Assembly (NCBI GenBank): GCA_946412245.1
Contig: CAMKGM010000010.1
Location: forward strand, 1-64,000
DNA from: an uncultured Bacteroidales bacterium
GTDB lineage: Bacteria > Bacteroidota > Bacteroidia > Bacteroidales > Muribaculaceae
DNA length: 64,000 nt
Direction: 5' to 3'
Numbering within the stretch: the first letter of the stretch is position 1; each line of letters starts with the position of its first letter. The notes under the pieces are model-generated. The model did no database searches. It saw only the letters and a program-made list of their open reading frames with translations, and was not told where the DNA came from. Of the stretch, positions 1 through 64,000 are shown piece after piece. Both the position numbers and the translations under genes were made by a program.

Positions 1-1499
1 TTGTTGATGCCGTCAAACAGCGAGATGGGCCACAGCCACGAACTGAACCAGGTGTCGAGGGCGTCCTCGTCGTGGCGCAGCTGGCTGGCCTCGATGTTCT
101 CGTAGCCAGGGATCTTGCGTGCCTTCTCGAGGGCCTCTTGCTCGTTGAGGGCCACAACATAGACCTCCTTGTCCTCGCTGTCGGTGGGCAGGAAGTAGGC
201 CGGGATGCGGTGTCCCCACCAGAGCTGGCGCGAGATGCACCAGTCCTGAATGCCCTCGAGCCATACCTTATAGATGTTTTTGTACTTGGCTGGATGGAAC
301 TTGAGTTCATCGTTCTGGACACAGGGCAGAGCGATCTCGGCAAAGTGCTTCATCTTCAAGAACCACTGCATGCACAGGCGCGGCTCGACGGCCGTGTCGC
401 TGTTGCGCTCGCTGTAACCCACCTTGTTGTCATAGTCCTCAATCTTCTCGACGAGTCCGGCAGCCTGCAGGTCGATGACAATCTGCTTGCGGCAGTCCAT
501 GCGGTCCATGCCGACGTAGAGCGGCGACTGCTCGCTGATGGTGGCATCGGCATTGAAGATGTCGATGGTTTCCAGGTTGTGGGTCTTGCCAAGCATGTAG
601 TCGTTAACGTCGTGGGCAGGTGTCACCTTGAGGCAGCCTGTACCAAACTCAATGTCGACATAGCGGTCCTCGATGACGGGAATCACGCGGTTCACTAGTG
701 GAACAATCACCTTCTTGCCACGGAGCCACTGGTTCTTGGGGTCCTTGGGGTTGATGCACATGGCGGTGTCGCCCATGATGGTTTCGGGGCGGGTGGTGGC
801 CACCACGGCATAGCGGCGGCCCTGTGCGTCGCGATGCACTACTTCGCCCTCTTGTCCGGTCTCACCGGTGAGGTCATCGTCGGCCACGTAGTATTTCAAG
901 TAGTAGAGTTTGCTCTTCTCGTCGTGATAAATCACCTCCTCGTTGCTCAGGGCAGTCTGGGCCTTGGGGTCCCAGTTCACCATGCGCAGGCCGCGGTAGA
1001 TGTAGCCTTTCTCGTAGAGGTCAACAAACACCTTGAGCACGCTCGCACTGCGGGTTTCGTCCATGGTGAAGGCGGTGCGGCTCCAGTCGCACGAGGCGCC
1101 CAGTTTGCGCAACTGTTGCAAGATGATGCCGCCGTGCTCATGGGTCCAGGCCCAGGCATGCTCCAGGAATTGCTCGCGAGTGAGGTCGCGCTTTTTGATG
1201 CCCTGTTCGGCAAGGCGTTTCACTACCTTGGCCTCGGTTGCGATGCTGGCGTGGTCGGTACCGGGCACCCACAGGGCATTCTTTCCCTCCATGCGCGCGT
1301 GGCGAATGAGGATGTCCTGAATCGTGTTGTTGAGCATGTGGCCCATGTGAAGCACGCCCGTGACATTGGGGGGTGGAATGACGATGGTGTAAGGTTCGCG
1401 TTCGTCGGGGGTAGACTTGAACAGGTCGTGGTCCTCCCAGTATTTGTACCATTTGTCTTCAACCGCCTTGGGGTCGTACTTCGTTGCTAAAGTGTTCAT
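1..1499 (-). CDS. valS: Valyl-tRNA synthetase, N-terminal part (runs off the window)
   Basis: Class I aminoacyl-tRNA synthetase that charges tRNA-Val with valine in the cytoplasm. The first ~499 codons are present; the gene continues beyond position 1. The ATG at 1497-1499 begins [18 protein letters not shown], the usual ValS opening. The HIGH-type ATP-binding signature appears as HMGH after PPPNVTGVL, near residue 50. The editing (CP1) domain follows, with [12 protein letters not shown] and TPAHDVNDY, then [14 protein letters not shown]. The KMSKS loop lies outside the window. A good Bacteroidota promoter lies ~85 bp upstream. Identification is secure; only the 3' end is missing, because of the window edge. 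Confidence 0.97.
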
Positions 1500-1583
1500 A
1501 AATATTGCGTTATATGTTTTATTTATTTCTTTATTACGGGTCTTGGAGATAGCCGAGACCGGGTGTAACTGTTTGTCAAACTG

Positions 1584-1616
1584 CAAAATTACAAAAAATA
1601 TGTGGAGTAGACAAAA
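1584..1616 (-). promoter_or_regulatory. Predicted sigma-ABfr promoter of valS
   Basis: On the minus strand the -7 box TAATTTTG (1584-1591) fits TAnnTTTG. A TTTTTG-type -33 element (TTG at 1612-1614) lies 20 bp upstream, the preferred Bacteroidota spacing. It is ~85 bp from the valS ATG. Confidence 0.7.
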
Positions 1617-1642
1617 ATAGTTCTCTCTGCGCTGGGGGATGT

Positions 1643-1688
1643 GGCAAAGATAATGGAAAGATGGGTGCTGCACGAGGGCAATAACACA
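1643..1688. repeat. 46-bp dispersed repeat, copy A
   Basis: Aligns without gaps to 16456-16501 in the same orientation, 36 of 46 bases identical. Shared blocks are AGATAATGGAAAG (G for A at one position in copy B) and AATAACACA. On the minus strand it contains TATCTTTG, a -7-like box. Each copy lies upstream of a minus-strand reading frame (valS here). Function unknown. Confidence 0.6.
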
Positions 1689-1845
1689 CGTTGTTTAATA
1701 TGGGAATGCCTACGGCAGAAATCTTGCAAATCGGAACAAATTGAACAGAATGGGTGTCACTTTGAAGATTATTGCCGAATACGAATTGATTAGAAAAGGT
1801 CATCAAGTAGTACTTGACTATTGACAACGCTCGAATGCTTGTTAT

Positions 1846-2046
1846 TCAATATGCCAAAGGTTGTTGGCGATTGAGAGAACGTGTTCCGACAAAAGAGAAG
1901 TCAAAAATACCATTGTAAAATTCTTTGATTAAAAAGGTCTTTCCGACACGATGCCGTCCGTACAACACAATAAATTCCGACTTCTTGGAGTGCATGCTGC
2001 TCTTTAAAATCTCTTGTTCACGTTCTCTACCTATAATGTTGCTCAT
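1846..2046 (-). pseudogene. Truncated AAA+ ATPase (archaeal-type/DUF234-like family) fragment
   Basis: The reading frame from ATG 2046 begins MSNIIGREREQEIL and contains a Walker A motif, GRHRVGKT, then KEFYNGIFDFSFVG, the normal start of the Bacteroidota ATPases of this family. The frame ends after ~66 codons at 1846. Intact family members are several hundred residues long, so the Walker B region, sensor motifs and C-terminal nuclease-like domain are all missing. No continuation is visible between 1500 and 1846. Its promoter and repeats are still intact. It is best read as a decayed remnant of an accessory ATPase gene; a functional micro-protein is unlikely. Confidence 0.75.
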
Positions 2047-2065
2047 AATGATAATGATTTTATAT

Positions 2066-2157
2066 TGTGCCAAAATTAGATATTTTTTTGATTTTGGCAA
2101 GGTATCGAATTTATTCTGTGCCAAAACTGTGTTATTTTTTATCGATTTTGGCAAGGT
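2066..2157 (-). promoter_or_regulatory. Promoter of the ATPase fragment with ~51-54 bp tandem operator-like repeats
   Basis: On the minus strand the -7 box TAATTTTG lies at 2071-2078. Two repeat units overlap and precede it: TGTGCCAAAA recurs at 2066 and 2117, and ATTTTGGCAAGGT at 2091-2103 and 2145-2157. In each unit GCCAAAA and TTTTGGC form an inverted repeat with an A/T-rich centre. Overlap with the core promoter suggests binding sites for an autoregulator (inference). Confidence 0.55.
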
Positions 2158-2188
2158 TTTTTTTTCTATTGAGAGCAATTAGGGGGTG

Positions 2189-2217
2189 AAAAAAGGGGCG
2201 ACCGGTGATGTCGCCCC
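2189..2217 (-). terminator. Rho-independent terminator of the TonB receptor gene
   Basis: Stem GGGGCGAC / GTCGCCCC (2195-2202 with 2210-2217) and a 7-nt loop. On the minus strand it is followed by six T (2189-2194). It lies ~110 bp past the stop codon at 2329. Confidence 0.8.
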
Positions 2218-2259
2218 TATATTAATTTAATGTGTAAGGAAGTCTTTGTTCAACTCAGC

Positions 2260-2323
2260 TGATGCCCGTGGTAAGCGCTAAGAGTGTTGTGTGATGCTCG
2301 TGGCAAGCGCTGAGAGTGTTGTG
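2260..2323. repeat. Two-copy 32-bp tandem repeat
   Basis: Units 2260-2291 and 2292-2323 differ at a few positions; both contain CGCT and GAGTGTTGTG. They sit between the TonB receptor stop codon and its terminator, so they are in the 3' untranslated region. No function assigned. Confidence 0.65.
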
Positions 2324-2328
2324 CGAAG

Positions 2329-5300
2329 TTAGAAGATGAGTTTGACACCCACTTGCATGTGCCAGCGGCTGGAGATGTTGGCCTTGCTGGGCTCGGTATA
2401 GTCGTTCCACTGATACTTGGCGGTGTAGACGCCGTTGGCATCGCGTGAGGCACCGGTGTACTTGAGCGGTGACACGTTGTAGACGCCACTGTAGTTTGCA
2501 CCCCACTTCTTGTTGAGCATATTGGCGAAGTTGAGGATGTCGAGGGTGAGCATGATTTTGCTGCCTCGCTCTCTCAAGGCGAAGATAGACTCGGCGAAGT
2601 GTAGGTCGATTTGGTGCTCGAATGGAGCGACATTGCCGTTGCGGTCGGCATACTGTCCGCGGTGATTCTTAGCGTAGCCATCGGTGGAGAGGAATTCCTC
2701 GAACATGGCGCGCTGGTCGTCGGGGGTCACTTCAACGGTTTCGCCGTTGACCTTCGTATTATAAGAGGTGAAGACCATGTTGGCGAGTTCGTCGGTGGTG
2801 GGCAGGTAAAGCATTGAGTTGCCGCGATAGCCGTCGCCGTTGTAGTCGGCATTCTCGCTCATGGTGAGGCTGTAGCGTTGTCCGCTGGTGCCGTTGTAGG
2901 TGACTGCGACATTGGTTTGCAGCAGTCCGTTGAGATATTTGGGCGAGGTGTAGCCTACTGAAACGAGTACGCGATGAGGCTGGTCGAACGAGGAGTAGGT
3001 GAGTCGCGGATTGTTGGTGTCGATGGCGTAGTTGTATTTCCAGTTGCTGTAAGCCACTGACGAAGTGCCGTCGTAGATTGACTTGGAGCGGCCGTAGGTG
3101 TACGAAGCCAGCACGTCGAGACCAAAGTGGAACTTCTTCTCGATGGTAGCGGTGAGGTTGTAGGAGTAACCCTTGTCAGTATTCTCCAGGTTGACGATGG
3201 AGTAGTACTTGTTGTCGACAGCGTAGAATGGTGCGGCGCTGGCTTGAACGCCCTTGACGGCATAGATGCTACCGTTTTGCGTGAGTGCCAGGTTCTTGAA
3301 GTAGGCCTGGTTGAAGGTCTTGGTGTAGAGGCCTTCGAGGGTCAGTTTCCAGTCGTAGGGCAGAATCTGTTCCCAAGCCAAGTTGGCGCGGAACACCTGC
3401 GGGTAGCGGAAGCGGCGGCTCACGGTCACGATGTCGGGTGTGGGAGCGGTGCCCTTGCCCAGTGCGTCGGCCAAAACCTGCGGGTTGTTAGTAACCTCGG
3501 GGATGAGCGACGGGTTATTGATGGTGGTACCGGTGACTTCAATGCCGGTGTTGCTGAAGGCGTTGCTCAGCCACACGAAGGGGACGCGGCCGGTGAACAG
3601 GCCGGCGCCACCGCGAATGAGCGTCTTGTGGGCATCGTCGGCATACCAGCGGAAGCCGAATCGCGGCGAGAGCATGAGCTTGGTGCTGGGCATTTCGCCT
3701 ACCTTCACGCCCAGGCGGCGAGCCTCGGCGTAGACGTTGAACTCCTCGTTAACCGTGGGGTCGTTGAACAGCACGGGAATGTCGAAGCGAATGCCGTAGG
3801 TCAGCTGCAAGTTGCGAGTCACGTCCCACTTGTCCTGAACATAGGCACCGAACTGGCCGGCCTTGATAATGGGGGTCCAGCGCAGGTTGCCGCCGGTGAC
3901 GGTGGGGTCGGTGCACTTGAACACGAACTGGGTGGGGCTGAAAGGACCGTAGATGAAGTTGCCCGAAGCGTCGGTCAAGGGATTGCCGGCATCGTCGAGC
4001 GAGATACCGAACTCACCCAGCGAGTTGAATACCCACTCGCCGTTCACAGCCTGGATGAAGAGGTTCTTCATGCGGAAGAACTCGTTGTGCGTACCGAATG
4101 TGAAGGTGTGGTTACCCTTGTACCACGATAAGTTGTCCTCAAGCATGTAGATGTCCTGATCGAGAGAGTTGGCACCCGAACTGTACTCGGTGCCCAGGTT
4201 CACGGTGATGTTGCTGCGTGTGCCGGTGGCAGAGGGCAGGTTCTTCATCCAGAAGAGGGGACCCTGATAGGGCACGTCGCGGTTGTCGCGCACACGCGTG
4301 TAGTTGGCTCGCAATTCGTTATAGAAACTACCGCCAAAGTTTGAGTTCAACTCAGCGACGAAACTGTTGGTCACGTTGTTGAAGCGGTAGCTTGAGTTGT
4401 TGAAGTAATAACTGGTGTTGCCGGCGCTCCACTTGTCGTCGTAGGCATTGCCGTGCTGGTAACGCAGGGCGAGTTTGTGGCTGTCGTTGATGTTCCAGTC
4501 GAGTCGTGCGAGGAACTCAAAAGCGTTGCGCTTGACGTCGCGCTGGTTGTAGGTCTCTTGAATGCCCGTGAGCTGGTAGTAGCGTTGCACAATGGCTTCG
4601 GCCACAAGCGGATTCAAGTAGTCGGTCTTGCTACCGGGATAGAAACTGCCGGGATAGCTCTCGTTGTGGTTCTCGACATTGACGAAGAAGAAGAGTTTAT
4701 CCTTGACGATGGGTCCGCTCACGTTACCGCCAATGGTGAGGAAGTGCTGCTTGGTGAGTTTCTCCTTGGCGTAGTCGTTGGCGGCGTTATATCGGCCGTA
4801 GAAGCTCTGGTTGTTGAAGTAGGTAAAATAGGAAGCGTGGAAATCGTTGGTACCCTGCTTGGTGATGATGTTGATGCCACCGCCGGTGAAACCGCTCTGG
4901 CGCACGTCAAAGGGTGCAATGACCACCTGGATTTCCTGGATGGCGTCCATAGAGATGGGGTTGGCGCTTGCCTGACCGCCATTGGTGCCGCTTGAAGCCA
5001 GACCGAAGACGTCGTTGTGTACTGAACCGTCGATTTGGAAACTGTTGTAGCGGTTGTTGCTACCGGCAAACGAGATGCCGCCTATCTTGGAGCGGTTGGC
5101 CATGGGCATGTTCTTGACCACATCGTAGACATTACGCTCAATTGTGGCAACCTCGGCAATCTTGGCTTCAGAGAAGTTGTGAGAAGCGCCGGCCTGTTGT
5201 TCACGACCCTTGGCGGTAACGACCACCTCGCTAAGTGCGCGGGCATCTGTTACCATGGCAACGTTGAGCTGATAGGTGTTACCCAACTGCAGGAAAACGT

Positions 5301-5580
5301 CGTTGTAGACGCTTGGTTGATAGCCTACATAGGACACTTCAACTCTGTAAGGGCCGCCGGTGCGCATACCCTGAATGGTGAAACGCCCGTCGATGTTCGA
5401 CACGGCGTTGTACTTGGTGCCCGACGGAGTGTGCACCGCACTCACGGTGGCTCCCACCATGGTCTCGTTGTTTTCGTCCACAACCACACCCGCCATGGCC
5501 GACGTGGTTACTTGCGCATTCATGCCCAATGCCATGCAAAGCATTGCCGCGAACACGCAAAACTTGATTTTCTTTGCCAT
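2329..5580 (-). CDS. Oar-like TonB-dependent outer-membrane receptor
   Basis: A 1083-residue outer-membrane protein with a signal peptide (MAKKIKFCVFAAMLCMALG...NAQ, cleavage near residue 22). A carboxypeptidase-regulatory-like beta-sandwich follows at ~28-110 (AGVVVDENNETMVGATV, VSNIDGRFTIQGM, YVGYQP). A plug domain comes next at ~120-240 (LSEVVVTAKGREQQ, SIDG-like loop, PFDVRQSGFTGGGINIITKQGTNDFH), then a ~800-residue beta-barrel ending KLIF, an aromatic BAM-recognised C-terminus. The layout is that of the Oar family rather than SusC: no SusD gene follows and the plug carries the GGGINIITKQGTN segment. The substrate cannot be inferred. It has its own terminator at 2189-2217. Confidence 0.9.
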   Translation of the reverse strand: MAKKIKFCVFAAMLCMALGMNAQVTTSAMAGVVVDENNETMVGATVSAVHTPSGTKYNAVSNIDGRFTIQGMRTGGPYRVEVSYVGYQPSVYNDVFLQLGNTYQLNVAMVTDARALSEVVVTAKGREQQAGASHNFSEAKIAEVATIERNVYDVVKNMPMANRSKIGGISFAGSNNRYNSFQIDGSVHNDVFGLASSGTNGGQASANPISMDAIQEIQVVIAPFDVRQSGFTGGGINIITKQGTNDFHASYFTYFNNQSFYGRYNAANDYAKEKLTKQHFLTIGGNVSGPIVKDKLFFFVNVENHNESYPGSFYPGSKTDYLNPLVAEAIVQRYYQLTGIQETYNQRDVKRNAFEFLARLDWNINDSHKLALRYQHGNAYDDKWSAGNTSYYFNNSSYRFNNVTNSFVAELNSNFGGSFYNELRANYTRVRDNRDVPYQGPLFWMKNLPSATGTRSNITVNLGTEYSSGANSLDQDIYMLEDNLSWYKGNHTFTFGTHNEFFRMKNLFIQAVNGEWVFNSLGEFGISLDDAGNPLTDASGNFIYGPFSPTQFVFKCTDPTVTGGNLRWTPIIKAGQFGAYVQDKWDVTRNLQLTYGIRFDIPVLFNDPTVNEEFNVYAEARRLGVKVGEMPSTKLMLSPRFGFRWYADDAHKTLIRGGAGLFTGRVPFVWLSNAFSNTGIEVTGTTINNPSLIPEVTNNPQVLADALGKGTAPTPDIVTVSRRFRYPQVFRANLAWEQILPYDWKLTLEGLYTKTFNQAYFKNLALTQNGSIYAVKGVQASAAPFYAVDNKYYSIVNLENTDKGYSYNLTATIEKKFHFGLDVLASYTYGRSKSIYDGTSSVAYSNWKYNYAIDTNNPRLTYSSFDQPHRVLVSVGYTSPKYLNGLLQTNVAVTYNGTSGQRYSLTMSENADYNGDGYRGNSMLYLPTTDELANMVFTSYNTKVNGETVEVTPDDQRAMFEEFLSTDGYAKNHRGQYADRNGNVAPFEHQIDLHFAESIFALRERGSKIMLTLDILNFANMLNKKWGANYSGVYNVSPLKYTGASRDANGVYTAKYQWNDYTEPSKANISSRWHMQVGVKLIF

Positions 5581-5615
5581 AGAAATTGTGTTTTAGTCTT
5601 AATTATTTTCTATTG

Positions 5616-5623
5616 CAAAGTTA
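5616..5623 (-). promoter_or_regulatory. Predicted -7 box for the TonB receptor
   Basis: Minus-strand TAACTTTG fits TAnnTTTG exactly, ~36 bp upstream of the ATG at 5580. No clear TTG element at 19-20 bp spacing was seen. Confidence 0.5.
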
Positions 5624-5689
5624 GATATTAATTCCCTTATATACCTACCAAATTTATTATTTAACCAAATTAACAATCAAAAGTTAAAA

Positions 5690-6652
5690 TTACCGGTCAA
5701 GGTTTACAAGAATGTAGTTGCGCGAGCCTAGCCCAATCTGCTCGGCGTAGTCCACGATGTAGGTGCCGTGCTGGCGGTTGATGCGAGCGATGAGCGGTTT
5801 CTCGTCGTCGCCGGTAGTGGCTTTGTGGTTGAATACCAGGTCCAGACAGGCTTTGTCGAGCGCCACGGGGTCGGTTGAGGCCAGGATGCCCATGTCCTTG
5901 AGCATGGGCGCGTCGGGGCTACCGTCGCAGTCGCAGTCCACGCTCATGTTGTTCATCACGTCAATGTAGATGATGTTGCCCTCACCAAAGTAGTTGTGCA
6001 CCGCTTGGGCTGCGGCAGCCATGCTCTCCAGAAAATCGTCCTGAGTGGGGCCGGCAGCCAGATACTCGGGGCTCCATGCCTTGCTTGCATCGTCGGTCTT
6101 GCCGGCGGAGTGGATGTAGGCCTTGCCGGCCGTTGATGCTACCCCGATGGAGGCATTCTTGAGTACACCGCCAAAGCCGCCCATAGCATGGCCCTTGAAG
6201 TGTGCCAGGTTAATCATGAAATTGTAGTTGCCTAGGTGGTCGCCCACAATGTCGTAGTTCAAGTGTTTGCGGTCCTTGACGGGGATGCGCATCTCGCCGA
6301 ACTCGTCCATGATGTCAACGGCAAAGCGGCTGTCAAAACCATGCTCGTGAATCGTTTGCCAGTGTTTCTTCACGTCCTGCCGGCTACCGCCGTAGGCAGT
6401 GTTGCACTCCACGATGGTGCCGTTCACCTTGTCAACCAGATTGGCGATGAGTTCGGGCTTCAGGTAGTGGTTGTTGCCGGCTTCGCCGGTACTGATTTTC
6501 ACAGCCACACGGCCATGTGCTTTCACGCCCAGTGCTTCATAGATTTTCACGAGCGATTCGGGGCTGATTGTGCGGGTAAAATATACCTTCGATTGAGCCA
6601 TTGCGCCCATTGCCGTCAAAGCTACGGCCAGAGCTATAAAAAGTTTTTTCAT
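5690..6652 (-). CDS. Secreted DUF362-domain protein
   Basis: A 320-residue protein with a signal peptide (MKKLFIALAVALTAMGAMAQ). The mature part carries the DUF362 core: SPESLVKIYEALG, VAVKISTGE, the NTAYGG segment, MINLAHFKGHAMGGFGGVLKNASIGVAS and ILASTDPVALDKACLDLV. DUF362 proteins often occur with ferredoxin domains, but no 4Fe-4S motif is present, so this is the stand-alone exported form. The biochemical role is not established. It lies 110 bp upstream of the TonB receptor, in the same direction. A ~60-bp diverged copy of its coding sequence (around 5955-6020) lies between the glycosyltransferase genes at 8403-8464. Confidence 0.85.
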   Translation of the reverse strand: MKKLFIALAVALTAMGAMAQSKVYFTRTISPESLVKIYEALGVKAHGRVAVKISTGEAGNNHYLKPELIANLVDKVNGTIVECNTAYGGSRQDVKKHWQTIHEHGFDSRFAVDIMDEFGEMRIPVKDRKHLNYDIVGDHLGNYNFMINLAHFKGHAMGGFGGVLKNASIGVASTAGKAYIHSAGKTDDASKAWSPEYLAAGPTQDDFLESMAAAAQAVHNYFGEGNIIYIDVMNNMSVDCDCDGSPDAPMLKDMGILASTDPVALDKACLDLVFNHKATTGDDEKPLIARINRQHGTYIVDYAEQIGLGSRNYILVNLDR

Positions 6653-6732
6653 TGTTGCAGTTTTTTGTGGTGGTATGGCAAGACGATTGAATCGGCTTAT
6701 TTACCACAGGTTAGTAAATTGATTTTCTGTTG

Positions 6733-6740
6733 CAAAATTA
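6733..6740 (-). promoter_or_regulatory. Predicted -7 box for the DUF362 gene
   Basis: Minus-strand TAATTTTG, ~80 bp upstream of the ATG at 6652. No convincing -33 box. Confidence 0.4.
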
Positions 6741-6848
6741 ATTCATTTATAGCACATTTCCATTATACTTTTTTCTTTTAAATTTTACCTTTTTTCCTGT
6801 TTTTAGTACTGTGAATTACTTTTTTTTCTCAAGCAAAGGAAAAATGTG

Positions 6849-6856
6849 TATTTTTG
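6849..6856 (+). promoter_or_regulatory. Predicted -7 box for the GT-C gene
   Basis: TATTTTTG fits TAnnTTTG. It places transcription start at about 6860-6865, which favours the ATG at 6884 over the upstream TTG/ATG codons of the same frame. The -33 region is only a T-run. Confidence 0.5.
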
Positions 6857-6883
6857 CAGATGTTTAACCACATTTCAAGCAAG

Positions 6884-8392
6884 ATGAAAACCCTGAGCGA
6901 AATCAGACAATCCTATCACAAGACTCGTGGCGAAGATCGTGTTGTGTTCATGTTCATTGCGATCTTTACGGTCGCGGTGCTCCTTGTAACTTCATTTAAC
7001 TCTTATCTTTTTAAACCTTGGATACATTATGATGTTACCTGGTTCTATACTTGTGGTAAGGCTTGGTTTAACGGGATGACACCATACGTGGATTTCTCTG
7101 ATAGCAAAGGTCCTCTGTTGTGGTTCTTCAATGGCATAGGCTACCTCATCAGCCCTCGCACCTATCATGGACTCTACTGGGTGGAGTGTGTGCTCTACAC
7201 AATCATCCTGTATATGTGCTACCGCTGTGCCAAGCTCTTTGTTGACAACCGCTGGGTGGCACTTGGAGCTGTCGTGATATGCGCCATCTTCTTCTTTGGT
7301 TCCTTTACTCATATCGAAGTCAGGGCAGAAGATTACTGTTATGCTTTCATGCTGCCGGTTTTCTATCGTTTTTTGCATAATCACACCGGAGACAAGGAAC
7401 TTACCACCGCAAGCGTAAGGACCGATTCCATTATCCTTGGTGTCAGTTTGGCCGGCACGTTGATGATCAAGTATAGTTGCACGCTCATGATGGTTGCGTT
7501 CATTCCATACTTTCTCTTTTGGTTGCCTCGCAAAGTTAACTTTGGTATTTCCAAGGCTATAGGCTGGTGCGCTTTAGCTTCGGTCCTCACATTGTTACCT
7601 ATGGCTATAGTGCTTACTTGTCAGGGATGTCTTGATGATTGTGTCAACGAGTATTTTTTCGCTACGTTCAAGACTTTCAATAACTTGTCGACAACCCAAC
7701 TCACGATGTCCAATCTCCTTGGCGTTCTACTATCGCCAAGCGTGTTGACCTTCGTGCTTGTCATTATTGCGGGAGTTCTGCTCTATGGGAAAAAGAGTCG
7801 TAACGGTTCTCTTTACCTCCTGTGTGCGAGCCTCTGGTTCATTGTTGTAATATTGCTCAATGGCATTGGTAGAATCTATTATAATCCACTTGCTCTGTTC
7901 ACCGTTTGCTCGGCTCCCTTGCTGTCTCAACAGCTTTCAAAGTTGTTCAGCAAACCTTTGGTATTGGGAGCGTTCGCATTGGCAACCATTGCTTTCCTGT
8001 TTTGGCAAACGCCGCGCCACTCCCTCTTCTACAAGCAGGATGTGAAGCAGGATGCATGGAATTACTATGCCAACCTTATGTCGCAGTATGACTCACCGCG
8101 CATGCTCTATCTTTTCTCGCACGACCACAGTCAGGGTGTGCCTTCTCACGGATTACCGGCATGCAAGTATTGGAGTCTGCAAGTAGGTTACACGCAGGAA
8201 ATGCTTGATGACCAAATCAATGCAGTGAAGCAACGTAAGGCCGATGTCATCTTGGTGGACGATGCAGACACTGCTTATGTCAACCTGGCTGTGCAATGTG
8301 GTTATCATCAATATGATTACACCGACGCAGGCATTGGGGACAAGAAGTGGGGGCGCAGGCTATTATTCAGTAAAAAAGTACTCAAACCTTAA
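6884..8392 (+). CDS. GT-C-type membrane glycosyltransferase (ArnT/PMT-like)
   Basis: About 502 residues from the ATG at 6884 (MKTLSEIRQSYHK). The first membrane helix is at ~26-44 (VVFMFIAIFTVAVLLVTSF). The first periplasmic loop contains IHYDVTWFYTCGKAWFNGMTPYVDFSDSKGPLLWFF, where the D residues after the first helix and the KGP segment match polyprenyl-phosphate-sugar-dependent GT-C enzymes. Roughly ten further hydrophobic segments follow, then a soluble C-terminal domain. Together with the downstream GtrB-like GT2 and DUF6056 genes it looks like part of a polyprenyl-phosphate glycan-modification system in the inner membrane. The sugar and acceptor are unknown. Confidence 0.75.
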   Translation: MKTLSEIRQSYHKTRGEDRVVFMFIAIFTVAVLLVTSFNSYLFKPWIHYDVTWFYTCGKAWFNGMTPYVDFSDSKGPLLWFFNGIGYLISPRTYHGLYWVECVLYTIILYMCYRCAKLFVDNRWVALGAVVICAIFFFGSFTHIEVRAEDYCYAFMLPVFYRFLHNHTGDKELTTASVRTDSIILGVSLAGTLMIKYSCTLMMVAFIPYFLFWLPRKVNFGISKAIGWCALASVLTLLPMAIVLTCQGCLDDCVNEYFFATFKTFNNLSTTQLTMSNLLGVLLSPSVLTFVLVIIAGVLLYGKKSRNGSLYLLCASLWFIVVILLNGIGRIYYNPLALFTVCSAPLLSQQLSKLFSKPLVLGAFALATIAFLFWQTPRHSLFYKQDVKQDAWNYYANLMSQYDSPRMLYLFSHDHSQGVPSHGLPACKYWSLQVGYTQEMLDDQINAVKQRKADVILVDDADTAYVNLAVQCGYHQYDYTDAGIGDKKWGRRLLFSKKVLKP

Positions 8393-8402
8393 TATGCTGT
8401 AT

Positions 8403-8464
8403 GTCACGTCAAGCTGATGTTGCCCTTACCAAAGTAGTTGTGCACTGCCCGGGCTGCAGCAGCT
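8403..8464 (-). pseudogene. Remnant of a second DUF362 gene
   Basis: Positions 8415-8464 match 5971-6020, inside the DUF362 gene, with scattered substitutions. TCACGTCAA at 8403-8411 matches 5955-5963, with a small deletion between. Orientation is preserved (minus strand). It encodes no usable frame and sits between two glycosyltransferase genes, partly upstream of the next promoter. Confidence 0.65.
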
Positions 8465-8487
8465 TCGCGCTGTGCTGATTTTTTTTA

Positions 8488-8518
8488 TTGCAAAACTGAA
8501 TGAAAAAACGTATTTTTG
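8488..8518 (+). promoter_or_regulatory. Predicted sigma-ABfr promoter of the GtrB-like gene
   Basis: -33 TTG at 8488-8490, a 20-bp spacer, and -7 TATTTTTG at 8511-8518. It supports the ATG at 8544 as the start. Confidence 0.75.
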
Positions 8519-8543
8519 CAGTCTATATATAAATTTTTTCACG

Positions 8544-9476
8544 ATGAAAAAGAAGGTCAGCATACTTGTTCCTTGCTACAACGAAGAAAAATCGTTGCCG
8601 GTGCTTTATGAGCAACTCAAGCAACTCATGGATGGTCATCAGGACTTTGAGTGGCAAGTGCTTTTGGTCGACGACGGGAGCAAGGACAGTACACTGCAGG
8701 TGTGCAAAACCTTGCGGCAAACAGATGATAGGGTGGCCTACATAGGCCTATCTCGCAACTTTGGGAAGGAACGTGCTATGCTTGCCGGCTTTGACCATGC
8801 GACGGGCGACTGCCTTGTGATTATGGATGCCGACCTGCAGCATCCTCCTCATGTAATCCCACAGATGCTGCAATACTGGCAAGATGGCTATGAAGATGTG
8901 TATGCCAAGCGCAATGACCGTGGCAAGGAGTCCTGGTTGCGTCGTAAACTCACCCTTGCCTACTACAAACTGCTACAGAAGTCGGCAAAAATAGATGTGC
9001 TACCCAATGTGGGCGACTTTAGGCTACTGGACCGCAAGTGCGTTGACGCACTGAAGACCATGCGCGAGAGCGAGCGCTACACCAAGGGGCTCTACTGCTG
9101 GATGGGATTCAAGAAGAAGGAAATCACCTTTGACCAGGGCGAACGCTATGCCGGCAAATCGTCGTTCAATTTCAGCCGCCTGATGGGTCTTGCCGTGAAC
9201 GGCATCACCTCCTATACAGTGGCGCCGCTACGCATTTCCACGATATTGGGGTTCATAGTCTCGATTTGCGCCTTTATCTATATGCTCTACGTGCTCATCA
9301 AGACATGCATTATGGGCGATCCTGTGCAGGGATTCCCGACGTTGGTGATACTCATCCTGTTTCTGGGCGGTGTTCAGTTGCTCGCGATAGGCATCATAGG
9401 TGAGTATTTGGCACGCATCTATCAGGAGACCAAGCATCGTCCCGTGTATCTCATCAGCGAGAAAGAGGGTTGTTAA
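8544..9476 (+). CDS. GtrB/DPM1-like polyprenyl-phosphate glycosyltransferase (GT2)
   Basis: A 310-residue enzyme expected to transfer a sugar from a nucleotide donor to undecaprenyl phosphate at the cytoplasmic face of the inner membrane. The start MKKKVSILVPCYNEEKSLP is the GT2 opening. LLVDDGSKDST, IGLSRNFGKERAMLAGFDHATGD and VIMDADLQHPP (DxD) are the donor-binding and catalytic motifs. Two C-terminal helices (STILGFIVSICAFIYMLYVLI and FPTLVILILFLGGVQLLAIGIIGEYLARIY) are typical of GtrB. The start was chosen because the promoter ends at 8518. The next gene (DUF6056) starts 20 bp downstream, so the two are probably cotranscribed. Confidence 0.9.
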   Translation: MKKKVSILVPCYNEEKSLPVLYEQLKQLMDGHQDFEWQVLLVDDGSKDSTLQVCKTLRQTDDRVAYIGLSRNFGKERAMLAGFDHATGDCLVIMDADLQHPPHVIPQMLQYWQDGYEDVYAKRNDRGKESWLRRKLTLAYYKLLQKSAKIDVLPNVGDFRLLDRKCVDALKTMRESERYTKGLYCWMGFKKKEITFDQGERYAGKSSFNFSRLMGLAVNGITSYTVAPLRISTILGFIVSICAFIYMLYVLIKTCIMGDPVQGFPTLVILILFLGGVQLLAIGIIGEYLARIYQETKHRPVYLISEKEGC

Positions 9477-9496
9477 TTACACATTAATGCGTTGAC

Positions 9497-11176
9497 ATGA
9501 ACAAAATGACTTTAAAAAACAATCATGTGACGGCCTGCTACATTATGCTTCTTGCACTGGCGGCTATTGTATTTTTCATCTTTAACTTGCACACGACGCT
9601 CAAGGGTGACGACTTGGGCTTTATGTATAATACCGTGGGTGGTGAGTTGCGGCCTGTGCAGTCGCTCAGCGACTTTTTCGCTGCTCTGTGGCAGCAGTAT
9701 CAAGACACGAATGGCCGCATGGCCGATGTGTTGTCGCGGTTCGTGTGCTGCATTGCCGGCAAAAGCATCTTCAATGTGCTCAATACGCTCATCTTTGTGC
9801 TCTTGCTGCACGCGCTCGTCAAGCGTATAGCCGGTCAGCGCTCGCTGTTTGCTCTGGCACTCACGCTGTTTTTTATACTGCTGTTGATTCCATTCCCCGG
9901 TGAAACCATGTTATGGATATGCGGTGCCACTAACTATATGTGGAATGCCACCTTCACACTGCTGTTGCTGAACTATGTGGCGAGTCGAGGCGACTCGGCA
10001 TTGCGCACCCGTGAGGCCGTGTTGCTGTTGCCGGCGGCACTCGTTGCCGGTTGGATGGGCGAAATTGTGACCTTGCCCACCGCAGCCGCTATGTGTTGTT
10101 ATTTGGTGCTGAACCGTCGCAAGGTCAACAAGCGACACATTCTCACTTTTATCGCTTACTCCATAGGCGTTGCTCTGATACTGGCTTCACCCGCAATTTG
10201 GGCACGTGCCGATGTGGAGTTGGGGAGTCAGAAATCGGTTGTTGAAATGGTGATAGGCCTGGCGCGTCGCTATGCTCGGTTTGTTATGCCCGCCCTGGGT
10301 CTTGCCGTGCTTGTGATTGCTCCATGTGTCAAGAAGAAATACCTCAAACAGTTAATAAGCATTGAGTCGCTTGCCCTCATTATCAGTACACTCATGCTCT
10401 TTGTAATTAATGACACCAAGAAAGATCGCGTCTACTTCTATGTCGCAATTCTGGGCTTCATTATCGTGGCGCGGTTCATTAATAATCTTGTTGCGCAGCG
10501 CAATAAAATACGCGTCATTTGCACATCTTTGCTTGTCTTTGCCTGCATTGCTCTTGCATTCAAAGCTCACAAGGCCATTCGTTCTTACCTCGATTTCCAC
10601 AATCAAGTGGAACAAGACATTCGGAAGGCCGGTGACAATTGCGTGCTGCACGACTACAAGTTTGCTCCCAACCGATGGGTGGCTGTGGCGCACTATGACA
10701 GTCAGAGTTTTAACTCCTATTACAATGTGTATAAGCAATATTATGGTAAGAAGCAAATAGCGTTTTTACGAGACGAGTCATATTCGCAATATCAAAAAGC
10801 CGACTTCCTTCAAGATGCAACCCCTGTACCGGTGCAATCGTCACAACCCGACATCATCGACACTATCTATGTGCTCCCCACTACGTTCTCCATCATTCCC
10901 ATTGAGCAGCAGCACATAGACCCCAATGGACTCTTTATGGACTTTGACCTTAGGAAAGGCGACAACCGACTCACACACGGTACCGCGAAGAATTATCACT
11001 TGATTGGTGCCTTGAAGGAACATAATTACCTGAGCTTCTTCTCGCTGCAACACAATGACGCTTGGTATCTGGTGATTCCTGCGGTGGAAGATGACGTGAC
11101 GCACCTGGCAATTCCCGTCATAGACAATGGCAAGCAAGTCAAAGTTGACATCACTTGCAATACAACCCAACCATAA
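9497..11176 (+). CDS. DUF6056-type polytopic membrane protein
   Basis: A 559-residue inner-membrane protein of the family annotated DUF6056. A first helix (residues ~14-31) is followed by [11 protein letters not shown], whose Asp-Asp just after the first helix recalls GT-C catalytic loops. About ten more hydrophobic segments follow, and the C-terminal ~170 residues are soluble. Genes of this kind often follow GtrB-like GT2 genes and may supply the flipped-sugar transferase (GtrC-type) activity; that role is inference. It starts 20 bp after the GT2 gene and ends 10 bp before ruvC. Confidence 0.7.
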
Positions 11177-11186
11177 CCTTGTTGCC

Positions 11187-11771
11187 ATGACCCCCGATAC
11201 AGATATCAGAAACTACGAGCATGTTTTCATCGGCATTGATCCCGGTACCAATGTGATGGGTTACGGCATTTTGGGCGTTAACGGCAAGACGCCCTCGCTC
11301 ATTGCCATGGGTGTGCTCAAGTTGAGTCGTATGGATGATCACTACATGCGTCTGCATCGCATCTTTGAACGCGTCACTGGGCTCATCAACCAATATCTGC
11401 CCGACGAGATGGCCATTGAGGCGCCGTTCTACGGTAAGAATGTGCAGTCCATGCTCAAACTGGGCCGCGCGCAGGGTGTGGCCATGGCCGCGGCGCTCAA
11501 CTACGAGGTTCCTATCGCCGAGTATGAGCCGCGCAAAATCAAGCAGGCCATCACCGGCAACGGAGCCGCCAGCAAGGAGCAAGTGGCCGGTATGCTACAG
11601 CGCATTCTCAAGATTGATCAGAGCGAGATGCCTGACTTTCTGGATGCCACCGACGCGCTCGCCGCTGCCCTGTGCCACTTCTACGAGCGTCAGAAACCGG
11701 AATTCGCCCGTGGGCCCCAATCCTGGAAAGCCTTCATCGCCCAGCACCCCGACAAGGTTAAAGGTCTGTGA
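11187..11771 (+). CDS. ruvC: Crossover junction endodeoxyribonuclease RuvC
   Basis: A 194-residue Holliday-junction resolvase. The catalytic acidic residues are visible: Asp in [13 protein letters not shown], Glu in [13 protein letters not shown], and the paired Asp of [14 protein letters not shown]. The ATG at 11187 ([20 protein letters not shown]) is preferred to the longer frame from 11127, because the extension overlaps the previous gene and matches no family sequence. The 3' end overlaps the convergent carbonic anhydrase gene by 14 bp. No ruvA or ruvB is adjacent. Confidence 0.95.
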
Positions 11772-12309
11772 TGACTTCTTGGAGGGCGCCGGTGGTGGAG
11801 TCGATGATGAAGCCGCGCACCGTCATGTCGGCAGGCATGAGCGGATGGGTCTTGATGGTCTCCACGGTGTTGCGCACCGAGTCCACGGGGTCGTGGAAGC
11901 CCTCGAGCCAGTGGTTCAGGTCGATGCCGCAGTTGCGCACGGTGTCGAGCGTCGCATCGGTCACTCCGCGGCCATTCATCTCGTGGTGAAAGTGGTCGAA
12001 GCTCATGTGGCAGGCACCGCAGTTCGAGTGCGCCACCACCATAATCTCTTCCACGCCCAGCTCGTAGACGGCCACCACCAGGCTGCGCATCGCCGAGTCG
12101 AAGGGCGAGATCACGAGTCCGCCGGCGTTCTTGATGATTTTGGCGTCGCCGTTCTTCAGCCCCAGTGCGGCGGGTAGCAGCTCGGTCAGGCGGGTGTCCA
12201 TGCAGGTGAGCACCGCCAGTTTCTTGTTGGGGTACTTGTCGGTGATGTACTGTTCGTAGCCCTTCTGTGCCACGAATTGCTTGTTGTATTCAATAATCTC
12301 GTCAATCAT
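11758..12309 (-). CDS. Beta-class carbonic anhydrase
   Basis: A 183-residue zinc enzyme interconverting CO2 and bicarbonate. The zinc ligands and catalytic dyad appear as LTCMDTRL (Cys, Asp-Arg) and [15 protein letters not shown] (His-x2-Cys). [29 protein letters not shown] is the usual core. The length fits the short type II-like beta-CA proteins of Firmicutes and Bacteroidota. It ends 14 bp inside the convergent ruvC gene and starts 7 bp from the HigA-like antitoxin stop codon, so it may be read through from the toxin-antitoxin promoter. Confidence 0.92.
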
Positions 12310-12316
12310 AGCTTGT

Positions 12317-12622
12317 TCAATAGATGGGTCTTACAACTTCTACTCTCATGCCGAGGGCCGCAACAATGCGGTAGAATGTGCCCACACTGGGCGTTATGAC
12401 TCCATTCTCAATTTTTGAAATGTACGACTTGGTGGTTTGTGTCCGAGCGGCCAGTTCTGCTTGAGTCACTTTGGCTTCTTTGCGTGCATCCTGAAGAATT
12501 TGACCCGAATAGAACGAGTATGCGGCTTCTTCGGCTTTTGCCCGCTCTAATGTGCCCTCCTTGCCAAATTTGGCATCCAGAACGGCATCATAGTCAACTA
12601 TTTTGTGATTGTTTGTCTGCAT
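12317..12622 (-). CDS. HigA-like antitoxin (XRE helix-turn-helix)
   Basis: 101 residues. The C-terminal half is a Cro/XRE helix-turn-helix: QILQDARKEAKVTQAELAARTQTTKSYISKIENGVITPSVGTFYRIVAALGM. The N-terminal ~40 residues (YDAVLDAKFGKEGTLERAKAEEAAYSFYSG) match the toxin-binding region of Bacteroidota HigA proteins. Its start lies 29 bp inside the toxin gene, the toxin-first order of HigBA pairs. It should neutralise the toxin and repress the shared promoter at 12941-12971. Confidence 0.9.
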   Translation of the reverse strand: MQTNNHKIVDYDAVLDAKFGKEGTLERAKAEEAAYSFYSGQILQDARKEAKVTQAELAARTQTTKSYISKIENGVITPSVGTFYRIVAALGMRVEVVRPIY

Positions 12623-12890
12623 AGTATGCCTCCTTGATTTTTAATGCTTTTTCTATTTCATTTTGTGGTGTCTTCTGGGTTTTTTTTTGAAAACCATTGA
12701 ATAGCACCACAATCTCTCCTTCATCGAAGATAAAGAACACTCTAAAGATGTTTCCTGCATAGATGGTCCGTAGCTCATAAACTCCGTCGCGTATGAGCTT
12801 GACGAACTTCTTGGGCAGTCGGTTTTGAGTCTTCAGCAACAGGAGACCGTATTGAATCTTTTCTTGCTCCTTCTCTTTAAGAGTCTGCAT
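12594..12890 (-). CDS. HigB/RelE-family toxin, 5' end broken by an in-frame stop
   Basis: 98 residues from an internal ATG: MQTLKEKEQEKIQYGLLLLK, LIRDGVYELRTIYAGNIFRVFFIFDEGEIVVLFNGFQKKTQKTP, the Gp49/HigB core of an mRNA interferase. Upstream in the same frame, an ATG at 12933-12935 gives MKRKN, then TAG (12918-12920), then TYGGYFEAF leading directly into MQTL. Family members normally begin at the MKRK-like position with a Y..YF..F segment, so the true N-terminus (15 codons) is separated by a nonsense codon. The toxin is either inactive or made from the internal start without its first beta strand. Arg and Lys residues of the core are retained. Confidence 0.8.
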   Translation of the reverse strand: MQTLKEKEQEKIQYGLLLLKTQNRLPKKFVKLIRDGVYELRTIYAGNIFRVFFIFDEGEIVVLFNGFQKKTQKTPQNEIEKALKIKEAYYADKQSQNS

Positions 12891-12940
12891 GAAGGCCTCA
12901 AAATAGCCGCCGTACGTCTAATTTTTACGCTTCATAGATG

Positions 12941-12971
12941 CAAAGTTATGAAAAGTTGTCAAATATTGCAA
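12941..12971 (-). promoter_or_regulatory. Predicted promoter of the higBA pair
   Basis: Minus-strand -33 TTG (12969-12971), 20-bp spacer, -7 TAACTTTG (12941-12948). The old toxin ATG (12935) lies 6 bp past the -7 box, so the original message would be nearly leaderless. Confidence 0.7.
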
Positions 12972-13035
12972 CTTTTTGGCTATTTTTTCGAAAAATCGCT
13001 TCCCTCAACCCTCAACCGTGAGCAACGCTCGAGTT

Positions 13036-14076
13036 TTAGAAGGTGACGCGGCGTTCGGGAGCGGCGAAGGAGCAGAAGCGGGCGGTGGCATTGGTGATGT
13101 AGAGTATGGCCATGTTGCCGTCGTCGGCGCTGTACATCGACTTGAGGCTAGGGTTGCGGTTGAGGAACTCCTCCTTGGTAGCGAGGGTGTCATCGGTCAC
13201 GAGTGTACCGCTCAGTCGCATCCATTCGCTGCCCGAGGGTTTGAGGGCGCAGATTTCAAACTTGCCGTTGGCGGCCATCTGCTTGTAGACGTCCTTCACT
13301 TTGCCGGTCATGATGTAGAGTCGGCCGTTGATGATCTCGGAAACGCCGAAGGGGCGCACCCGTGGTTGGTCGCCGTCGACAGTGGCGATGTAGAAGGCTC
13401 CACACTCCTTGAGGTAGGCCTGCACCTGTTGCATGTTTTGTTCCATAGTTTTCAGTTTTATGAGTTGTTGTTCAGTGGCTTGATCGAGTTGGGCCTTTAT
13501 CTCGCGTTCGAAGATGCCGCGCTCCACGATGCGGTAGTGGGGTTGGTAGGCGTTGCGGAACTCGGGCGAGTGGCTGATGGCATACAGGCCGGCATTGAGC
13601 ACGCTGTCAATGAAGCTGCGGTCTTGGTCGTAGCGTGGAAGGTTCAGATGCATGGCATCGATGGTGCGTGCCATCTTGCGCCACTGTTTTGCCCACGATT
13701 TCACGGTGGGGTGCTTGCCGTTGGCGCTACGCACAAAGGCATCAAGTAGTGCCTGCTTGGTGATGATGCCTTGCTGCACGGCGCTCAGGTTCACGCGCAC
13801 ATGGCGGCCTTGCGTTCCGCACGGCTCGTAGTAGGGCAGTACCGCTGCTCCCTCGATGGGCGTGGCGAGTTCCTTGTCGAGGTAGGCCTCGACGGCAGCA
13901 CGGTCGCTGATGAGGTGCTCTGGACCCATAAAGTCCTGAAAACATGACTTGTAGATGTCGATGAGCCGCGACTGCGGATAGGAACTGAGTTGTCGGTTCA
14001 CGAAGTCTTTCATGTCCTGTGCCTGCACGAGGGTGGCTATGCAAGCCAGTGCTAATGCTAAAATGGTCTTTTTCAT
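13036..14076 (-). CDS. Secreted two-domain protein with C-terminal PNPOx-like flavin-binding fold
   Basis: About 346 residues from ATG 14076 (MKKTILALALACIATLVQAQ, signal peptide). Residues ~22-215 form an unrecognised domain (FVNRQLSSYPQSRLIDIYKSCFQDFMGPEHLI, PYYEPCGTQGRHVRVNL, HPTVKSWAKQWRKMARTI). A linker at ~215-235 resembles a coiled coil (AQLDQATEQQLIKLKTMEQNMQQV). The last ~115 residues are a pyridoxamine-phosphate-oxidase-like split barrel (FYIATVDGDQPRVRPFGV, GRLYIMTGKVKDVYKQMAANGKFEI, WMRLSGTLV). PNPOx-fold proteins usually bind FMN, F420 or haem in the cytosol, so export of one fused to another domain is unusual. The longer frame from 14127 adds a non-signal extension and is less likely. 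Confidence 0.7.
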   Translation of the reverse strand: MKKTILALALACIATLVQAQDMKDFVNRQLSSYPQSRLIDIYKSCFQDFMGPEHLISDRAAVEAYLDKELATPIEGAAVLPYYEPCGTQGRHVRVNLSAVQQGIITKQALLDAFVRSANGKHPTVKSWAKQWRKMARTIDAMHLNLPRYDQDRSFIDSVLNAGLYAISHSPEFRNAYQPHYRIVERGIFEREIKAQLDQATEQQLIKLKTMEQNMQQVQAYLKECGAFYIATVDGDQPRVRPFGVSEIINGRLYIMTGKVKDVYKQMAANGKFEICALKPSGSEWMRLSGTLVTDDTLATKEEFLNRNPSLKSMYSADDGNMAILYITNATARFCSFAAPERRVTF

Positions 14077-14205
14077 GTTGAGAGTCATATTTTTGCGTAA
14101 AAATACAAAAAATACTCCAACTCCCATACATGTGACCTCCGAAAATTTAGGTGGAAGAGAGGTAGGAGTGTGGGGGTGGTTGCCAGATTGCAGTGGAGTG
14201 GCCAG

Positions 14206-15642
14206 TTATTCCCAGCATTCGAGGTCGTGGGCGATTTCGGGCAGTTTGTCGCGGGTGAAGGTTGGGTCTTTGATTCCTTGTCGTTTCTGGGTGCGGTAGT
14301 CGTTGAGCAGTCTGAAAGCATACTTGCCGAGCACTGCGATAGCCACCAGGTTGCAAGCGGTGAGCAGTGCCATGCACACATCGGCCAAGCTCCACGCAAG
14401 GTCCAGGCTCGCTAATGCGCCGAAAATTACCATCACGCCGCCCGATAAGAAGCGGAACACCTGCAGCACCCAGCGCTTGCGTGTGAGGAAGCGCACATTT
14501 GACTCACCATAGTAGTAGTTGCCTATGATACTGCTGAATGCAAAGAAGAAGATGGCGATGGCGACCACGATGGTGCCGGCATTGCCAATCTCGCTATTCA
14601 TAGCTTTCTGGGTGAGGTTGATGCCATTGAGATTGGGGTCGGTGTAGAGTCCGCTGATTAGGATAATGAAAGCGGTGCAACTGCACACGAGCAAGGTGTC
14701 GGTGAAGACGCCCAGCGACTGGATGAGTCCTTGCTTGACGGGGTGAGACACATGGGCCGTGGCTGCAACATTAGGCGCCGAACCCTCGCCGGCCTCGTTG
14801 CTGAAGAGTCCTCGCCTGATGCCGTGCATCATGGTGACGCCTATGGCACCGCCGGCAAACTGCCCCAGGCCAAATGCGCTCTCAAAGATGACGTTAAACA
14901 CATGGGGCACCTTGTCGATGTTCATTCCGACGATGACTACGGCGAGCAGGAAGTAACTGATGGCCATGAAAGGAACAACCACACTGCTGAAGTAGGCGAT
15001 GCGGTGTATGCCGCCAAACACGATGATCAGTGCCACACCGGCAAGGACGATGCCCACAATCGTGGGTTCGAACCCGAATGCTTGGTTCATGGCGCCGCAA
15101 ATGGTGTTGGACTGGATGGAGTTGTAGGAGAGTCCGAAGGTGAGTGTCATCAAGACGGCAAACAGTGCTGCCATGGGTTTGCTGTGCATGCCATGCAAGA
15201 TGTAGTAGGCCGGTCCGCCAATGAACGATTTTTCGCCTTGACGCTTATAGAGTTGCGCGAGTGTTGACTCTACAAAAGCCGTTGCGGCGCCAATGAGGGC
15301 GATGACCCACATCCAGAAGATGGCTCCGGGTCCGCCCACGGCGATGGCAGTGGCCACGCCGGCGAGGTTGCCGGTGCCCACACGGGTGGCGACCGACACA
15401 GCAAATGCCTGAAATGAGGAGATGTGCTTGTGGCCGGTTGGCTGCTTGCCTGCGGTGGAAGTGGAGTCGCCCAGCAGTCGCACCATCTCACCGATCATAC
15501 GGAACTGGACAAACCGTGTTCGCCAAGTGAAGTAAAAACCGAGGATGATGAGTGCACCAATGAGTATGTAGGTCCACAGGAAGTTATTGATGTGTTCCAG
15601 CGTGAGATTGAGCCAGCTGTCGGGTGCGAAGATATCGTTCAT
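14206..15642 (-). CDS. Sodium/alanine (AGCS family) symporter
   Basis: A 478-residue inner-membrane transporter that couples alanine or glycine uptake to sodium. The family signature is clear: FQAFAVSVATRVGTGNLAGVATAIAVGGPGAIFWMWVIALIGAATAFVESTLAQLYK, then GGPAYYI, and GLFSNEAGEGSAPNVAATAHVSHPVKQG. Ten or so membrane segments are visible. The gene starts 15 bp after the mazG stop codon in the same direction and is probably cotranscribed with it. Confidence 0.92.
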   Translation of the reverse strand: MNDIFAPDSWLNLTLEHINNFLWTYILIGALIILGFYFTWRTRFVQFRMIGEMVRLLGDSTSTAGKQPTGHKHISSFQAFAVSVATRVGTGNLAGVATAIAVGGPGAIFWMWVIALIGAATAFVESTLAQLYKRQGEKSFIGGPAYYILHGMHSKPMAALFAVLMTLTFGLSYNSIQSNTICGAMNQAFGFEPTIVGIVLAGVALIIVFGGIHRIAYFSSVVVPFMAISYFLLAVVIVGMNIDKVPHVFNVIFESAFGLGQFAGGAIGVTMMHGIRRGLFSNEAGEGSAPNVAATAHVSHPVKQGLIQSLGVFTDTLLVCSCTAFIILISGLYTDPNLNGINLTQKAMNSEIGNAGTIVVAIAIFFFAFSSIIGNYYYGESNVRFLTRKRWVLQVFRFLSGGVMVIFGALASLDLAWSLADVCMALLTACNLVAIAVLGKYAFRLLNDYRTQKRQGIKDPTFTRDKLPEIAHDLECWE

Positions 15643-15657
15643 AGTTAGTAGGTTGAT

Positions 15658-15984
15658 TTAGCGGTTGTCGCCCTGGCCGTGGAGCAGGTTGCGGTCCTGA
15701 CGGGAGTGGATTTTATCTATATTCATCTGCGCTACGTCGTCAAGGTCAAGGCCCAGGTCGCCGGCGATGGCTGCGATATACCAAAGCACATCGCCCAGTT
15801 CCTTGGCGAGTTCGCGGGTGGTGTCGGGGTCGAAGACTCCTTGTTTGTCGCGAATGGTCTTTTTCACTTTCTCGGCCACTTCGCCGGTCTCACCGGCGAG
15901 GCCTATGGTGGGGTACACCACCTTCATGTCGTGGGGATAGATGGCGGTGCCACGAGCCGCCTGCTGATATTCGTTGAATGTCAT
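15658..15984 (-). CDS. MazG-like nucleotide pyrophosphohydrolase
   Basis: A 108-residue single-domain all-alpha NTP pyrophosphatase. The metal-binding ExxE...ExxD pattern is visible in GLAGETGEVAEKVKKTIRDKQ and LAKELGDVLWYIAAIAGDLGLDLDDVAQMNIDKI. Single-domain members hydrolyse non-canonical or excess nucleoside triphosphates to monophosphates; the exact substrate cannot be read from sequence. The start MTFNEYQQAARGTAIYP fits family starts. It is first in a probable two-gene unit with the AGCS symporter. Confidence 0.9.
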   Translation of the reverse strand: MTFNEYQQAARGTAIYPHDMKVVYPTIGLAGETGEVAEKVKKTIRDKQGVFDPDTTRELAKELGDVLWYIAAIAGDLGLDLDDVAQMNIDKIHSRQDRNLLHGQGDNR

Positions 15985-16011
15985 TGTTGCTTTATTTCTG
16001 TTAGTTTTTTA

Positions 16012-16019
16012 CAAAAATA
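16012..16019 (-). promoter_or_regulatory. Predicted -7 box for mazG
   Basis: Minus-strand TATTTTTG, ~28 bp upstream of the ATG at 15984. No clear TTG at the right spacing. Confidence 0.45.
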
Positions 16020-16117
16020 CAAATTTTTGCCGATAATCGAAACACAGAGGGGATAATTTTTGCAATTGTGCTACGATGAGCGCTTATAAATGGGTTAGAC
16101 CCCCAACTGCGTTACGA

Positions 16118-16184
16118 TAAAAGGGGACACAAGGGAAGCGTGGGAAGCGCGGGAAAAGCGGGAATTTTGGGAAAAGCGCTTTTC
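16118..16184. repeat. G-rich degenerate repeat ending in a perfect palindrome
   Basis: A run of GGGAAGCG / GGGAAAAGCG units covers ~16130-16180 and ends in GAAAAGCGCTTTTC (16171-16184), a perfect 14-bp palindrome. A similar TTCCC-rich stretch occurs at 56870-56905. It lies between mazG and the small repeat ORF. Confidence 0.5.
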
Positions 16185-16197
16185 TTAACTAATTGAT

Positions 16198-16425
16198 TTA
16201 CAGGTGTGTGATGTGATTTTGGAATTTAGAGTGGCTATGATTGATTGTACCGCAATCGTGGTTTTTTGTACCGCAATCGTGATTTTCCGTACCGCGAACG
16301 TGTGGTATTGTACCGCGATCGATGGCTTCTTCCCACTCGAGGTCTTCGGCGGTGGCAAAGCGGTTTCGGTTTCCGTCGATGAGCCTTGCGATGGCTGCAT
16401 AGCAAGTTTTGGGTTGTGTTTTCAT
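16198..16425 (-). CDS. Possible small protein with 7-residue C-terminal repeats
   Basis: 75 residues: MKTQPKTCYAAIARLIDGNRNRF, ATAEDLEWEEAIDRGTI, then a repeat region GTENHDC, GTKNHDC, GTINHSH, encoded by exact 21-bp periodicity. No family is recognised. The N-terminal ~40 residues look protein-like. A TATCTTCG -7-like box lies in the 46-bp repeat just upstream. The heptad repeats could arise by microsatellite expansion inside the gene. It could also be non-coding. Confidence 0.4.
   Translation of the reverse strand: MKTQPKTCYAAIARLIDGNRNRFATAEDLEWEEAIDRGTIPHVRGTENHDCGTKNHDCGTINHSHSKFQNHITHL
16247..16330. repeat. Four 21-bp tandem repeats
   Basis: GTACCGC starts at 16247, 16268, 16289 and 16310, so the period is exactly 21 bp. 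Units 1 and 2 share GTACCGCAATCGTG; units 3 and 4 are diverged. The period equals two helical turns and seven codons, and the repeats lie inside the small minus-strand ORF. Confidence 0.75.
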
Positions 16426-16455
16426 GATAATGGATAATTAATGTTCGTATGCGAG

Positions 16456-16501
16456 GGCGAAGATAGTGGAAAGCCGGGGGTGGCGCGATGGTAATAACAC
16501 A
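16456..16501. repeat. 46-bp dispersed repeat, copy B
   Basis: Gap-free match to 1643-1688 (36/46 identical), ~30 bp upstream of the small minus-strand ORF start at 16425. From 16502 to 16685 no feature could be supported. Confidence 0.6.
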
Positions 16502-16687
16502 GTTTAGTAGAATATTAGAGCAGTAGACGTGACGGGGACATTAAGGTGGATGGTGATACAAGGCACAGCCTTGTACTGCAAGAACAACGGGTGGCACACA
16601 ACCGTGGATGTATTGGATGCATGCGCCATCAAACAAGCAATAGAGAACAATTTTTCGACCGATTTAAAGCAGAACTATAAATTTGTC

Positions 16688-16720
16688 AAAAAAAGATGCG
16701 GCATCCTTCTTGGTGCCGCA
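16688..16720 (-). terminator. Rho-independent terminator of the secreted-protein operon
   Basis: Stem TGCGGCA / TGCCGCA (16697-16703 with 16714-16720) followed on the minus strand by seven T (16688-16694). It is ~85 bp past the stop codon at 16804. Confidence 0.75.
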
Positions 16721-16803
16721 GTGATGATACTTAGCATGAAAGATTATGCCTGAATAATCTTAGTGCGATATTAACAGTCCTTAGTTGTTGCCGTGAACTA
16801 AAG

Positions 16804-17598
16804 TTAAATACCTAGGCGAAAGATATCACCGTTTTGCATCACGATATAAATGACGTCGCCATCGTTGTAGAGGCCGTAGAGCTCTTCCTCGATTATAGCT
16901 TCGATATCACCCTCCTCGCCGTTGGCGAGGAATAGGGCATCTTCACACATCACAAAGAGGCCCAGGTTAGTGCTAGCGGCGTCGATAATATCGCGATTGC
17001 ATGTTATAAGCGGTTCCATCCCAAGTTCGCTAATTAAATAGATTGTTTCTTCACTCACCACATAGGCGTGAGAGAGGTTGTCGATAACCTTTGTAATAGG
17101 CGTAGTCATTCGCGTTACACATTCGAGTTTTTGTGAGTAAATCTTAAATGTATACCAAGCCCACTCGCCACTCTCTTCTGGGATAACTACATTGATATAG
17201 TCATCACCGCCCGGATAGAGGAAAAACAGGGGGGTGTCGAACTTGCTCAAGATGCGTGTGTTCTCTCCATCGAGCATAATGATAAATGGTCCACTCTTAA
17301 CAATGAAATAACCATCGCACATAACAAGATCGTCATACTGAATGTTAGCTTTTAGGCGGCACATCTTTATGTCGGGACAACTGGTAGAATCGAGTGACAC
17401 CAACGTACCTTGGTCGAAGTAGAATAGCCCCAAACCTTGAAGCGTGAGCAACCGTCCATCTTGAGTTGACAACTCGCTCGTGTTGCACAATCGCTCCATT
17501 TTCACACTGTTTGTCACCGTGTCAGCAATCTCGTCCTGCGCCATCACAGGTAGCGATAACAGCAATAATGATAACAATAATATATATTTATTTTTCAT
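16804..17598 (-). CDS. Secreted protein of unknown function (operon gene 3)
   Basis: 264 residues with a clear signal peptide (MKNKYILLLSLLLLSLPVMAQ). No family is recognised. The mature part looks beta-rich, with short alternating strands (GRLLTLQGLGLFYFDQGTLVSL, DDLVMCDGYFIVKSGPFIIMLDGEN, ISELGMEPLITCNRDIIDAAS, DVIYIVMQNGDIFRLGI). This is reminiscent of beta-propeller or WG-like repeats, but no repeat unit could be aligned with confidence. It starts 7 bp downstream of the preceding gene's stop codon, so it is the last gene of a three-gene operon ended by the terminator at 16688-16720. Confidence 0.7.
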   Translation of the reverse strand: MKNKYILLLSLLLLSLPVMAQDEIADTVTNSVKMERLCNTSELSTQDGRLLTLQGLGLFYFDQGTLVSLDSTSCPDIKMCRLKANIQYDDLVMCDGYFIVKSGPFIIMLDGENTRILSKFDTPLFFLYPGGDDYINVVIPEESGEWAWYTFKIYSQKLECVTRMTTPITKVIDNLSHAYVVSEETIYLISELGMEPLITCNRDIIDAASTNLGLFVMCEDALFLANGEEGDIEAIIEEELYGLYNDGDVIYIVMQNGDIFRLGI

Positions 17599-17605
17599 TT
17601 TCAGC

Positions 17606-18919
17606 TTATTTATAAATCTCTTTTTTTATGGCAGAAATACTCTTAACCTGTAGATGCTTACCATTGTTTTCGAGCAATGACATCGTGCTTAATTTTCTTT
17701 GTGCCGCCATTGCAGATTTAGTGTTTACTGCATCTTTGTTTTTCTGAGATGAACCAAAAGAAACTGTCAACTTCGGAGCAGGTTTATTCGTTTTGCTCCC
17801 GTTTGCACTTGCTCCTGAAGTATATGTCTGCGGTTTTGTGGTTTGTTGTTGGTTTTGTGGTGTACCTCTATTGATGCTACTGGTCTGTCTATTACCTTGT
17901 GTCTGCTTATTACCTTGGTTGTTACTTGTTGTTTGCACATTGCCGCGAGAATTTCGGTTTTGACCCCTTCCATTGTTAGGATTAGCGGTTGTGGTTCTTC
18001 CGGCGTTCCCATTTCGGCTTCCACTGTTGGCCGTTCCGCTATTGGCTTTCCCATTGTTGGCCTTTCGGGTATGTTCGGGGCTGCGGAATTTTGTGCCTCC
18101 ACTACTCCTTGTTTTTGTGGTAGATTTTGTTTGTGGCTTCCCGAACATCGCATCCACTTGTCCCATGGGAGCCAACGTCGGCCGTGGTGGAATATGTTGC
18201 GCATAGCGTGGCACCTGAGGTTGAGGGGCGTAATCTTTCTTTTTGTTACTACGTGAGGATTTTTGTCCAGCTTGGTCATGTTGTTGTCTTGTGCTTTCAT
18301 AGCGCACCTGTGGACCTTGCGATTGTGGGCTGGATGTATGCGTTGTTGGAATCTTTCTCGCGCCACCTAAGCACTTGGGATGGTTGGGCACATTCCTGCA
18401 AAGAGCCGCATTGGCTTTTGGGACAAATTCTTTCCAAGTCTTATCGGCATGTTCTTTCCATGAAATTCCTTTATCGTTTTGTTCGATCAAGCCCCACCTT
18501 TGGCTTACCCATGCTTGCGATTCCTCACTAGTTGGGTCTTTCAAATTAGCAGGATTATCGTTTGCTCTTTCTTCAAGTACTGCAATGCGGTTTTCTTGTT
18601 GGATTTTGTCGTTTTGATTCGTGAAAGCGCGATAGCCAGGGTTCTGAGTTGGGTTAGGATTAATATAGTCCTCAGGTTTGTGTTCGTTCCACAATTGTTG
18701 TGCTATTTGCTGATTCACATAATTCTCTTGCTGTGCATTGGCTACCGCCTGATCAAGGCGTCGCTGCTCGTCACGCTGTTTTTGTTGCTCGCGTCTCATT
18801 CTGCGTTCTTCTTCCTCCACTTTTTTCAACAATACATTATAAGTACGATTAGGATTCCAATCAGCAAAGCTGCTTTGTGCCAAGAGCAGAGCCATCAATA
18901 TTAATAGTATCTTTTTCAT
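17606..18919 (-). CDS. Secreted low-complexity Asn/Gln-rich protein (operon gene 2)
   Basis: 437 residues with a signal peptide (MKKILLILMALLLAQSSFA). Residues ~28-75 form a charged coiled-coil-like helix (VLLKKVEEEERRMRREQQKQRDEQRRLDQ). A segment at ~85-180 has WNEHKPEDYINPNP, WVSQRWGLIEQNDKGISWKEHADKTWKEF and two Cys (LCRNVPNHPKCLGG). Residues ~190-390 are a long Ser/Thr/Asn/Gln/Gly-rich disordered stretch with imperfect repeats (NNGKANSGTANSGSRNGNAG, QGNKQTQGNRQTS). The tail is basic. No family is recognised. It lies 3 bp from the upstream gene and 7 bp from the downstream one, which implies joint function. Confidence 0.7.
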   Translation of the reverse strand: MKKILLILMALLLAQSSFADWNPNRTYNVLLKKVEEEERRMRREQQKQRDEQRRLDQAVANAQQENYVNQQIAQQLWNEHKPEDYINPNPTQNPGYRAFTNQNDKIQQENRIAVLEERANDNPANLKDPTSEESQAWVSQRWGLIEQNDKGISWKEHADKTWKEFVPKANAALCRNVPNHPKCLGGARKIPTTHTSSPQSQGPQVRYESTRQQHDQAGQKSSRSNKKKDYAPQPQVPRYAQHIPPRPTLAPMGQVDAMFGKPQTKSTTKTRSSGGTKFRSPEHTRKANNGKANSGTANSGSRNGNAGRTTTANPNNGRGQNRNSRGNVQTTSNNQGNKQTQGNRQTSSINRGTPQNQQQTTKPQTYTSGASANGSKTNKPAPKLTVSFGSSQKNKDAVNTKSAMAAQRKLSTMSLLENNGKHLQVKSISAIKKEIYK

Positions 18920-18922
18920 AAT

Positions 18923-20581
18923 TCAAAATGATTTTTTGTTCATGTTTTCTTCAGGACCAAAAAAGAGACCTATATGCTCCACGTCAATTTCAACCTCTTT
19001 TTTATTGCGTAACACTTTTACTTTCACCGGGCTAAAACGTTCTAATGATTGAATGTAGTCTCTAGCCTCAATCACATTCCCAAACTCAAATCCATCAATG
19101 CTGGTTATGATGTCACCTTTCTTAATGCCATAAATAGCAGATGTACCCCAATCATAACCATCTACATAAACACCCTTTGTGTTTGGATATTTTTTGCGAA
19201 TTTTAGGATTATCATCTAATTCTTGACAATAAACACCTAAACAATTGACTTCTATATTATTGTAAAGGCGATTTATTGGTCTTTGAGTTTCACTTAACTC
19301 TTTTTTATAGTAATTGTATAACAGAGCCAACTGGTAGTAATTCCATTGTGTTTTTGCATCTTTTGAAGATAATCTTTGTTTCCAAATCTTTGCTTGCTCT
19401 TTGTTATCAGCAAACATATCTTTTATTATTTTTGATACATCCAACCCAAAATGTTTATTTCCTTCCCCAATAAGTCTATTCTCAACATCGGGTGTTATTC
19501 TTAAAAAAAGATATTTACGGTTAGATTCTTCTTTATCTTGTTTATCTTGGGTGACGGTTATTGATTGTGTTTTTATATTGGCCTCCATCTCAAACTCGTT
19601 GACCATGTGAACGTTAGCCTCGAGAATGTGGATTACTTTCTTTGGGTCTTGTTTAAACAGACTACCGATAATACCCCCCATAAGGTCACCACCAATTGCC
19701 CCGAGAAATGACGAGCCCAATGCGTCGGAAAGCGCAGAGCTGGTCAGATTGCCGACTTCAGCCGCCACGCTGTTTCTCAATGTGACGCTGAGATTGCTTG
19801 GAATGTCGAGTTTTTCATTGCTCCAGGCAAGATAAGCGCAGTCATTCATCAGTTCAGTTAGGTTTTGAGCTACCCCTAAACTACTTGATTGCCCATAATA
19901 AAGCCTTGCATTACTTTCAGGGCTAGAATAATCACCTTGTATTATATAAAATGGAAGGCCTTCTTTAGTAAATGAGTTTACGCTCACCCAAAAGTCGGTG
20001 CCTAAACGGTCGCAGATGGGTATGTAGTCGCGTATCTCTTGCAGGTAGGTTCTGAGTTTGGTAATGTATTCGGTTGTTTTGCTGGTTTTGTCGCAAACTG
20101 AGAGTTCCGCAATACAGTCTTTAAGGATAAGGGTGTCAACGAGCACGTGTGCGCTGATGTCGCCCTTGACAAAGCACATTGCCGGTAGATGTGTGTCGTT
20201 TGATTCGGCAATGGCTTGGTAAGCATCAATCACAGCGAGACTCTCGAGGTTCTTATTGGCTTTTTGATAATTAATTAGACTCTTGTAAATTACGTCGCGA
20301 AACTCGCTCTTGGCGGCCGCACCGGATTGCTTGTCATAGACCGATTTGAGGCGTTCAAGGGCACGGGCAGCGTCACGATTGGCCGTTTTCAGGTCAACGT
20401 AAGAAGTGAGCAAGTCCTTGACCATGGTGGCGTCGATGCTTGGCGCATAACTTTGGGTGTTGTTTGTCATAACGGTGGTGGCAGCTGACGTTTTTGTCTT
20501 GGCTTTCGTTCGTTTTACTCTGGCATCGAAGGTGCCACATACCACAACTGCAAGCAAAAGAAATACTACAATTCTCTTCAC
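18923..20581 (-). CDS. Secreted PDZ-domain protein of unknown function (operon gene 1), GTG start
   Basis: 552 residues from a GTG at 20581 (then KRIVVFLLLAVVVCGTFDARV), the codon that best places a signal peptide; the frame has no suitable ATG. A helical region follows. Near residue 280-300 is a Gly/Ser-rich hydrophobic segment (ALGSSFLGAIGGDLMGGIIGSLF) resembling a glycine zipper. A PDZ domain occupies the last ~80 residues (GVYVDGYDWGTSAIYGIKKGDIITSIDGFEFGNVIEARDYIQSL, VKVKVLRNKKEVEIDVEHIG). No protease motif is present. It is first in a tight operon with 17606-18919 and 16804-17598. Confidence 0.7.
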   Translation of the reverse strand: MKRIVVFLLLAVVVCGTFDARVKRTKAKTKTSAATTVMTNNTQSYAPSIDATMVKDLLTSYVDLKTANRDAARALERLKSVYDKQSGAAAKSEFRDVIYKSLINYQKANKNLESLAVIDAYQAIAESNDTHLPAMCFVKGDISAHVLVDTLILKDCIAELSVCDKTSKTTEYITKLRTYLQEIRDYIPICDRLGTDFWVSVNSFTKEGLPFYIIQGDYSSPESNARLYYGQSSSLGVAQNLTELMNDCAYLAWSNEKLDIPSNLSVTLRNSVAAEVGNLTSSALSDALGSSFLGAIGGDLMGGIIGSLFKQDPKKVIHILEANVHMVNEFEMEANIKTQSITVTQDKQDKEESNRKYLFLRITPDVENRLIGEGNKHFGLDVSKIIKDMFADNKEQAKIWKQRLSSKDAKTQWNYYQLALLYNYYKKELSETQRPINRLYNNIEVNCLGVYCQELDDNPKIRKKYPNTKGVYVDGYDWGTSAIYGIKKGDIITSIDGFEFGNVIEARDYIQSLERFSPVKVKVLRNKKEVEIDVEHIGLFFGPEENMNKKSF

Positions 20582-20921
20582 TGATAATATCGTAAATAAT
20601 TGACAGCCAGTCCTCACCTGCCAGATTAATACAAAAAAGCGTGGACTGAAACTTCAGTAACGCTAACTGGGTTTCGCCAAACATTTTACAACCAATACAA
20701 GTAAAAGCCCGCATTAATGGTTGGGAGTATCAACTTTTACTTCTGATTACTGCTGAAAAATGGCGATTTCAGTAGCATGAATTAAGTTTAACGCTTTGTT
20801 TATTACTTAATGCCTGGTAATTGCATCGCAATCCCAATCACAAAAATAGCAAAAATATTGAAAACTGTTGCAATAATGCGAGAAAAAAGTAAAAAAAGTG
20901 ACAAAAACCCAGCGTCACGCA

Positions 20922-20959
20922 GTTGTCGGTATTCAGTTTTCAGTTTTCAGTTATCAGTT
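20922..20959. repeat. Heptameric intergenic repeat (CAGTTNT-type), locus 1
   Basis: Consecutive 7-bp units (TTCAGTT, TTCAGTT, ATCAGTT). Similar arrays lie at 22600-22628, 28786-28831 (reverse orientation) and 48630-48679. The rest of 20582-21156 holds no gene I can support. Confidence 0.65.
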
Positions 20960-21156
20960 AAAGGTTCTAGCCGCTCTAGTTGTTCTATGCGCTCTAACCA
21001 CATCAAGCAGGTTCTGACAAGAATCCTGATGTTAAAAAAGCAGGAAAGGGAGATTTTGAGGGTGTGAGGTGGATTATTCAGGGGGGACAGATGAATTTCG
21101 TGAAAAGAAAAAATGATTTCTTTATCTTGGCTGGGGTAAAAATCGGGATTTTTATA

Positions 21157-21164
21157 TAACTTTG
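21157..21164 (+). promoter_or_regulatory. Predicted -7 box for the esterase gene
   Basis: TAACTTTG, exact fit to TAnnTTTG. It places the transcription start near 21170, so translation should begin at 21176 or 21182 with a very short leader. Confidence 0.5.
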
Positions 21165-21175
21165 TGGGAAATGAA

Positions 21176-22588
21176 ATGAAGATGAAGCGAATACATGGTT
21201 TAAGAATGTCACAAATGCAAGGTTTGTGGTTGGCGCGAATGCAAGGTTTGAGGATGGCGCGGAGGCAGGGACTGTTGCTGGTGGTGGCGGCGCTGGTGCC
21301 GCTGGTGTGTGGCGGCGAGATTGTGAAAGGCGAACTGCGCGAGTCGGCGACGTATCCCGGTACGACGCACAGCTACGAGGTGTGGGTGCCTGACCGATAC
21401 GACGGCAGTCGGCCTGCGTGTCTCTATGTGGGGCTCGACGGGCAGCTGTGCAATGCTGTGGCGGTGATGGACAGTCTGATGACGGCGGGCAAGATGCCTG
21501 TGACCATTGGGGTGTTTCTGCAGCCGGGAGTGGTCAAGGACGCTGAGGGTAATGTGCTTCGCTATAACCGCAGCAACGAGTTTGACATGACCGACGGTAC
21601 GTTTGCGCGCTTCATTGAAACTGAGCTGCTGCCGGCTGTGGAGGGCACGGTGACTGCTGACGGCCGGCGGGTGCGCCTGTCGCATGACGGGAACGACCAC
21701 ATGATTTTCGGGCTGAGTAGCGGTGGCATAGCGGCCTTTGCGGCGGCGTGGTTCAGGCCCGACCTGTTCAGACGCGTATTTAGCGGTGTGGGCACCTTTG
21801 TGACCATGCGTGGAGGCAACGACCTGCAGATGTGGGTGCGCAAGCGCGAGCCTCAGCCGCTCAAGATTTGTCTGCAAGACGGTACAGAGGATGTGTGGAA
21901 CCCGATTTTTGGCCACTGGTATGAGGGCAACCGCATGCTGGCCACGGCACTCGACTTTGCGGGTTACCAGACGAAATATGACTGGAGCGACTGTAACCAC
22001 GGCGTGAAGCGCGCCAGCGAGATATTTGCCGAGGTGATGGAATGGATGTGGCAGGGTTACCCTGACGACATCGTGACGGGCACGACGCAGAACGGCCTGC
22101 TTGCCGAAATTCTGGTGCCCGGCAGCCGCTGGGAACAATTGGATAAAAATGTCTGGAGCCAATATGCTTGGAGCGGCTGGCATACCTACTATCCCGACAG
22201 CACGCTGCGGGTGGAGCATTACTCGCCCATGCATGGCAACTGGCTGTGGCAGAGTACGCGACTGCCCGACGGCACCTACGGCAACGCACAACGGTTCTAC
22301 TACCTGCACAGCTACGACAACCGGCCGCTGGAGCGCGGCGTGGCTACGGCGTTCGACGCGGCGGGCTACTTGTGGGTGCTCACGAGTGCGGGCATCCAGA
22401 TTTGCGACCAGAACGGGCGTGTGCGCGGCATTGTCGACGCTCCGCTGTGCGACTGCAGATTGCAGTGCTCTATAGCCATTGTTGACGGAGCCGTTGTGGT
22501 GGCTTCGCAGGCGGGCATTTGGCGTCGCGTCTTCCATGTGAAGGCACCGGTGCCGGGCATGACTCCCAAGTCGCAAGGGCAAGGATGA
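21176..22588 (+). CDS. Secreted alpha/beta-hydrolase esterase (Fes/esterase D-like) with C-terminal extension
   Basis: About 470 residues. The N-terminus is an unusual extended signal sequence with 8-residue repeats (MQGLWLAR, MQGLRMAR, RQGLLLVV) before a hydrophobic core (VVAALVPLVCGG). Residues ~60-290 are a putative-esterase domain: YEVWVPDRYDGSRPACLYVGLDGQ, the nucleophile elbow FGLSSGGIAA and the catalytic His in DCNHGVKRASEIFAE. Residues ~300-470 (AEILVPGSRWEQLD, YLWVLTSAGIQICDQNGRVRGIV) resemble the C-terminal beta-propeller-like tail of Bacteroidota carbohydrate esterases. Substrate unknown. Several in-frame ATG codons make the start uncertain (21176, 21182, or an internal one up to 21239). 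Confidence 0.75.
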   Translation: MKMKRIHGLRMSQMQGLWLARMQGLRMARRQGLLLVVAALVPLVCGGEIVKGELRESATYPGTTHSYEVWVPDRYDGSRPACLYVGLDGQLCNAVAVMDSLMTAGKMPVTIGVFLQPGVVKDAEGNVLRYNRSNEFDMTDGTFARFIETELLPAVEGTVTADGRRVRLSHDGNDHMIFGLSSGGIAAFAAAWFRPDLFRRVFSGVGTFVTMRGGNDLQMWVRKREPQPLKICLQDGTEDVWNPIFGHWYEGNRMLATALDFAGYQTKYDWSDCNHGVKRASEIFAEVMEWMWQGYPDDIVTGTTQNGLLAEILVPGSRWEQLDKNVWSQYAWSGWHTYYPDSTLRVEHYSPMHGNWLWQSTRLPDGTYGNAQRFYYLHSYDNRPLERGVATAFDAAGYLWVLTSAGIQICDQNGRVRGIVDAPLCDCRLQCSIAIVDGAVVVASQAGIWRRVFHVKAPVPGMTPKSQGQG

Positions 22589-22599
22589 GATGGATGCGA

Positions 22600-22628
22600 G
22601 TTATCAGTTGTCAGTTATCAGTTATCAG
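22600..22628. repeat. Heptameric intergenic repeat, locus 2
   Basis: Units TTATCAG, TTGTCAG, TTATCAG, TTATCAG in tandem, 12 bp past the esterase stop codon. Confidence 0.65.
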
Positions 22629-22686
22629 ATGGTTGTCGGCAAAAAAGGTTTAGAGAGAATATTAATAAACTAAAAATAAGGAGATG

Positions 22687-23676
22687 ATGAAAAAGTTAAT
22701 GATGATGATTACGCTGTGCGGGTCAATGATACTCGCGGCATGCAACGGCGGCCAGGGCGGTGACGGAACCGGTAGACTGCCCCAGTCAAATTCGGGCTAT
22801 ACCGAGGCCGAAAAAGAGAATATCATGAACCAGAACAATCCGCTACGGCAGGGAGTGAACTACTTCCACAGCAAGTCGATGGACTACTCGGTGCAGTATC
22901 CCGTGTCGTTTGTTGACTTCAAGAAAGATGGCGACCGCGGGTTCACCTGCCATTCAAAGGATGGCGTGGCAACGCTCAAGGTGTGGGGCGAGCCGTGTAA
23001 CGTAACGCTTGAGGACTTGTTTGCCAATCATTTGGCCGGCTATAACACAAAGGGCGCGCAGGTGGACGACTCAGAACTTGACGATGACTCGTTTGAGATA
23101 CAAGGCGAAAAAGGCAAGATGCACTTCTATGAGCGCACCATCCTGAACGGTGGTAAGAGCGCCACGTTCTACTACGAGTTTGACACTTCAGAGCGCAATG
23201 ACATTGACCCTAAGGCCGTTTATCTGTTTGTAGGGCCCGAACTGGCCGAGTCGCTGGCGCCGGGCGCTCCACCGGTGCAGCCCAAGCCCAAGAAGGTTGA
23301 CCCCAATGCGGTGGCACAAGTGGCCTATGTGGGCAAGTGGCACACTTTCTCAACGATGACGGGTGATGACTTCTTCAAGAAATATCCTGAATTCAAGGAG
23401 GTTAACTCGTGGGAGGCCCTTACCGACGGCGACGAGGTGTATTTTGTGCTGGCTGCCCATGAAGATGCCAAAATCACGGTGAAGAACACGGAGACGGGCG
23501 AACGCATCTACAACCGCGACGGGCGTCCGCTCATTATTAAGTGCAACAAGGATGGCAAGCCCAATGTGTTGGTAACCATTATTGACAAGAGCGGCAAGGT
23601 CACGCGCTACACGCCCCAGCACGATGAGAACGACCAACTGGTAACCGCCCCCGGCATCAGTGATATGGTGAGATAG
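22687..23676 (+). CDS. Lipoprotein of unknown function
   Basis: About 329 residues. The signal sequence MKKLMMMITLCGSMILAAC ends in a lipobox (LAAC), followed by a flexible Gly-rich stretch (NGGQGGDGTGRLPQSNSG). The mature part has a region like photosystem-II-PsbP/stress folds (YFHSKSMDYSVQYPVSFVDFKKDGDRGFTCHSKDG, later KMHFYERTILNGGKSATFYYEF), a proline/lysine linker (PGAPPVQPKPKKVDPNAV) and a C-terminal domain of short beta strands. No family is named with confidence. AAGGAG at 22678-22683 leaves no gap to the ATG at 22684, so the second ATG (22687) is the better start. It is convergent with the next gene. Confidence 0.65.
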   Translation: MKKLMMMITLCGSMILAACNGGQGGDGTGRLPQSNSGYTEAEKENIMNQNNPLRQGVNYFHSKSMDYSVQYPVSFVDFKKDGDRGFTCHSKDGVATLKVWGEPCNVTLEDLFANHLAGYNTKGAQVDDSELDDDSFEIQGEKGKMHFYERTILNGGKSATFYYEFDTSERNDIDPKAVYLFVGPELAESLAPGAPPVQPKPKKVDPNAVAQVAYVGKWHTFSTMTGDDFFKKYPEFKEVNSWEALTDGDEVYFVLAAHEDAKITVKNTETGERIYNRDGRPLIIKCNKDGKPNVLVTIIDKSGKVTRYTPQHDENDQLVTAPGISDMVR

Positions 23677-23686
23677 TTGTCAGTGG

Positions 23687-23711
23687 GGGACAAGGCAAGA
23701 GCGATTGTCCC
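23687..23711 (-). terminator. Hairpin after the LRR/dockerin gene, shared with 56699-56727
   Basis: Minus-strand stem GGGACAA / TTGTCCC with an 11-nt loop, 9 bp past the stop codon. No T-run follows. The hairpin and the codons before it recur at 56669-56732. Confidence 0.5.
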
Positions 23712-23720
23712 TACTCTCTA

Positions 23721-26459
23721 TCAGTTGGAGCCCAGGATGAGGTTGATGAGGGCGGTGACATCGCTCACGTTCACACTCGTATCTTCATTCACATCGGCTC
23801 GTGCCTGGTCGACGGGCAGAGTGCCCAGAATCATGTTGATGAGGGCAGTGACGTCGCTCACATTCACTTTGCCGTCGTTATTCACGTCGCCACGGATGAA
23901 GTCGGGTGAGGGTAGTACCTCTATTTCGCCTTCGAAGTAGGAGTTGGAACCGGCGGCACAGATGCTGCCACCAGACACATGTCCGCCTTCAGGTTTGCTG
24001 ATGTAGCAGTCCACGAGTTGCAGGTCGTAGTAGCCAACGGTAACATATCCGTTCAGGAGGTGAACAGAGGCATGGTTGATGGTGAGGTTCTCGTCCCATT
24101 CCTCGTAGGAAATGCTACCATGAGTGAGCGTGACGGCGCAGCTGTCGATGGTGAGTCGGTGGTCATCATCGAAGTTTCCGCTGGTGAGCCAAATCCAGCC
24201 ATTGTTGATGGTGAGTGAGCCGGGGCCGGTGAGTCTCGTTCTGTCGCAGTTGCCCCAGTTGATGGCCATATTTGCGTTGCTTGGACAATTGATGGCGTTG
24301 TCGCCAATGAGGCGTATGGTGAGTCCCGGCAGTGTGCTGCCCACTTGAATGGCATTCTTGCCGTTGATGGTGGCATCGGTGAGTGTGAGCACATTATTCT
24401 CGGGGTCATATTGCACGCTGCCCGTAATGTCGTTGCCAGTGATGGCGTGGGCATTGCTTGCAGTGACTTGGATGTTGCCTACCTTCAGCGGGTAATCGGT
24501 GGCACCGTCGTAGGGGAGCCAGGAGTTGCCATTGTAGTAGTATGGTGTCCAATTTTTCGCCTTAGCCTGATTGATTTGTGCAGATGTGATGATGTTGCCT
24601 TCGGGTTTGCTAAGGTTACTATTATCATAAACATGGAAATAGGTCGTCTTGCCCTGCTGGTTGGGCAGGCTATTGACGAGCTCGCCCATCTCGGGCGCTT
24701 TTATCTGATTGCGGTAGCAAAGAAGTTGTGTGAGGTTGGGGTTCTCGCCCAGCGTGATTGCAGTGAGTTTGTTATTATGACATTGCAAGGTGGCGAGTTC
24801 AGGATTCCATTTCACTTTGAGTGAGGTGATTTGGTTGTCGTAGCATTCCACCATCGTGAGGTCGTTGTTATACCTCAGGTTGAGGCCGGTGAGATTGTTC
24901 ATAAAACAACCCAAGCGCTTGAGTCCTCGGAACCATTCAATGCCTGCAAGATTCGAAATCTGTTTTTGTGATAACGACAGATAGGTGACGGCATCGGCTT
25001 CTTCGCTACTGAGCACAGCATCGCTGCCATAGGACTGGCTGAGCAGATAGTTGCGGAACGCGGCGTCGGGGAATGTGGACTCGTTGATGGACACCGACTC
25101 GGGCAAATCTTGCCATTGCTTGACATATTGCTTCACGCTCCAGTTTTTGGCATGGGCGGTCTTGGTCATTGACATGCTGGGTAGGTAGTTCATCTCCTCG
25201 TCGTTCTCCTGGTAGGCATAGAAACTTGCCGCGGCGGTTTGTGTGGGCAGACTGTTGATGAGTGCGCTCATGGCATCTTTCCAAATGTAGTTGTTGTAGC
25301 AACTCACTTCGGTGAGTCGCTTGTTGTAGCTCAAGTTGAGGCTGGTGAGCCGGTTGAAATTGCACCGTAGCACTTCGAGCACGGTGTTTTCACCAAGATT
25401 GAGTGAAGTGAGTTTGTTGTTGGAAATGAGCAGTTGCTTGATGCCGGTGTTATGGCTCAAATTGACGGTCGAGAGGTTGTTGCTATTGCAATTCAGCGTC
25501 TCGAGAAAAATGAAGTGCTCGATGCCCGCCAGGTTGCTGATGTTTTTCCCAGCCACATTGAGGTCTCTTGCTGTTTTGTAGAGTTCAGATGTCAAATAAC
25601 CGTCGTGATTCGTGTCGACACTTTGGGCCACAAAGTTGCGAAATTGTTCATCGGGAAAAGTGCTGGCATTGATGGGCACCTTCAACTCAATCGAAATGCT
25701 TGTGGTGACGGGATCTCCACTGCTGTTGACAAAGGTTTTCTTGTTTGGATCGAAGGATTGCCCCGCCGAGGTAATCACGTCGTAGCCATTGAGTGTGAGG
25801 CTTGCCAGGTTCTTGACCGTCTGCACATTGTTGTAGTTGTTGACATTGGCTCCGGCAATATACATATAAGAGTTTGTCATGACGATTGCGGCAAGGTTGC
25901 TGATCGTACCATTTTTGCTGCAGTAGAGGTGGACGCTTGAGTCGATGAGTTTGACCGTCTCGTTGCCCGTGCCGCTCAATGGCACCGACGACTCGCTCAT
26001 GATTCCGCTGGTGTTGAGCGAGATGGTAGCCTTGTTGAAGGTGAGGGTGCAGCCGTTTGAAAGATAGATGGACCCCTCAGATTTGCCACGAATGGCGACT
26101 TCGGCATCATAGTCGGTGGTGATAGTTGTGTTTTTCTCGAAGCGCATGGTGGCGGCTTTATCGCTATGTAGTATGTTTTCACCCACAAAATGGACGGTGA
26201 GCCCGGCATTGTCGGTGTTGTGTAGGCAGCGCTCATCGGTCCCGTAGCGACCCATCTGCACGTTGGTGAAGGTGACGGTGTTGGTGTAAGGGTCGTACCT
26301 GATGGTACCCTTTTGCAGGTCATCGGGCTGAATGTTGTTATAGTTTTCGTCGGTGACAGTCACGCCGCCCACCTTGAAACCGAAACTGGTAGCAGCTTGA
26401 GCACTAACTGATAGCAAAATGATGAATGCAAAAAACAGGAGTGTGCGAAAGATTCTCAT
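23721..26459 (-). CDS. Secreted leucine-rich-repeat protein with C-terminal dockerin-like tail
   Basis: 912 residues with a signal peptide (MRIFRTLLFFAFIILLSVSAQA). Two domains of the type FKVGGVTVTDENYNNI / LKVGNIQVTASNAHAI, each with YDP.TNTVTF..V-like strands and beta-helix-like repeats, flank a central LRR region. In that region NLAGIEHFIFLETLNCNSNNLSTVNLSHNTGI and NLAGIEWFRGLKRLGCFMNNLTGLNL are internalin-like repeats, present in two blocks. The C-terminus (GDVNNDGKVNVSDVTALINMIL and ADVNEDTSVNVSDVTALINLILGSN) is a duplicated dockerin-type calcium-binding motif. It is expected on the surface or outside the cell. A ligand cannot be predicted. Its 3' end is nearly identical to 56669-56732. 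Confidence 0.8.
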   Translation of the reverse strand: MRIFRTLLFFAFIILLSVSAQAATSFGFKVGGVTVTDENYNNIQPDDLQKGTIRYDPYTNTVTFTNVQMGRYGTDERCLHNTDNAGLTVHFVGENILHSDKAATMRFEKNTTITTDYDAEVAIRGKSEGSIYLSNGCTLTFNKATISLNTSGIMSESSVPLSGTGNETVKLIDSSVHLYCSKNGTISNLAAIVMTNSYMYIAGANVNNYNNVQTVKNLASLTLNGYDVITSAGQSFDPNKKTFVNSSGDPVTTSISIELKVPINASTFPDEQFRNFVAQSVDTNHDGYLTSELYKTARDLNVAGKNISNLAGIEHFIFLETLNCNSNNLSTVNLSHNTGIKQLLISNNKLTSLNLGENTVLEVLRCNFNRLTSLNLSYNKRLTEVSCYNNYIWKDAMSALINSLPTQTAAASFYAYQENDEEMNYLPSMSMTKTAHAKNWSVKQYVKQWQDLPESVSINESTFPDAAFRNYLLSQSYGSDAVLSSEEADAVTYLSLSQKQISNLAGIEWFRGLKRLGCFMNNLTGLNLRYNNDLTMVECYDNQITSLKVKWNPELATLQCHNNKLTAITLGENPNLTQLLCYRNQIKAPEMGELVNSLPNQQGKTTYFHVYDNSNLSKPEGNIITSAQINQAKAKNWTPYYYNGNSWLPYDGATDYPLKVGNIQVTASNAHAITGNDITGSVQYDPENNVLTLTDATINGKNAIQVGSTLPGLTIRLIGDNAINCPSNANMAINWGNCDRTRLTGPGSLTINNGWIWLTSGNFDDDHRLTIDSCAVTLTHGSISYEEWDENLTINHASVHLLNGYVTVGYYDLQLVDCYISKPEGGHVSGGSICAAGSNSYFEGEIEVLPSPDFIRGDVNNDGKVNVSDVTALINMILGTLPVDQARADVNEDTSVNVSDVTALINLILGSN

Positions 26460-26647
26460 AGTGTTATCCGATTTAAAAGAATTGAGTGAATTGGGTAATG
26501 GTCACATTAGTTTATATGTGCAAATATCGTGATTATTTTTGAAGAAAACAAAAGTTGGGCATTGAAAAGGATGTATGGAAATATTGAGGATGTGAAGAGA
26601 GAGGGGTTTGTGATGTGAAGTTTTTTTGCGGTTTTTGTTGTAAAGTG

Positions 26648-26678
26648 TTGGATATTATTAAATAATTGTTTATATTTG
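26648..26678 (+). promoter_or_regulatory. Predicted sigma-ABfr promoter of the first beta-prism/LRR gene
   Basis: -33 TTG 26648-26650, exact 20-bp spacer, -7 TATATTTG 26671-26678, ~50 bp before the ATG at 26728. A weaker box for the divergent gene (GATATTTG on the minus strand, 26521-26528) lies in the same 268-bp intergenic region. Confidence 0.75.
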
Positions 26679-26727
26679 CAATATTCAATGCTGTTTGTGC
26701 ATAAATCTTCAAATAAACTATACTATT

Positions 26728-28746
26728 ATGAAAAAGATATTACTTCTCCTGTTGGCACTGATTGCCAGTGTAAATGTGTGGGCCGAAGACTATATCACCG
26801 ACGTGATGGTGATAGGCGGCTCACAAAGTGTAGTCAACAATCTGAAAGATACCTACACGAGTCAGGGCTGGACGGTCATCGACCAGGACCTGAATAAGGG
26901 CTGTGGCTCCAGCAGCGACTACATCTACCTGCTTTACAAGTCGGCAAGTGAGACTGATGTTGAACTCGGTGCCTTTATCACCGACTTCGCAATCAGCACA
27001 GAAACCGGCACAATTCCCGACGCTCTCTCGTTAGATGGTTACACCTATCACCTTGTGCCCTTTGATGGCAGCGACTATTTCAAGAACAACAAGGGCGACC
27101 TGAACAGCCATTGCGGCTCCAGTAGCGCCACCATCCATCTCTACTATACCAAGGAATATAGTAGAGTCGGTACATACCACATTGCAGTCAAATCCATTGC
27201 CTTCAACGACACGCAGGCCGGCGGCGTGCCCATCGCTGGCGCCACTACGGGCTATGACCTGAACGCCGGTGCCGGCGGTGACTATATCTACATGCATGCC
27301 GACAAGGCACAGGGATGGACAATCACAAAGAACTATGCAGGCAATGAGTGTTATATCAACGGCTTTGACGGACCCAAGACAATTTATAAATATTTAATCA
27401 TACCCTTCACCATCGACGGTGCTACGGTGATTGGCATAACTAACACAGTCTTCAATGGGTTCACAAATCTTGAAACAATGGCTTTCGGCCAAGGCACTTC
27501 AATTACCCAGATGCCGTCGGTGCAAGGCTGCTCCAAGTTCAAGCATGTCAACTTAGCTAGACCAGCGGATGAGCTTACTGACATAACTCCACCTTCAATG
27601 ACAAGTATTCCGGGGTATGCTTTCGCGGGCACGGCCATTGAGCAAATAACATTTCAGTCTGTCACAAGTGTTGGCAGCGATGTTTTTTCTGGATGCAAGA
27701 AACTGTCATCAGTCACTTTCATGAAATCACCTGTCCTGATTGAAAATCATGCTTTTTCAAACATTAAATCATACTGCAGTGTGTCATATCCGGGGTCTAT
27801 TGAAGACTGGAATCCAATGATGTATATGTATTCACCGATGTTGGTTGTCAAAGGTCCAAACAATAGCTGGTCATGCGGCTGGTGTGGCGGTGATACAGTA
27901 ACAAGCAACAATCATCTTTACTGGACGATGCAGAATAATCATCTGAAAATTAATTGCGCTACCGACATCTGGGACACCTATCCCGAGGAGCAACACATTG
28001 AGTTCCTGTACTGGGCGAGAGATTCAGTTCAGACTCTCACCCTGGAGCATGTTGACTATATATCAATGTCTCTATTCCAGTGGTATCCAAATCTTACTGT
28101 TGTGGATGTGAAATCTGGTCTTAGGCGAATATTAGGGAGTGCTTTCACAAATTGCTACAAACTGGAGAAAGTATATCTTCCGTCGTGTTTGGACAGCATA
28201 GAAGCATACGCTTTTAGATCTTGTCGTTCCTTGGCTGATATTTACTTCGACGGCACTGGTGAGCAGTGGAACATTGGAGTTTATAAAGAAAATGGTTGGA
28301 ACCAAGGTGTGGCAAGCAATTTCAAGGAACACTGGCACTGTGTGGTTACCTATAATGCCAACGGGCACGGCACGGCTCCTGCCCCGGTACCGATCCAGTG
28401 GAGCAACGAGGACAAGCTGGACGAGCCCACTGCCCCCACGGCCGATGGCTACGTTTTCACAGGCTGGTACAAGGAACCCGACTGCATCAACCCGTGGGAT
28501 TTCAACACGGAAGTGCCCGGCGACATGACGCTCTATGCAGGCTGGGAGCCGGTGGTGGTCAGCAAGCCAGGTGACGCCAACGAAGACAGTCAGGTGGATG
28601 TGCTGGATGTGACCACGGTGATCAATTACATCTTGAACAAGAACCCCAACCCGTTCAACTACAACAATGCCAACGTGAATGGCGATGCCAAGGTGGATGT
28701 GCTGGATGTGACCTTGATTATTAACATTATACTGGGATTAGGTTGA
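26728..28746 (+). CDS. Secreted beta-prism-like / BspA-type LRR / InlB-repeat / dockerin protein, paralogue 1
   Basis: 672 residues; signal peptide MKKILLLLLALIASVNVWA. Residues ~20-130 and ~150-200 contain ITDVMVIGG...GWTVIDQDLN-KGCGSSSDYIYLLYK and YDLNAGAGGDYIYMHADKA. The pattern resembles MABP-type beta-prism repeats (ITDv...DlNkGaGG..IYL). Residues ~215-540 are BspA/TpLRR-like repeats (FNGFTNLETMAFGQGTSI, FSGCKKLSSVTF, FRSCRSLADIYFDGT). A Listeria-Bacteroides (InlB B) repeat follows at ~545-610 (VTYNANGHGTAP, GYVFTGWYKEPDC, TLYAGWEP). The tail is a duplicated dockerin motif (GDANEDSQVDVLDVTTVINYIL; NGDAKVDVLDVTLIINIIL). It is a likely surface protein. Start chosen for the signal peptide and promoter spacing. 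Confidence 0.85.
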   Translation: MKKILLLLLALIASVNVWAEDYITDVMVIGGSQSVVNNLKDTYTSQGWTVIDQDLNKGCGSSSDYIYLLYKSASETDVELGAFITDFAISTETGTIPDALSLDGYTYHLVPFDGSDYFKNNKGDLNSHCGSSSATIHLYYTKEYSRVGTYHIAVKSIAFNDTQAGGVPIAGATTGYDLNAGAGGDYIYMHADKAQGWTITKNYAGNECYINGFDGPKTIYKYLIIPFTIDGATVIGITNTVFNGFTNLETMAFGQGTSITQMPSVQGCSKFKHVNLARPADELTDITPPSMTSIPGYAFAGTAIEQITFQSVTSVGSDVFSGCKKLSSVTFMKSPVLIENHAFSNIKSYCSVSYPGSIEDWNPMMYMYSPMLVVKGPNNSWSCGWCGGDTVTSNNHLYWTMQNNHLKINCATDIWDTYPEEQHIEFLYWARDSVQTLTLEHVDYISMSLFQWYPNLTVVDVKSGLRRILGSAFTNCYKLEKVYLPSCLDSIEAYAFRSCRSLADIYFDGTGEQWNIGVYKENGWNQGVASNFKEHWHCVVTYNANGHGTAPAPVPIQWSNEDKLDEPTAPTADGYVFTGWYKEPDCINPWDFNTEVPGDMTLYAGWEPVVVSKPGDANEDSQVDVLDVTTVINYILNKNPNPFNYNNANVNGDAKVDVLDVTLIINIILGLG

Positions 28747-28785
28747 GAGTTGCGGGTTGAGGGATTAGAGAATAGCTCAGAGAAC

Positions 28786-28831
28786 CTGACAACTGAAAAC
28801 AGACAACTGAAAACAGACAACTGAAAACTGG
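28786..28831. repeat. Heptameric intergenic repeat, locus 3 (reverse orientation)
   Basis: Three near-perfect 14-bp units (AGACAACTGAAAAC), i.e. paired heptamers, between the tandem paralogues. Confidence 0.7.
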
Positions 28832-28856
28832 ATGCTAACTTAAAAACCATACTATT

Positions 28857-30899
28857 ATGAAAAAGATATTATTATTGCTTGTGGCAATGCTCGCGGTGGG
28901 AGCGACGGCCCGGGCCGAGGACTATATCACCGATGTGATGGTGATAGGCGGCTCACAAAGTGTAGTCAACAATCTGAAGGATACCTACAGGCGTCAGGGC
29001 TGGACGGTCATCGACAAAGACCTGAACGCCGGTTGCGGCTCGGGTAGCGACTACATCTACCTTCTCTACAAGTCGGCAAGCAGCGACAACCTCGATGCCG
29101 GTGCATTTGTCACCGACTTCTACCTTTTGCAATCTAATTCTGGAAATGTTATACCCACTTTCATTGATGATGGCCTCACCTATAGCCTTGTACCCTGTGA
29201 TGGCAGCGATTATTTCAAGAACAACAATGGTGACCTGAACAGCCATTGCGGCGCCGGCAGTGCCTATATCCACCTATACTTTGCCAAGGACAATGACAAG
29301 GCTTACCGCTCCACCGCCGTGACTTCCATCACATTCAACGCCACAGCCGAAGGGGCCGTGTGCCAGAACGATACCACGATAGCCTGCGACCTTAACTATG
29401 GCGCCGGAGGGGATTATATCTACATGCACACTAACTCGACATTGAAAGGATTTACTCCTTTTATGAACACTACAGGCACCGAGTGTTACATCAACGGATA
29501 TGCTGGCCCCAAGGACAAAAGGACGTCGGTCACCATCCCCCTCACCATCGACGGGGCAACGGTATTAGGCTTCTCTGGCATGACCTTCAGCGGCTTCACA
29601 AACCTGGAGACGATGACTTTTGACCCCGCATCGGTAATCGACTGGATGCCCTCGGTACAGGGCTGCACAAAATTCAAACGAGTAAAAACAAGTTATGATG
29701 GGGGGCTCTTGCCATTGGACCAAATGACTCCACCTTCGATAAAAACCATCCCAACTTATGCATTCGCAGGAACAGCACTTGACGAAATTTATTTGACGTC
29801 GGTCACCGAAATCAGAAGTCATGCGTTCGATGGTTGCGATAGTCTGAAAAATGTCACCCTACCCAAAAACGCCCTGATCGATTCTTATGCTTTCGCCAAT
29901 ATTCAAAGTAATTGTTATATTGCATCTTCAGACGCAATGACTGACTTGGACCCCAGCGTGTTTATGTATTCGCCAAACTTGTACTGCTATGATAAATATT
30001 TCTCATGGATATGCGGCTGGTGTGGCGGAGATACTGTGACGACCAATAACCATCTCTACTGGACGCTGGATAGAGGAGGACATCTGAACATCGATTGTTA
30101 CAACTACATGTGGGAACAGTTCCCTCAGAGTCAACTCATCACTACCCACACGTGGGAGAAATCTAATCTCTTCCCAAAAGTAAAAATCTTGACGCTGGAG
30201 CATGTTGACACCCTCAAGGCCTATGAATTTAATGGATATACCAGTCTTGAGACCTTAGACGTGAAGTCGGGCCTGAGGAGTATAGGAATGTTCGCTTTCA
30301 ACGGATGTTCAGCACTCAAAACGGTGTATCTTCCACCGTGTGTGACAAAAATTGGGAGTTATGCTTTCAGAAACTGTGGACTCCTTGCTGACCTCTACTT
30401 CGACGGCACAGACGAACAATGGAACCGCATAATAGTAAAAGGATTGGGATGGAACAGCTATGTGGCTTCTGACTTCAAGGAGCACTGGCATTGTGTGGTT
30501 ACCTATAATGCCAACGGGCACGGCACGGCTCCTGCCCCGGTATCGATCCTGTGGAGCAACGAGGACAAGCTGGACGAGCCCACTGCCCCCACGGCCGATG
30601 GCTACGTTTTCACAGGCTGGTACAAGGAACCCGACTGCATCAACCCGTGGGATTTCAACACGGAAGTGCCCGGCGACATGACGCTCTATGCAGGCTGGGA
30701 GCCGGTGGTGGTCAGCAAGCCAGGTGACGCCAACGAAGACAGTCAGGTGGATGTGCTGGATGTGACCACGGTGATCAATTACATCTTGAACAAGAACCCC
30801 AACCCGTTCAACTACAACAATGCCAACGTGAATGGCGATGCCAAGGTGGATGTGCTGGATGTGACCTTGATTATTAACATTATATTGGGTCTCCAGTGA
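28857..30899 (+). CDS. Secreted beta-prism-like / LRR / InlB-repeat / dockerin protein, paralogue 2
   Basis: 680 residues; signal peptide MKKILLLLVAMLAVGATARA. Domain order is the same as the gene just upstream: a beta-prism-like N-terminus (ITDVMVIGGSQ, DLNAGCGSGSDYIYLLYK, DLNYGAGGDYIYMH), BspA-type LRRs (FSGFTNLETMTFDPASVI, FDGCDSLKNVTL, FNGCSALKTVYLPPC), an InlB B repeat and a double dockerin-like tail. The centre of the two proteins is clearly diverged. The 3' ~398 bp (30492-30889) matches 28339-28736 with only three differences seen, which suggests recent gene conversion. The tandem arrangement points to duplication. Confidence 0.85.
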   Translation: MKKILLLLVAMLAVGATARAEDYITDVMVIGGSQSVVNNLKDTYRRQGWTVIDKDLNAGCGSGSDYIYLLYKSASSDNLDAGAFVTDFYLLQSNSGNVIPTFIDDGLTYSLVPCDGSDYFKNNNGDLNSHCGAGSAYIHLYFAKDNDKAYRSTAVTSITFNATAEGAVCQNDTTIACDLNYGAGGDYIYMHTNSTLKGFTPFMNTTGTECYINGYAGPKDKRTSVTIPLTIDGATVLGFSGMTFSGFTNLETMTFDPASVIDWMPSVQGCTKFKRVKTSYDGGLLPLDQMTPPSIKTIPTYAFAGTALDEIYLTSVTEIRSHAFDGCDSLKNVTLPKNALIDSYAFANIQSNCYIASSDAMTDLDPSVFMYSPNLYCYDKYFSWICGWCGGDTVTTNNHLYWTLDRGGHLNIDCYNYMWEQFPQSQLITTHTWEKSNLFPKVKILTLEHVDTLKAYEFNGYTSLETLDVKSGLRSIGMFAFNGCSALKTVYLPPCVTKIGSYAFRNCGLLADLYFDGTDEQWNRIIVKGLGWNSYVASDFKEHWHCVVTYNANGHGTAPAPVSILWSNEDKLDEPTAPTADGYVFTGWYKEPDCINPWDFNTEVPGDMTLYAGWEPVVVSKPGDANEDSQVDVLDVTTVINYILNKNPNPFNYNNANVNGDAKVDVLDVTLIINIILGLQ

Positions 30900-30912
30900 A
30901 AAATAAACTTAT

Positions 30913-31050
30913 ATGACTATGAAAATGAAAAAGATTTTATGGATGGCGGTTGTCGCTATGATGCCGCTGGTGGCATGCAGTAAGGCGGCTACGAAGGGCA
31001 GTGCCGGCGCTGAGTCGCAGGCTGTGGCCGAGAAGACCGAATTGGGTTAA
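30913..31050 (+). CDS. Small lipoprotein (45 residues)
   Basis: ATG at 30913 gives MTMKMKKILWMAVVAMMPLVACSKAATKG, then a short hydrophilic tail ending KTELG. The n-region, hydrophobic core and VAC lipobox are a complete lipoprotein signal, so the mature peptide would be only ~24 residues. It starts 13 bp after the paralogue 2 stop codon and may be cotranscribed with it. The last codons coincide with the GACCGAATTGGGTTAAA motif found at two other loci. It could be a decayed lipoprotein gene. Confidence 0.55.
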   Translation: MTMKMKKILWMAVVAMMPLVACSKAATKGSAGAESQAVAEKTELG

Positions 31051-31051
31051 A
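31035..31051 (+). repeat. 17-bp motif GACCGAATTGGGTTAAA, copy 1
   Basis: Contains the near-palindrome ACCnAATTnGGT. Other copies: 33612-33628 (identical) and 36882-36898 (one base different). This copy overlaps the end of the small lipoprotein gene. Confidence 0.7.
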
Positions 31052-31076
31052 TTGTGTTAAAATGCAGATGTGTCGC

Positions 31077-31120
31077 TTGCGATATAAAAAATAAGTTGTA
31101 AATTTGTATCGCAAACGATA
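31077..31120 (+). promoter_or_regulatory. Promoter and MarR-type operator of the marR operon
   Basis: -33 TTG (31077-31079), 19-bp spacer, -7 TAAATTTG (31099-31106), followed at once by the dyad TATCGCAAACGATA (31107-31120; 5-bp arms). TTGCGATA at 31077-31084, overlapping the -33 box, is the inverted copy of TATCGCAA. Sites over both core elements suggest autorepression by the MarR protein. Confidence 0.7.
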
Positions 31121-31156
31121 TAATTTCATCAACAAAAACAGTCAGTGCATTGAATT

Positions 31157-31594
31157 ATGCGTGAAGAGTTAAAACTTGACAATCAGTTATGTTTCCGCCT
31201 GTATACGGCAGCGCGTCTCGTGATGAAGGCCTACACGCCCTTCCTGAGCGAGTTGGGCATAACCTATCCGCAATACTTGGTGCTGATGGTGCTGTGGGAG
31301 TGTGACGAACTGCCCGTGAACGAAATAGCGCGCAAACTCTATTTGGAGACCAACACCGTCACCCCGCTATTGCAACGCATGGAGAAGCAAGGCCTTGTGA
31401 AGCGAGTGAAGGGCAAGGCAGACGGCCGGCAGACCCTGGTGTCGCTCACCGAAAAGGGCCAAGTTCTGGAGCAGCAGGCGTTTGACTGCATACCTCAGGG
31501 CATGGGCCGGCGCATGGAGCCTTGTCACCTGACGCTTGATGATTACGCACGGTTGCGCGGTGAATTAGACAATATTATAGACAAATTAAAATAA
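31157..31594 (+). CDS. MarR-family transcriptional regulator
   Basis: 145 residues. MREELKLDNQLCFRLYTAARLVMKAY is followed by the winged helix: YLVLMVLWECDELPVNEIARKLYLETNTVTPLLQRMEKQGLVKRVKGKADGRQTLVSLTEKG. The Cys near the N-terminus (QLCFRLY) is at the position of the redox-sensing Cys of OhrR-type regulators, so peroxide sensing is possible (inference). The operator-like dyad lies 37 bp upstream. Following genes for a ferritin-like protein, a ZIP transporter and a flavoprotein make it the probable local regulator of a metal/redox operon. Confidence 0.92.
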   Translation: MREELKLDNQLCFRLYTAARLVMKAYTPFLSELGITYPQYLVLMVLWECDELPVNEIARKLYLETNTVTPLLQRMEKQGLVKRVKGKADGRQTLVSLTEKGQVLEQQAFDCIPQGMGRRMEPCHLTLDDYARLRGELDNIIDKLK

Positions 31595-31629
31595 CATTCA
31601 TTATTAACCTATTTAAAACTATTAAAACG

Positions 31630-32091
31630 ATGACAAAAGAAGAAGCATTGAAGCAGTTTGCCAATCTTGGCGCTGTGTGGTTTGGTAACAGTAAGCAACA
31701 TTTCGCCTTCTCGGCTTATTGCCGTCTGCAAGGCTGGACCAAACTGGCCGACAAGTGGAAAGAAGAAGCTGAGGAAGAGTGGGAGGAAGCCGAAGAAGTG
31801 CTGAATCGCCTGGTGGAACTTGGCTGCAAGCCTGCTGACCTGCAAGAGGCCATGAAGACCATCGAATTCCCCTTCTATGACGATCCCAAACAGCAGATTG
31901 AGTCGGACTACGAGCCCACAGCCGTTAAGCAACTGAGCGAGTTGGCACAAGCATTTGCCGACGATTATCCCACTCAGAAACTGATCCTGAAATGGATTGA
32001 CGATGAGAAAGATCACATGGCTTGGGAAGCACAGTACCTGAACTACATCGACAAGTTGGGTTACGAGAACTTCCTCACCGCCATGATGTAA
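31630..32091 (+). CDS. Ferritin-like (four-helix) protein
   Basis: 153 residues, almost wholly helical, acidic. KQHFAFSAYCRLQGWTKLADKWKEEAEEEWEEAEEVLNRLVELG and QKLILKWIDDEKDHMAWEAQYLNYIDKLG have the spacing of Glu/His residues seen in bacterioferritin/Dps-like diiron helices (EEAEEEWEEAEE; DEKDHMAWEAQ). It is annotated in relatives as ferritin-like or bacterioferritin-like. Whether it stores iron, detoxifies peroxide or neither is not clear. It lies 35 bp from marR, in the same operon. Confidence 0.65.
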   Translation: MTKEEALKQFANLGAVWFGNSKQHFAFSAYCRLQGWTKLADKWKEEAEEEWEEAEEVLNRLVELGCKPADLQEAMKTIEFPFYDDPKQQIESDYEPTAVKQLSELAQAFADDYPTQKLILKWIDDEKDHMAWEAQYLNYIDKLGYENFLTAMM

Positions 32092-32098
32092 TCATAGC

Positions 32099-32878
32099 AT
32101 GATGACGTTAGCCATCGGACTACTTATTCCCCTGTTGGGGACCATGCTCGGAGCGGCATTCGTCTTTTTCATGAAAGACGACATGTCGCCCCGCGTGCAA
32201 AAACTATTGCTGGGTTTTGCCTCGGGCGTGATGGTTGCAGCATCGGTGTGGTCGCTACTGATTCCGGCCATGGAGATGGAGGCCGATAACGGCAAGTGGA
32301 GTGTGTTGCCGGCAGCTGTGGGGTTCATGTTAGGAATCTTCTTTCTGCTGGCCCTCGATGAGTTGACACCGCACTTGCACATAGGCACCGACACGCCTGA
32401 GGGTCCACGCACCCGGTTGTCGCGAACGGCGATGCTGGCACTGGCCGTGACTATACACAATCTACCTGAAGGAATGGCAGTGGGAGTCGTGTTTGCCGGG
32501 GCTGAGCAAGGAGCATCGGGTTTATCAATTGCATCGGCGTTGGCAGTGGCTCTGGGTATTGCCATACAGAACGTGCCTGAAGGGGCCATTATTTCCATGC
32601 CTATGCGGGCTGAAGGCAACTCCAAGTGGCGCTCTTTCATGATAGGAAGCCTGAGCGGCGCTGTTGAGCCTCTTGGAGCCATTGCCGTGATGTTGCTTGC
32701 TTCGTTGCTGGTGCCTGTCATGCCTTATATGCTCGCCTTTGCCGCCGGAGCTATGTTCTATGTCGTTGTTGAGGAATTGATACCCGAAGCCTCCGGAGGC
32801 CGGCACTCTAACCTCAGCACCATAGGCTTTGCGGTGGGTTTTGTGCTGATGATGGTTTTAGACGTTGTTATGGACTAA
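32099..32878 (+). CDS. ZIP-family divalent metal transporter
   Basis: About 259 residues with eight membrane segments. The conserved metal-site helices are visible: AVTIHNLPEGMAVGVVFAG (helix IV, HNxPEG) and GIAIQNVPEGAIISMPMRAEG (helix V, QNxPEG), with a cytoplasmic loop ELTPHLHIGTD rich in His. It probably imports zinc, iron or manganese, like ZupT. Starts at 32099 or the adjacent ATG at 32102, 7 bp past the ferritin-like gene. The location in a MarR-led operon suggests metal or redox control. Confidence 0.9.
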   Translation: MMTLAIGLLIPLLGTMLGAAFVFFMKDDMSPRVQKLLLGFASGVMVAASVWSLLIPAMEMEADNGKWSVLPAAVGFMLGIFFLLALDELTPHLHIGTDTPEGPRTRLSRTAMLALAVTIHNLPEGMAVGVVFAGAEQGASGLSIASALAVALGIAIQNVPEGAIISMPMRAEGNSKWRSFMIGSLSGAVEPLGAIAVMLLASLLVPVMPYMLAFAAGAMFYVVVEELIPEASGGRHSNLSTIGFAVGFVLMMVLDVVMD

Positions 32879-32895
32879 AAACAATTAAATAAGAC

Positions 32896-33552
32896 ATGAA
32901 AAAGATTATAGTGATTGACGGCGGGCCGCGTAAAATTTTCAACACGGCCGCCATGCTTCAAAAGTTTGCCGAGGGAGCTCGGTCGGTGAACGACGAGATT
33001 GAAGTTAAGACCATAAGGCTCTATGACCTGCAGTATCGTGGCTGTATGTCGTGCATGGCTTGCAAACTGAAGGGTGCGGCAACGCGTGTGTGCAAATTCA
33101 AGGACGGTTTGACACCCGTACTCGAAGAGATTGCTCAAGCCGATGGTCTGGCCATGGGTTCGCCCATCTATTTCAGTGAGGTGACGGCACAGTTGCGCGC
33201 CTTGCTAGAGCGACTGATTTTCCCCTGGCTGTCGTATGCCGACTTCAGCTTGACGGCACCCAAGAAGATACCGGTGGTCCTCACTTACACGATGAATGCT
33301 GACCCCGAGCAGGCCAGGGGCATCTATCAGTGCATGAGCCTCATTGAGAACTGCTTGATGAGGGCTTATGGCGATGTGGAGCATGTGGATGCGTTCAACA
33401 CCTATCAGGTGAAGAAATACGACCTGTACGACTTGTCGGCATTCCCTGAGCCGATGAAGCGTGCGTGGCGCGATGCGCACTGGGAGAATGACTTGCAGCG
33501 GGCCTACGAGGCAGGGCAACGCATGGCCCGGAAAGTGCTGGCTACAACCTGA
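32896..33552 (+). CDS. Flavodoxin-fold NAD(P)H-dependent FMN reductase with Cys cluster
   Basis: 218 residues. MKKIIVIDGGPRKIFNTAAMLQKFAEGA is the FMN-phosphate loop of the iron-sulfur-flavoprotein/NADPH-dependent FMN reductase family. YRGCMSCMACKLKGAATRVCKFKDGL carries a C-x2-C-x2-C...C cluster that in related proteins binds an Fe-S centre. MGSPIYFSEVTAQLRALLERLIFPW is the dimer/flavin-side segment. It probably takes part in redox homeostasis. It is the last gene of the MarR operon and is followed by a terminator. Confidence 0.88.
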   Translation: MKKIIVIDGGPRKIFNTAAMLQKFAEGARSVNDEIEVKTIRLYDLQYRGCMSCMACKLKGAATRVCKFKDGLTPVLEEIAQADGLAMGSPIYFSEVTAQLRALLERLIFPWLSYADFSLTAPKKIPVVLTYTMNADPEQARGIYQCMSLIENCLMRAYGDVEHVDAFNTYQVKKYDLYDLSAFPEPMKRAWRDAHWENDLQRAYEAGQRMARKVLATT

Positions 33553-33611
33553 CTAATGCTTTTGTGCTTTCCGTGAGGAGTTATATATTGGCTTAGAGGA
33601 ATCACACTGAA

Positions 33612-33628
33612 GACCGAATTGGGTTAAA
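33612..33628 (+). repeat. 17-bp motif, copy 2
   Basis: Identical to 31035-31051 and directly before the terminator stem at 33630. Confidence 0.7.
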
Positions 33629-33629
33629 T

Positions 33630-33661
33630 GGGACTAGACTTTTTGCTCTAGTCCCTTTTTT
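33630..33661 (+). terminator. Rho-independent terminator of the marR operon
   Basis: Stem GGGACTAGA / TCTAGTCCC (33630-33638 with 33647-33655) followed by six T. Confidence 0.9.
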
Positions 33662-33772
33662 GTGTCAGTTCTTTGCTCACCATGAAAAGGTGCTAATCAA
33701 AGAATTGCTGGCGCTGAATCCAAAGACGAAATAGTGCGTGTTTTGATTGATTATGTTGCAAAGATATGAAAT

Positions 33773-33817
33773 AAGTTTGTAACTAACAAGTTTGTAACTA
33801 ACAAGGTTGTTACTAAT
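33773..33817. repeat. Three 15-bp tandem repeats
   Basis: AAGTTTGTAACTAAC at 33773 and 33788 (exact), a diverged third at 33803 and a trace of a fourth. They lie in the ~450-bp gap between the marR operon and purC, which otherwise holds only the terminator, the 17-bp motif and the purC promoter. Confidence 0.75.
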
Positions 33818-33953
33818 AAAGTTGTTTCATGTTAAAATCTTAATGCGTGATTTCAGTTTTATGTAGGACCTTGAATGTATGTTGTTGTCATGAAGAAATG
33901 AGATTTATGTGTAGATTTTTAATGTGGGCGAGGGTTATGTGGACAAACTTTGT

Positions 33954-33961
33954 TATCTTTG
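33954..33961 (+). promoter_or_regulatory. Predicted -7 box for purC
   Basis: TATCTTTG, ~43 bp before the ATG. No good -33 box at 19-20 bp. Confidence 0.5.
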
Positions 33962-34004
33962 CATGAAATTTAGAATATAAACAATACAAACAAGAAAAAG
34001 CGAT

Positions 34005-34964
34005 ATGGGAAACACTTTGGTTCGCACTGATTATCAGTTCGATGGACAAGAGAAAGTTTATCACGGCAAAGTTCGTGATGTGTATTTTTTAGGCAACGAC
34101 CTGCTGGTGATGGTGGCTACCGACCGCATCTCGGCCTTCGATGTGATTCTGCCCAAGGGCATACCCTCGAAGGGGCAGGTGCTCAACCAAATTGCAGCCA
34201 AGTTCCTGGATGCCACTGCCGATATTGTGCCCAACTGGAAGCTGGCCACGCCCGACCCCATGGTGACGGTGGGTCGCCGTTGCGAGCCGTTCGCGCTGGA
34301 AATGATCATTCGCGGTTATCTCACCGGTAGCGCTTGGCGCGAGTACAAGAACGGTTGCCGCGAACTGTGTGGTGTGAAACTGCCCGACGGCATGCGCGAG
34401 AACGAGCGTTTCCCCGAGCCTATCATCACGCCCACCACCAAGGCCGAGGCCGGACACGACGAGAACATCTCGAAGGAGGAAATTCTGGCGCAAGGTCTTG
34501 CCACCCCCGAGGACTATGAGGTGATGGAGCGCTACACCCGCGCCCTGTTTGCACGCGGCACCGAGATTGCCGCCAAGAAGGGCCTCATTCTGGTCGACAC
34601 CAAATATGAGTTTGGCAAATACAATGGCGAGGTGATACTCATGGACGAGATTCACACACCCGACTCGTCGCGCTATTTCTATGCCGAAGGCTTTGAAGAG
34701 CGTTTCGAGAAAGGCGAGCCCCAGAAGCAACTCTCCAAGGAGTTTGTGCGCCAGTGGCTCATTGAGCACGACTTTATGGGCAAGGAGGGTCAGCAAGTGC
34801 CCGAGATGACCGACGAGTATTGCGAGACGGTGGCACAGCGCTACATTGAACTCTATGAGGAAATCACCGGCGAGAAGTTTGAGCGCAACCTGGATGCCGA
34901 CCTGAATGCCCGCATCGAGGCTAATGTGAGCAAGTGGATTGAGAGCGAGAAAGCTCTCCGTTGA
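34005..34964 (+). CDS. purC: Phosphoribosylaminoimidazole-succinocarboxamide synthase
   Basis: A 319-residue SAICAR synthetase joining CAIR and aspartate with ATP in purine synthesis. Motifs: [34 protein letters not shown] (ATP site), [35 protein letters not shown], and [32 protein letters not shown]. The length matches the longer Bacteroidota form. It has its own promoter and is followed by an 8-bp tandem repeat and then ubiE; cotranscription with ubiE is plausible, as no terminator was seen. Confidence 0.97.
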
Positions 34965-34970
34965 TTTTTT

Positions 34971-35010
34971 TCGAATAATCGAATAATCGAGTAATCGAAT
35001 AATCGAGTTT
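34971..35010. repeat. Five 8-bp tandem repeats
   Basis: TCGAATAA / TCGAGTAA units at 34971, 34979, 34987, 34995 and a partial unit at 35003, between purC and ubiE/menG. The number of units could vary between strains. Confidence 0.75.
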
Positions 35011-35029
35011 ATTTGAAAATTTAGTGGGG

Positions 35030-35776
35030 ATGAGCGAGAAATCGAGTCAGGTGGAGGAAATCAAGCCCTATAGCGAGCAAGGGGGCAAGACCGAGCAGGT
35101 GCGAGAAATGTTCGACAGCATTGCGCCTGCCTACGACTTCATGAACCATGCCATGACGCTGGGCATCGACAAGTGGTGGCGCCGCGTGGCGTGCCTCAGA
35201 GTGGCAAAACACAAGCCCAAGCGCTTGCTCGATGTGGCAACCGGCACCGGCGACTTTGCCATTCAGCTCTACAAGAAACTCAAGCCCTCGGCCATTGTGG
35301 GCATCGACTTGAGCGAGGGCATGCTCGAGGTGGCGCGCAAAAAGGTGGCCGACAAGCAACTTGCCGACAAAATCAGCTTTGAGCAGGGCGACAGCCTGAG
35401 AATGCGTTTTGCCGACGGCAGTTTCGATGCCGTGACGGTGGCCTTTGGGGTGCGCAACTTTGAACATATCGACCAGGGCTACAAAGAGATGCACCGAGTG
35501 CTGAGCGAGGGCGGGGTGCTGTGTGTGGTAGAACTCTCCACGCCGCGCAACCGTGTGGAGCGTTGGTTCTATGACCTGTACACGCTGCACATCATCCCCT
35601 CGATAGGGTCGCTCAAGAGCGGCGACAAGAGTGCTTACCGCTACTTGCCGCAAAGCATTGCCGCCGTGCCGCAAGGCGACGACATGCTGCAGCTCATGCG
35701 CGATGCCGGCTTCAAGCATTGCCGCTGCGTGAGCCTCACGATGGGCACTTGCAGCATCTACACCGCTGTAAAATAA
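35030..35776 (+). CDS. menG: Demethylmenaquinone methyltransferase (UbiE/MenG)
   Basis: A 248-residue SAM-dependent C-methyltransferase for the last step of menaquinone synthesis. Motifs: VREMFDSIAPAYDFMNHAMTLGIDKWWRR, LLDVATGTGDFAI (SAM site), VGIDLSEGMLEVARKK, and VTVAFGVRNFEHIDQGYKEMHRVLSEGG. ATG 35030 (MSEKSSQVEEIKPY) is chosen over the GTG two codons upstream. Menaquinone feeds the cytochrome bd oxidase encoded at 39-42 kb. Confidence 0.95.
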   Translation: MSEKSSQVEEIKPYSEQGGKTEQVREMFDSIAPAYDFMNHAMTLGIDKWWRRVACLRVAKHKPKRLLDVATGTGDFAIQLYKKLKPSAIVGIDLSEGMLEVARKKVADKQLADKISFEQGDSLRMRFADGSFDAVTVAFGVRNFEHIDQGYKEMHRVLSEGGVLCVVELSTPRNRVERWFYDLYTLHIIPSIGSLKSGDKSAYRYLPQSIAAVPQGDDMLQLMRDAGFKHCRCVSLTMGTCSIYTAVK

Positions 35777-35808
35777 TGTGACTCGTCGTGTGGTATTAAA
35801 AAAATGAT

Positions 35809-35816
35809 TATATTTG
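35809..35816 (+). promoter_or_regulatory. Predicted -7 box for pfkA
   Basis: TATATTTG, 31 bp before the ATG at 35848. The -33 region is poor. Confidence 0.5.
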
Positions 35817-35847
35817 CAAGAAAATAACCAAATTAACACATAAAGCA

Positions 35848-36828
35848 ATGGCAGCAATCAAGACAATAGGCATTCTGACCTCGGGCGGTGACGCCCCCGG
35901 CATGAATGCGGCAATCCGCGCCATCACGCGTTCTGCAATCTATAGCGGATTTAAAGTGAAGGGCATCTATCGCGGCTATCGCGGCCTGATAGATGACGAA
36001 ATCGTTGATTTCAAAACCCAAAACGTGTCGAATATCATTCATCATGGCGGCACTATTCTCAAGACGGCACGATGCAAGGAGTTCAAGACGCGCGAAGGTC
36101 AGGAAATAGCCTATAAAAACATGCGCAAGCACGACATTGACGCGCTTGTGGTGATAGGCGGCGACGGGTCGCTCACCGGTGCCAGGAGTTTTGCCAGCGA
36201 GTTCGACGTGCCCATCATCGGTCTGCCCGGAACCATCGACAACGATTTGTATGGCACTGACCACACCATTGGCTATGACACGGCATTGAACACCATCATG
36301 TGGTGCGTGGACCGCATTCGCGACACGGCCACGTCGCACGAGCGTCTGTTCTTTATCGAGGTGATGGGCCGCAATGCCGGCTTCCTGGCATTGAATGGCG
36401 CTATTGCCAGCGGTGCCGAGGCTGCCATTATCCCTGAAATCTCAACCGAGGTTGACCAACTTGCCGAACTGATTCAGAACGGATTCCGCAAGAGCAAGAA
36501 CTCGTCGATTGTGCTGGTGGCCGAGAGTCCCATCACGGGCGGCGCCATGGGGCTTGCCGAACGTGTGCGCAAGGAATATCCGCAATATGACGTGCGAGTT
36601 ACCATCCTGGGTCACCTGCAGCGAGGCGGCTCGCCCACGGCCCTGGATCGCATCTTGGCTTCGCGCATGGGTGCTGCCGCTGTGGATGCGCTGCTTGAAG
36701 GCCAGCGCAATGTGATGATTGGAGATGCCAACGACGAGATTGTGTATGTGCCCTTCTCCAAGGCTATCAAGAATGAGAAACCCATTGACCGTGAGTTGCT
36801 CAACACCCTGCGTAGGCTCTCAATCTAA
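35848..36828 (+). CDS. pfkA: ATP-dependent 6-phosphofructokinase
   Basis: A 326-residue glycolytic enzyme phosphorylating fructose 6-phosphate. [23 protein letters not shown] and [12 protein letters not shown] are the nucleotide-site motifs; the Gly of GGDGS is typical of ATP- rather than PPi-dependent enzymes. [24 protein letters not shown] contains the catalytic Asp. [15 protein letters not shown] and [16 protein letters not shown] are the substrate-site segments. A strong hairpin follows. Confidence 0.96.
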
Positions 36829-36881
36829 TCCAAACCATCATTACGATTTACCGCTCAGTTATAGCGAGGACATAAACAAAC

Positions 36882-36898
36882 GACCGAATTAGGTTAAA
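36882..36898 (+). repeat. 17-bp motif, copy 3
   Basis: GACCGAATTAGGTTAAA, one base different from copies 1 and 2; 2 bp before the terminator stem of pfkA. Confidence 0.7.
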
Positions 36899-36900
36899 GA

Positions 36901-36933
36901 GAAACCGATGAGCATCTTGCGCTCATCGGTTTC
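36901..36933 (+). terminator. Terminator hairpin after pfkA
   Basis: A 13-bp perfect stem GAAACCGATGAGC / GCTCATCGGTTTC with a 7-nt loop, followed by a T-rich but interrupted tract. Confidence 0.75.
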
Positions 36934-36960
36934 CTTATTTGTTTGTGTTGTTATTGCGGA

Positions 36961-37674
36961 TTAGTTGGCATCAAGGGGTTGCAGATAGTGCTTGATGTCC
37001 TTGAGTTCGCCGTTCTGCAGCGTAACATCGGCAATTTTGACGGTGGCATTCTCTCGCACCGCCTGAGTCACCTGGTAGACAAACGATTTGTTGCCTACAT
37101 AAATTTTCACCTTGAAACCATTGTTGCCGTTAAGTTGCTCATAGTTGACCACCGAGAACTTATACACCCCGTCGGCAAGCCGTTCCTTGCTGGGCCACAT
37201 GATGTTTTCAACGCCGGTGGAGATGGGGCCAACCATATCAACGTCAATCAGTCCGCCCATGTTTGTGGGCGACTGGCCCTTGTTCTGGTTGTGGCGCAGA
37301 TAGAAGATTTGCTCGCCACCGGGTTCCACGGCATGAGCGTCAAAGTCCACGCGGTATTGTCCGTCTTCGTTCCACACGAGTTTCATGCCCATGTAGCCGG
37401 TTTCACCGCCGGCATCGTCAACGGCTCGGTCAATGTCGCGCTCCTGTGGAATGGTGTCGTGTATCACAACGGTATCTACCCGAGTCACCACGCGAGTGGT
37501 GGTGCGGTTGCAACCACACTGCTTGGGCCAAAAGATGAGCAACAGAAGCAGAATAATGTCAATGATGGCGACAATGATGTTCCACTTCTTGAGTTTGCGG
37601 TTGGGATCCTTGGGTGGCTGTTGCATTCCGGGTCCTGTAGGCTGTGGCATATTAGGATTGTTCTGTGTTTCCAT
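36961..37674 (-). CDS. Single-pass membrane protein with YfaP/DUF2135-like domain
   Basis: 237 residues. An N-terminal Pro/Gln-rich cytoplasmic part (METQNNPNMPQPTGPGMQQPPKDPN) precedes one membrane helix (WNIIVAIIDIILLLLLIFW) and a Cys pair (QCGCN). The periplasmic domain has LVWNEDGQYRVDFDAHAVEPGGEQIFY, GGLIDVDMVGPISTGVENIMWPSKE and DGVYKFSVVNYEQLNGNNGFKVKIYVG. This pattern resembles the YfaP/DUF2135 beta-sandwich, but family membership is inference. It lies 18 bp downstream of the dehydrogenase-like gene, in the same direction. Confidence 0.6.
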   Translation of the reverse strand: METQNNPNMPQPTGPGMQQPPKDPNRKLKKWNIIVAIIDIILLLLLIFWPKQCGCNRTTTRVVTRVDTVVIHDTIPQERDIDRAVDDAGGETGYMGMKLVWNEDGQYRVDFDAHAVEPGGEQIFYLRHNQNKGQSPTNMGGLIDVDMVGPISTGVENIMWPSKERLADGVYKFSVVNYEQLNGNNGFKVKIYVGNKSFVYQVTQAVRENATVKIADVTLQNGELKDIKHYLQPLDAN

Positions 37675-37692
37675 AATGAGTTATGTTTTGAA

Positions 37693-39003
37693 TTAAACAC
37701 CGATGCATCGGTAGTCAAATCCCATTTCTTCGAGTTCGCGCCGGTCATAGATGTTGCGTCCGTCAATGACGAGCGGCTTGTTCATGAGCTCCTTGATTTG
37801 GTTCCAAGCGGGCAGGTGGAACTGTCGCCACTCGGTGAGTAGCAACAGCGCGTCGGCCCCCTTGACAGCATCGTACATGTCAACGCCGCAGTAGATGTCG
37901 TTCCAGCGCAGTTTGGCAGTGTTCATAGTCACCGGGTCATAGACGCGCACCTTGCAACCCGCCTTGAGCAGCAGGTCGAGCGTAACGATGGCGGGTCCCT
38001 CGCTCATGTCGTCGGTCTCGGGTTTGAACGAGAGTCCCCACATGGCCACGGTCTTGCCTTTGAGTTTACCGCCGTAGTACTTGGAGAGTTTCTCAAACAG
38101 GACGCGTTTTTGGCTCATATTCACCTGGTCGACAGCCCGCAGCACATCCATGTTGAAGTCGTTGACATCGGCAATATTAATCAAGTCGCGAATGTCTTGC
38201 GAGAAGAGTGTGCCACCGTAGCCGCAGCCGGGGTAGATGTACTTGGGGCCGATGCGGCTGTCGGTTCCCACTCCGTGCCGCACCACGTTGGCGTCGGCAC
38301 CCACCACCTCGCAGAAGTTGGCAATCTCGTTCATGAGACTGATGCGCGTGGCGAGCATACTGGTTGCGGCATATTTAATCATCTCGGCTGTGGATGTGTC
38401 GGTGAGAATCACACTGTTGTTGCGTAGCAGAATGGGGCGGTAAAGGTGTGTGAGCACCTCCTTGGCTCGCTCTGACTCCACGCCGATGACGATGCGGTCA
38501 GGCTTCATGAAATCCTTGATGGCGTTGCCTTCAGTGAGGAAATCGGGGTTTGAAGCCACATCAAACTCCACAGGGTCTTTGCGCTTGGCCATCTCAGTTG
38601 CGATGATTTCCTTGACCTGTCGTGCTGTGCCGGCGGGAACAGTGGTCTTGAGAACGTACACGGTGTATCGCTTGATGCCGTTGGCAAAGTCGCGTGCAAT
38701 CTTGTGAATGGGCGAGAGGTCGGTGCTGCCGTCGGAGTTGAGAGTGGGGTCGCCGGCACAGAACACCACGTCAACATCTTCAAAGCACTGCTTGTAGTCG
38801 GCGCTGAACACCAAGCGCCCGTCGTTCACGTTATGGCTTATCATGGCTTCCAGCCCCGGTTCGTAGATGGGGAGTGCGCCATAGACCAGGCGGTTAATCT
38901 TCTGGCTGTCGGGGTCGACACAAGTCACATTGACACCCAGTTCAGAGAAGCAGGTGCTGGTGACCAAGGCGACATATCCGGTTCCTACAATTGATATTTT
39001 CAT
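37693..39003 (-). CDS. UDP-glucose/GDP-mannose dehydrogenase homologue lacking the catalytic Cys
   Basis: A 436-residue protein with the three domains of UDP-glucose 6-dehydrogenase: Rossmann start MKISIVGTGYVALVTSTCFSELGVNVTCVD, central YAATSMLATRISLMNEIANFCEVVGAD, and C-terminal GKTVAMWGLSFKPETDDMSEGPAIV. Active enzymes have GGSCFPKD with the catalytic Cys and Lys; here the segment reads GCGYGGTLFSQD (around 38200), so Leu replaces Cys and Gln replaces Lys. VGTP is replaced by GDPT, and NPEFL by NPDFL. It is therefore a diverged paralogue that may not oxidise UDP-glucose normally. ATG 39003 was chosen; the longer frame has no support. Confidence 0.8.
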   Translation of the reverse strand: MKISIVGTGYVALVTSTCFSELGVNVTCVDPDSQKINRLVYGALPIYEPGLEAMISHNVNDGRLVFSADYKQCFEDVDVVFCAGDPTLNSDGSTDLSPIHKIARDFANGIKRYTVYVLKTTVPAGTARQVKEIIATEMAKRKDPVEFDVASNPDFLTEGNAIKDFMKPDRIVIGVESERAKEVLTHLYRPILLRNNSVILTDTSTAEMIKYAATSMLATRISLMNEIANFCEVVGADANVVRHGVGTDSRIGPKYIYPGCGYGGTLFSQDIRDLINIADVNDFNMDVLRAVDQVNMSQKRVLFEKLSKYYGGKLKGKTVAMWGLSFKPETDDMSEGPAIVTLDLLLKAGCKVRVYDPVTMNTAKLRWNDIYCGVDMYDAVKGADALLLLTEWRQFHLPAWNQIKELMNKPLVIDGRNIYDRRELEEMGFDYRCIGV

Positions 39004-39058
39004 GACCGTAATGGTTTGGTTATTCTTGAAGTTATGTTGCAAATCGCATTGTTATCGG

Positions 39059-39088
39059 CAAATATACAATATTTTCTCTTTTCTGCAA
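39059..39088 (-). promoter_or_regulatory. Predicted promoter of the dehydrogenase-like gene
   Basis: Minus-strand -33 TTG (39086-39088), 19-bp spacer, -7 TATATTTG (39059-39066). Confidence 0.7.
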
Positions 39089-39118
39089 TCAAATGTGTCA
39101 CATTTTTTCATAATGTGT

Positions 39119-39146
39119 AAAAAATCGGGGCCAAAATCGGCCCCGA
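39119..39146 (-). terminator. Rho-independent terminator of the cydAB operon
   Basis: Stem TCGGGGCC / GGCCCCGA (39125-39132 with 39139-39146), with six T on the minus strand; ~40 bp after the cydB stop codon. Confidence 0.85.
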
Positions 39147-39187
39147 CTCATGTATGGTTTAGTCTTGTGTTTCAGTTGTGCATAGTG

Positions 39188-40330
39188 TCAATACTTGTCG
39201 TCAGGGTCGGTATTGTCCATCTCGTGTTGAGTGATTTTGTTGTGGTCCATTTTGTACCAGGCGTAGGCGATGTAGGCCAGCACAAAGGGCACGAGGATAG
39301 AAACATAACTCATGACACGCAGGGTGAACAGGCTCGATGAACTGTTGCGCAAGTTAAGCGAACTGTTGACATCGATGTTTGAGGGATAATAGGCTGTGCC
39401 ATTGAACCCCAGCACCCAAAAGAGGGTGAGCACGACCATCACGGTGCCGATGCCGGCGGGCCAAATGCCGTGAGTGAAGTCGTGCTTGAGCATCGTTTTG
39501 CCGATGCCCCAAAGCACCATGACTACGCCCAGCACCAGCAATGCCAGGCACCACCACATCTCCAGGTAGTTTGCGAGATACTTGTTCTCGGCAGGAGTCA
39601 TAATGCCGCTATCGTCGACCTGCACGCCCGTGGCGGTGAGAATGAGCGCGAGCGAGATGAGGAACAGCACCACGAAGATGGGGGCGTTAATGATGAGCGC
39701 CTTGCGCTGCTTGGCACGAAGTGCGTCGTCATCAATGTTGTTGATGAAATAGAGCGAGGCGAGTGTGCGTGCCAGGAAAAAGACCATGAAACCGAAAATC
39801 AGGTTCTTCCACGAGGCAATGGCCTCAAGCCCGTGGGCAGGTCCCCATTGTGAGATGGTTGCGGCCTGGGTGTTGAGAATGTTATCCTTGGTGATGGTGA
39901 AATCGTTGCCAAAGAACATACTTGCCACTACCACGCCGAGCAATACCGGTCCCACGATGCCATTGATGAGCAGTAGCGTGTCGTAGAACCGCGTCCCGAA
40001 CACATTGCCCGCCTTGGACCGGTATTCATAGGCCACGGCTTGGACTACAAAACTGAACAAGATGAACATCCAGAGCCAGTAGGCACCGCCAAAACTCGTG
40101 GAGTAGAATAGGGGGAAGGAAGCAAAGAAGGCACCACCGAAGGTGACCAGCGTGGTGAATGTGAACTCCCACTTGCGTCCCAGGGAGTTGACCATCATGG
40201 TGCGTTGCGCTTTGCCGTCGGCGTGCAAGAGCATGGACTGTCCGCCCTGCACAAAGAGCAGGAAAACGAGCACCGATCCAAGTATGGAGATGATGAGCCA
40301 CCAGTAGTTTTGAAGAATATAGTGTGTCAT
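39188..40330 (-). CDS. cydB: Cytochrome bd oxidase subunit II
   Basis: A 380-residue inner-membrane subunit of the bd-type quinol oxidase. The opening has LLFVQGGQSMLL (the family's GG motif). EWEFT-like RKWEFTFTTLVTFGGAFFASFPLFYSTSFGGAYWLWMFILF follows, then FGNDFTITKDN and NNIDDDALRAKQRKAL. Nine hydrophobic segments are visible. It lies 36 bp downstream of cydA. With CydA it reduces oxygen at high affinity with menaquinol, a common trait in nanaerobic Bacteroidales. Confidence 0.95.
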   Translation of the reverse strand: MTHYILQNYWWLIISILGSVLVFLLFVQGGQSMLLHADGKAQRTMMVNSLGRKWEFTFTTLVTFGGAFFASFPLFYSTSFGGAYWLWMFILFSFVVQAVAYEYRSKAGNVFGTRFYDTLLLINGIVGPVLLGVVVASMFFGNDFTITKDNILNTQAATISQWGPAHGLEAIASWKNLIFGFMVFFLARTLASLYFINNIDDDALRAKQRKALIINAPIFVVLFLISLALILTATGVQVDDSGIMTPAENKYLANYLEMWWCLALLVLGVVMVLWGIGKTMLKHDFTHGIWPAGIGTVMVVLTLFWVLGFNGTAYYPSNIDVNSSLNLRNSSSSLFTLRVMSYVSILVPFVLAYIAYAWYKMDHNKITQHEMDNTDPDDKY

Positions 40331-40366
40331 GTCGGTTGCTTTTGTGTCGTGTTGATAATAGAACTT

Positions 40367-41944
40367 TTAGATTTCAGCCTCGTCCAGATTGGTCTTGGAC
40401 TTCTTGGCAATCTGTTTGCAGATGATGCTCACATCGGCAATGAGCAGCGCGGTGAACACCACGGCAAAAATCCAGAAGGTGGTTTGCACATAGCCTGCGC
40501 TGAGGTTGCTGATGGCCACCTTGTTGGGCATCAAGTCCTGAATGGTCCAGGGCTGGCGTCCCACCTCGGCCACAATCCATCCGCTTGCCGAGCACAGGTA
40601 GGTGAGCGGAACCGTGAGAATGGCGAGGTAGTGCCACCACTTGGTCCAGCGTGTCTTGTCGGTAAGTTTCTTCCTGTATTCAAAGAAGACGACAAGTGCC
40701 ATGAACAGCAGCAGGTAGCCGCCAATGGTGACCATGAAGTGGAAAGTGTAGAAGGTGAGCGGCACGTTAGGAACAGCCTCTTGAGGCGAGTCGAGATAAC
40801 CGTAGCCGAAGTACTTGAAATTCTCGTCGAGCGTTTTGTTGATTTCTTCAAGGGCGAGCGCGTCGTTGCTCTGCTTGGCTACCTGGAACTTGGCAACGGC
40901 CTCTTGCGCGAGTTTGCCTCGCTTGATGCGCTCGGCATAGGACACGGTGTTAATTACCTTGCCCTGTTCGTCTTTAGAGATGCCGTTGATGATGTCGTTG
41001 ATGCCCGGGACAAACGAGTTCGGGGCATGATTGGCAAGAATGGAGAGTCCGTAAGGAATGGAAATGTTCAGCAAGTAGGGATCCTCGTTGTTGTCGACCG
41101 TCTTGGCGGGGTTCAGGATGCCGAATGCCACAATCTCCTGCGCGTTATGACCCTCGTAAAGTCCTTCCATAGCAGCGAGTTTCATGGGTTGCTCCTTAGC
41201 GACAGTCACAGCCGACGAGTCGCCGGTGACAATGGTGAGCACGATGCCTATCAGGCCTACCCAACCGCCCACTTTCAGACTGCGGTGGCAGTGGTCAACA
41301 TTGCGCTTGCGCAGCATCATCCAGGAGCATACGCCCACCACAAAAGCACCGCCCAGCACCCAGGCCGACAGCACGGTGTGGAAGAACTTGCTCACGGCCA
41401 TGGGCGAGCTGACTACTTCCCAAAAACTGGTCATCTCGTTGCGCATGGTCTCAGGGTTGAACTGGCAACCGACGGGGTCTTGCATCCAAGCGTTGGCTAC
41501 AAGAATCCATAGCGCTGAAAGTGAGGCACCTATGGCAGTGAGCCAGGTGGCAGCCAGGTGAAACTTGGGGCTTACTTTCTTCCATCCAAAGAACATGATG
41601 GCAATGAATGTGCTCTCCATGAAGAAAGCAAGGATGCCTTCGACGGCAAGCGGTGCCCCGAAGATGTCGCCCACGAACCAACTGTAGTTGCTCCAGTTGG
41701 TGCCAAATTCAAATTCCAAAATGATGCCCGTGGCCACCCCGATGGCGAAGTTGACCCCGAAGAGCGTCATCCAAAAGCGAGTGGTAGCGAGCCACTTGGC
41801 GTCGCGTGTGCGGTAGTAGATGGTCTCCATGATGGCAATAATCACGCCCAGTCCCAGCGTGAGCGGAACAAAGAGCCAGTGATAGATTGCCGTGAGTGCG
41901 AATTGCGCCCGCGACCAGTCTACTACAGTTGTTAATTCGTTCAT
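40367..41944 (-). CDS. cydA: Cytochrome bd oxidase subunit I
   Basis: 525 residues, haem- and quinol-binding subunit. Signatures: RAQFALTAIYHWLFVPLTLGLG (haem b595 His region), FGVNFAIGVATGIILEFEFGTNWSNY, EGILAFFMESTFIAIMFFGW (Glu residues of the proton path), the Q-loop with KEQPMKLAAMEGLYE, and SGWIVAEVGRQPWTIQDLMP. Length and gene order fit the Bacteroidota form. It is preceded by a DUF4492 gene and followed by cydB. Confidence 0.96.
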   Translation of the reverse strand: MNELTTVVDWSRAQFALTAIYHWLFVPLTLGLGVIIAIMETIYYRTRDAKWLATTRFWMTLFGVNFAIGVATGIILEFEFGTNWSNYSWFVGDIFGAPLAVEGILAFFMESTFIAIMFFGWKKVSPKFHLAATWLTAIGASLSALWILVANAWMQDPVGCQFNPETMRNEMTSFWEVVSSPMAVSKFFHTVLSAWVLGGAFVVGVCSWMMLRKRNVDHCHRSLKVGGWVGLIGIVLTIVTGDSSAVTVAKEQPMKLAAMEGLYEGHNAQEIVAFGILNPAKTVDNNEDPYLLNISIPYGLSILANHAPNSFVPGINDIINGISKDEQGKVINTVSYAERIKRGKLAQEAVAKFQVAKQSNDALALEEINKTLDENFKYFGYGYLDSPQEAVPNVPLTFYTFHFMVTIGGYLLLFMALVVFFEYRKKLTDKTRWTKWWHYLAILTVPLTYLCSASGWIVAEVGRQPWTIQDLMPNKVAISNLSAGYVQTTFWIFAVVFTALLIADVSIICKQIAKKSKTNLDEAEI

Positions 41945-41993
41945 GATGAATATGTTTTTTTGTGATTAATGTTCTTGCGTTAAACGTCACTCG

Positions 41994-42251
41994 TCAACGG
42001 CAGGTGTCGTTGGGGTTGACCAGTTGTTCGCGCACATATTGCGCTTTGCCCTCATCGCTATCGCTCTTGGAACTCAAAAAATTGGGGAAGAATATCCAGC
42101 GGATGATAACGAAAAAGATGAATAGCTTGATGAGAATGATGAGCCACAGCGTTTTGCCCACAGTCATGCTGCGGAATCCGTCGCGGTAGAAGTAAAATAC
42201 CCTCTTGAACCAGTTGGGACGTTTCTGTGATTCATGATTTTCAGCAGTCAT
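41994..42251 (-). CDS. DUF4492 small membrane protein (cyd operon)
   Basis: 85 residues from ATG 42251: MTAENHESQKRPNWFKRVFYFYRDGFRSMTVGKTLWLIILIKLFIFFVIIRWIFFPNFL. There is one membrane helix after an amphipathic basic segment, then a charged tail. Small DUF4492 proteins regularly precede cydA in Bacteroidota and Campylobacterota. A role as assembly or accessory subunit, analogous to CydX, is inference. The longer frame to 42464 has no support, and the promoter at 42278-42309 lies inside it. It is 49 bp from cydA. Confidence 0.85.
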   Translation of the reverse strand: MTAENHESQKRPNWFKRVFYFYRDGFRSMTVGKTLWLIILIKLFIFFVIIRWIFFPNFLSSKSDSDEGKAQYVREQLVNPNDTCR

Positions 42252-42277
42252 TCCTTGATGTTTTGATAAATAATTCA

Positions 42278-42309
42278 CAAATATCGTGAAAAAGATTAAA
42301 AAATGCAAA
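42278..42309 (-). promoter_or_regulatory. Predicted promoter of the cyd operon
   Basis: Minus-strand TTTG -33 (42306-42309), 20-bp spacer, variant -7 GATATTTG (42278-42285). The rest of 42310-42500 shows nothing identifiable. Confidence 0.55.
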
Positions 42310-42502
42310 TTATTTCTCTGTAAACGTAGAAAAATGTTGAATTTTTTTGTGCACGTCCATAAAACAGCGAAGTGTCGAAGCCTTATCGAGGTCCAACGCC
42401 TATTTGCATGGCGGCACTTGCTTCTGTGCGGTTGGGGGATGGTGAATTGGGCGGCAGTGCGCATGAGGCGATTTTTGATTTGATGTTTTGTGTTGTGTTT
42501 CT

Positions 42503-42532
42503 TTGAGCGTGTTGAAAAAAAGAGTAATTTTG
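42503..42532 (+). promoter_or_regulatory. Predicted promoter of the kinase/SUMF1 gene
   Basis: -33 TTG (42503-42505), 19-bp spacer, -7 TAATTTTG (42525-42532). Confidence 0.7.
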
Positions 42533-42568
42533 CGAAGATAATGCTAAAGTCATTAATTCATTATTTTT

Positions 42569-44344
42569 ATGACAGAGAAAACGGATATAGACCATGGCGG
42601 TATGCTGGTGGTAGGTGACACACTGCAAATGGGTAAGTACCGCATTGAGCGTCAGTTGGCCTCGGGCGGTTTCGGCAACACCTATGTGGTGCTGAACACC
42701 TATTTTGACGAGCGCTATGCGATGAAGGAGTTTTTCATGAAAGGCTTGAGTGGACGTGCCGCCGATAATTCAGTGAGCGTGAGCGAGCCGTCTCGTCCAA
42801 CATTTGAGGAGCAACGCAAAAAGTTCATGAAAGAGGCCCAGCGTCTGCGAGGCCTGCATAACGGGCACATTGTAGCGGTTCATGACCTGTTTGAAGAGAA
42901 CGGGACGAGCTACTATGTGATGGACTTCGTCGATGGTGAGTCTTTGTCGCAGCGGCTCAAGCGCACGGGCAAGCCCCTCGTCGAGTCCGAGGCTCTCCGC
43001 GTGCTTGATCAGGTGCTTGATGCGCTCGGCACGGTGCATGAACAGGGCATTTGGCATCTGGATCTCAAGCCGGGAAATATTATGTTGGATTCCCAAGGAA
43101 CAGTGAGACTCATCGACTTCGGGGCGAGCAAGCAGATGAATTTTGGTGAGGGTTATACAAGCACATCGACTGCGATGTGCTATACCCCCGGTTATGCTCC
43201 TGGAGAACAAATAGACCAGAACCTGAAGCGCATAGGCCCATGGACCGACCTTTATGCGCTGGGTGCCACTCTTTACAAACTGGTTACGCTCAATGAGCCT
43301 CCCATTTTGTCTGAGTTGGATGAGCCCGATGCGTTTGTTTACCCTGCTGGCGTGAGCCCGGGTATGCGTGATTTGGTGCAGTGGATGATGAGCCGGCGGG
43401 TGAGCTCTCGCCCGCAATCTGTGCAGCAGGTGCGCGACCGCCTTGCCCAAGGAACTGCTTGTGACTCTCCGCTAAAAAGCGACAGTGAAGTTACTGTGCT
43501 CGACGATGTCAGCCCCGCTGATAAGGTCGCTCAGACTGACGATGAGGAAACCACTTTCGTGCATGAAGAGAAACGGCCAAAGCAGGACACACGTGAGTTT
43601 GTACCCGGAAAGCTATCTGCAGAGCAGTGTAGCCAGCGTACTGACGCCAGCGGAAACGAAGTGTTTACCATAGGCGATGTGGAGTTCACGATGTTGGCGG
43701 TTGATGGTGGCACATTCATGATGGGCGCGACAAGCGAGCTGGGCAGTGATTCGTTTGGAGACGAAAAGCCTTCTCACAGCGTGACCTTGTCACCGTACTA
43801 TATCGGCCAGACGGTGGTGACACAGGCCTTGTGGGAAGCCGTGATGGGCAGCAATCCCAGTTATTCTAAGGGTTCTAATAAACCTGTTGAAAGTGTAAGC
43901 TGGGATGACTGCCAGGAGTTTCTGCGCAAGCTCAGCTCGCTCACAGGACAGCGGTTCAAACTGCCCACTGAGGCCCAATGGGAGTATGCCGCGCGAGGCG
44001 GCCGCAAGAGTTGTGACTACAAGTATTCCGGCAACAACTATCCGAAAGATGTTGCGTGGTACGATGAAAACAGCGGTCATGCCACTCACAATGTTGCAAC
44101 CAAGCAGGCGAACGAGCTAGGTGTCTACGACATGAGCGGCAACGTGTGGGAGTTGTGCAGAGATTGGTATGGTGCATACAGTAGCAGTTCACAGACCGAC
44201 CCTACCGGTCCCTCCTCAGGCTCTTTCCGTGTGTATCGTGGCGGTAGCTGGGACAACAGTGCTGGGTATGTTCGAGTATCGAGCCGATTTGGTAACGCAC
44301 CCGACTTCCGCAGCCGAAGCTTGGGCTTGCGCCTTGCCCTATAG
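42569..44344 (+). CDS. Ser/Thr protein kinase fused to a SUMF1 (formylglycine-generating-like) domain
   Basis: 591 residues. Residues ~24-295 are a Hanks-type kinase: YRIERQLASGGFGNTYVV (Gly loop), YAMKEFF (Lys), HLDLKPGNIML (catalytic loop, HLD in place of HRD), LIDFGASK (DFG), TPGYAPGEQ. An acidic linker spans ~300-370. The C-terminal ~215 residues form a SUMF1/FGE fold (FTMLAVDGGTFMMGATSE, PVESVSWDDCQEFLRKLSS, LPTEAQWEYAARGG, YDMSGNVWELCRDWYG, VYRGGSWDNSAGYVRVSSRF). The two Cys of true formylglycine-generating enzymes are absent in the last motif, so this domain is probably a binding module. No membrane helix is seen. Targets are unknown. Confidence 0.88.
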   Translation: MTEKTDIDHGGMLVVGDTLQMGKYRIERQLASGGFGNTYVVLNTYFDERYAMKEFFMKGLSGRAADNSVSVSEPSRPTFEEQRKKFMKEAQRLRGLHNGHIVAVHDLFEENGTSYYVMDFVDGESLSQRLKRTGKPLVESEALRVLDQVLDALGTVHEQGIWHLDLKPGNIMLDSQGTVRLIDFGASKQMNFGEGYTSTSTAMCYTPGYAPGEQIDQNLKRIGPWTDLYALGATLYKLVTLNEPPILSELDEPDAFVYPAGVSPGMRDLVQWMMSRRVSSRPQSVQQVRDRLAQGTACDSPLKSDSEVTVLDDVSPADKVAQTDDEETTFVHEEKRPKQDTREFVPGKLSAEQCSQRTDASGNEVFTIGDVEFTMLAVDGGTFMMGATSELGSDSFGDEKPSHSVTLSPYYIGQTVVTQALWEAVMGSNPSYSKGSNKPVESVSWDDCQEFLRKLSSLTGQRFKLPTEAQWEYAARGGRKSCDYKYSGNNYPKDVAWYDENSGHATHNVATKQANELGVYDMSGNVWELCRDWYGAYSSSSQTDPTGPSSGSFRVYRGGSWDNSAGYVRVSSRFGNAPDFRSRSLGLRLAL

Positions 44345-44373
44345 TTCTCCCTAAAGAAAAAATAAAAAAATAG

Positions 44374-44443
44374 CACAAGTGTGGGCTGTGCCGAGAAAAA
44401 GGCGGCATCAAGCCGCCAAAAAAGCAGCACAGCCCCGCTTGTG
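44374..44443 (-). terminator. Large nested hairpin with terminator-like core
   Basis: Outer arms around 44374-44392 and 44424-44442 (GCACAAGTGTGGGCTGTGC against GCACAGCCCCGCTTGTGGGC, imperfect). The inner stem is GGCGGC / GCCGCC (44401-44406 with 44412-44417), with a T-run on the minus strand. It sits downstream of the prmC remnant (minus) and past the kinase stop codon (plus), so it may serve both directions. Confidence 0.55.
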
Positions 44444-44448
44444 GGCCA

Positions 44449-44494
44449 ACATCCACTCTTGCGGTTAAGACAGTTGGGCGATGGCGAAGCGAGG
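44449..44494 (-). pseudogene. Remnant of a prmC 3' end (direct repeat of 46611-46656)
   Basis: 38 of 46 bases match the 3' end of prmC, in the same orientation. Read on the minus strand it encodes PRFAIAQLS-stop, against PRFAIAQLP-stop in prmC, with mostly synonymous changes. The match fades upstream. Together with 46611-46656 it brackets the AbiE-like gene pair. Confidence 0.75.
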
Positions 44495-44674
44495 AGTACA
44501 AAAAAGCGAAAGGTCATAGTTGAGGTAAAATAATGAGAAATCAATCGTAGCAAAATTTCGATAAATGCGTACAGTTATGGCATGATATGCCACAAAAGGT
44601 AGCAGCATGCTCCGTTTTTTATCAATTCAAAGAAATTTTTTCACCAAAAGTGTTTTCATTATTGAAAAAAACAC

Positions 44675-44742
44675 TAAATTTGCAGTCGTGTTCGGTTTGT
44701 TGATATGTTCGGTTTTCCAGAATATCTAAAATAACCAAACAT
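44675..44742 (+). promoter_or_regulatory. Promoter and operator-like repeats of the AbiE-like pair
   Basis: -7 TAAATTTG at 44675-44682. Downstream lie GTGTTCGGTT (44688-44697), ATGTTCGGTT (44705-44714) and the inverted AACCAAACAT (44733-44742). The last two form a 10-bp inverted repeat with one mismatch. AbiEi-type antitoxins repress their own promoters through repeats, so these are candidate operators. Confidence 0.6.
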
Positions 44743-44751
44743 ATAAGGCTT

Positions 44752-45711
44752 ATGGAAACAGGAGAACAAATACTGAATGCCGCAGTTATTGCATTGAATG
44801 CTCACTTCAAGAGCATGAAGATGACAATAGAGTCTGAGACTGTCGTTATCATCGGCGGCCAAAGGCTGAGATGTGTGATTTGTCCGAACTTAAGATCCAC
44901 ATTCATCTCCAGGGTACAAGCAGAGGTCGCTAGCGGAAAATTGCCACGGCTTGTGCTGTTGGTAACAATTTCGCTCACGCGTGGGATGTCGGAGTTGGTC
45001 AAAACGGCGGGACTCAATGCAGTTGACATAGCAGGGAACTGCCACATAGACGTTCCATCCACACTGATTCATGTGGAAGGGATTCCCGTCAAACACCCCA
45101 CAGGTAAAAGGTCACTGCAATTCCGTTTGTCCGGCATTAAGGTGCTTTACTGGATGCTTGTCAACAATGATATGAAGATCGTGCCGTTCCACGCTTTAGC
45201 CCTGCGAGCCGATGTGTCAACATCTACGGTGAAACACGTGGTAGACACGTTAATGGATTACGGTTACATTCTGAGAACTGAAAACGGGTACTTCATCAAG
45301 AATCGCCAAGCACTGATGGACCTGTGGGTGGATATGTATAACAAAATAGCGCGTCCCCGGCTACTCAAGTGGAGGATGAGCTGGCGCCACAGGGATGTGG
45401 ACTGGCAGCACATCAAGTTGCCCGACATGACGGTCTGGGGTGGCGAATGTGGCGCCTATCTTCTCAACGGGTACATGACTCCAGGGCAATATGAAATATA
45501 CACTTCGCTGAGCATGAGGGAGATTATGAGTAGCGGGCTGGTTGTGCCTGACGAAACCGGGAATGTTACGATATATCAAAAATTCTGGAATAATGATGCG
45601 GATTCCGCAAATCCGCTGGTGTTGTATGCCGACCTAATTAACCAAGGCGACGGGCGAAGCCTCGAAGCCGCAAACATATTGAGAAATGAAGCCCTTGGAG
45701 ATAACCAGTAA
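44752..45711 (+). CDS. AbiEi-like type IV antitoxin / transcriptional regulator
   Basis: 319 residues. The segment LVLLVTISLTRGMSELVKTAGLNAVDIAGNCHIDVPSTLIHVEG resembles the DxAGN motif of AbiEi-family antitoxins. A winged helix follows at ~125-190 (SLQFRLSGIKVLYWMLVNNDMKIVPFHALALRADVSTSTVKHVVDTLMDYGYILRT), then a C-terminal domain (WRHRDVDWQHIKLPDMTVWGGECGAYLLNGYMTPGQYEIYTSL). It overlaps the next gene by 26 bp. In characterised AbiE systems the antitoxin does not bind the toxin but counteracts it and represses the operon. Assignment rests on motif and partner gene. Confidence 0.75.
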   Translation: METGEQILNAAVIALNAHFKSMKMTIESETVVIIGGQRLRCVICPNLRSTFISRVQAEVASGKLPRLVLLVTISLTRGMSELVKTAGLNAVDIAGNCHIDVPSTLIHVEGIPVKHPTGKRSLQFRLSGIKVLYWMLVNNDMKIVPFHALALRADVSTSTVKHVVDTLMDYGYILRTENGYFIKNRQALMDLWVDMYNKIARPRLLKWRMSWRHRDVDWQHIKLPDMTVWGGECGAYLLNGYMTPGQYEIYTSLSMREIMSSGLVVPDETGNVTIYQKFWNNDADSANPLVLYADLINQGDGRSLEAANILRNEALGDNQ

Positions 45712-46558
45712 ACAGTTCAGCCAAGCCCTGCTGGTCGAAGTGTTACAGGCGTTGACTGGATGCTTTCAGGGAATGGGTCAGTCTTTCTTTGTGGTCGGTG
45801 CCACATCTCGCGACCTGCTGGCGATAGCGTTTGATATGTCTGGGCCTCAACGTGCAACAAGAGATCTTGACATCTGTATTGCCATCCCAACCTGGGAGCG
45901 ATATGATGAAATCAGTGAGGAATTGCAACGAAACGGGTTCAGTAAAGACAACCATGCCAAGCAGCGGTTCCACTACACAACGAGCCTCAAGATTGACTAT
46001 GAAGTTGATGTAGTCCCGTTTGGCGGCATATCGCCCGATGATGCACACATCTATTGGCCTCCTGATATGGACCCGATGATGACGGTAAGAGGGTTTGATG
46101 CCGTGTTGAAACAATGCATCACAGTTAGGGTCATCGACAAGAATTTTGAATTTAATATCCCGACTGCAGGTGGACTCTTCCTGTTGAAGTTTGATGCATG
46201 GGTTGACCGTCATGATGGCACCGACAAGGATGCGCTCGACATGATGTACCTGATGGAGCATTACTACCTGCCCAACAGCACTGATGACAAATACGCAAAT
46301 GTGTATGACTTGAGCGGCAGTTTTTCTGAGCTTCGAGCAGGGGCCTATATGATTGCAATTGACATCTGCGAACTGATGGACAGCAAGCACTTGTCCTTCT
46401 ATGTTGAAGCAATCAATGACGAGTTGGCTAAAGAAGAGCAGAGCCCATTGTTGCAACAGATGTTGCGCTCCCACTCCAATTCCCTCAGTGCTTATAGGGA
46501 ATTGAAAGACGCTTGGCAAACCATGTCAGACGTGTTTACAACAGCCCTTGAGGCATGA
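45686..46558 (+). CDS. AbiEii-like nucleotidyltransferase toxin
   Basis: 290 residues. FFVVGATSRDLLAIAF and RATRDLDICIAIPTWERYDEI form the nucleotidyltransferase core: Gly-rich loop and DLD metal-binding Asp pair. A third acidic position is likely in DYEVDVVPFGG. LFLLKFDAWVDRHDGTDKDALDMMYLME matches the region after the catalytic fold in AbiEii/AbiGii proteins (K...R....KD..D). AbiEii-like toxins modify tRNA or protein targets by nucleotide transfer and can give phage defence. It lies directly downstream of, and overlaps, the AbiEi-like gene. The short 46559-46626 gap holds no gene. Confidence 0.8.
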   Translation: MKPLEITSKQFSQALLVEVLQALTGCFQGMGQSFFVVGATSRDLLAIAFDMSGPQRATRDLDICIAIPTWERYDEISEELQRNGFSKDNHAKQRFHYTTSLKIDYEVDVVPFGGISPDDAHIYWPPDMDPMMTVRGFDAVLKQCITVRVIDKNFEFNIPTAGGLFLLKFDAWVDRHDGTDKDALDMMYLMEHYYLPNSTDDKYANVYDLSGSFSELRAGAYMIAIDICELMDSKHLSFYVEAINDELAKEEQSPLLQQMLRSHSNSLSAYRELKDAWQTMSDVFTTALEA

Positions 46559-46610
46559 AACAATAGCATTAGACAACAATACAAAGAAAAATAGCCACGC
46601 CTGGGGGGCG

Positions 46611-46656
46611 ACATCCGCTCTTGGGGTTAGGGGAGTTGTGCGATGGCGAAACGGGG
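46611..46656. repeat. Direct repeat at the prmC 3' end (partner of 44449-44494)
   Basis: Spans the prmC stop codon (46627-46629) and about 16 bp beyond. The repeat pair encloses ~2.1 kb with the AbiE-like genes. Confidence 0.7.
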
Positions 46657-47478
46657 GTTGCCGTACTGGTCGTTGATGATGCGCACATCGGTGAAGCCAG
46701 TGCGGGTGAGCAGACTCTGCATTTCCTGGGGGAAACGGCGGTTGATTTCGAGGTATAGCCACCCGTGCGGCACGAGTGCGTTCAGGGCAAAAAGGACGAT
46801 GGCGCGATAGTAACGCAACGGGTCGTCGTCGGGCACAAACAGGGCCGAAGCCGGTTCGTAGCGCAACACGTTGGGTTCCATGGCAGCCCTCTCACTCAGG
46901 CAGATGTAGGGTGGGTTGCTCACGATGATGTCATAATTTCGCAGTTGCGGGTCGGGGTTGAGTATGTCGTCTTGCATGAACTGCACGCGTGCTTTGAGGG
47001 CAGTGGCATTTTGTCGCGCTACGGCAAGCGCCTCAGCACTGATGTCGGTGGCATCGACCTGCGCGAACTTGAGTGCCCTGGCCAGCGAAATGGCGATGCA
47101 TCCGCTGCCGGTGCCCATGTCGAGCACTTTGAGGTCGGGCGTGTTGCCATGACGGTCAACGATGATGTCGACCAATCGCTCGGTTTCGGGTCGCGGAATG
47201 AGCGTGGCGGGTGTCACCATAAAATCGTGTCCATGAAACCGTGCCCTGCCCAGGATGTATTGCAACGGCTCATGTTGCAAGAGTCTGGCAGTGATGGCTT
47301 TAATGCGGTCAACAAAGACGTCGTCTTGCTCAAAATCAGCCCGTAGCACCGTGTCTACCGGCGAGTAGTTGAGCACGTCTTGAAGCACAATGTAGATGAT
47401 GGCCTGCACTTCTTGTTCGGGGTAGAGCTGACTGAGTTGCTCACGCATGAAGCGGCTGATTTGTGATGTGGTTGCCAT
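46627..47478 (-). CDS. prmC: Release factor glutamine methyltransferase
   Basis: A 283-residue SAM-dependent enzyme methylating the GGQ glutamine of RF1/RF2. The N-terminal helical domain ends with EPLQYILGRARFHGHDFMVTPATLIPRPETE. The SAM site is KVLDMGTGSGCIAISLAR. The catalytic NPPY motif appears as NYDIIVSNPPYICLSERAAME. The C-terminus is RFAIAQLP. It is divergent from ribD. Its 3' end is duplicated at 44449-44494. Confidence 0.95.
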   Translation of the reverse strand: MATTSQISRFMREQLSQLYPEQEVQAIIYIVLQDVLNYSPVDTVLRADFEQDDVFVDRIKAITARLLQHEPLQYILGRARFHGHDFMVTPATLIPRPETERLVDIIVDRHGNTPDLKVLDMGTGSGCIAISLARALKFAQVDATDISAEALAVARQNATALKARVQFMQDDILNPDPQLRNYDIIVSNPPYICLSERAAMEPNVLRYEPASALFVPDDDPLRYYRAIVLFALNALVPHGWLYLEINRRFPQEMQSLLTRTGFTDVRIINDQYGNPRFAIAQLP

Positions 47479-47504
47479 AGTGGAGTGCGCTTATTAGTTT
47501 TGTG

Positions 47505-47512
47505 CAAATTTA
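47505..47512 (-). promoter_or_regulatory. Predicted -7 box for prmC
   Basis: Minus-strand TAAATTTG, ~27 bp upstream of the ATG at 47478. Confidence 0.5.
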
Positions 47513-47576
47513 CATTTTTCTTGGCTGAAATGAAAAGCAAATGCTGAAAAAACGTCTTTATTTCATCTAAAATGAT

Positions 47577-47584
47577 TACTTTTG
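47577..47584 (+). promoter_or_regulatory. Predicted -7 box for ribD, 4 bp before its ATG
   Basis: TACTTTTG fits TAnnTTTG. Transcription would start at or just around the ATG at 47589, which predicts a leaderless message. No FMN riboswitch is possible in this space. Confidence 0.45.
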
Positions 47585-47588
47585 TGTG

Positions 47589-48623
47589 ATGAAACGCAGT
47601 GAAGAGAAATATATGCGCCGAGCGTTGCAGCTTGCCCGTCAAGGTGCCGGACGCGTGTCGCCTAACCCCATGGTGGGAGCCGTGATTGTTGACGACGCGG
47701 GTAGGGTGATAGGCGAGGGTTGGCATCGCCGCTATGGTGAGGGCCATGCCGAGGTTAATGCCGTGGCAAGTGTGAGCAATCGCTCGCTGTTGCGCGGCAG
47801 CACCATCTACGTCACACTCGAGCCCTGCTCGCATTACGGCAAGACGCCGCCTTGTGCCCGGTTGCTCATCGACGTGGGCGTGAAGCGTGTGGTGGTGGGT
47901 GTGCTTGACCCCTTCCCGAAGGTGAGCGGGCGTGGAGTGGCTATGCTCCGTGAAGCCGGCATTGAGGTGGAGGTGGGCATGCTGGAGCATGAGTGCCGCC
48001 GGCTGAATCGCAGGTTTCTCACGGCGCACACGGCGGGCCGCCCCTGGGTGCAGCTCAAGTGGGCAGAGACCTGCGACGGATATCTGTCGGCACCGGCTGA
48101 CTTTGGCGAGAATCCCTTGCATTTGTCATCGGCTGTGACCATGCGGCTGATGCATCGTGAGCGTGCCATGTGCGATGCCATTGTGGTGGGAGCCTGTACG
48201 GTGCGTGCCGACAATCCCTCGCTCACCACGCGCTATTGGCCGGGTCGCAATCCGCTCAGAGTGGTACTTGACCGACGTTTGTCGATGCCTCTTGACAGCA
48301 CGCTCCTCACCGATGGCGCCCCTACTGTTGTTTATAACGAAGTGAAGAACGACCGGCAGGGGTCAGTGGACTATGTGAGACTACCCTCATGTAGCCCTGA
48401 CGAGTGGCTCAAAGACCTGTATTCAAGGGGCGTGACCGCTGTTATGGTGGAGGGTGGAGGCAATGTGCTGGCTCAGATGCTTGAGGCGGGTCTTTGGGAC
48501 GAGATTCGTCGTGAGATTGCCCCGCGTGCTACGCATGGCGGAGTTCCCGCACCTCAACTGTCGTTCAAACCCTCAATTGTTGAAATTGTCGGAAAGAATA
48601 CAATAGAAATCTACCATCATTAG
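47589..48623 (+). CDS. ribD: Bifunctional pyrimidine deaminase/reductase RibD
   Basis: About 344 residues; second and third steps of riboflavin synthesis. The deaminase domain carries the zinc site (EGHAEVNAV and LEPCSHYGKTPPCARLL). The reductase domain begins RPWVQLKWAETCDGYLS and contains VVVGACTVRADNPSLTTRYW and VEGGGNVLAQMLEAGLWDE. The ATG at 47589 follows a GTG of the same frame; another Met nine codons later (MRRALQLARQG) is possible if the message is not leaderless. Other rib genes are not in the window. Confidence 0.95.
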   Translation: MKRSEEKYMRRALQLARQGAGRVSPNPMVGAVIVDDAGRVIGEGWHRRYGEGHAEVNAVASVSNRSLLRGSTIYVTLEPCSHYGKTPPCARLLIDVGVKRVVVGVLDPFPKVSGRGVAMLREAGIEVEVGMLEHECRRLNRRFLTAHTAGRPWVQLKWAETCDGYLSAPADFGENPLHLSSAVTMRLMHRERAMCDAIVVGACTVRADNPSLTTRYWPGRNPLRVVLDRRLSMPLDSTLLTDGAPTVVYNEVKNDRQGSVDYVRLPSCSPDEWLKDLYSRGVTAVMVEGGGNVLAQMLEAGLWDEIRREIAPRATHGGVPAPQLSFKPSIVEIVGKNTIEIYHH

Positions 48624-48629
48624 AGAGGA

Positions 48630-48679
48630 GTTTTCAGTTTTCAGTTTTCAGTTGTCGGTTATCAGTTGTCAGTTATCAG
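48630..48679. repeat. Heptameric intergenic repeat, locus 4
   Basis: The longest array: about seven units of TTTTCAG / TTGTCGG / TTATCAG / TTGTCAG type, directly after ribD. The remaining sequence to 48887 shows no gene. Confidence 0.75.
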
Positions 48680-48887
48680 CTAAGGGCTTAAAAATGGCAA
48701 AAACATTGTCGTCAATTATTGCAATCGCGTTAAAAAGGTGTAAAAATTCATTCAAAGCATTTTCATATCTTAAATTGATGCCGCAATTTTGAAAGCGAAG
48801 TATTAATTTTGACGCTTGAAAAGGGTGTTAAGGGCATGGAATGCATATTTTTTGCCCATGATGCTCACGAAACTAATGAAAAAGTTG

Positions 48888-48895
48888 TAAATTTG
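48888..48895 (+). promoter_or_regulatory. Predicted -7 box for the DUF6242 lipoprotein gene
   Basis: TAAATTTG, 20 bp before the ATG at 48916. Confidence 0.5.
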
Positions 48896-48915
48896 CAGTT
48901 TCAAACATTAACCGA

Positions 48916-50421
48916 ATGAAAAAACATAGAATTAATATATTATTTATGCTCGTGGCGCTGCTGGGTTCGGCCGCAGTATCATGTAATAACAAGAGCACGA
49001 GCGACGAGGAGACAATCCAGTATTACGGCGTGAGTTCATCGTCGGTGATGGTGTCGCGCTTTATGCTGGGCGAAAACAAAAATGTGCTCTACAATCTGGA
49101 CTCAGTGTTTTTTACCATTGATCAAGATCGCAGACTGATATATAACGCCGACTCGCTGCCGGTGGGCACCGATGTGCGTAAACTCACCGTGAAGCTCACC
49201 TTCCCTTACAGCGTGAGGTCGGCGGTGTTTCGTGTGAAAGGCGGCACTTTGCAGGGCGACACATCCATCACCTACTCGAGTACAACGAAGGACACCATTG
49301 ACTTCAGCGGTCAGGTGATGCTTGATATAACCTCAAATGACGGTAGTCGCACAGCCACCTATATCGTGAAGGTCAATGTTCATCAACAAGAACCCGACTT
49401 GCTGTCGTTTGCCCGGCAGTGGCGTCGCGACCTGCCAAATGTGAATGCCACCCCGCTGCAGGTGAAAGCGGTACAGCAAGGCAATGACTACCTGTGCCTG
49501 ATTCAGGATGATGACAAGTATGTGCTGTCGTCGACCACGAAGTTGAGCGCAGGAACTTGGAATAAGAAAGAGCTCAACCTGCCTTTTACCCCCGATATCA
49601 ATTCGTTTGCGGCCAGCATCGAGGCGCTGTTTATGCTCGACATCAATGGCGAACTGTTCACCTCGAACGACCGAGGCGAGACCTGGACCGACTGCGGTGT
49701 GGCATGGACTTGGATAGTGGGCGGTTATGAAGACCGACTGCTGGGTGTGATGCACGAAGACGGCATTTACAAGCACGACGAGTATCCCCGCGCGTCCGGT
49801 TTTACTCCCACTGAAGTGCCCGAAGATTTCCCGGTGCGTGGCAGTTCTCCGTTGATTACAGGCGACTATCGCTGGATAGTTAATGACCAGGTGCAGCTGG
49901 TGGGAGGCGTGTTGCAAAACGGTACGATGACTAATGCCACCTGGGGCTATGACGGCACGCATTGGGGCCGACTGAACATTTCGACCAATAATGTGCTGCC
50001 GAAGATTTCAGATGCCGTGGTGATTCCTTACTACACCTTTGACGTGGACTCGGTTCAACGTCGTGTGGCTGTGAAGAATGTGACCTGGCTGCTCATGGGC
50101 GGCAAACTTGCCGACGGCAGTTTGAACAGAACTACCTATGTGTCGCGCAACCAAGGAATGTCGTGGCTCAAGGGCGCGTCCGGGCTGCAGCAGGCCGATT
50201 ATATGCCGTCGTTCTTTGGAGCGCAGGCCTTTGTGCAATATGAGCAACTCAATGCGAGCGCGCAAGCTCCCAAAAGGGCCGCATCTACCAACACAAAGCC
50301 CGTCACGCAGTGGGAGTGTCCCTACATCTACCTGGTGGGTGGCTATGCCTCCAGCGGCGTTGTGCTGAACAATGTGTGGCGAGGCGTGCTGAACCGCTTG
50401 ACCTACCGACCGATTTTTTAA
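48916..50421 (+). CDS. DUF6242-type lipoprotein
   Basis: 501 residues. The signal sequence MKKHRINILFMLVALLGSAAVSC ends in a lipobox. The mature start (TIQYYGVSSSSVMVSRFMLGENKNVLYNLDSVFFTIDQDRRLIYNADSLPVGTDVRKL) is the N-terminal DUF6242 domain. The C-terminal part looks like Kelch/BNR-type blades (TSNDRGETWTDCG, YVSRNQGMSWLKGASG, YIYLVGGYASSGVVLNNVWRGVLN), with Asp-box-like SxDxGxTW. It is located just upstream of the DUF6089/uppS/bamA genes, a conserved neighbourhood in Bacteroidales. Role unknown. Confidence 0.8.
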   Translation: MKKHRINILFMLVALLGSAAVSCNNKSTSDEETIQYYGVSSSSVMVSRFMLGENKNVLYNLDSVFFTIDQDRRLIYNADSLPVGTDVRKLTVKLTFPYSVRSAVFRVKGGTLQGDTSITYSSTTKDTIDFSGQVMLDITSNDGSRTATYIVKVNVHQQEPDLLSFARQWRRDLPNVNATPLQVKAVQQGNDYLCLIQDDDKYVLSSTTKLSAGTWNKKELNLPFTPDINSFAASIEALFMLDINGELFTSNDRGETWTDCGVAWTWIVGGYEDRLLGVMHEDGIYKHDEYPRASGFTPTEVPEDFPVRGSSPLITGDYRWIVNDQVQLVGGVLQNGTMTNATWGYDGTHWGRLNISTNNVLPKISDAVVIPYYTFDVDSVQRRVAVKNVTWLLMGGKLADGSLNRTTYVSRNQGMSWLKGASGLQQADYMPSFFGAQAFVQYEQLNASAQAPKRAASTNTKPVTQWECPYIYLVGGYASSGVVLNNVWRGVLNRLTYRPIF

Positions 50422-50502
50422 ACTGACATTTTTTAACGCAAGAAATATAATTTAATCCGCAATTTGCCGTTTTCACTTATATCGTTACGAAAAATCTATA
50501 AG

Positions 50503-51171
50503 ATGAAAAAGTTTTTAGCAATATGGGTCATGATGCTGTCGCTGACAGTCACGACGAGTGCGCAGGACTACCGCTTTGAGGTGGGCCCCGCGTTGGGCAT
50601 GAGCGGATATTTGGGCGACTTGAACCGTAGTAACCTGTTCAAGCATCCCGGTGTGGCCGGTGGCGGTGTGTTCCGTTACATCATGAACAGCCGTTTTGCC
50701 ATTAAGGGCAATTTGCTCTATGCCGGTGTGAGCGGCAACTCCAAGGGAATGGACAATAAGTTTCCCGAGTTGCGCGACTATGAGTTCAGCCGTAGCCTGA
50801 TTGACCTGGGCGGGCAGTTTGAGTTCAACTTCCTGCACTATGGCATGGGGCCACGTTACAAGAATTATAAACGCATCACTCCCTATATGACTTTGGGCCT
50901 CGGTTTCGTGCTCTCCATGGGTGGGGGCAATACCGGAGCCACATTCAGCATTCCCATGGGAGTGGGCGTGAAGTATAAACTCAAAGAACGCTTGAATCTG
51001 GGCTTCGAGTTCACGATGCGCAAGGAATTTGGCGACAAGGTAGACGGGCTGAGCGACCTCTATGGCGTGAAGCACGGCTTTGCCAAGAACACCGACTGGT
51101 ATTCAATAGCCATGTTCACGGTGACCTATGAGTTCAGCAAGCGTTGCACCAAGTGCCACTATGTTGAGTAA
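50503..51171 (+). CDS. DUF6089-type outer-membrane beta-barrel protein
   Basis: 222 residues from ATG 50503 (signal peptide MKKFLAIWVMMLSLTVTTSAQ). YRFEVGPALGMSGYLGDLNRSNLFKHPGVAGGGVFRYIMNSRFAIKGNLLYAGVSG and ITPYMTLGLGFVLSMGG have the alternating strands of a small eight-strand barrel. The protein ends in Cys-containing KRCTKCHYVE rather than an aromatic residue. It starts the uppS-bamA-ompH run (19 bp to uppS), so it may help in envelope assembly (inference from context). Confidence 0.8.
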   Translation: MKKFLAIWVMMLSLTVTTSAQDYRFEVGPALGMSGYLGDLNRSNLFKHPGVAGGGVFRYIMNSRFAIKGNLLYAGVSGNSKGMDNKFPELRDYEFSRSLIDLGGQFEFNFLHYGMGPRYKNYKRITPYMTLGLGFVLSMGGGNTGATFSIPMGVGVKYKLKERLNLGFEFTMRKEFGDKVDGLSDLYGVKHGFAKNTDWYSIAMFTVTYEFSKRCTKCHYVE

Positions 51172-51190
51172 CCGATAAAGAGAGAAAACG

Positions 51191-51949
51191 ATGTCGCTGA
51201 TAGAGAAGATAGATAAAACGAGAATACCACGCCACGTGGCCATCATCATGGATGGTAACGGCCGCTGGGCTAAGGCTCACGGCTTTGAGCGTAGCGTGGG
51301 GCATGAAAACGGAGTGTCAACCGTTCGCAATATCACTGAGATTGCGAGCGAAGTGGGCGTGAAATACTTGACGCTCTACACCTTCTCGACCGAGAACTGG
51401 AATCGTCCTCAGGCCGAGGTCGATGCGCTGATGGCACTCGTGGTCTACTCTATTGAGCAACAGACTCCCGATTTGATCAAGAACAACGTGCGCCTGACGA
51501 TGATAGGCGACCGCTCGCGCATGCCGCAATATGTGTGCGAGCGCCTGGACAAGTGCATGGCCGACACGGCCCATTGCACGGGCTTGGTGCTGTGTCTGGC
51601 ATTGAGCTACTCGGCACGCTGGGAGATTGTGGAGGCTTGCCGTGCGATTGCGCAAGAAGTGAAGCAAGGCAAGTTGAATGAGAGCGATATTGACGATCAA
51701 ACCATCTCAAACCATCTCGCCACCGCCTCCATGCCCGACCCCGACCTGCTGATAAGAACCGCAGGCGACCTGAGAATCAGTAACTACCTGCTGTGGCAAA
51801 TTGCCTACAGTGAACTATATTTTACCCCTGTTTATTGGCCCGACTTTACCAAGGAGCAATTCCTGCAGGCCATCATCGACTATCAGTCGCGTGAGCGCCG
51901 GTATGGCAAGACCAGTGAACAGATTATTAACGATAAAGAACAACAATAA
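51191..51949 (+). CDS. uppS: Isoprenyl (undecaprenyl diphosphate) synthase
   Basis: A 252-residue cis-prenyltransferase making the C55 carrier lipid for peptidoglycan and glycans. Motifs: [26 protein letters not shown] (diphosphate loop), [22 protein letters not shown], and [35 protein letters not shown]. It lies 9 bp before bamA. The lipid carrier it makes would also serve the GtrB-like enzyme at 8.5 kb. Confidence 0.96.
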
Positions 51950-51958
51950 AAGCCCCCT

Positions 51959-54595
51959 ATGCGCTGTAATAAACTGATATTGCTACTCGTTGCGTTATTG
52001 TCCTGCGGTGTGTCGCAAGCTCAAGACGAGACCCGCACAGTAAACGACACGATATTCAATCCCAAGGTGATATTTACCGGCAACCCGCAGAAGTATGAGA
52101 TTGCGGGCATCACGGTGACAGGTGTTGACAACTATGACGACTATGTGATTATAGGCTACTCGGGTTTGAGCCTGGGGCAACGCATTGATATTCCCGGCGA
52201 CGAACTCAAGGCCGCTGCTAAGCGGTTTTGGCGTCAGGGACTGTTCTCTAAGGTCCAAATCAAGGTGACCAAGATGTATCAGGACAAGGCTTGGCTGGAG
52301 TTTAACCTGCGTCAGCAACCGCGCATCTCTCAAATTAACTATGTGGGTATGAAAGGCGGCGAGCGCAAGGACATCACCCAGCGCTTGGGCCTGCAGGTGG
52401 GTAACCAGATGACCGTCAACATTGCCGACCGCATCAAGCAAGTTGTTGAGAAATACTACAAAGACAAGGGCTTTGAGAAGGCGACAGTCGAGGTCACTCA
52501 GCGCGAGGACTTGAGCAAGAAAAACGAGGTCATTGTGGACATCGTTGTCGATAAGCACTCGAAAATCAAGGTGCACAAGATTTACATCACAGGCAACAAT
52601 GTGATGAGCGACGGCAAGATTAAGCGCACCATGAAAAAGACCAACGAGAAGGGTAGCCTGCTGAAACTCTTTAGCCAAAAGAAGTTTGTGCAGACCGACT
52701 TTGAGGCCGACAAACAGCGCATCATCGACAAATATAACGAGATGGGTTATCGCGATGCCCAAATCGTGAGCGACAGCGTGGTGAACTTCGACGAAAAGAC
52801 CGTCGACGTGTACATGACCATTGACGAAGGCAAGAAATACTACATCAACGGAGTCAAGTGGGTGGGTAACACCGTGTATCCGGCAACATTCCTTGACGAG
52901 GTGCTGGGCATTGCCAAGGGTGATGTCTATAACCAGAAAAAGCTCAACAAGCGCACGCAGGAAGATGACGACGCGGTGGCAAACCTCTATCTTGACAAGG
53001 GCTACCTGTTCTTCCAGTTGGTGCCTGTGGAATCGCGCATCGAGGGCGACTCGATTGAACTTGAAATGCGACTCTTCGAGGGCGAGCAGGCACGAATTAA
53101 TAAGGTGGTTATTAACGGTAACGACCGCTTGTATGAAAAGGTGATTCGCCGCGAGCTTCGCGTGCGTCCCGGTGACCTGTTCAGCAAGAGTGACCTCATT
53201 CGCTCGGCGCGCGAAATCGCGCAGACGGGACACTTCGACCCCGAGAAGATGGACATTCGTCCTGAACCCAACGAGGAGAACGGAACGGTCGACATCATCA
53301 TGAACCTGGAGTCGAAGGCCAATGATCAAATTGAGTTCTCGGCCGGTTGGGGACAGACGGGTATCATCGGTAAGTTGAGTCTCAAATTCAGCAACTTCTC
53401 GATTCAGAACCTGTTCCATCCATCGTCGTTCAAGGGCATCATTCCGCAGGGCGAAGGACAGACTTTCACCATCAGTGCGCAGACCAATGCCAAGTACTAC
53501 CAGGCCTACAGCATCTCGTTCCTTGACCCGTGGTTCGGCGGCAAGCGCCCCAACTCACTCAGTGTCTCGGCATTCTACAGCCGTCAGACCGGTATCAACT
53601 CGTCGTACTACAACAAGCTCTACCAGAACAGCATGTACAATTACATGTATAGCGGTATGGGCTACTATAACAACTACTACAATAACTACTATCGCAACTA
53701 TAACTACGAGGACGCTTACGACCCCAACAAGTACCTGCAAATGGGTGGTGTGACCGTGGGCTTCGGTAAGCGACTCAAATGGCCCGACGACTACTTCACC
53801 CTCACAGCCGATGTGAGCTACCAGTGGTATAGCCTCAAAAACTGGGAATACCTTTATTATATGAACAACGGTACGTCAAACTCTATCGTGTTCGGTATTA
53901 CGCTGGCGCGTAACAGTATTGACAACCCGCTCTACACCCGCCGCGGTAGCTCGTTCTCGTTGAGCTTCAGAGCAACGCCGCCCGCAAGCCTGTTTGGCAA
54001 GAAGGACTGGGCGAAACTCTCGCAGACCAACACCGAGGCGGCCAAGAAAGACCTCTATCATTGGATTGAGTACTGGAAACTCAAATTCCAGGCTCGAACC
54101 TACACCCCGCTCACCGACCCCGACGGTCGCTGGACTCTGGTGCTCATGACCCGTGCCGACATCGGCTTGCTGGGTAGCTGGAACAAGCATCTCAAGTCGC
54201 CGTTCGAGACCTTCTACATGGGTGGCGACGGTATGTCGGGCAGTTACACCTATGCCACTGAGACCATCGCTTTGCGTGGTTATGAGAACGGACAGCTCAC
54301 CCCCTGGGGTAGCGAGGGTTATGCCTACGCGCGTTACATCATGGAGTTGCACTTCCCGCTCATGCTCTCGCAGAGTGCCACCATCTATCCGCTCGCGTTC
54401 CTTGAGGCCGGTAATGCCTGGACCAGTGTGAGCCGATTCTCGCCCTTCAACCTCAAGCGCTCGGCCGGTGTGGGTGTGCGCATCTTCTTGCCAATGCTCG
54501 GCATGATGGGTATTGACTGGGGCTACGGCTTCGACAAGGTGTTCGGTACCAAGGGCGGTAGCAACTTCCACTTCGTCCTGGGTCAGGAGTTCTAA
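51959..54595 (+). CDS. bamA: Outer-membrane protein assembly factor BamA
   Basis: 878 residues: a signal peptide (MRCNKLILLLVALLSCGVSQAQ), five POTRA domains (e.g. YEIAGITVTGVDNYDDYVIIGYSGLSLGQRIDIPG; RINKVVINGNDRLYEKVIRRELRVRPGDLFS) and an Omp85 barrel. The barrel contains the conserved MGGDGMSGSYTYATETIALRGYENGQLTPWG segment (VRGF-like loop) and ends VLGQEF. A Tyr/Asn-rich insertion (YNYMYSGMGYYNNYYNNYYRNYNYED) lies in an extracellular loop. It inserts beta-barrel proteins such as the TonB receptor into the outer membrane. Followed by two ompH/skp-like genes. Confidence 0.96.
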   Translation: MRCNKLILLLVALLSCGVSQAQDETRTVNDTIFNPKVIFTGNPQKYEIAGITVTGVDNYDDYVIIGYSGLSLGQRIDIPGDELKAAAKRFWRQGLFSKVQIKVTKMYQDKAWLEFNLRQQPRISQINYVGMKGGERKDITQRLGLQVGNQMTVNIADRIKQVVEKYYKDKGFEKATVEVTQREDLSKKNEVIVDIVVDKHSKIKVHKIYITGNNVMSDGKIKRTMKKTNEKGSLLKLFSQKKFVQTDFEADKQRIIDKYNEMGYRDAQIVSDSVVNFDEKTVDVYMTIDEGKKYYINGVKWVGNTVYPATFLDEVLGIAKGDVYNQKKLNKRTQEDDDAVANLYLDKGYLFFQLVPVESRIEGDSIELEMRLFEGEQARINKVVINGNDRLYEKVIRRELRVRPGDLFSKSDLIRSAREIAQTGHFDPEKMDIRPEPNEENGTVDIIMNLESKANDQIEFSAGWGQTGIIGKLSLKFSNFSIQNLFHPSSFKGIIPQGEGQTFTISAQTNAKYYQAYSISFLDPWFGGKRPNSLSVSAFYSRQTGINSSYYNKLYQNSMYNYMYSGMGYYNNYYNNYYRNYNYEDAYDPNKYLQMGGVTVGFGKRLKWPDDYFTLTADVSYQWYSLKNWEYLYYMNNGTSNSIVFGITLARNSIDNPLYTRRGSSFSLSFRATPPASLFGKKDWAKLSQTNTEAAKKDLYHWIEYWKLKFQARTYTPLTDPDGRWTLVLMTRADIGLLGSWNKHLKSPFETFYMGGDGMSGSYTYATETIALRGYENGQLTPWGSEGYAYARYIMELHFPLMLSQSATIYPLAFLEAGNAWTSVSRFSPFNLKRSAGVGVRIFLPMLGMMGIDWGYGFDKVFGTKGGSNFHFVLGQEF

Positions 54596-54718
54596 AAAAA
54601 ATGGCACGATTTGTGCTGTACAATTAACGAAATTAACTTAAAGCGAAACGCTTCAAATAAACTTTTAACGCTAATCAAAGTCTAACCGACAAGAATTAAC
54701 AAAAACAAGAAGATAAAG

Positions 54719-55228
54719 ATGAAAAAGATTGGATTATTACTCGTTGCGATGTTGGCATTTGCAGCAAGTGCCACCGCACAGAAGTTTGCGTTTGTTGACC
54801 AGGAGTATATCTTGAAAAAGATTCCTAACTATGAGATGGCTAACGAGCAGTTGAACCAGATTTCGCAACGCTGGCAGCGTGAAGTGGACGCACTCGAGAA
54901 AGAGGCTGACACCATGTACAAGAACTATCAGGCCGACATGGTGTTCCTCACCGATGAGCAAAAAAAGAAGAAAGAGGCTGAGATTGTAGCCAAAGAGAAA
55001 GAGGCTTCGCAGCTCAAGTATAAATACTTTGGCCCGCAGGGCGAACTCTTCAAAAAGCAACAGTCGCTCATCAAGCCCATCCAGGACGAAATCTATAACG
55101 CTTGCAAGAAAGTGTGCGAGGAGCGTGGCTATCAAGTGATTTTTGACCGTGCGTCGATTCAGGGCGCCATCTATGTGTCGCCGCGCATCGACATCACCGA
55201 GGAGGTGATTGGCAAGCTGGGCTATTGA
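54719..55228 (+). CDS. OmpH/Skp-family periplasmic chaperone 1
   Basis: 169 residues; signal peptide MKKIGLLLVAMLAFAASATAQ. KFAFVDQEYILKKIPNYEMANEQLNQISQRWQREVDALEKEADTMYKNYQADM starts the long helical prongs, and VIFDRASIQGAIYVSPRIDITEEVIGKLGY closes the small beta body. It should escort unfolded outer-membrane proteins to BamA. The 123-bp gap after bamA holds no other gene. Confidence 0.92.
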   Translation: MKKIGLLLVAMLAFAASATAQKFAFVDQEYILKKIPNYEMANEQLNQISQRWQREVDALEKEADTMYKNYQADMVFLTDEQKKKKEAEIVAKEKEASQLKYKYFGPQGELFKKQQSLIKPIQDEIYNACKKVCEERGYQVIFDRASIQGAIYVSPRIDITEEVIGKLGY

Positions 55229-55286
55229 TGTATGCTCAATAAGTAGAAAAATAATTATTAACTATAAATCATAACTCTAACGAACT

Positions 55287-55790
55287 ATGTTTAAGAAAGT
55301 TTTAGTGGCAGCGCTCGTGGCTCTGCCCATGTGCATCCAGGCACAAACCTTGAAATTCGGTGTACTTAACCCTTCAGAGATCATGCAAGTGATGCCCGAG
55401 GTGGCAACCGCGCAGAACACCCTGAAGGCTGCCAGCGACAAATATGAGGCTCAGGCCAAGACGCTGCAAGATGAATACAACAAGAAACTGACCGAACTCG
55501 AGACCCTCGAAAAGAATAAAGCCGATCAGGCAACTATGGATGCCAAGATCAATGAAATTCAAGACCTGCAACAGCGCATGCAGACCTTCCAGCAGACTGC
55601 CAGCAAGGACCTGCAGCAACAGCAGGAGACCCTCATGGCTCCCATTCAGCAGAAGGTGATTAATGCCATTCAGGCTGTGGGCGGTGCCGGCGGTTATGCC
55701 GCTATCCTTGACGGTGGCGTGCTGCTCTACAAGGGCACTCAGCTCGAGGATGTGTCGGCTAAGGTGAAAGCCCAGCTCGGCATCAAGTAA
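55287..55790 (+). CDS. OmpH/Skp-family periplasmic chaperone 2
   Basis: 167 residues; signal peptide MFKKVLVAALVALPMCIQAQ. KFGVLNPSEIMQVMPEVATAQNTLKAASDKYEAQAKTLQDEYNKKLTELETLEKNK is the coiled-coil arm. AAILDGGVLLYKGTQLEDVSAKVKAQLGIK closes the body. It is a paralogue of the preceding gene (58 bp away), as is usual in Bacteroidota. A terminator follows. Confidence 0.92.
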   Translation: MFKKVLVAALVALPMCIQAQTLKFGVLNPSEIMQVMPEVATAQNTLKAASDKYEAQAKTLQDEYNKKLTELETLEKNKADQATMDAKINEIQDLQQRMQTFQQTASKDLQQQQETLMAPIQQKVINAIQAVGGAGGYAAILDGGVLLYKGTQLEDVSAKVKAQLGIK

Positions 55791-55836
55791 ATCTCTCTCT
55801 TTGAGGAAATTTATCAATTACTTTTAACGGAATTAT

Positions 55837-55886
55837 AGCCCTCTTGAACCGGAAAAACACATCTTTCAGACTTAAGAGGGCTTTTT
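55837..55886 (+). terminator. Rho-independent terminator after the second ompH
   Basis: Stem AGCCCTCTT / AAGAGGGCT (55837-55845 with 55874-55882), a long 28-nt loop, then a T-run. Confidence 0.8.
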
Positions 55887-55927
55887 CTATCTTCGCATTT
55901 TTATTATCATTAAACAATAACAGAATT

Positions 55928-56479
55928 ATGAAGAAAACAGTTGTTAATATGCTTGCCTTGTTGGCAGTGCTGCTGATAGGTGTTCAAGCTCAGGCTCAGA
56001 ACATTGACGAGAAAAAGATGGTAGGTACCTACAAGTTCGAAGAAGCCCAAGACGTGGACGACGGCGAAATGAAAATGAACATCAAAGTCAGTGCAACCAT
56101 TGAACTCAAGGCCGACCATAGTGCCACGCGCGAGGGTGTGTTGGAAATTCGTATGCCCGTTGAAATTGAAGACTACTCTAACACATTCATTCTCACTTTC
56201 AACCTCAAATCAAAGGGTGAAACCTGGGCACTTGAAGGTGAAAACATGGTGAATGACGTCAAGGACCTTGACATGAAATTCGTGTCGGCCAAGGCTGAAA
56301 AGAGCGATATGATGGCCACAATGATGCTGGGCGAAGTGAAGAGACAAGGCGCTGAAATGGCCGAAGGCTTCAAGCAGTTCTTAGTTGGCAAGTCTACTGA
56401 AAAAGTAGTGAAAGTGGACGACAAAGGTATCACCACCGTCGGCAATGGCGGCGCTGAGATGATCTACGTACGCCAGTAA
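55928..56479 (+). CDS. Secreted protein of unknown function, lipocalin-like in outline
   Basis: 183 residues from ATG 55928 (signal peptide MKKTVVNMLALLAVLLIGVQAQAQ). EKKMVGTYKFEEAQDVDDGEMKMNIKVSATIELKADHSATREGVLEIRM and LTFNLKSKGETWALEGENMV suggest antiparallel beta strands of a lipocalin or similar barrel; a helical stretch follows. No family is recognised. A TATCTTCG -7-like box lies at 55888-55895. The 36-bp hairpin at 56538-56573 is its likely terminator. Confidence 0.7.
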   Translation: MKKTVVNMLALLAVLLIGVQAQAQNIDEKKMVGTYKFEEAQDVDDGEMKMNIKVSATIELKADHSATREGVLEIRMPVEIEDYSNTFILTFNLKSKGETWALEGENMVNDVKDLDMKFVSAKAEKSDMMATMMLGEVKRQGAEMAEGFKQFLVGKSTEKVVKVDDKGITTVGNGGAEMIYVRQ

Positions 56480-56503
56480 ATGCCCGGCAAGTAGTGTTCT
56501 CTC

Positions 56504-56689
56504 ATGAAGGAACACTCTCCGCGGACTCCGTATATCCCCACCATGATGTGTGGCTTCATACACATCATGGTGGCATTTTCGCTTTTGATGCAGTTTCTCA
56601 CACCCTCCCGCGCCGACATTGACGGCAACGGTGCCATCAACGTCTCCGACGTTACCGCCCTGGTCACCCTCATCCTGGGCTCCAACTGA
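56504..56689 (+). CDS. Mini-ORF: hydrophobic segment joined to a single dockerin-like motif
   Basis: 61 residues: MKEHSPRTPYIPTMMCG, a hydrophobic stretch FIHIMVAFSLLMQFLTP, then ADIDGNGAINVSDVTALVTLILGSN, one calcium-loop motif like those ending the large secreted proteins. Codons from about 56669 to the stop, and 43 bp beyond, match the 3' end of the LRR/dockerin gene (23689-23750, reverse strand). Part of the frame is the stem of a 14-bp hairpin. It may be a captured dockerin tail rather than an expressed gene; a secreted dockerin-only peptide cannot be excluded. Confidence 0.35.
   Translation: MKEHSPRTPYIPTMMCGFIHIMVAFSLLMQFLTPSRADIDGNGAINVSDVTALVTLILGSN
56538..56573 (+). terminator. 14-bp perfect stem-loop, likely terminator of 55928-56479
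   Basis: CCACCATGATGTGT (56538-56551) pairs perfectly with ACACATCATGGTGG (56560-56573); 8-nt loop, then an interrupted T tract (CATTTTCGCTTTTG). Confidence 0.6.
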
Positions 56690-56698
56690 TAGAGAGTA

Positions 56699-56727
56699 GG
56701 GACAATCACCGGCTCTTGCCTTGTCCC
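56699..56727 (+). repeat. Hairpin shared with the 3' flank of the LRR/dockerin gene
   Basis: GGGACAA (56699-56705) / TTGTCCC (56721-56727). Same position relative to the dockerin stop codon as at 23687-23711. Confidence 0.6.
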
Positions 56728-56731
56728 GCAC

Positions 56732-56836
56732 TGTAGGGTCGTCACCTGTGACGACCGCACCCGCAAAAACATATTCTGTTGTAACACAAAAGATTACTAA
56801 CCTGCCACTGCGGTCGCCACAGGTGGCGACCCTACA
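56732..56836. repeat. REP-like pair of inverted palindromes
   Basis: Two 28-bp arms (56732-56759 and 56809-56836) are inverted copies that differ at two positions. Each arm is itself a 9-bp-stem palindrome (GGTCGTCAC-CT-GTGACGACC; GGTCGCCAC-AG-GTGGCGACC). The two differences fall at paired positions, so both stems stay perfect. From 56837 to 56952 only a TTCCC-rich stretch is seen. Confidence 0.8.
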
Positions 56837-56952
56837 GCCACACATCACGGCTGCCTACAATTTCCACGATTTCCCACATTTCCCGGCCTTCCCAAAAGAT
56901 TCACCCTTCTCGGCGGAACAGGACACTTTTTACCGCACACTAATGATTAGGG

Positions 56953-59226
56953 TTAGAGGTAGCGGGCGGTGAGGGAGTCGGGGCAGTGGAGCATGTCGTG
57001 CGGGTGGCCTGCGAAGACGATGTTGCCGCCACGGTCGCCGGCACCGGGACCGAGTTCGATGACCCAGTCGGCCGCCTTGATGACATCGGTGTTGTGCTCC
57101 ACGACATACACGGTGTTGCCCTTGTCAACCATATCCTCAAAAAGGGCGATGAGGTGGTGCACATCCTTGAGGTGCAGGCCGTCGGTGGGTTCGTCGATGA
57201 CAAAGGTGCCTCGCTGTCCGCCTTGCTCCACAGGCGAGGTGTAACTCTTGAGGTAGGAGGCGATTTTGAGTCGCTGCAGTTCGCCGCCAGAGAGGGTGCT
57301 CAGCGCCTGGTTCAGGTGCAGGTAGTGCAGACCCACTGCCATGAGTGGTCGCAGTTTCTCCTCGATGCTGGTGCCCTTGAAAAACTCGCCGGCACGGCGC
57401 ACAGAGAGGTCCATGACCTGGGCAATGTTCATGCCGTTCACAAGGTATTGCAGCGCCTCGGGCGAGTAGCGCAGTCCGCCACAGGCTTCGCAGGTGGTCT
57501 CGATGTTGTCCATAAATGCCATTTCGGCAATCACCACACCCTTGCCGCCGCACACGGGACATGCGCCCTTGCCGTTGAAGGTGAAGTACTGCTCCTTCAT
57601 CTTGTGCTGGCGGGCAAACATCTTGCGAATGTCGGGCGCCACATCCATATAGGTGGCGGGGGTAGAGCGCAGACTGGCTCCTATGTTCTTCTGACTGATG
57701 TAGATGATGTCTTGAGGATAGTTGCGGCGAAAGCACTCCATGAGCGAACTCTTGCCGGAACCGGCCACACCCGCCACCGCGGTGAGCACGCCCAGAGGCA
57801 GGTCGATGCTGATGTCCTTGAGGTTGTGCAGTGTGGCGTGCTCGAGCCTAAAGTGCTCTGCGGCCTTGCGAGGCGATGCCTTGAACTCTCCCTTCTTGCC
57901 CATCATAATGCCGGTGCTGGTGCCACTGTGCAGCAACTGTTCGTAGTTGCCCTGGAACACGATGTTGCCGCCCTGGCTGCCGGGCCCCGGACCCATATCC
58001 ACGATGTGGTCGGCAATGGCAATCATCTCTTTGTGGTGCTCGACGAGGAGCACGGTGTTGCCGGCATCGCGCAGACGGCGCACCGAGTGCTTCATCTTCT
58101 CAATGTCGTGGTCGTGCAGGCCGGTGCTGGGTTCGTCGAGAATGTAGAGCACATCGGAGAGCGACGAGTTGATGTATTTGGCAATCTTGCAGCGCTGGGC
58201 CTCGCCACCCGACAGGGTGCCCACTCCACGGTCCAGGCTCAGGTAGCCCAGTCCAATCTCCTCGAGCGCGGTGAGGCGGGCGCTGATGGCGGCCTTGAGG
58301 TCGACAGCGAGCGGCGAAGTGAGGCTTTTAATCCACCGGTTGAGGTGGGTGATGCTCATGGCGCTCACATCGGCAATGTTCTTGCCGTCGATTTTGCACG
58401 AGAGCACGCGCTGGCTCAGTCGCGTGCCGCCGCAGTCGGGGCAGGGGCCCATGTTGAGCATGGGGTTGAGCACGGCGGCGTGCAGCAGACCCTCTTCGCT
58501 GTTGATGATGCTGCGGTACATGCGCGGAATGATGCCCTCGTACTTGGCCGTCTTGGGCCAGTTGGCAGGCGGGTTCTTGAGCTTGATCTGGGGGCTGTTG
58601 AGAAACAGGTCGAGTTCCTCGGGGCTATAGTCCTTAATTTTCTTGTCGAGGTCGAACAGGCCGCTGTGGGCATACCTGATCCAACGCCACCCGCCTTTGC
58701 CAAAGGCGATGTAGTGTATGGTGTCTTCGTCGTTCAGACTCTTGTTGAAGTCAATGAGCTTGTGGATGTCGAGCTCGCGTATCTCGCCCAAGCCTGAGCA
58801 GCGTGGGCAGCTACCCTCGGGGTGATTGAAACTGAACGACTCGGCATAGCCCACAAAGGGCTGACCCACACGCGAGAACAGCAGTCGCAGCAGCGCGGCG
58901 ATGTCGGTGTAGGTGGCCACGGTCGAGCGGGAATTCTGCGCCGGCTTCTTCTGGTCGATGACGATGGCGATGGGTAGATTCTCGATGGCGTCGACGTGCG
59001 GACGGCCATACTTGGGCAGATATTGCTGCACAAACGAGGGGAAGGTGTCGTTCAGCTCACGGCGCGACTTGGCGGCGATGGTGTCAAGCACGAGCGAACT
59101 CTTGCCGGAGCCCGACACGCCCGTGAACACCGTGATTTGGTGCTTGGGAATCTCAAGCGAGATGTCTTTGAGGTTATTCTCGCGCGCTCCGCGTATGATG
59201 ATTTTGTCGTATTTCATAACTTTCAA
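56953..59226 (-). CDS. UvrA-like ABC ATPase (short, UvrA2-type)
   Basis: 757 residues with two ABC modules: [24 protein letters not shown] and [21 protein letters not shown] (Walker A), and two signatures [17 protein letters not shown] and [17 protein letters not shown]. Zinc-finger pairs [22 protein letters not shown] and CEACGG are present. At 757 residues it is shorter than UvrA (~940). The region after the first Walker A moves quickly to [32 protein letters not shown], so the UvrB-binding and insertion domains are reduced. Such proteins are linked to drug or DNA-damage tolerance rather than core excision repair. Start at 59226 or ATG 59217. Confidence 0.88.
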
Positions 59227-59247
59227 TGTTTAGCCCAAATTAGTCAT

Positions 59248-60528
59248 TCAGTTTACCGCAAGCAACCATTTCCAGCAGGGTATGATTTCAATGATCCCAT
59301 GATGGTCATTGATGCTTCCCTCCTGTTCGTGTGTAATAATGAGGCGTCGCCGACAGGGATGAATTTTGGGTAATTTCGTGAGGCTTTGAACCTCTCTTTT
59401 TCTGGTTTGTTCATCATCAATTGAATATGATACCTGAATAGCAAGCTCATCTTCAGGAATGTAAAAATCTACTTCAATATTGTCGCGATAGAAGAAAACA
59501 CGCTCATTGTCGGGTGAGTGACCATATTTGCGAAATAGCGATAAGGCCACAACATTTTCTATGAGTTTTGTGTCAGCATTGATCAGGTTGAGCGAGAGTA
59601 AACCATTGTCGATGAAATAATACTTGCACACGCTTTCTTTTTCAATAAATGTGGATTTTATATTTCGCAAACGCAGAAGCAACCATGCATCCTCGGCAAA
59701 ACCAATGTGGTTAGAAACAGTAGGAACGCTGATGCGGCCTGCTATACTGGAAAGGATGTGTGACAATCGTGTGAATGAAATGGGATTCATTACACTTTCG
59801 GCAACCTTTTTTATCAATAGTTGTAGCGATTTGGGATTATTGATGCCATTTCGTTGTACGATATCGCCAAGGTATATTTTTTGAAAAATACTCGACAGAT
59901 ATGCTCGTTTAACCTTGAGACTGATACTTTCAGGAAGTCCGCCCCAAGCGACATATTCTTCATAGGCTCTGATTACAAGTGCTTTCGATTCGGTGGCGTG
60001 TAATGATAATTCATCATAAGGCACACTGATGTATTCAAGGTATTCTCTGAAACTGAAAGGATATACTTCAGTCGATAGATATCTTCCTCCTAAATCGGCC
60101 ATGATTTCTTTGGAAAGCATTTTGGCATTACTGCCTGTAATATATACGCTATACTTCTTGTCAGCAAGGTTGCGAGCAAATCTTTGCCATCCTTCCACAT
60201 TTTGGATTTCGTCAAGAAAAAGCATGGGGCGTTTGTTGTACATTTCTTGATGACATTCCAATATCAAGTTAAAGTCTTCGACTGTGAATTCGTTGAGCCG
60301 GACATCTTCAAAGTCAAGGTATAGCATTTCGTCCCAACCATGGCCATGGTCAAGCATTTCATGAATCTTTTGGAATAGAAGATATGACTTGCCCGAACGC
60401 CTTACACCAACAAACACATGAAAGGGAAAAGAGTCGAAGTCGTATTTTCTGGGATATATGTCAAGCCTTTCTATATCCTTTTGGTTATCTAAGAGAACTT
60501 GTTTTAAAATGCTTTTCGTAATGGACAT
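59248..60528 (-). CDS. AAA ATPase with C-terminal DUF4143 domain
   Basis: 426 residues. FPFHVFVGVRRSGKSYLLFQKIHEML (Walker A), RPMLFLDEIQNVEGWQRFARNLAD (Walker B) and YSVYITGSNAKMLSKEIMADLGGRYLSTEVYPFSFREYLEY (sensor 1 and following) define the AAA_14 module. The DUF4143 part has AYEEYVAWGGLPE, ISVPTVSNHIGFAEDAWLLLRLRNI and VFFYRDNIEVDFYIPEDELAIQVSYSI, a degraded PD-(D/E)xK-like nuclease motif. This accessory family is common in Bacteroidota and archaea with unsettled function. It carries A/T-rich promoter repeats, as does the truncated ATPase at 1846-2046. Confidence 0.9.
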   Translation of the reverse strand: MSITKSILKQVLLDNQKDIERLDIYPRKYDFDSFPFHVFVGVRRSGKSYLLFQKIHEMLDHGHGWDEMLYLDFEDVRLNEFTVEDFNLILECHQEMYNKRPMLFLDEIQNVEGWQRFARNLADKKYSVYITGSNAKMLSKEIMADLGGRYLSTEVYPFSFREYLEYISVPYDELSLHATESKALVIRAYEEYVAWGGLPESISLKVKRAYLSSIFQKIYLGDIVQRNGINNPKSLQLLIKKVAESVMNPISFTRLSHILSSIAGRISVPTVSNHIGFAEDAWLLLRLRNIKSTFIEKESVCKYYFIDNGLLSLNLINADTKLIENVVALSLFRKYGHSPDNERVFFYRDNIEVDFYIPEDELAIQVSYSIDDEQTRKREVQSLTKLPKIHPCRRRLIITHEQEGSINDHHGIIEIIPCWKWLLAVN

Positions 60529-60573
60529 AATGAGATGTATTAGTGTCTATGATTATAGAATTTGAGAAGTAAA

Positions 60574-60638
60574 ACTTATAAAAATCAGTATTTTTATAAA
60601 TTGCAAGTTTATAAAATCGTGCAAATTTATAAAATATC
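60574..60638 (-). promoter_or_regulatory. Promoter of the DUF4143 ATPase with phased TATAA repeats
   Basis: On the minus strand: TTTTATAAATTTGCA, TTTTATAAACTTGCA (18 bp apart), then two more TATAA units at 15- and 18-bp steps. The first unit contains a -7 box TAAATTTG (60622-60629). The repeats cover the transcription start region. 60640-60750 holds nothing identifiable. Confidence 0.6.
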
Positions 60639-60750
60639 ATTTAATAAACCAAGAAAAACATAAAAAATGAATGTTTGCCGCGCTTCCTGCTTGCCTGCTT
60701 TGTGTGTTTTATATACAATGACAGCCGTCTCCTGCAATGTCAATGTAATT

Positions 60751-61770
60751 TTATTGTGTCCGGGAGAGGAGGGTGAAGGCGGTTTCGAGGATGGTGTCGC
60801 GGCCGGCATCGCTGTCGGCCTTGGTCATGTCAACCTTTACGTCGGGCGCTACGCCAAACTCGGTGAGTTGGCCCTGTGCATCGGCAATCACTGCTGCCGA
60901 GAAACGTACCGTCCAGCCATTGGGCAACTCGCTGGTGAAAGGCAAGCCACATCCGCCACCCGTCACATCGCCCACCACGGTCACCTGCGGCAGGTGCTTC
61001 ATGATGGAGACGAAATTGTTAGTGGCACTGAACGAGCCGCGGTTGGCAAGCACCACCACCGGCTTGGTGTAGTGAATGTGTCCCTTGGCAGGCTCAAAGT
61101 AGTAGTCGTAGGGCTCCGAGAAATCGTCATGCTCCGGGCCTTTCTTGTGCTTGATGGAGCCCACATGGGTCTTCTCGGTAATGAAGCGTGCCACCAGAGT
61201 TTCGACATTGGTCAGGTAGCCGCCGCCATTGCTGCGCACATCAATCACCAGACCGTCGCTGGTGGCCAGGTAGCCCAGAATGGCATCGAGATTGCCGTCG
61301 CCAATGCCACTTGAGAAGCTACCGTAGTACATATAGCCAATGTTGTTGCTCAGGATTTGGTATTTGATGCCCGAGGTGCGCTTGTACTCAAAGTTGAGGT
61401 AGTGCTCGTCGATGAGTCGCTCGTCGTAGTTCAGCGGATACTGTTCCCAAATCCAGTAGCGCGACACATCGTTGGTCGAGATGAGGTTCACATGACCGTC
61501 CTTGAGTTCCTTGAGCATGGTGCTACACAAGTCAAACAGTTCCTGGCTGGTCATCTCTTTGCGCACTTTGGCGCGATAGCGGTCGCCCACCTCGCGCCAG
61601 TCTATTTCCTTATAGGAGAAGAAGGTGTAATGCTCATCCAGGATAGTCCACAAGGCATCGAAGTTCTTGTAGGGGTCATAGTTCTCATTGCTGTCGTCGC
61701 TGCATGATGCCAGCGGCAGCAGGATGGCCGCCGCCAGCATCAACATTATGACTTTACAGAACCGTTTCAT
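60751..61770 (-). CDS. S41-family peptidase, lipoprotein
   Basis: 339 residues. MKRFCKVIMLMLAAAILLPLASC is a lipoprotein signal. An N-terminal helical bundle (NYDPYKNFDALWTILDEHYTFFSYKEIDWREVGDRYRAK) is followed by LKDGHVNL. The S41 core has ATSDGLVIDVRSNGGGYLTNVETLVARF and the nucleophile segment KPVVVLANRGSFSATNNFVSIMKHLPQVTVVGD. No PDZ domain is clear. It is a periplasmic or outer-membrane-attached C-terminal-processing-like protease. It lies 15 bp after the metalloprotease-like gene, so the two probably form an operon. Confidence 0.9.
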   Translation of the reverse strand: MKRFCKVIMLMLAAAILLPLASCSDDSNENYDPYKNFDALWTILDEHYTFFSYKEIDWREVGDRYRAKVRKEMTSQELFDLCSTMLKELKDGHVNLISTNDVSRYWIWEQYPLNYDERLIDEHYLNFEYKRTSGIKYQILSNNIGYMYYGSFSSGIGDGNLDAILGYLATSDGLVIDVRSNGGGYLTNVETLVARFITEKTHVGSIKHKKGPEHDDFSEPYDYYFEPAKGHIHYTKPVVVLANRGSFSATNNFVSIMKHLPQVTVVGDVTGGGCGLPFTSELPNGWTVRFSAAVIADAQGQLTEFGVAPDVKVDMTKADSDAGRDTILETAFTLLSRTQ

Positions 61771-61785
61771 GACAATTGTTGTTGA

Positions 61786-64000
61786 TTAAATAACGCCTAA
61801 AATGATATTGACCAGCGCAGTCACGTCGCTCACATTCACCTTGCCGTTGCCGTCCACGTCAGCCACCTCCTGATCCATGGGCACAACGCCCAGAATCATG
61901 TTGACCAGCGCAGTGACATCGCTCACATTCACTTTGCCGTCGCGGTCCACATCGCCCACAAGCCACGTGCTCTCGGTGAGAGTAACTTGCTCAATGTTCG
62001 ACCACTCGCTCTCGGTTCCGTTCACGTAGCGGGCCTTAACCTTGTAGTTGAAGGTGCCTCCGTGCTGCAGGGCGGTGACATCGCTATAGGTAGTGGTAAT
62101 GCCTTCAATCACGCGCATAATAGAGTCTCCGTTCTCGACCACGGCGAGCAGGGGTGCATTCTCTTGCGTGGTCACATCGCCGGCGTAGATTTTGATGCTC
62201 TTCACATAGGGGAAGTTTGTCTCGGCCCACAGTTTGAGCGACTCGTTACGGTTCGTATTGAGCACATAGGTGTAGTCGGCAAACGATGGTGTGAGCGTGT
62301 ACTGTTGCTCGTCGCCCGTTGAGGTGGCCGTGACGATGAACGTCGACAGAGCGCTCTGCATTGAGTAGTAACTCTTGGCGTTAACCACCACCGACATCTT
62401 GTCGTGTCCGTTAGGCAGGGCATATTCTTTCGTGTTTACCTCCGAGAAGCGAATGGATCCGGCACTGGGATACAGGTAGCGGCCGCAGGTCCAGCCGGCG
62501 GGCAGATAGTCGGCATAGTATTCGGCCTCATTGAAGTAGCTCTCGGCGGTGCCTGAGAAATCGGCCTCCTCCAGCATCTCCACAGCCGGTGCAAAGCCGT
62601 CAATGGCCACCCACAGGGTGTAGTCTTTCACATAGTTGGCTTGCGTCTCATCGGTCCAGCGTGCACGGAATTTGTCAATGTCAATGAAGCGCTGTTCGGC
62701 AGGCTGCATCACAGGCACTGAGGTGGTGATGGGATGATACTCGGCCTCACCGCTGATGTGCATCGTCACAGGATCGGCTGGCGCACTGGAGAGTACAATT
62801 GTTGCTTCATACGAGCCGGGATTCACAGGGCTGAACGAGAGTCTCACTTCAGCACTGCCGTCACTGAGTTCGTTGAGTGTCACCTTGTCCTTATCGATGG
62901 CAAACACGCCGTTCTCATCGTTGAGCGTGAGGCTTACATCGTTCGACAATTTGGTGCCGCGCACCTCAAAGATAATGGTCTCGGTCTCACCGGTGAACAT
63001 GGGCGGGAAGTCAATGTTGAGCGGTGTGGCGGTCACCACAGGATTGCGGCCGGTACCCATTAGGGTAATCACTGCGTCGGCGGCATTGCGGCTCTTGAGC
63101 GTGAGCGTGGCGGTGTAATTCTCCACCGCCTTGGGTTTGAACTTTACCTCAAGTCCGGCATAGCCCGTTGCAGCCTCGGCAATGGGTATGGTGTTGCGCA
63201 CCAGCGAGAATACGTCGTTGGGGTCATCGATGGTGGCGGTGATAGGTTCAGAGAGATAGAAGCCGCCGACCACTACGGTCATCTGCACTTCATCGTTGAT
63301 GTATTGCTCGGTGAAATTGAGCACGGTGGGTCGAGCGACAATCTCAGGACCGAGTGTGGTGGCACTCAGAGCCACGGTCACATTGTCGCATCCCGGGGTG
63401 GTGAGCAATATTGAACCGCGGAAGGTGCCGCCTGTTGTTGACTTGAATTTCACGGTCACAATCTTTCCTGTCATAGCATCGGCGGCACTGATGGTGAGAG
63501 GCGTCACGGTGAATACATTGTTCTCGTCGGTGAGCGTGAGTGTGACATCATCCGTGAGATTGGCACCGCTGACCCTGAATGTGGCGGTTGACTCATTGCC
63601 CAGCGTCACGGTGTCCATCACAATGGATTGCACGCTTGTGCTCAAGTTCGCGTCAGTACCTTTCACATACCAGAACGATACGGTACCATCGGGGTTGATG
63701 TTGATTTCGGTCACAGGCTTGTCAATGACACCCGCACCGCCGGTAGTGCCGGCGAGAGTGCCTGCTGCCGTCAGGTTCAGCCAGGGTTTGGGGTCGGTTG
63801 ACTTGGTGAACTTGTGGTTGGTCACACCGAAGACGTCGGTCGACTCATTGCCCGCATCGGCATCGCCGTCGGCCGCCATGATGGTCATCAGTTGCAAGTC
63901 CTCGTTGTTCACCGTGTTGTCATCCCAGCGATCGGGGACATAAGTCACATGCGAGATGAGCAGACCCTCACCGGGTATGTAGGTATCCCAGCCTTGTTTG
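61786..64000 (-). CDS. C-terminal part of a probable M6-type metalloprotease with dockerin-like tail (runs off the window)
   Basis: Open from the window edge (64000) to the stop at 61786, ~737 residues. The first residues, KQGWDTYIPGEGLLISHVTYVPDRWDDNTVNN, match the segment after the active site in M6 (immune inhibitor A-like) proteases, so the catalytic HExxH should lie upstream, outside the window. About four Ig-like/choice-of-anchor repeats follow (IVARPTVLNFTEQYINDEVQMTVVVGG; VTATPLNIDFPPMFTGETETIIFEVRG), then fibronectin-like YNYKVKARYVNGTESEWSN. The end is a duplicated dockerin-like motif (GDVDRDGKVNVSDVTALVNMILG, ADVDGNGKVNVSDVTALVNIILG). It is a secreted or surface protease. Confidence 0.75.
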   Translation of the reverse strand, partial: KQGWDTYIPGEGLLISHVTYVPDRWDDNTVNNEDLQLMTIMAADGDADAGNESTDVFGVTNHKFTKSTDPKPWLNLTAAGTLAGTTGGAGVIDKPVTEININPDGTVSFWYVKGTDANLSTSVQSIVMDTVTLGNESTATFRVSGANLTDDVTLTLTDENNVFTVTPLTISAADAMTGKIVTVKFKSTTGGTFRGSILLTTPGCDNVTVALSATTLGPEIVARPTVLNFTEQYINDEVQMTVVVGGFYLSEPITATIDDPNDVFSLVRNTIPIAEAATGYAGLEVKFKPKAVENYTATLTLKSRNAADAVITLMGTGRNPVVTATPLNIDFPPMFTGETETIIFEVRGTKLSNDVSLTLNDENGVFAIDKDKVTLNELSDGSAEVRLSFSPVNPGSYEATIVLSSAPADPVTMHISGEAEYHPITTSVPVMQPAEQRFIDIDKFRARWTDETQANYVKDYTLWVAIDGFAPAVEMLEEADFSGTAESYFNEAEYYADYLPAGWTCGRYLYPSAGSIRFSEVNTKEYALPNGHDKMSVVVNAKSYYSMQSALSTFIVTATSTGDEQQYTLTPSFADYTYVLNTNRNESLKLWAETNFPYVKSIKIYAGDVTTQENAPLLAVVENGDSIMRVIEGITTTYSDVTALQHGGTFNYKVKARYVNGTESEWSNIEQVTLTESTWLVGDVDRDGKVNVSDVTALVNMILGVVPMDQEVADVDGNGKVNVSDVTALVNIILGVI

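Follow-up and report, generated by a model that had tools for sequence, protein, structure and literature searches.

The AbiEi/AbiEii gene pair in the window, the 64,000-nucleotide stretch of DNA that was analysed, lies between two diverged copies of the 3' end of prmC, and relatives carry AbiE-free sites beside this gene. The locus looks like the scar of one acquisition event, not like a hot spot used again and again. A defence-type pair would have entered beside a housekeeping gene without visible integration machinery, leaving an allele scar that could be dated and oriented by closer genomes. The window comes from a draft assembly (3.17 Mb, 98% complete, 138 contigs), in which it belongs to contig C10.

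The gene for the peptide chain release factor N(5)-glutamine methyltransferase, prmC, occupies 46627-47478 on the minus strand (TIGR03534, 237.4 bits; cut-off 199.1). Its live 3' end (46583-46656, minus strand) recurs in the same orientation as a stranded copy (44421-44494, minus strand). This direct repeat, D1, spans the last nine prmC codons and the stop and continues for 44 nt into the 3' flank; 57 of its 74 nt are identical (77%). The original prediction had reported 38 of 46 matching positions between 44449-44494 and 46611-46656; the ungapped recount gave the same figure, within what proved to be a longer repeat. Apart from the stranded copy, no place in the window matches 46611-46656 at more than 25/46 (same strand) or 26/46 (opposite strand). 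An assembly-wide search returned 64 bp at 80% (E=1.9e-9) and no third copy in the 3.17 Mb (next-best E=0.96), nor was one found in the whole assembly with the prmC end as query (next-best E=0.68). Chance similarity was rejected by these match scores in window and assembly. As a control, 600 random 46-mers were drawn from the window, and 8 of them matched another place on the same strand at 38 or more positions; the window does contain further long repeats, for the most part tandem gene copies (26.7-30.9 kb). The similarity ends abruptly at 44494/44495. Further prmC pieces within 44345-44760 were considered and rejected: tblastn ranks the stranded end first (E=0.012), a second match (E=0.049) also falls there, and the rest have E>=1.2.

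Read on the prmC strand, the live gene encodes PRFAIAQLP-stop and the stranded copy PRFAIAQLS-stop. Of the 17 mismatches of the repeat, eleven fall in the 44-nt flank, none in the stop, two in the ninth codon and four in the eight shared codons. These last four are without exception synonymous third-position changes, a pattern with P=0.0066 if four differences are placed at random on 24 sites, and four of the five fourfold-degenerate codons, as read by eye, differ between the two ends. The original prediction of the same last residues with mostly synonymous changes is thus borne out. Because all four shared-codon differences are synonymous, the two ends, small as the counts are, fit better with two once-functional prmC alleles than with a gene end and its decaying duplicate. 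A strong nested hairpin, a likely terminator judging from predicted folds and terminator-like sites, is located at about 44374-44443 (no strand assigned), between the neighbouring kinase gene and the stranded prmC end; nothing as strong was seen in the fold of the live end.

The surroundings of prmC were compared across the genus. The gene was found in 97 of 101 genomes, own included, and its surroundings were taken for 93 of the 96 relatives. The neighbours are named here as genes that we take to be DUF4492, cydA, cydB and ribD. In the three nearest congeners (L023, L024 and L025; prmC 75-77% identical), the DUF4492 match starts 127, 91 and 162 bp after prmC, respectively, and is followed by cydA and cydB; there is one prmC end, and neither a kinase nor AbiE is present there. 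Across the 93 relatives, DUF4492/cydA follows prmC within 600 bp in nine and at a greater distance (2.1-5.7 kb) in seven, ribD follows within 600 bp in 31, other layouts are found in 42, and four end too soon. The prmC-cyd order is thus kept in 16 relatives, in seven of which other genes intervene without a repeat pair. The seven relatives with 2.1-5.7 kb of other sequence between prmC and cyd are L031, L032, L040, L094, L104, L106 and L113; in the first three, the predicted proteins in between do not resemble AbiE.

AbiE was not found in the first 7 kb after prmC in any of the 93 loci, as far as their sequence extends; the downstream part is shorter than 7 kb in 23 of them and shorter than 2 kb in 12. 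Among the 90 relatives with enough downstream sequence (three of the 93 were dropped), none has a second prmC 3' end; the best match reaches 27/46, compared with 36/46 in the window for an identically designed query. Conversely, none of the nine AbiE relatives with larger flanks (L140-L148) shows prmC beside AbiE. The original prediction had combined entry of a cassette at the prmC 3' end with a hot spot for defence genes at this place. An acquired insert and a stranded end resembling a second allele agree with the first part, and the nearest congeners indeed have empty sites with one end; the hot spot within the genus was rejected on the absence of second ends and of AbiE from these loci, and the genes that intervene in other relatives come without repeat pairs.

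Beyond the stranded end, the window continues with a gene for a Ser/Thr kinase with an FGE-sulfatase domain (42569-44344, plus strand; PF00069, PF03781), followed by a DUF4492-like gene (in the ORF at 41994-42464, minus strand, assigned by synteny with the empty-site relatives) and, presumably, cydA and cydB. The kinase-FGE gene is not at the corresponding place in L023, L024 and L025, and it is matched in one of the 93 relative prmC loci (L130). Since nearest as well as more distant relatives have AbiE-free sites, the AbiE pair was most likely gained beside prmC, and the kinase-FGE gene was most likely a second gain at the same place, between DUF4492 and prmC. The earlier reading had left the latter gene out. 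It has relatives elsewhere in its own assembly, on contig C8 (63-69% over parts), and related genes are numerous in some genus members.

How the pair may have arrived is best accounted for by horizontal import of DNA linked to prmC, with one joint homologous and the other illegitimate; to this we give about an even chance. The incoming DNA would have carried the AbiE pair together with a prmC 3' end derived from a related species. A homologous crossover within prmC on one side, with a non-homologous joint on the opposite side (homology-facilitated illegitimate recombination), would have left the live prmC with the 3' end that arrived with the AbiE genes, and the last nine codons and terminator region of the other allele would have been stranded on the far side. 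The presumed direction may also be reversed: the kinase-FGE gene, arriving with the S allele beside a resident AbiE pair, would produce the same picture. Homology-facilitated illegitimate recombination has been described in several bacteria (PMC3240628), and a section of PMC5361080 proposes such a process for the T6SS clusters of Vibrio, with the displaced 3' part left downstream. As described there for Vibrio cholerae, a new module adjoins a conserved gene and an older 3' part lies beyond, as in the window; the V. cholerae arrays are built by successive events, whereas the window shows one event in one genome (PMC5361080).

Several observations count against import. The same section points out that illegitimate joints form far less often than homologous ones (PMC5361080), no AbiE-named PADLOC family is matched, and the donor of the fragment was not found; the genus search for the stranded end gave two matches of 19-24 bp (E=0.006). 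In addition, prmC as a whole does not appear foreign in sequence: its divergence from L023 and L025 resembles that of the neighbouring genes, and import of the entire gene was rejected on this ground. The proposed origin draws on one draft assembly of 138 contigs, and the allele argument on few differences.

Site-specific integration at the prmC 3' end, which we regard as rather unlikely but as a serious rival, would make the cassette what is left of an integrative element. The attachment site of that element would have carried a prmC 3' end that restored the gene, and its integrase would have been lost or would act in trans. In E. coli, the e14 element integrates at icd in this manner, its attachment site restoring the gene, and the window shares with such elements the succession of gene end, insert and displaced gene end: prmC is intact, ends lie on both sides in the same orientation with the stop preserved in both, the flank is carried along, and an 11-nt identical run, TTCGCCATCGC, lies inside the coding end of both copies. 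Unlike in e14-type elements, no integrase gene is present between the copies, as originally predicted, and no other occupied site was found: second prmC ends are lacking in all 90 relatives, and no viral contig contains the exact pattern of the prmC end. Four Prevotella nigrescens integrases used as tblastn queries match neither the window nor any of the 93 relative prmC loci; in a control these queries detect one another, at identities as low as 26%, and integrases of very different sequence would escape such a search. Because neither an integrase nor another occupied site was found, the homologous and illegitimate route is held to be roughly twice as probable.

The direct repeat that brackets the insert could also stem from an insertion with a long target duplication, or from an old tandem duplication in the lineage that diverged later. 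PMC4978471, with reference to Nobusato et al. 2000, mentions insertion with a long target duplication as possible for one restriction-modification cluster of Helicobacter that is flanked by a direct repeat. In the window, the copies are far from nearly identical (17 of 74 nt differ), and the stranded copy keeps the eight shared codons and the stop, all four differences in those codons being synonymous, which makes duplication an unlikely source. An assembly chimera of two strains, conceivable in a draft with 3.82% estimated contamination, is very improbable: prmC is matched once in the assembly at E<=1e-40, and there was little to mislead the assembler at the joint, since the query 44345-44530 has no assembly match longer than 20 bp besides the prmC end.

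Between the prmC copies lie only the AbiEi and AbiEii genes, with 257 bp before and 24 bp after them, as the original prediction had it. The antitoxin gene comes first: it encodes an AbiEi-like antitoxin/regulator of 319 aa (44752-45711, plus strand; PF09952 AbiEi_2, 69.3 bits, cut-off 21) and overlaps at 45686-45711 with the gene for an AbiEii-like nucleotidyltransferase toxin of 290 aa (45686-46558, plus strand; PF08843, 25.1 bits, cut-off 22.5). Residues T58, D60, D62 and K168 of AbiEii are invariant among seven aligned sequences (alignment A1). The locus is a further case of the known AbiE type IV toxin-antitoxin systems, with which it shares two overlapping open genes, the antitoxin first, both Pfam families above cut-off, and the conserved T-R-D-x-D motif with a distant lysine; it differs in that its AbiEii barely passes the Pfam cut-off. 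No AbiE-named PADLOC-DB family was matched: AbiEi has no match in this database at E<=1, and AbiEii matches only PDC-M21B (1.4e-4). The cassette would work as a type IV unit, in which AbiEi would repress the operon and neutralise AbiEii, and the nucleotidyltransferase would arrest growth once released, for example on phage infection.

The region upstream of AbiEi (44495-44751, plus strand; 32% G+C) contains TTTGCAG, two TGTTCGGTTT repeats (at 44689 and 44706) and AACCAAACAT, and may serve as promoter and operator. As regards autoregulation through a winged-helix DNA-binding domain and operator repeats, helix-turn-helix models stay below cut-off, and the TGTTCGGTTT repeats are situated upstream. 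The layout upstream of AbiEi in L148, the contig of a Bacteroidales metagenome-assembled genome that holds the closest AbiE relative found (53% identical), looks similar to that of the window.

The distribution of AbiEii is sparse and patchy, because few matches were obtained at any taxonomic level: in the genus, 3 of 101 genomes gave a match (E<=0.001); at E<=1e-15, so did 8 of 397 family, 18 of 393 order and 26 of 395 phylum genomes, own included in each of these overlapping samples. Among plasmid records there are 28 matches, all below 60% identity, the best being 42% in P. nigrescens; no match was found among phage records. Exact or single-protein searches of viral contigs detected neither the AbiE proteins nor the window's prmC end, and a profile search for AbiE detected one match (L191). 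In L140, L145 and L146, the AbiEii gene is either interrupted or short.

Some AbiE loci contain a third gene. Outside the window, 51 loci were collected (L140-L190), of which 50 were located by tblastn (L189 was not). A phosphatase gene follows AbiEii on the same strand in 8 of these 50. The queries were a PP2C motif and the eight proteins themselves, a search that may overlook phosphatases of other kinds, and in L179 hardly any sequence is available behind AbiEii. The gene encodes a PP2C in L140, L141, L143, L144, L146, L147 (P. nigrescens) and L157, and a calcineurin-like phosphoesterase in L148. It is thus present in seven of the nine loci L140-L148 (L142 and L145 are without it), in contrast to the window, whose cassette has no third gene. 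Viral contig L191 has the order AbiEi-AbiEii-PP2C, with a 4-bp overlap of the last two genes and a phage virion morphogenesis gene after the PP2C; its AbiEii is without a Pfam match at 0.01. In the window, a three-codon ORF overlaps the AbiEii stop (46555-46566, plus strand, seen in the sequence); one may speculate that it is the start or vestige of a lost third gene.

A profile of alignment A1 gave a sole, weak match among solved structures (E=0.43), to MenT1 (8an4, 8an5, 8rr5) of the MenA/MenT toxin-antitoxins, in which the T-R-D-x-D motif aligns with T58-D62 of the window protein. According to passages of PMC11375011, the antitoxin induces autophosphorylation of MenT1 at T39, which inactivates the toxin; replacing T39 with alanine weakens the toxicity without abolishing it, and the variant can still be neutralised. 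It is possible, although on balance doubtful, that some Bacteroidales have a three-gene operon of AbiEi, AbiEii and a phosphatase that reactivates the toxin, and that the window lost the third gene at the prmC joint. The phosphatase, PP2C or calcineurin-like, would undo antitoxin-induced autophosphorylation of a threonine two residues before the DxD motif (T58 in the window, T39 in MenT1), switching the toxin back on. Three points count against this reading. The threonine before DxD is found in all 18 covering rows of a 20-row AbiEii alignment, with and without a phosphatase gene, and thus does not track the phosphatase; the alanine variant of MenT1 retains some toxicity and can be neutralised, as stated above; and the word phosphatase is absent from the main text of the MenT1 paper (PMC11375011). 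No report joining AbiEii or type IV toxin-antitoxins with PP2C was found in the open-licence literature. If the phosphatase acts on the toxin, it would allow the autophosphorylation switch known from such toxins to be reversed; as a lead, the phosphatase in related operons is more novel than the locus itself.

Among the other repeats of the window, the tandem genes 26695-28746 and 28857-30899 encode large proteins (683 and 680 aa). Over about 300 bp at their ends the two genes are identical or almost so, although much of the rest has diverged, which suggests gene conversion between them. Short similar stretches are further found at 23806-23875 and 61802-61940, 38 kb apart, the latter being also repeated within about 100 bp.
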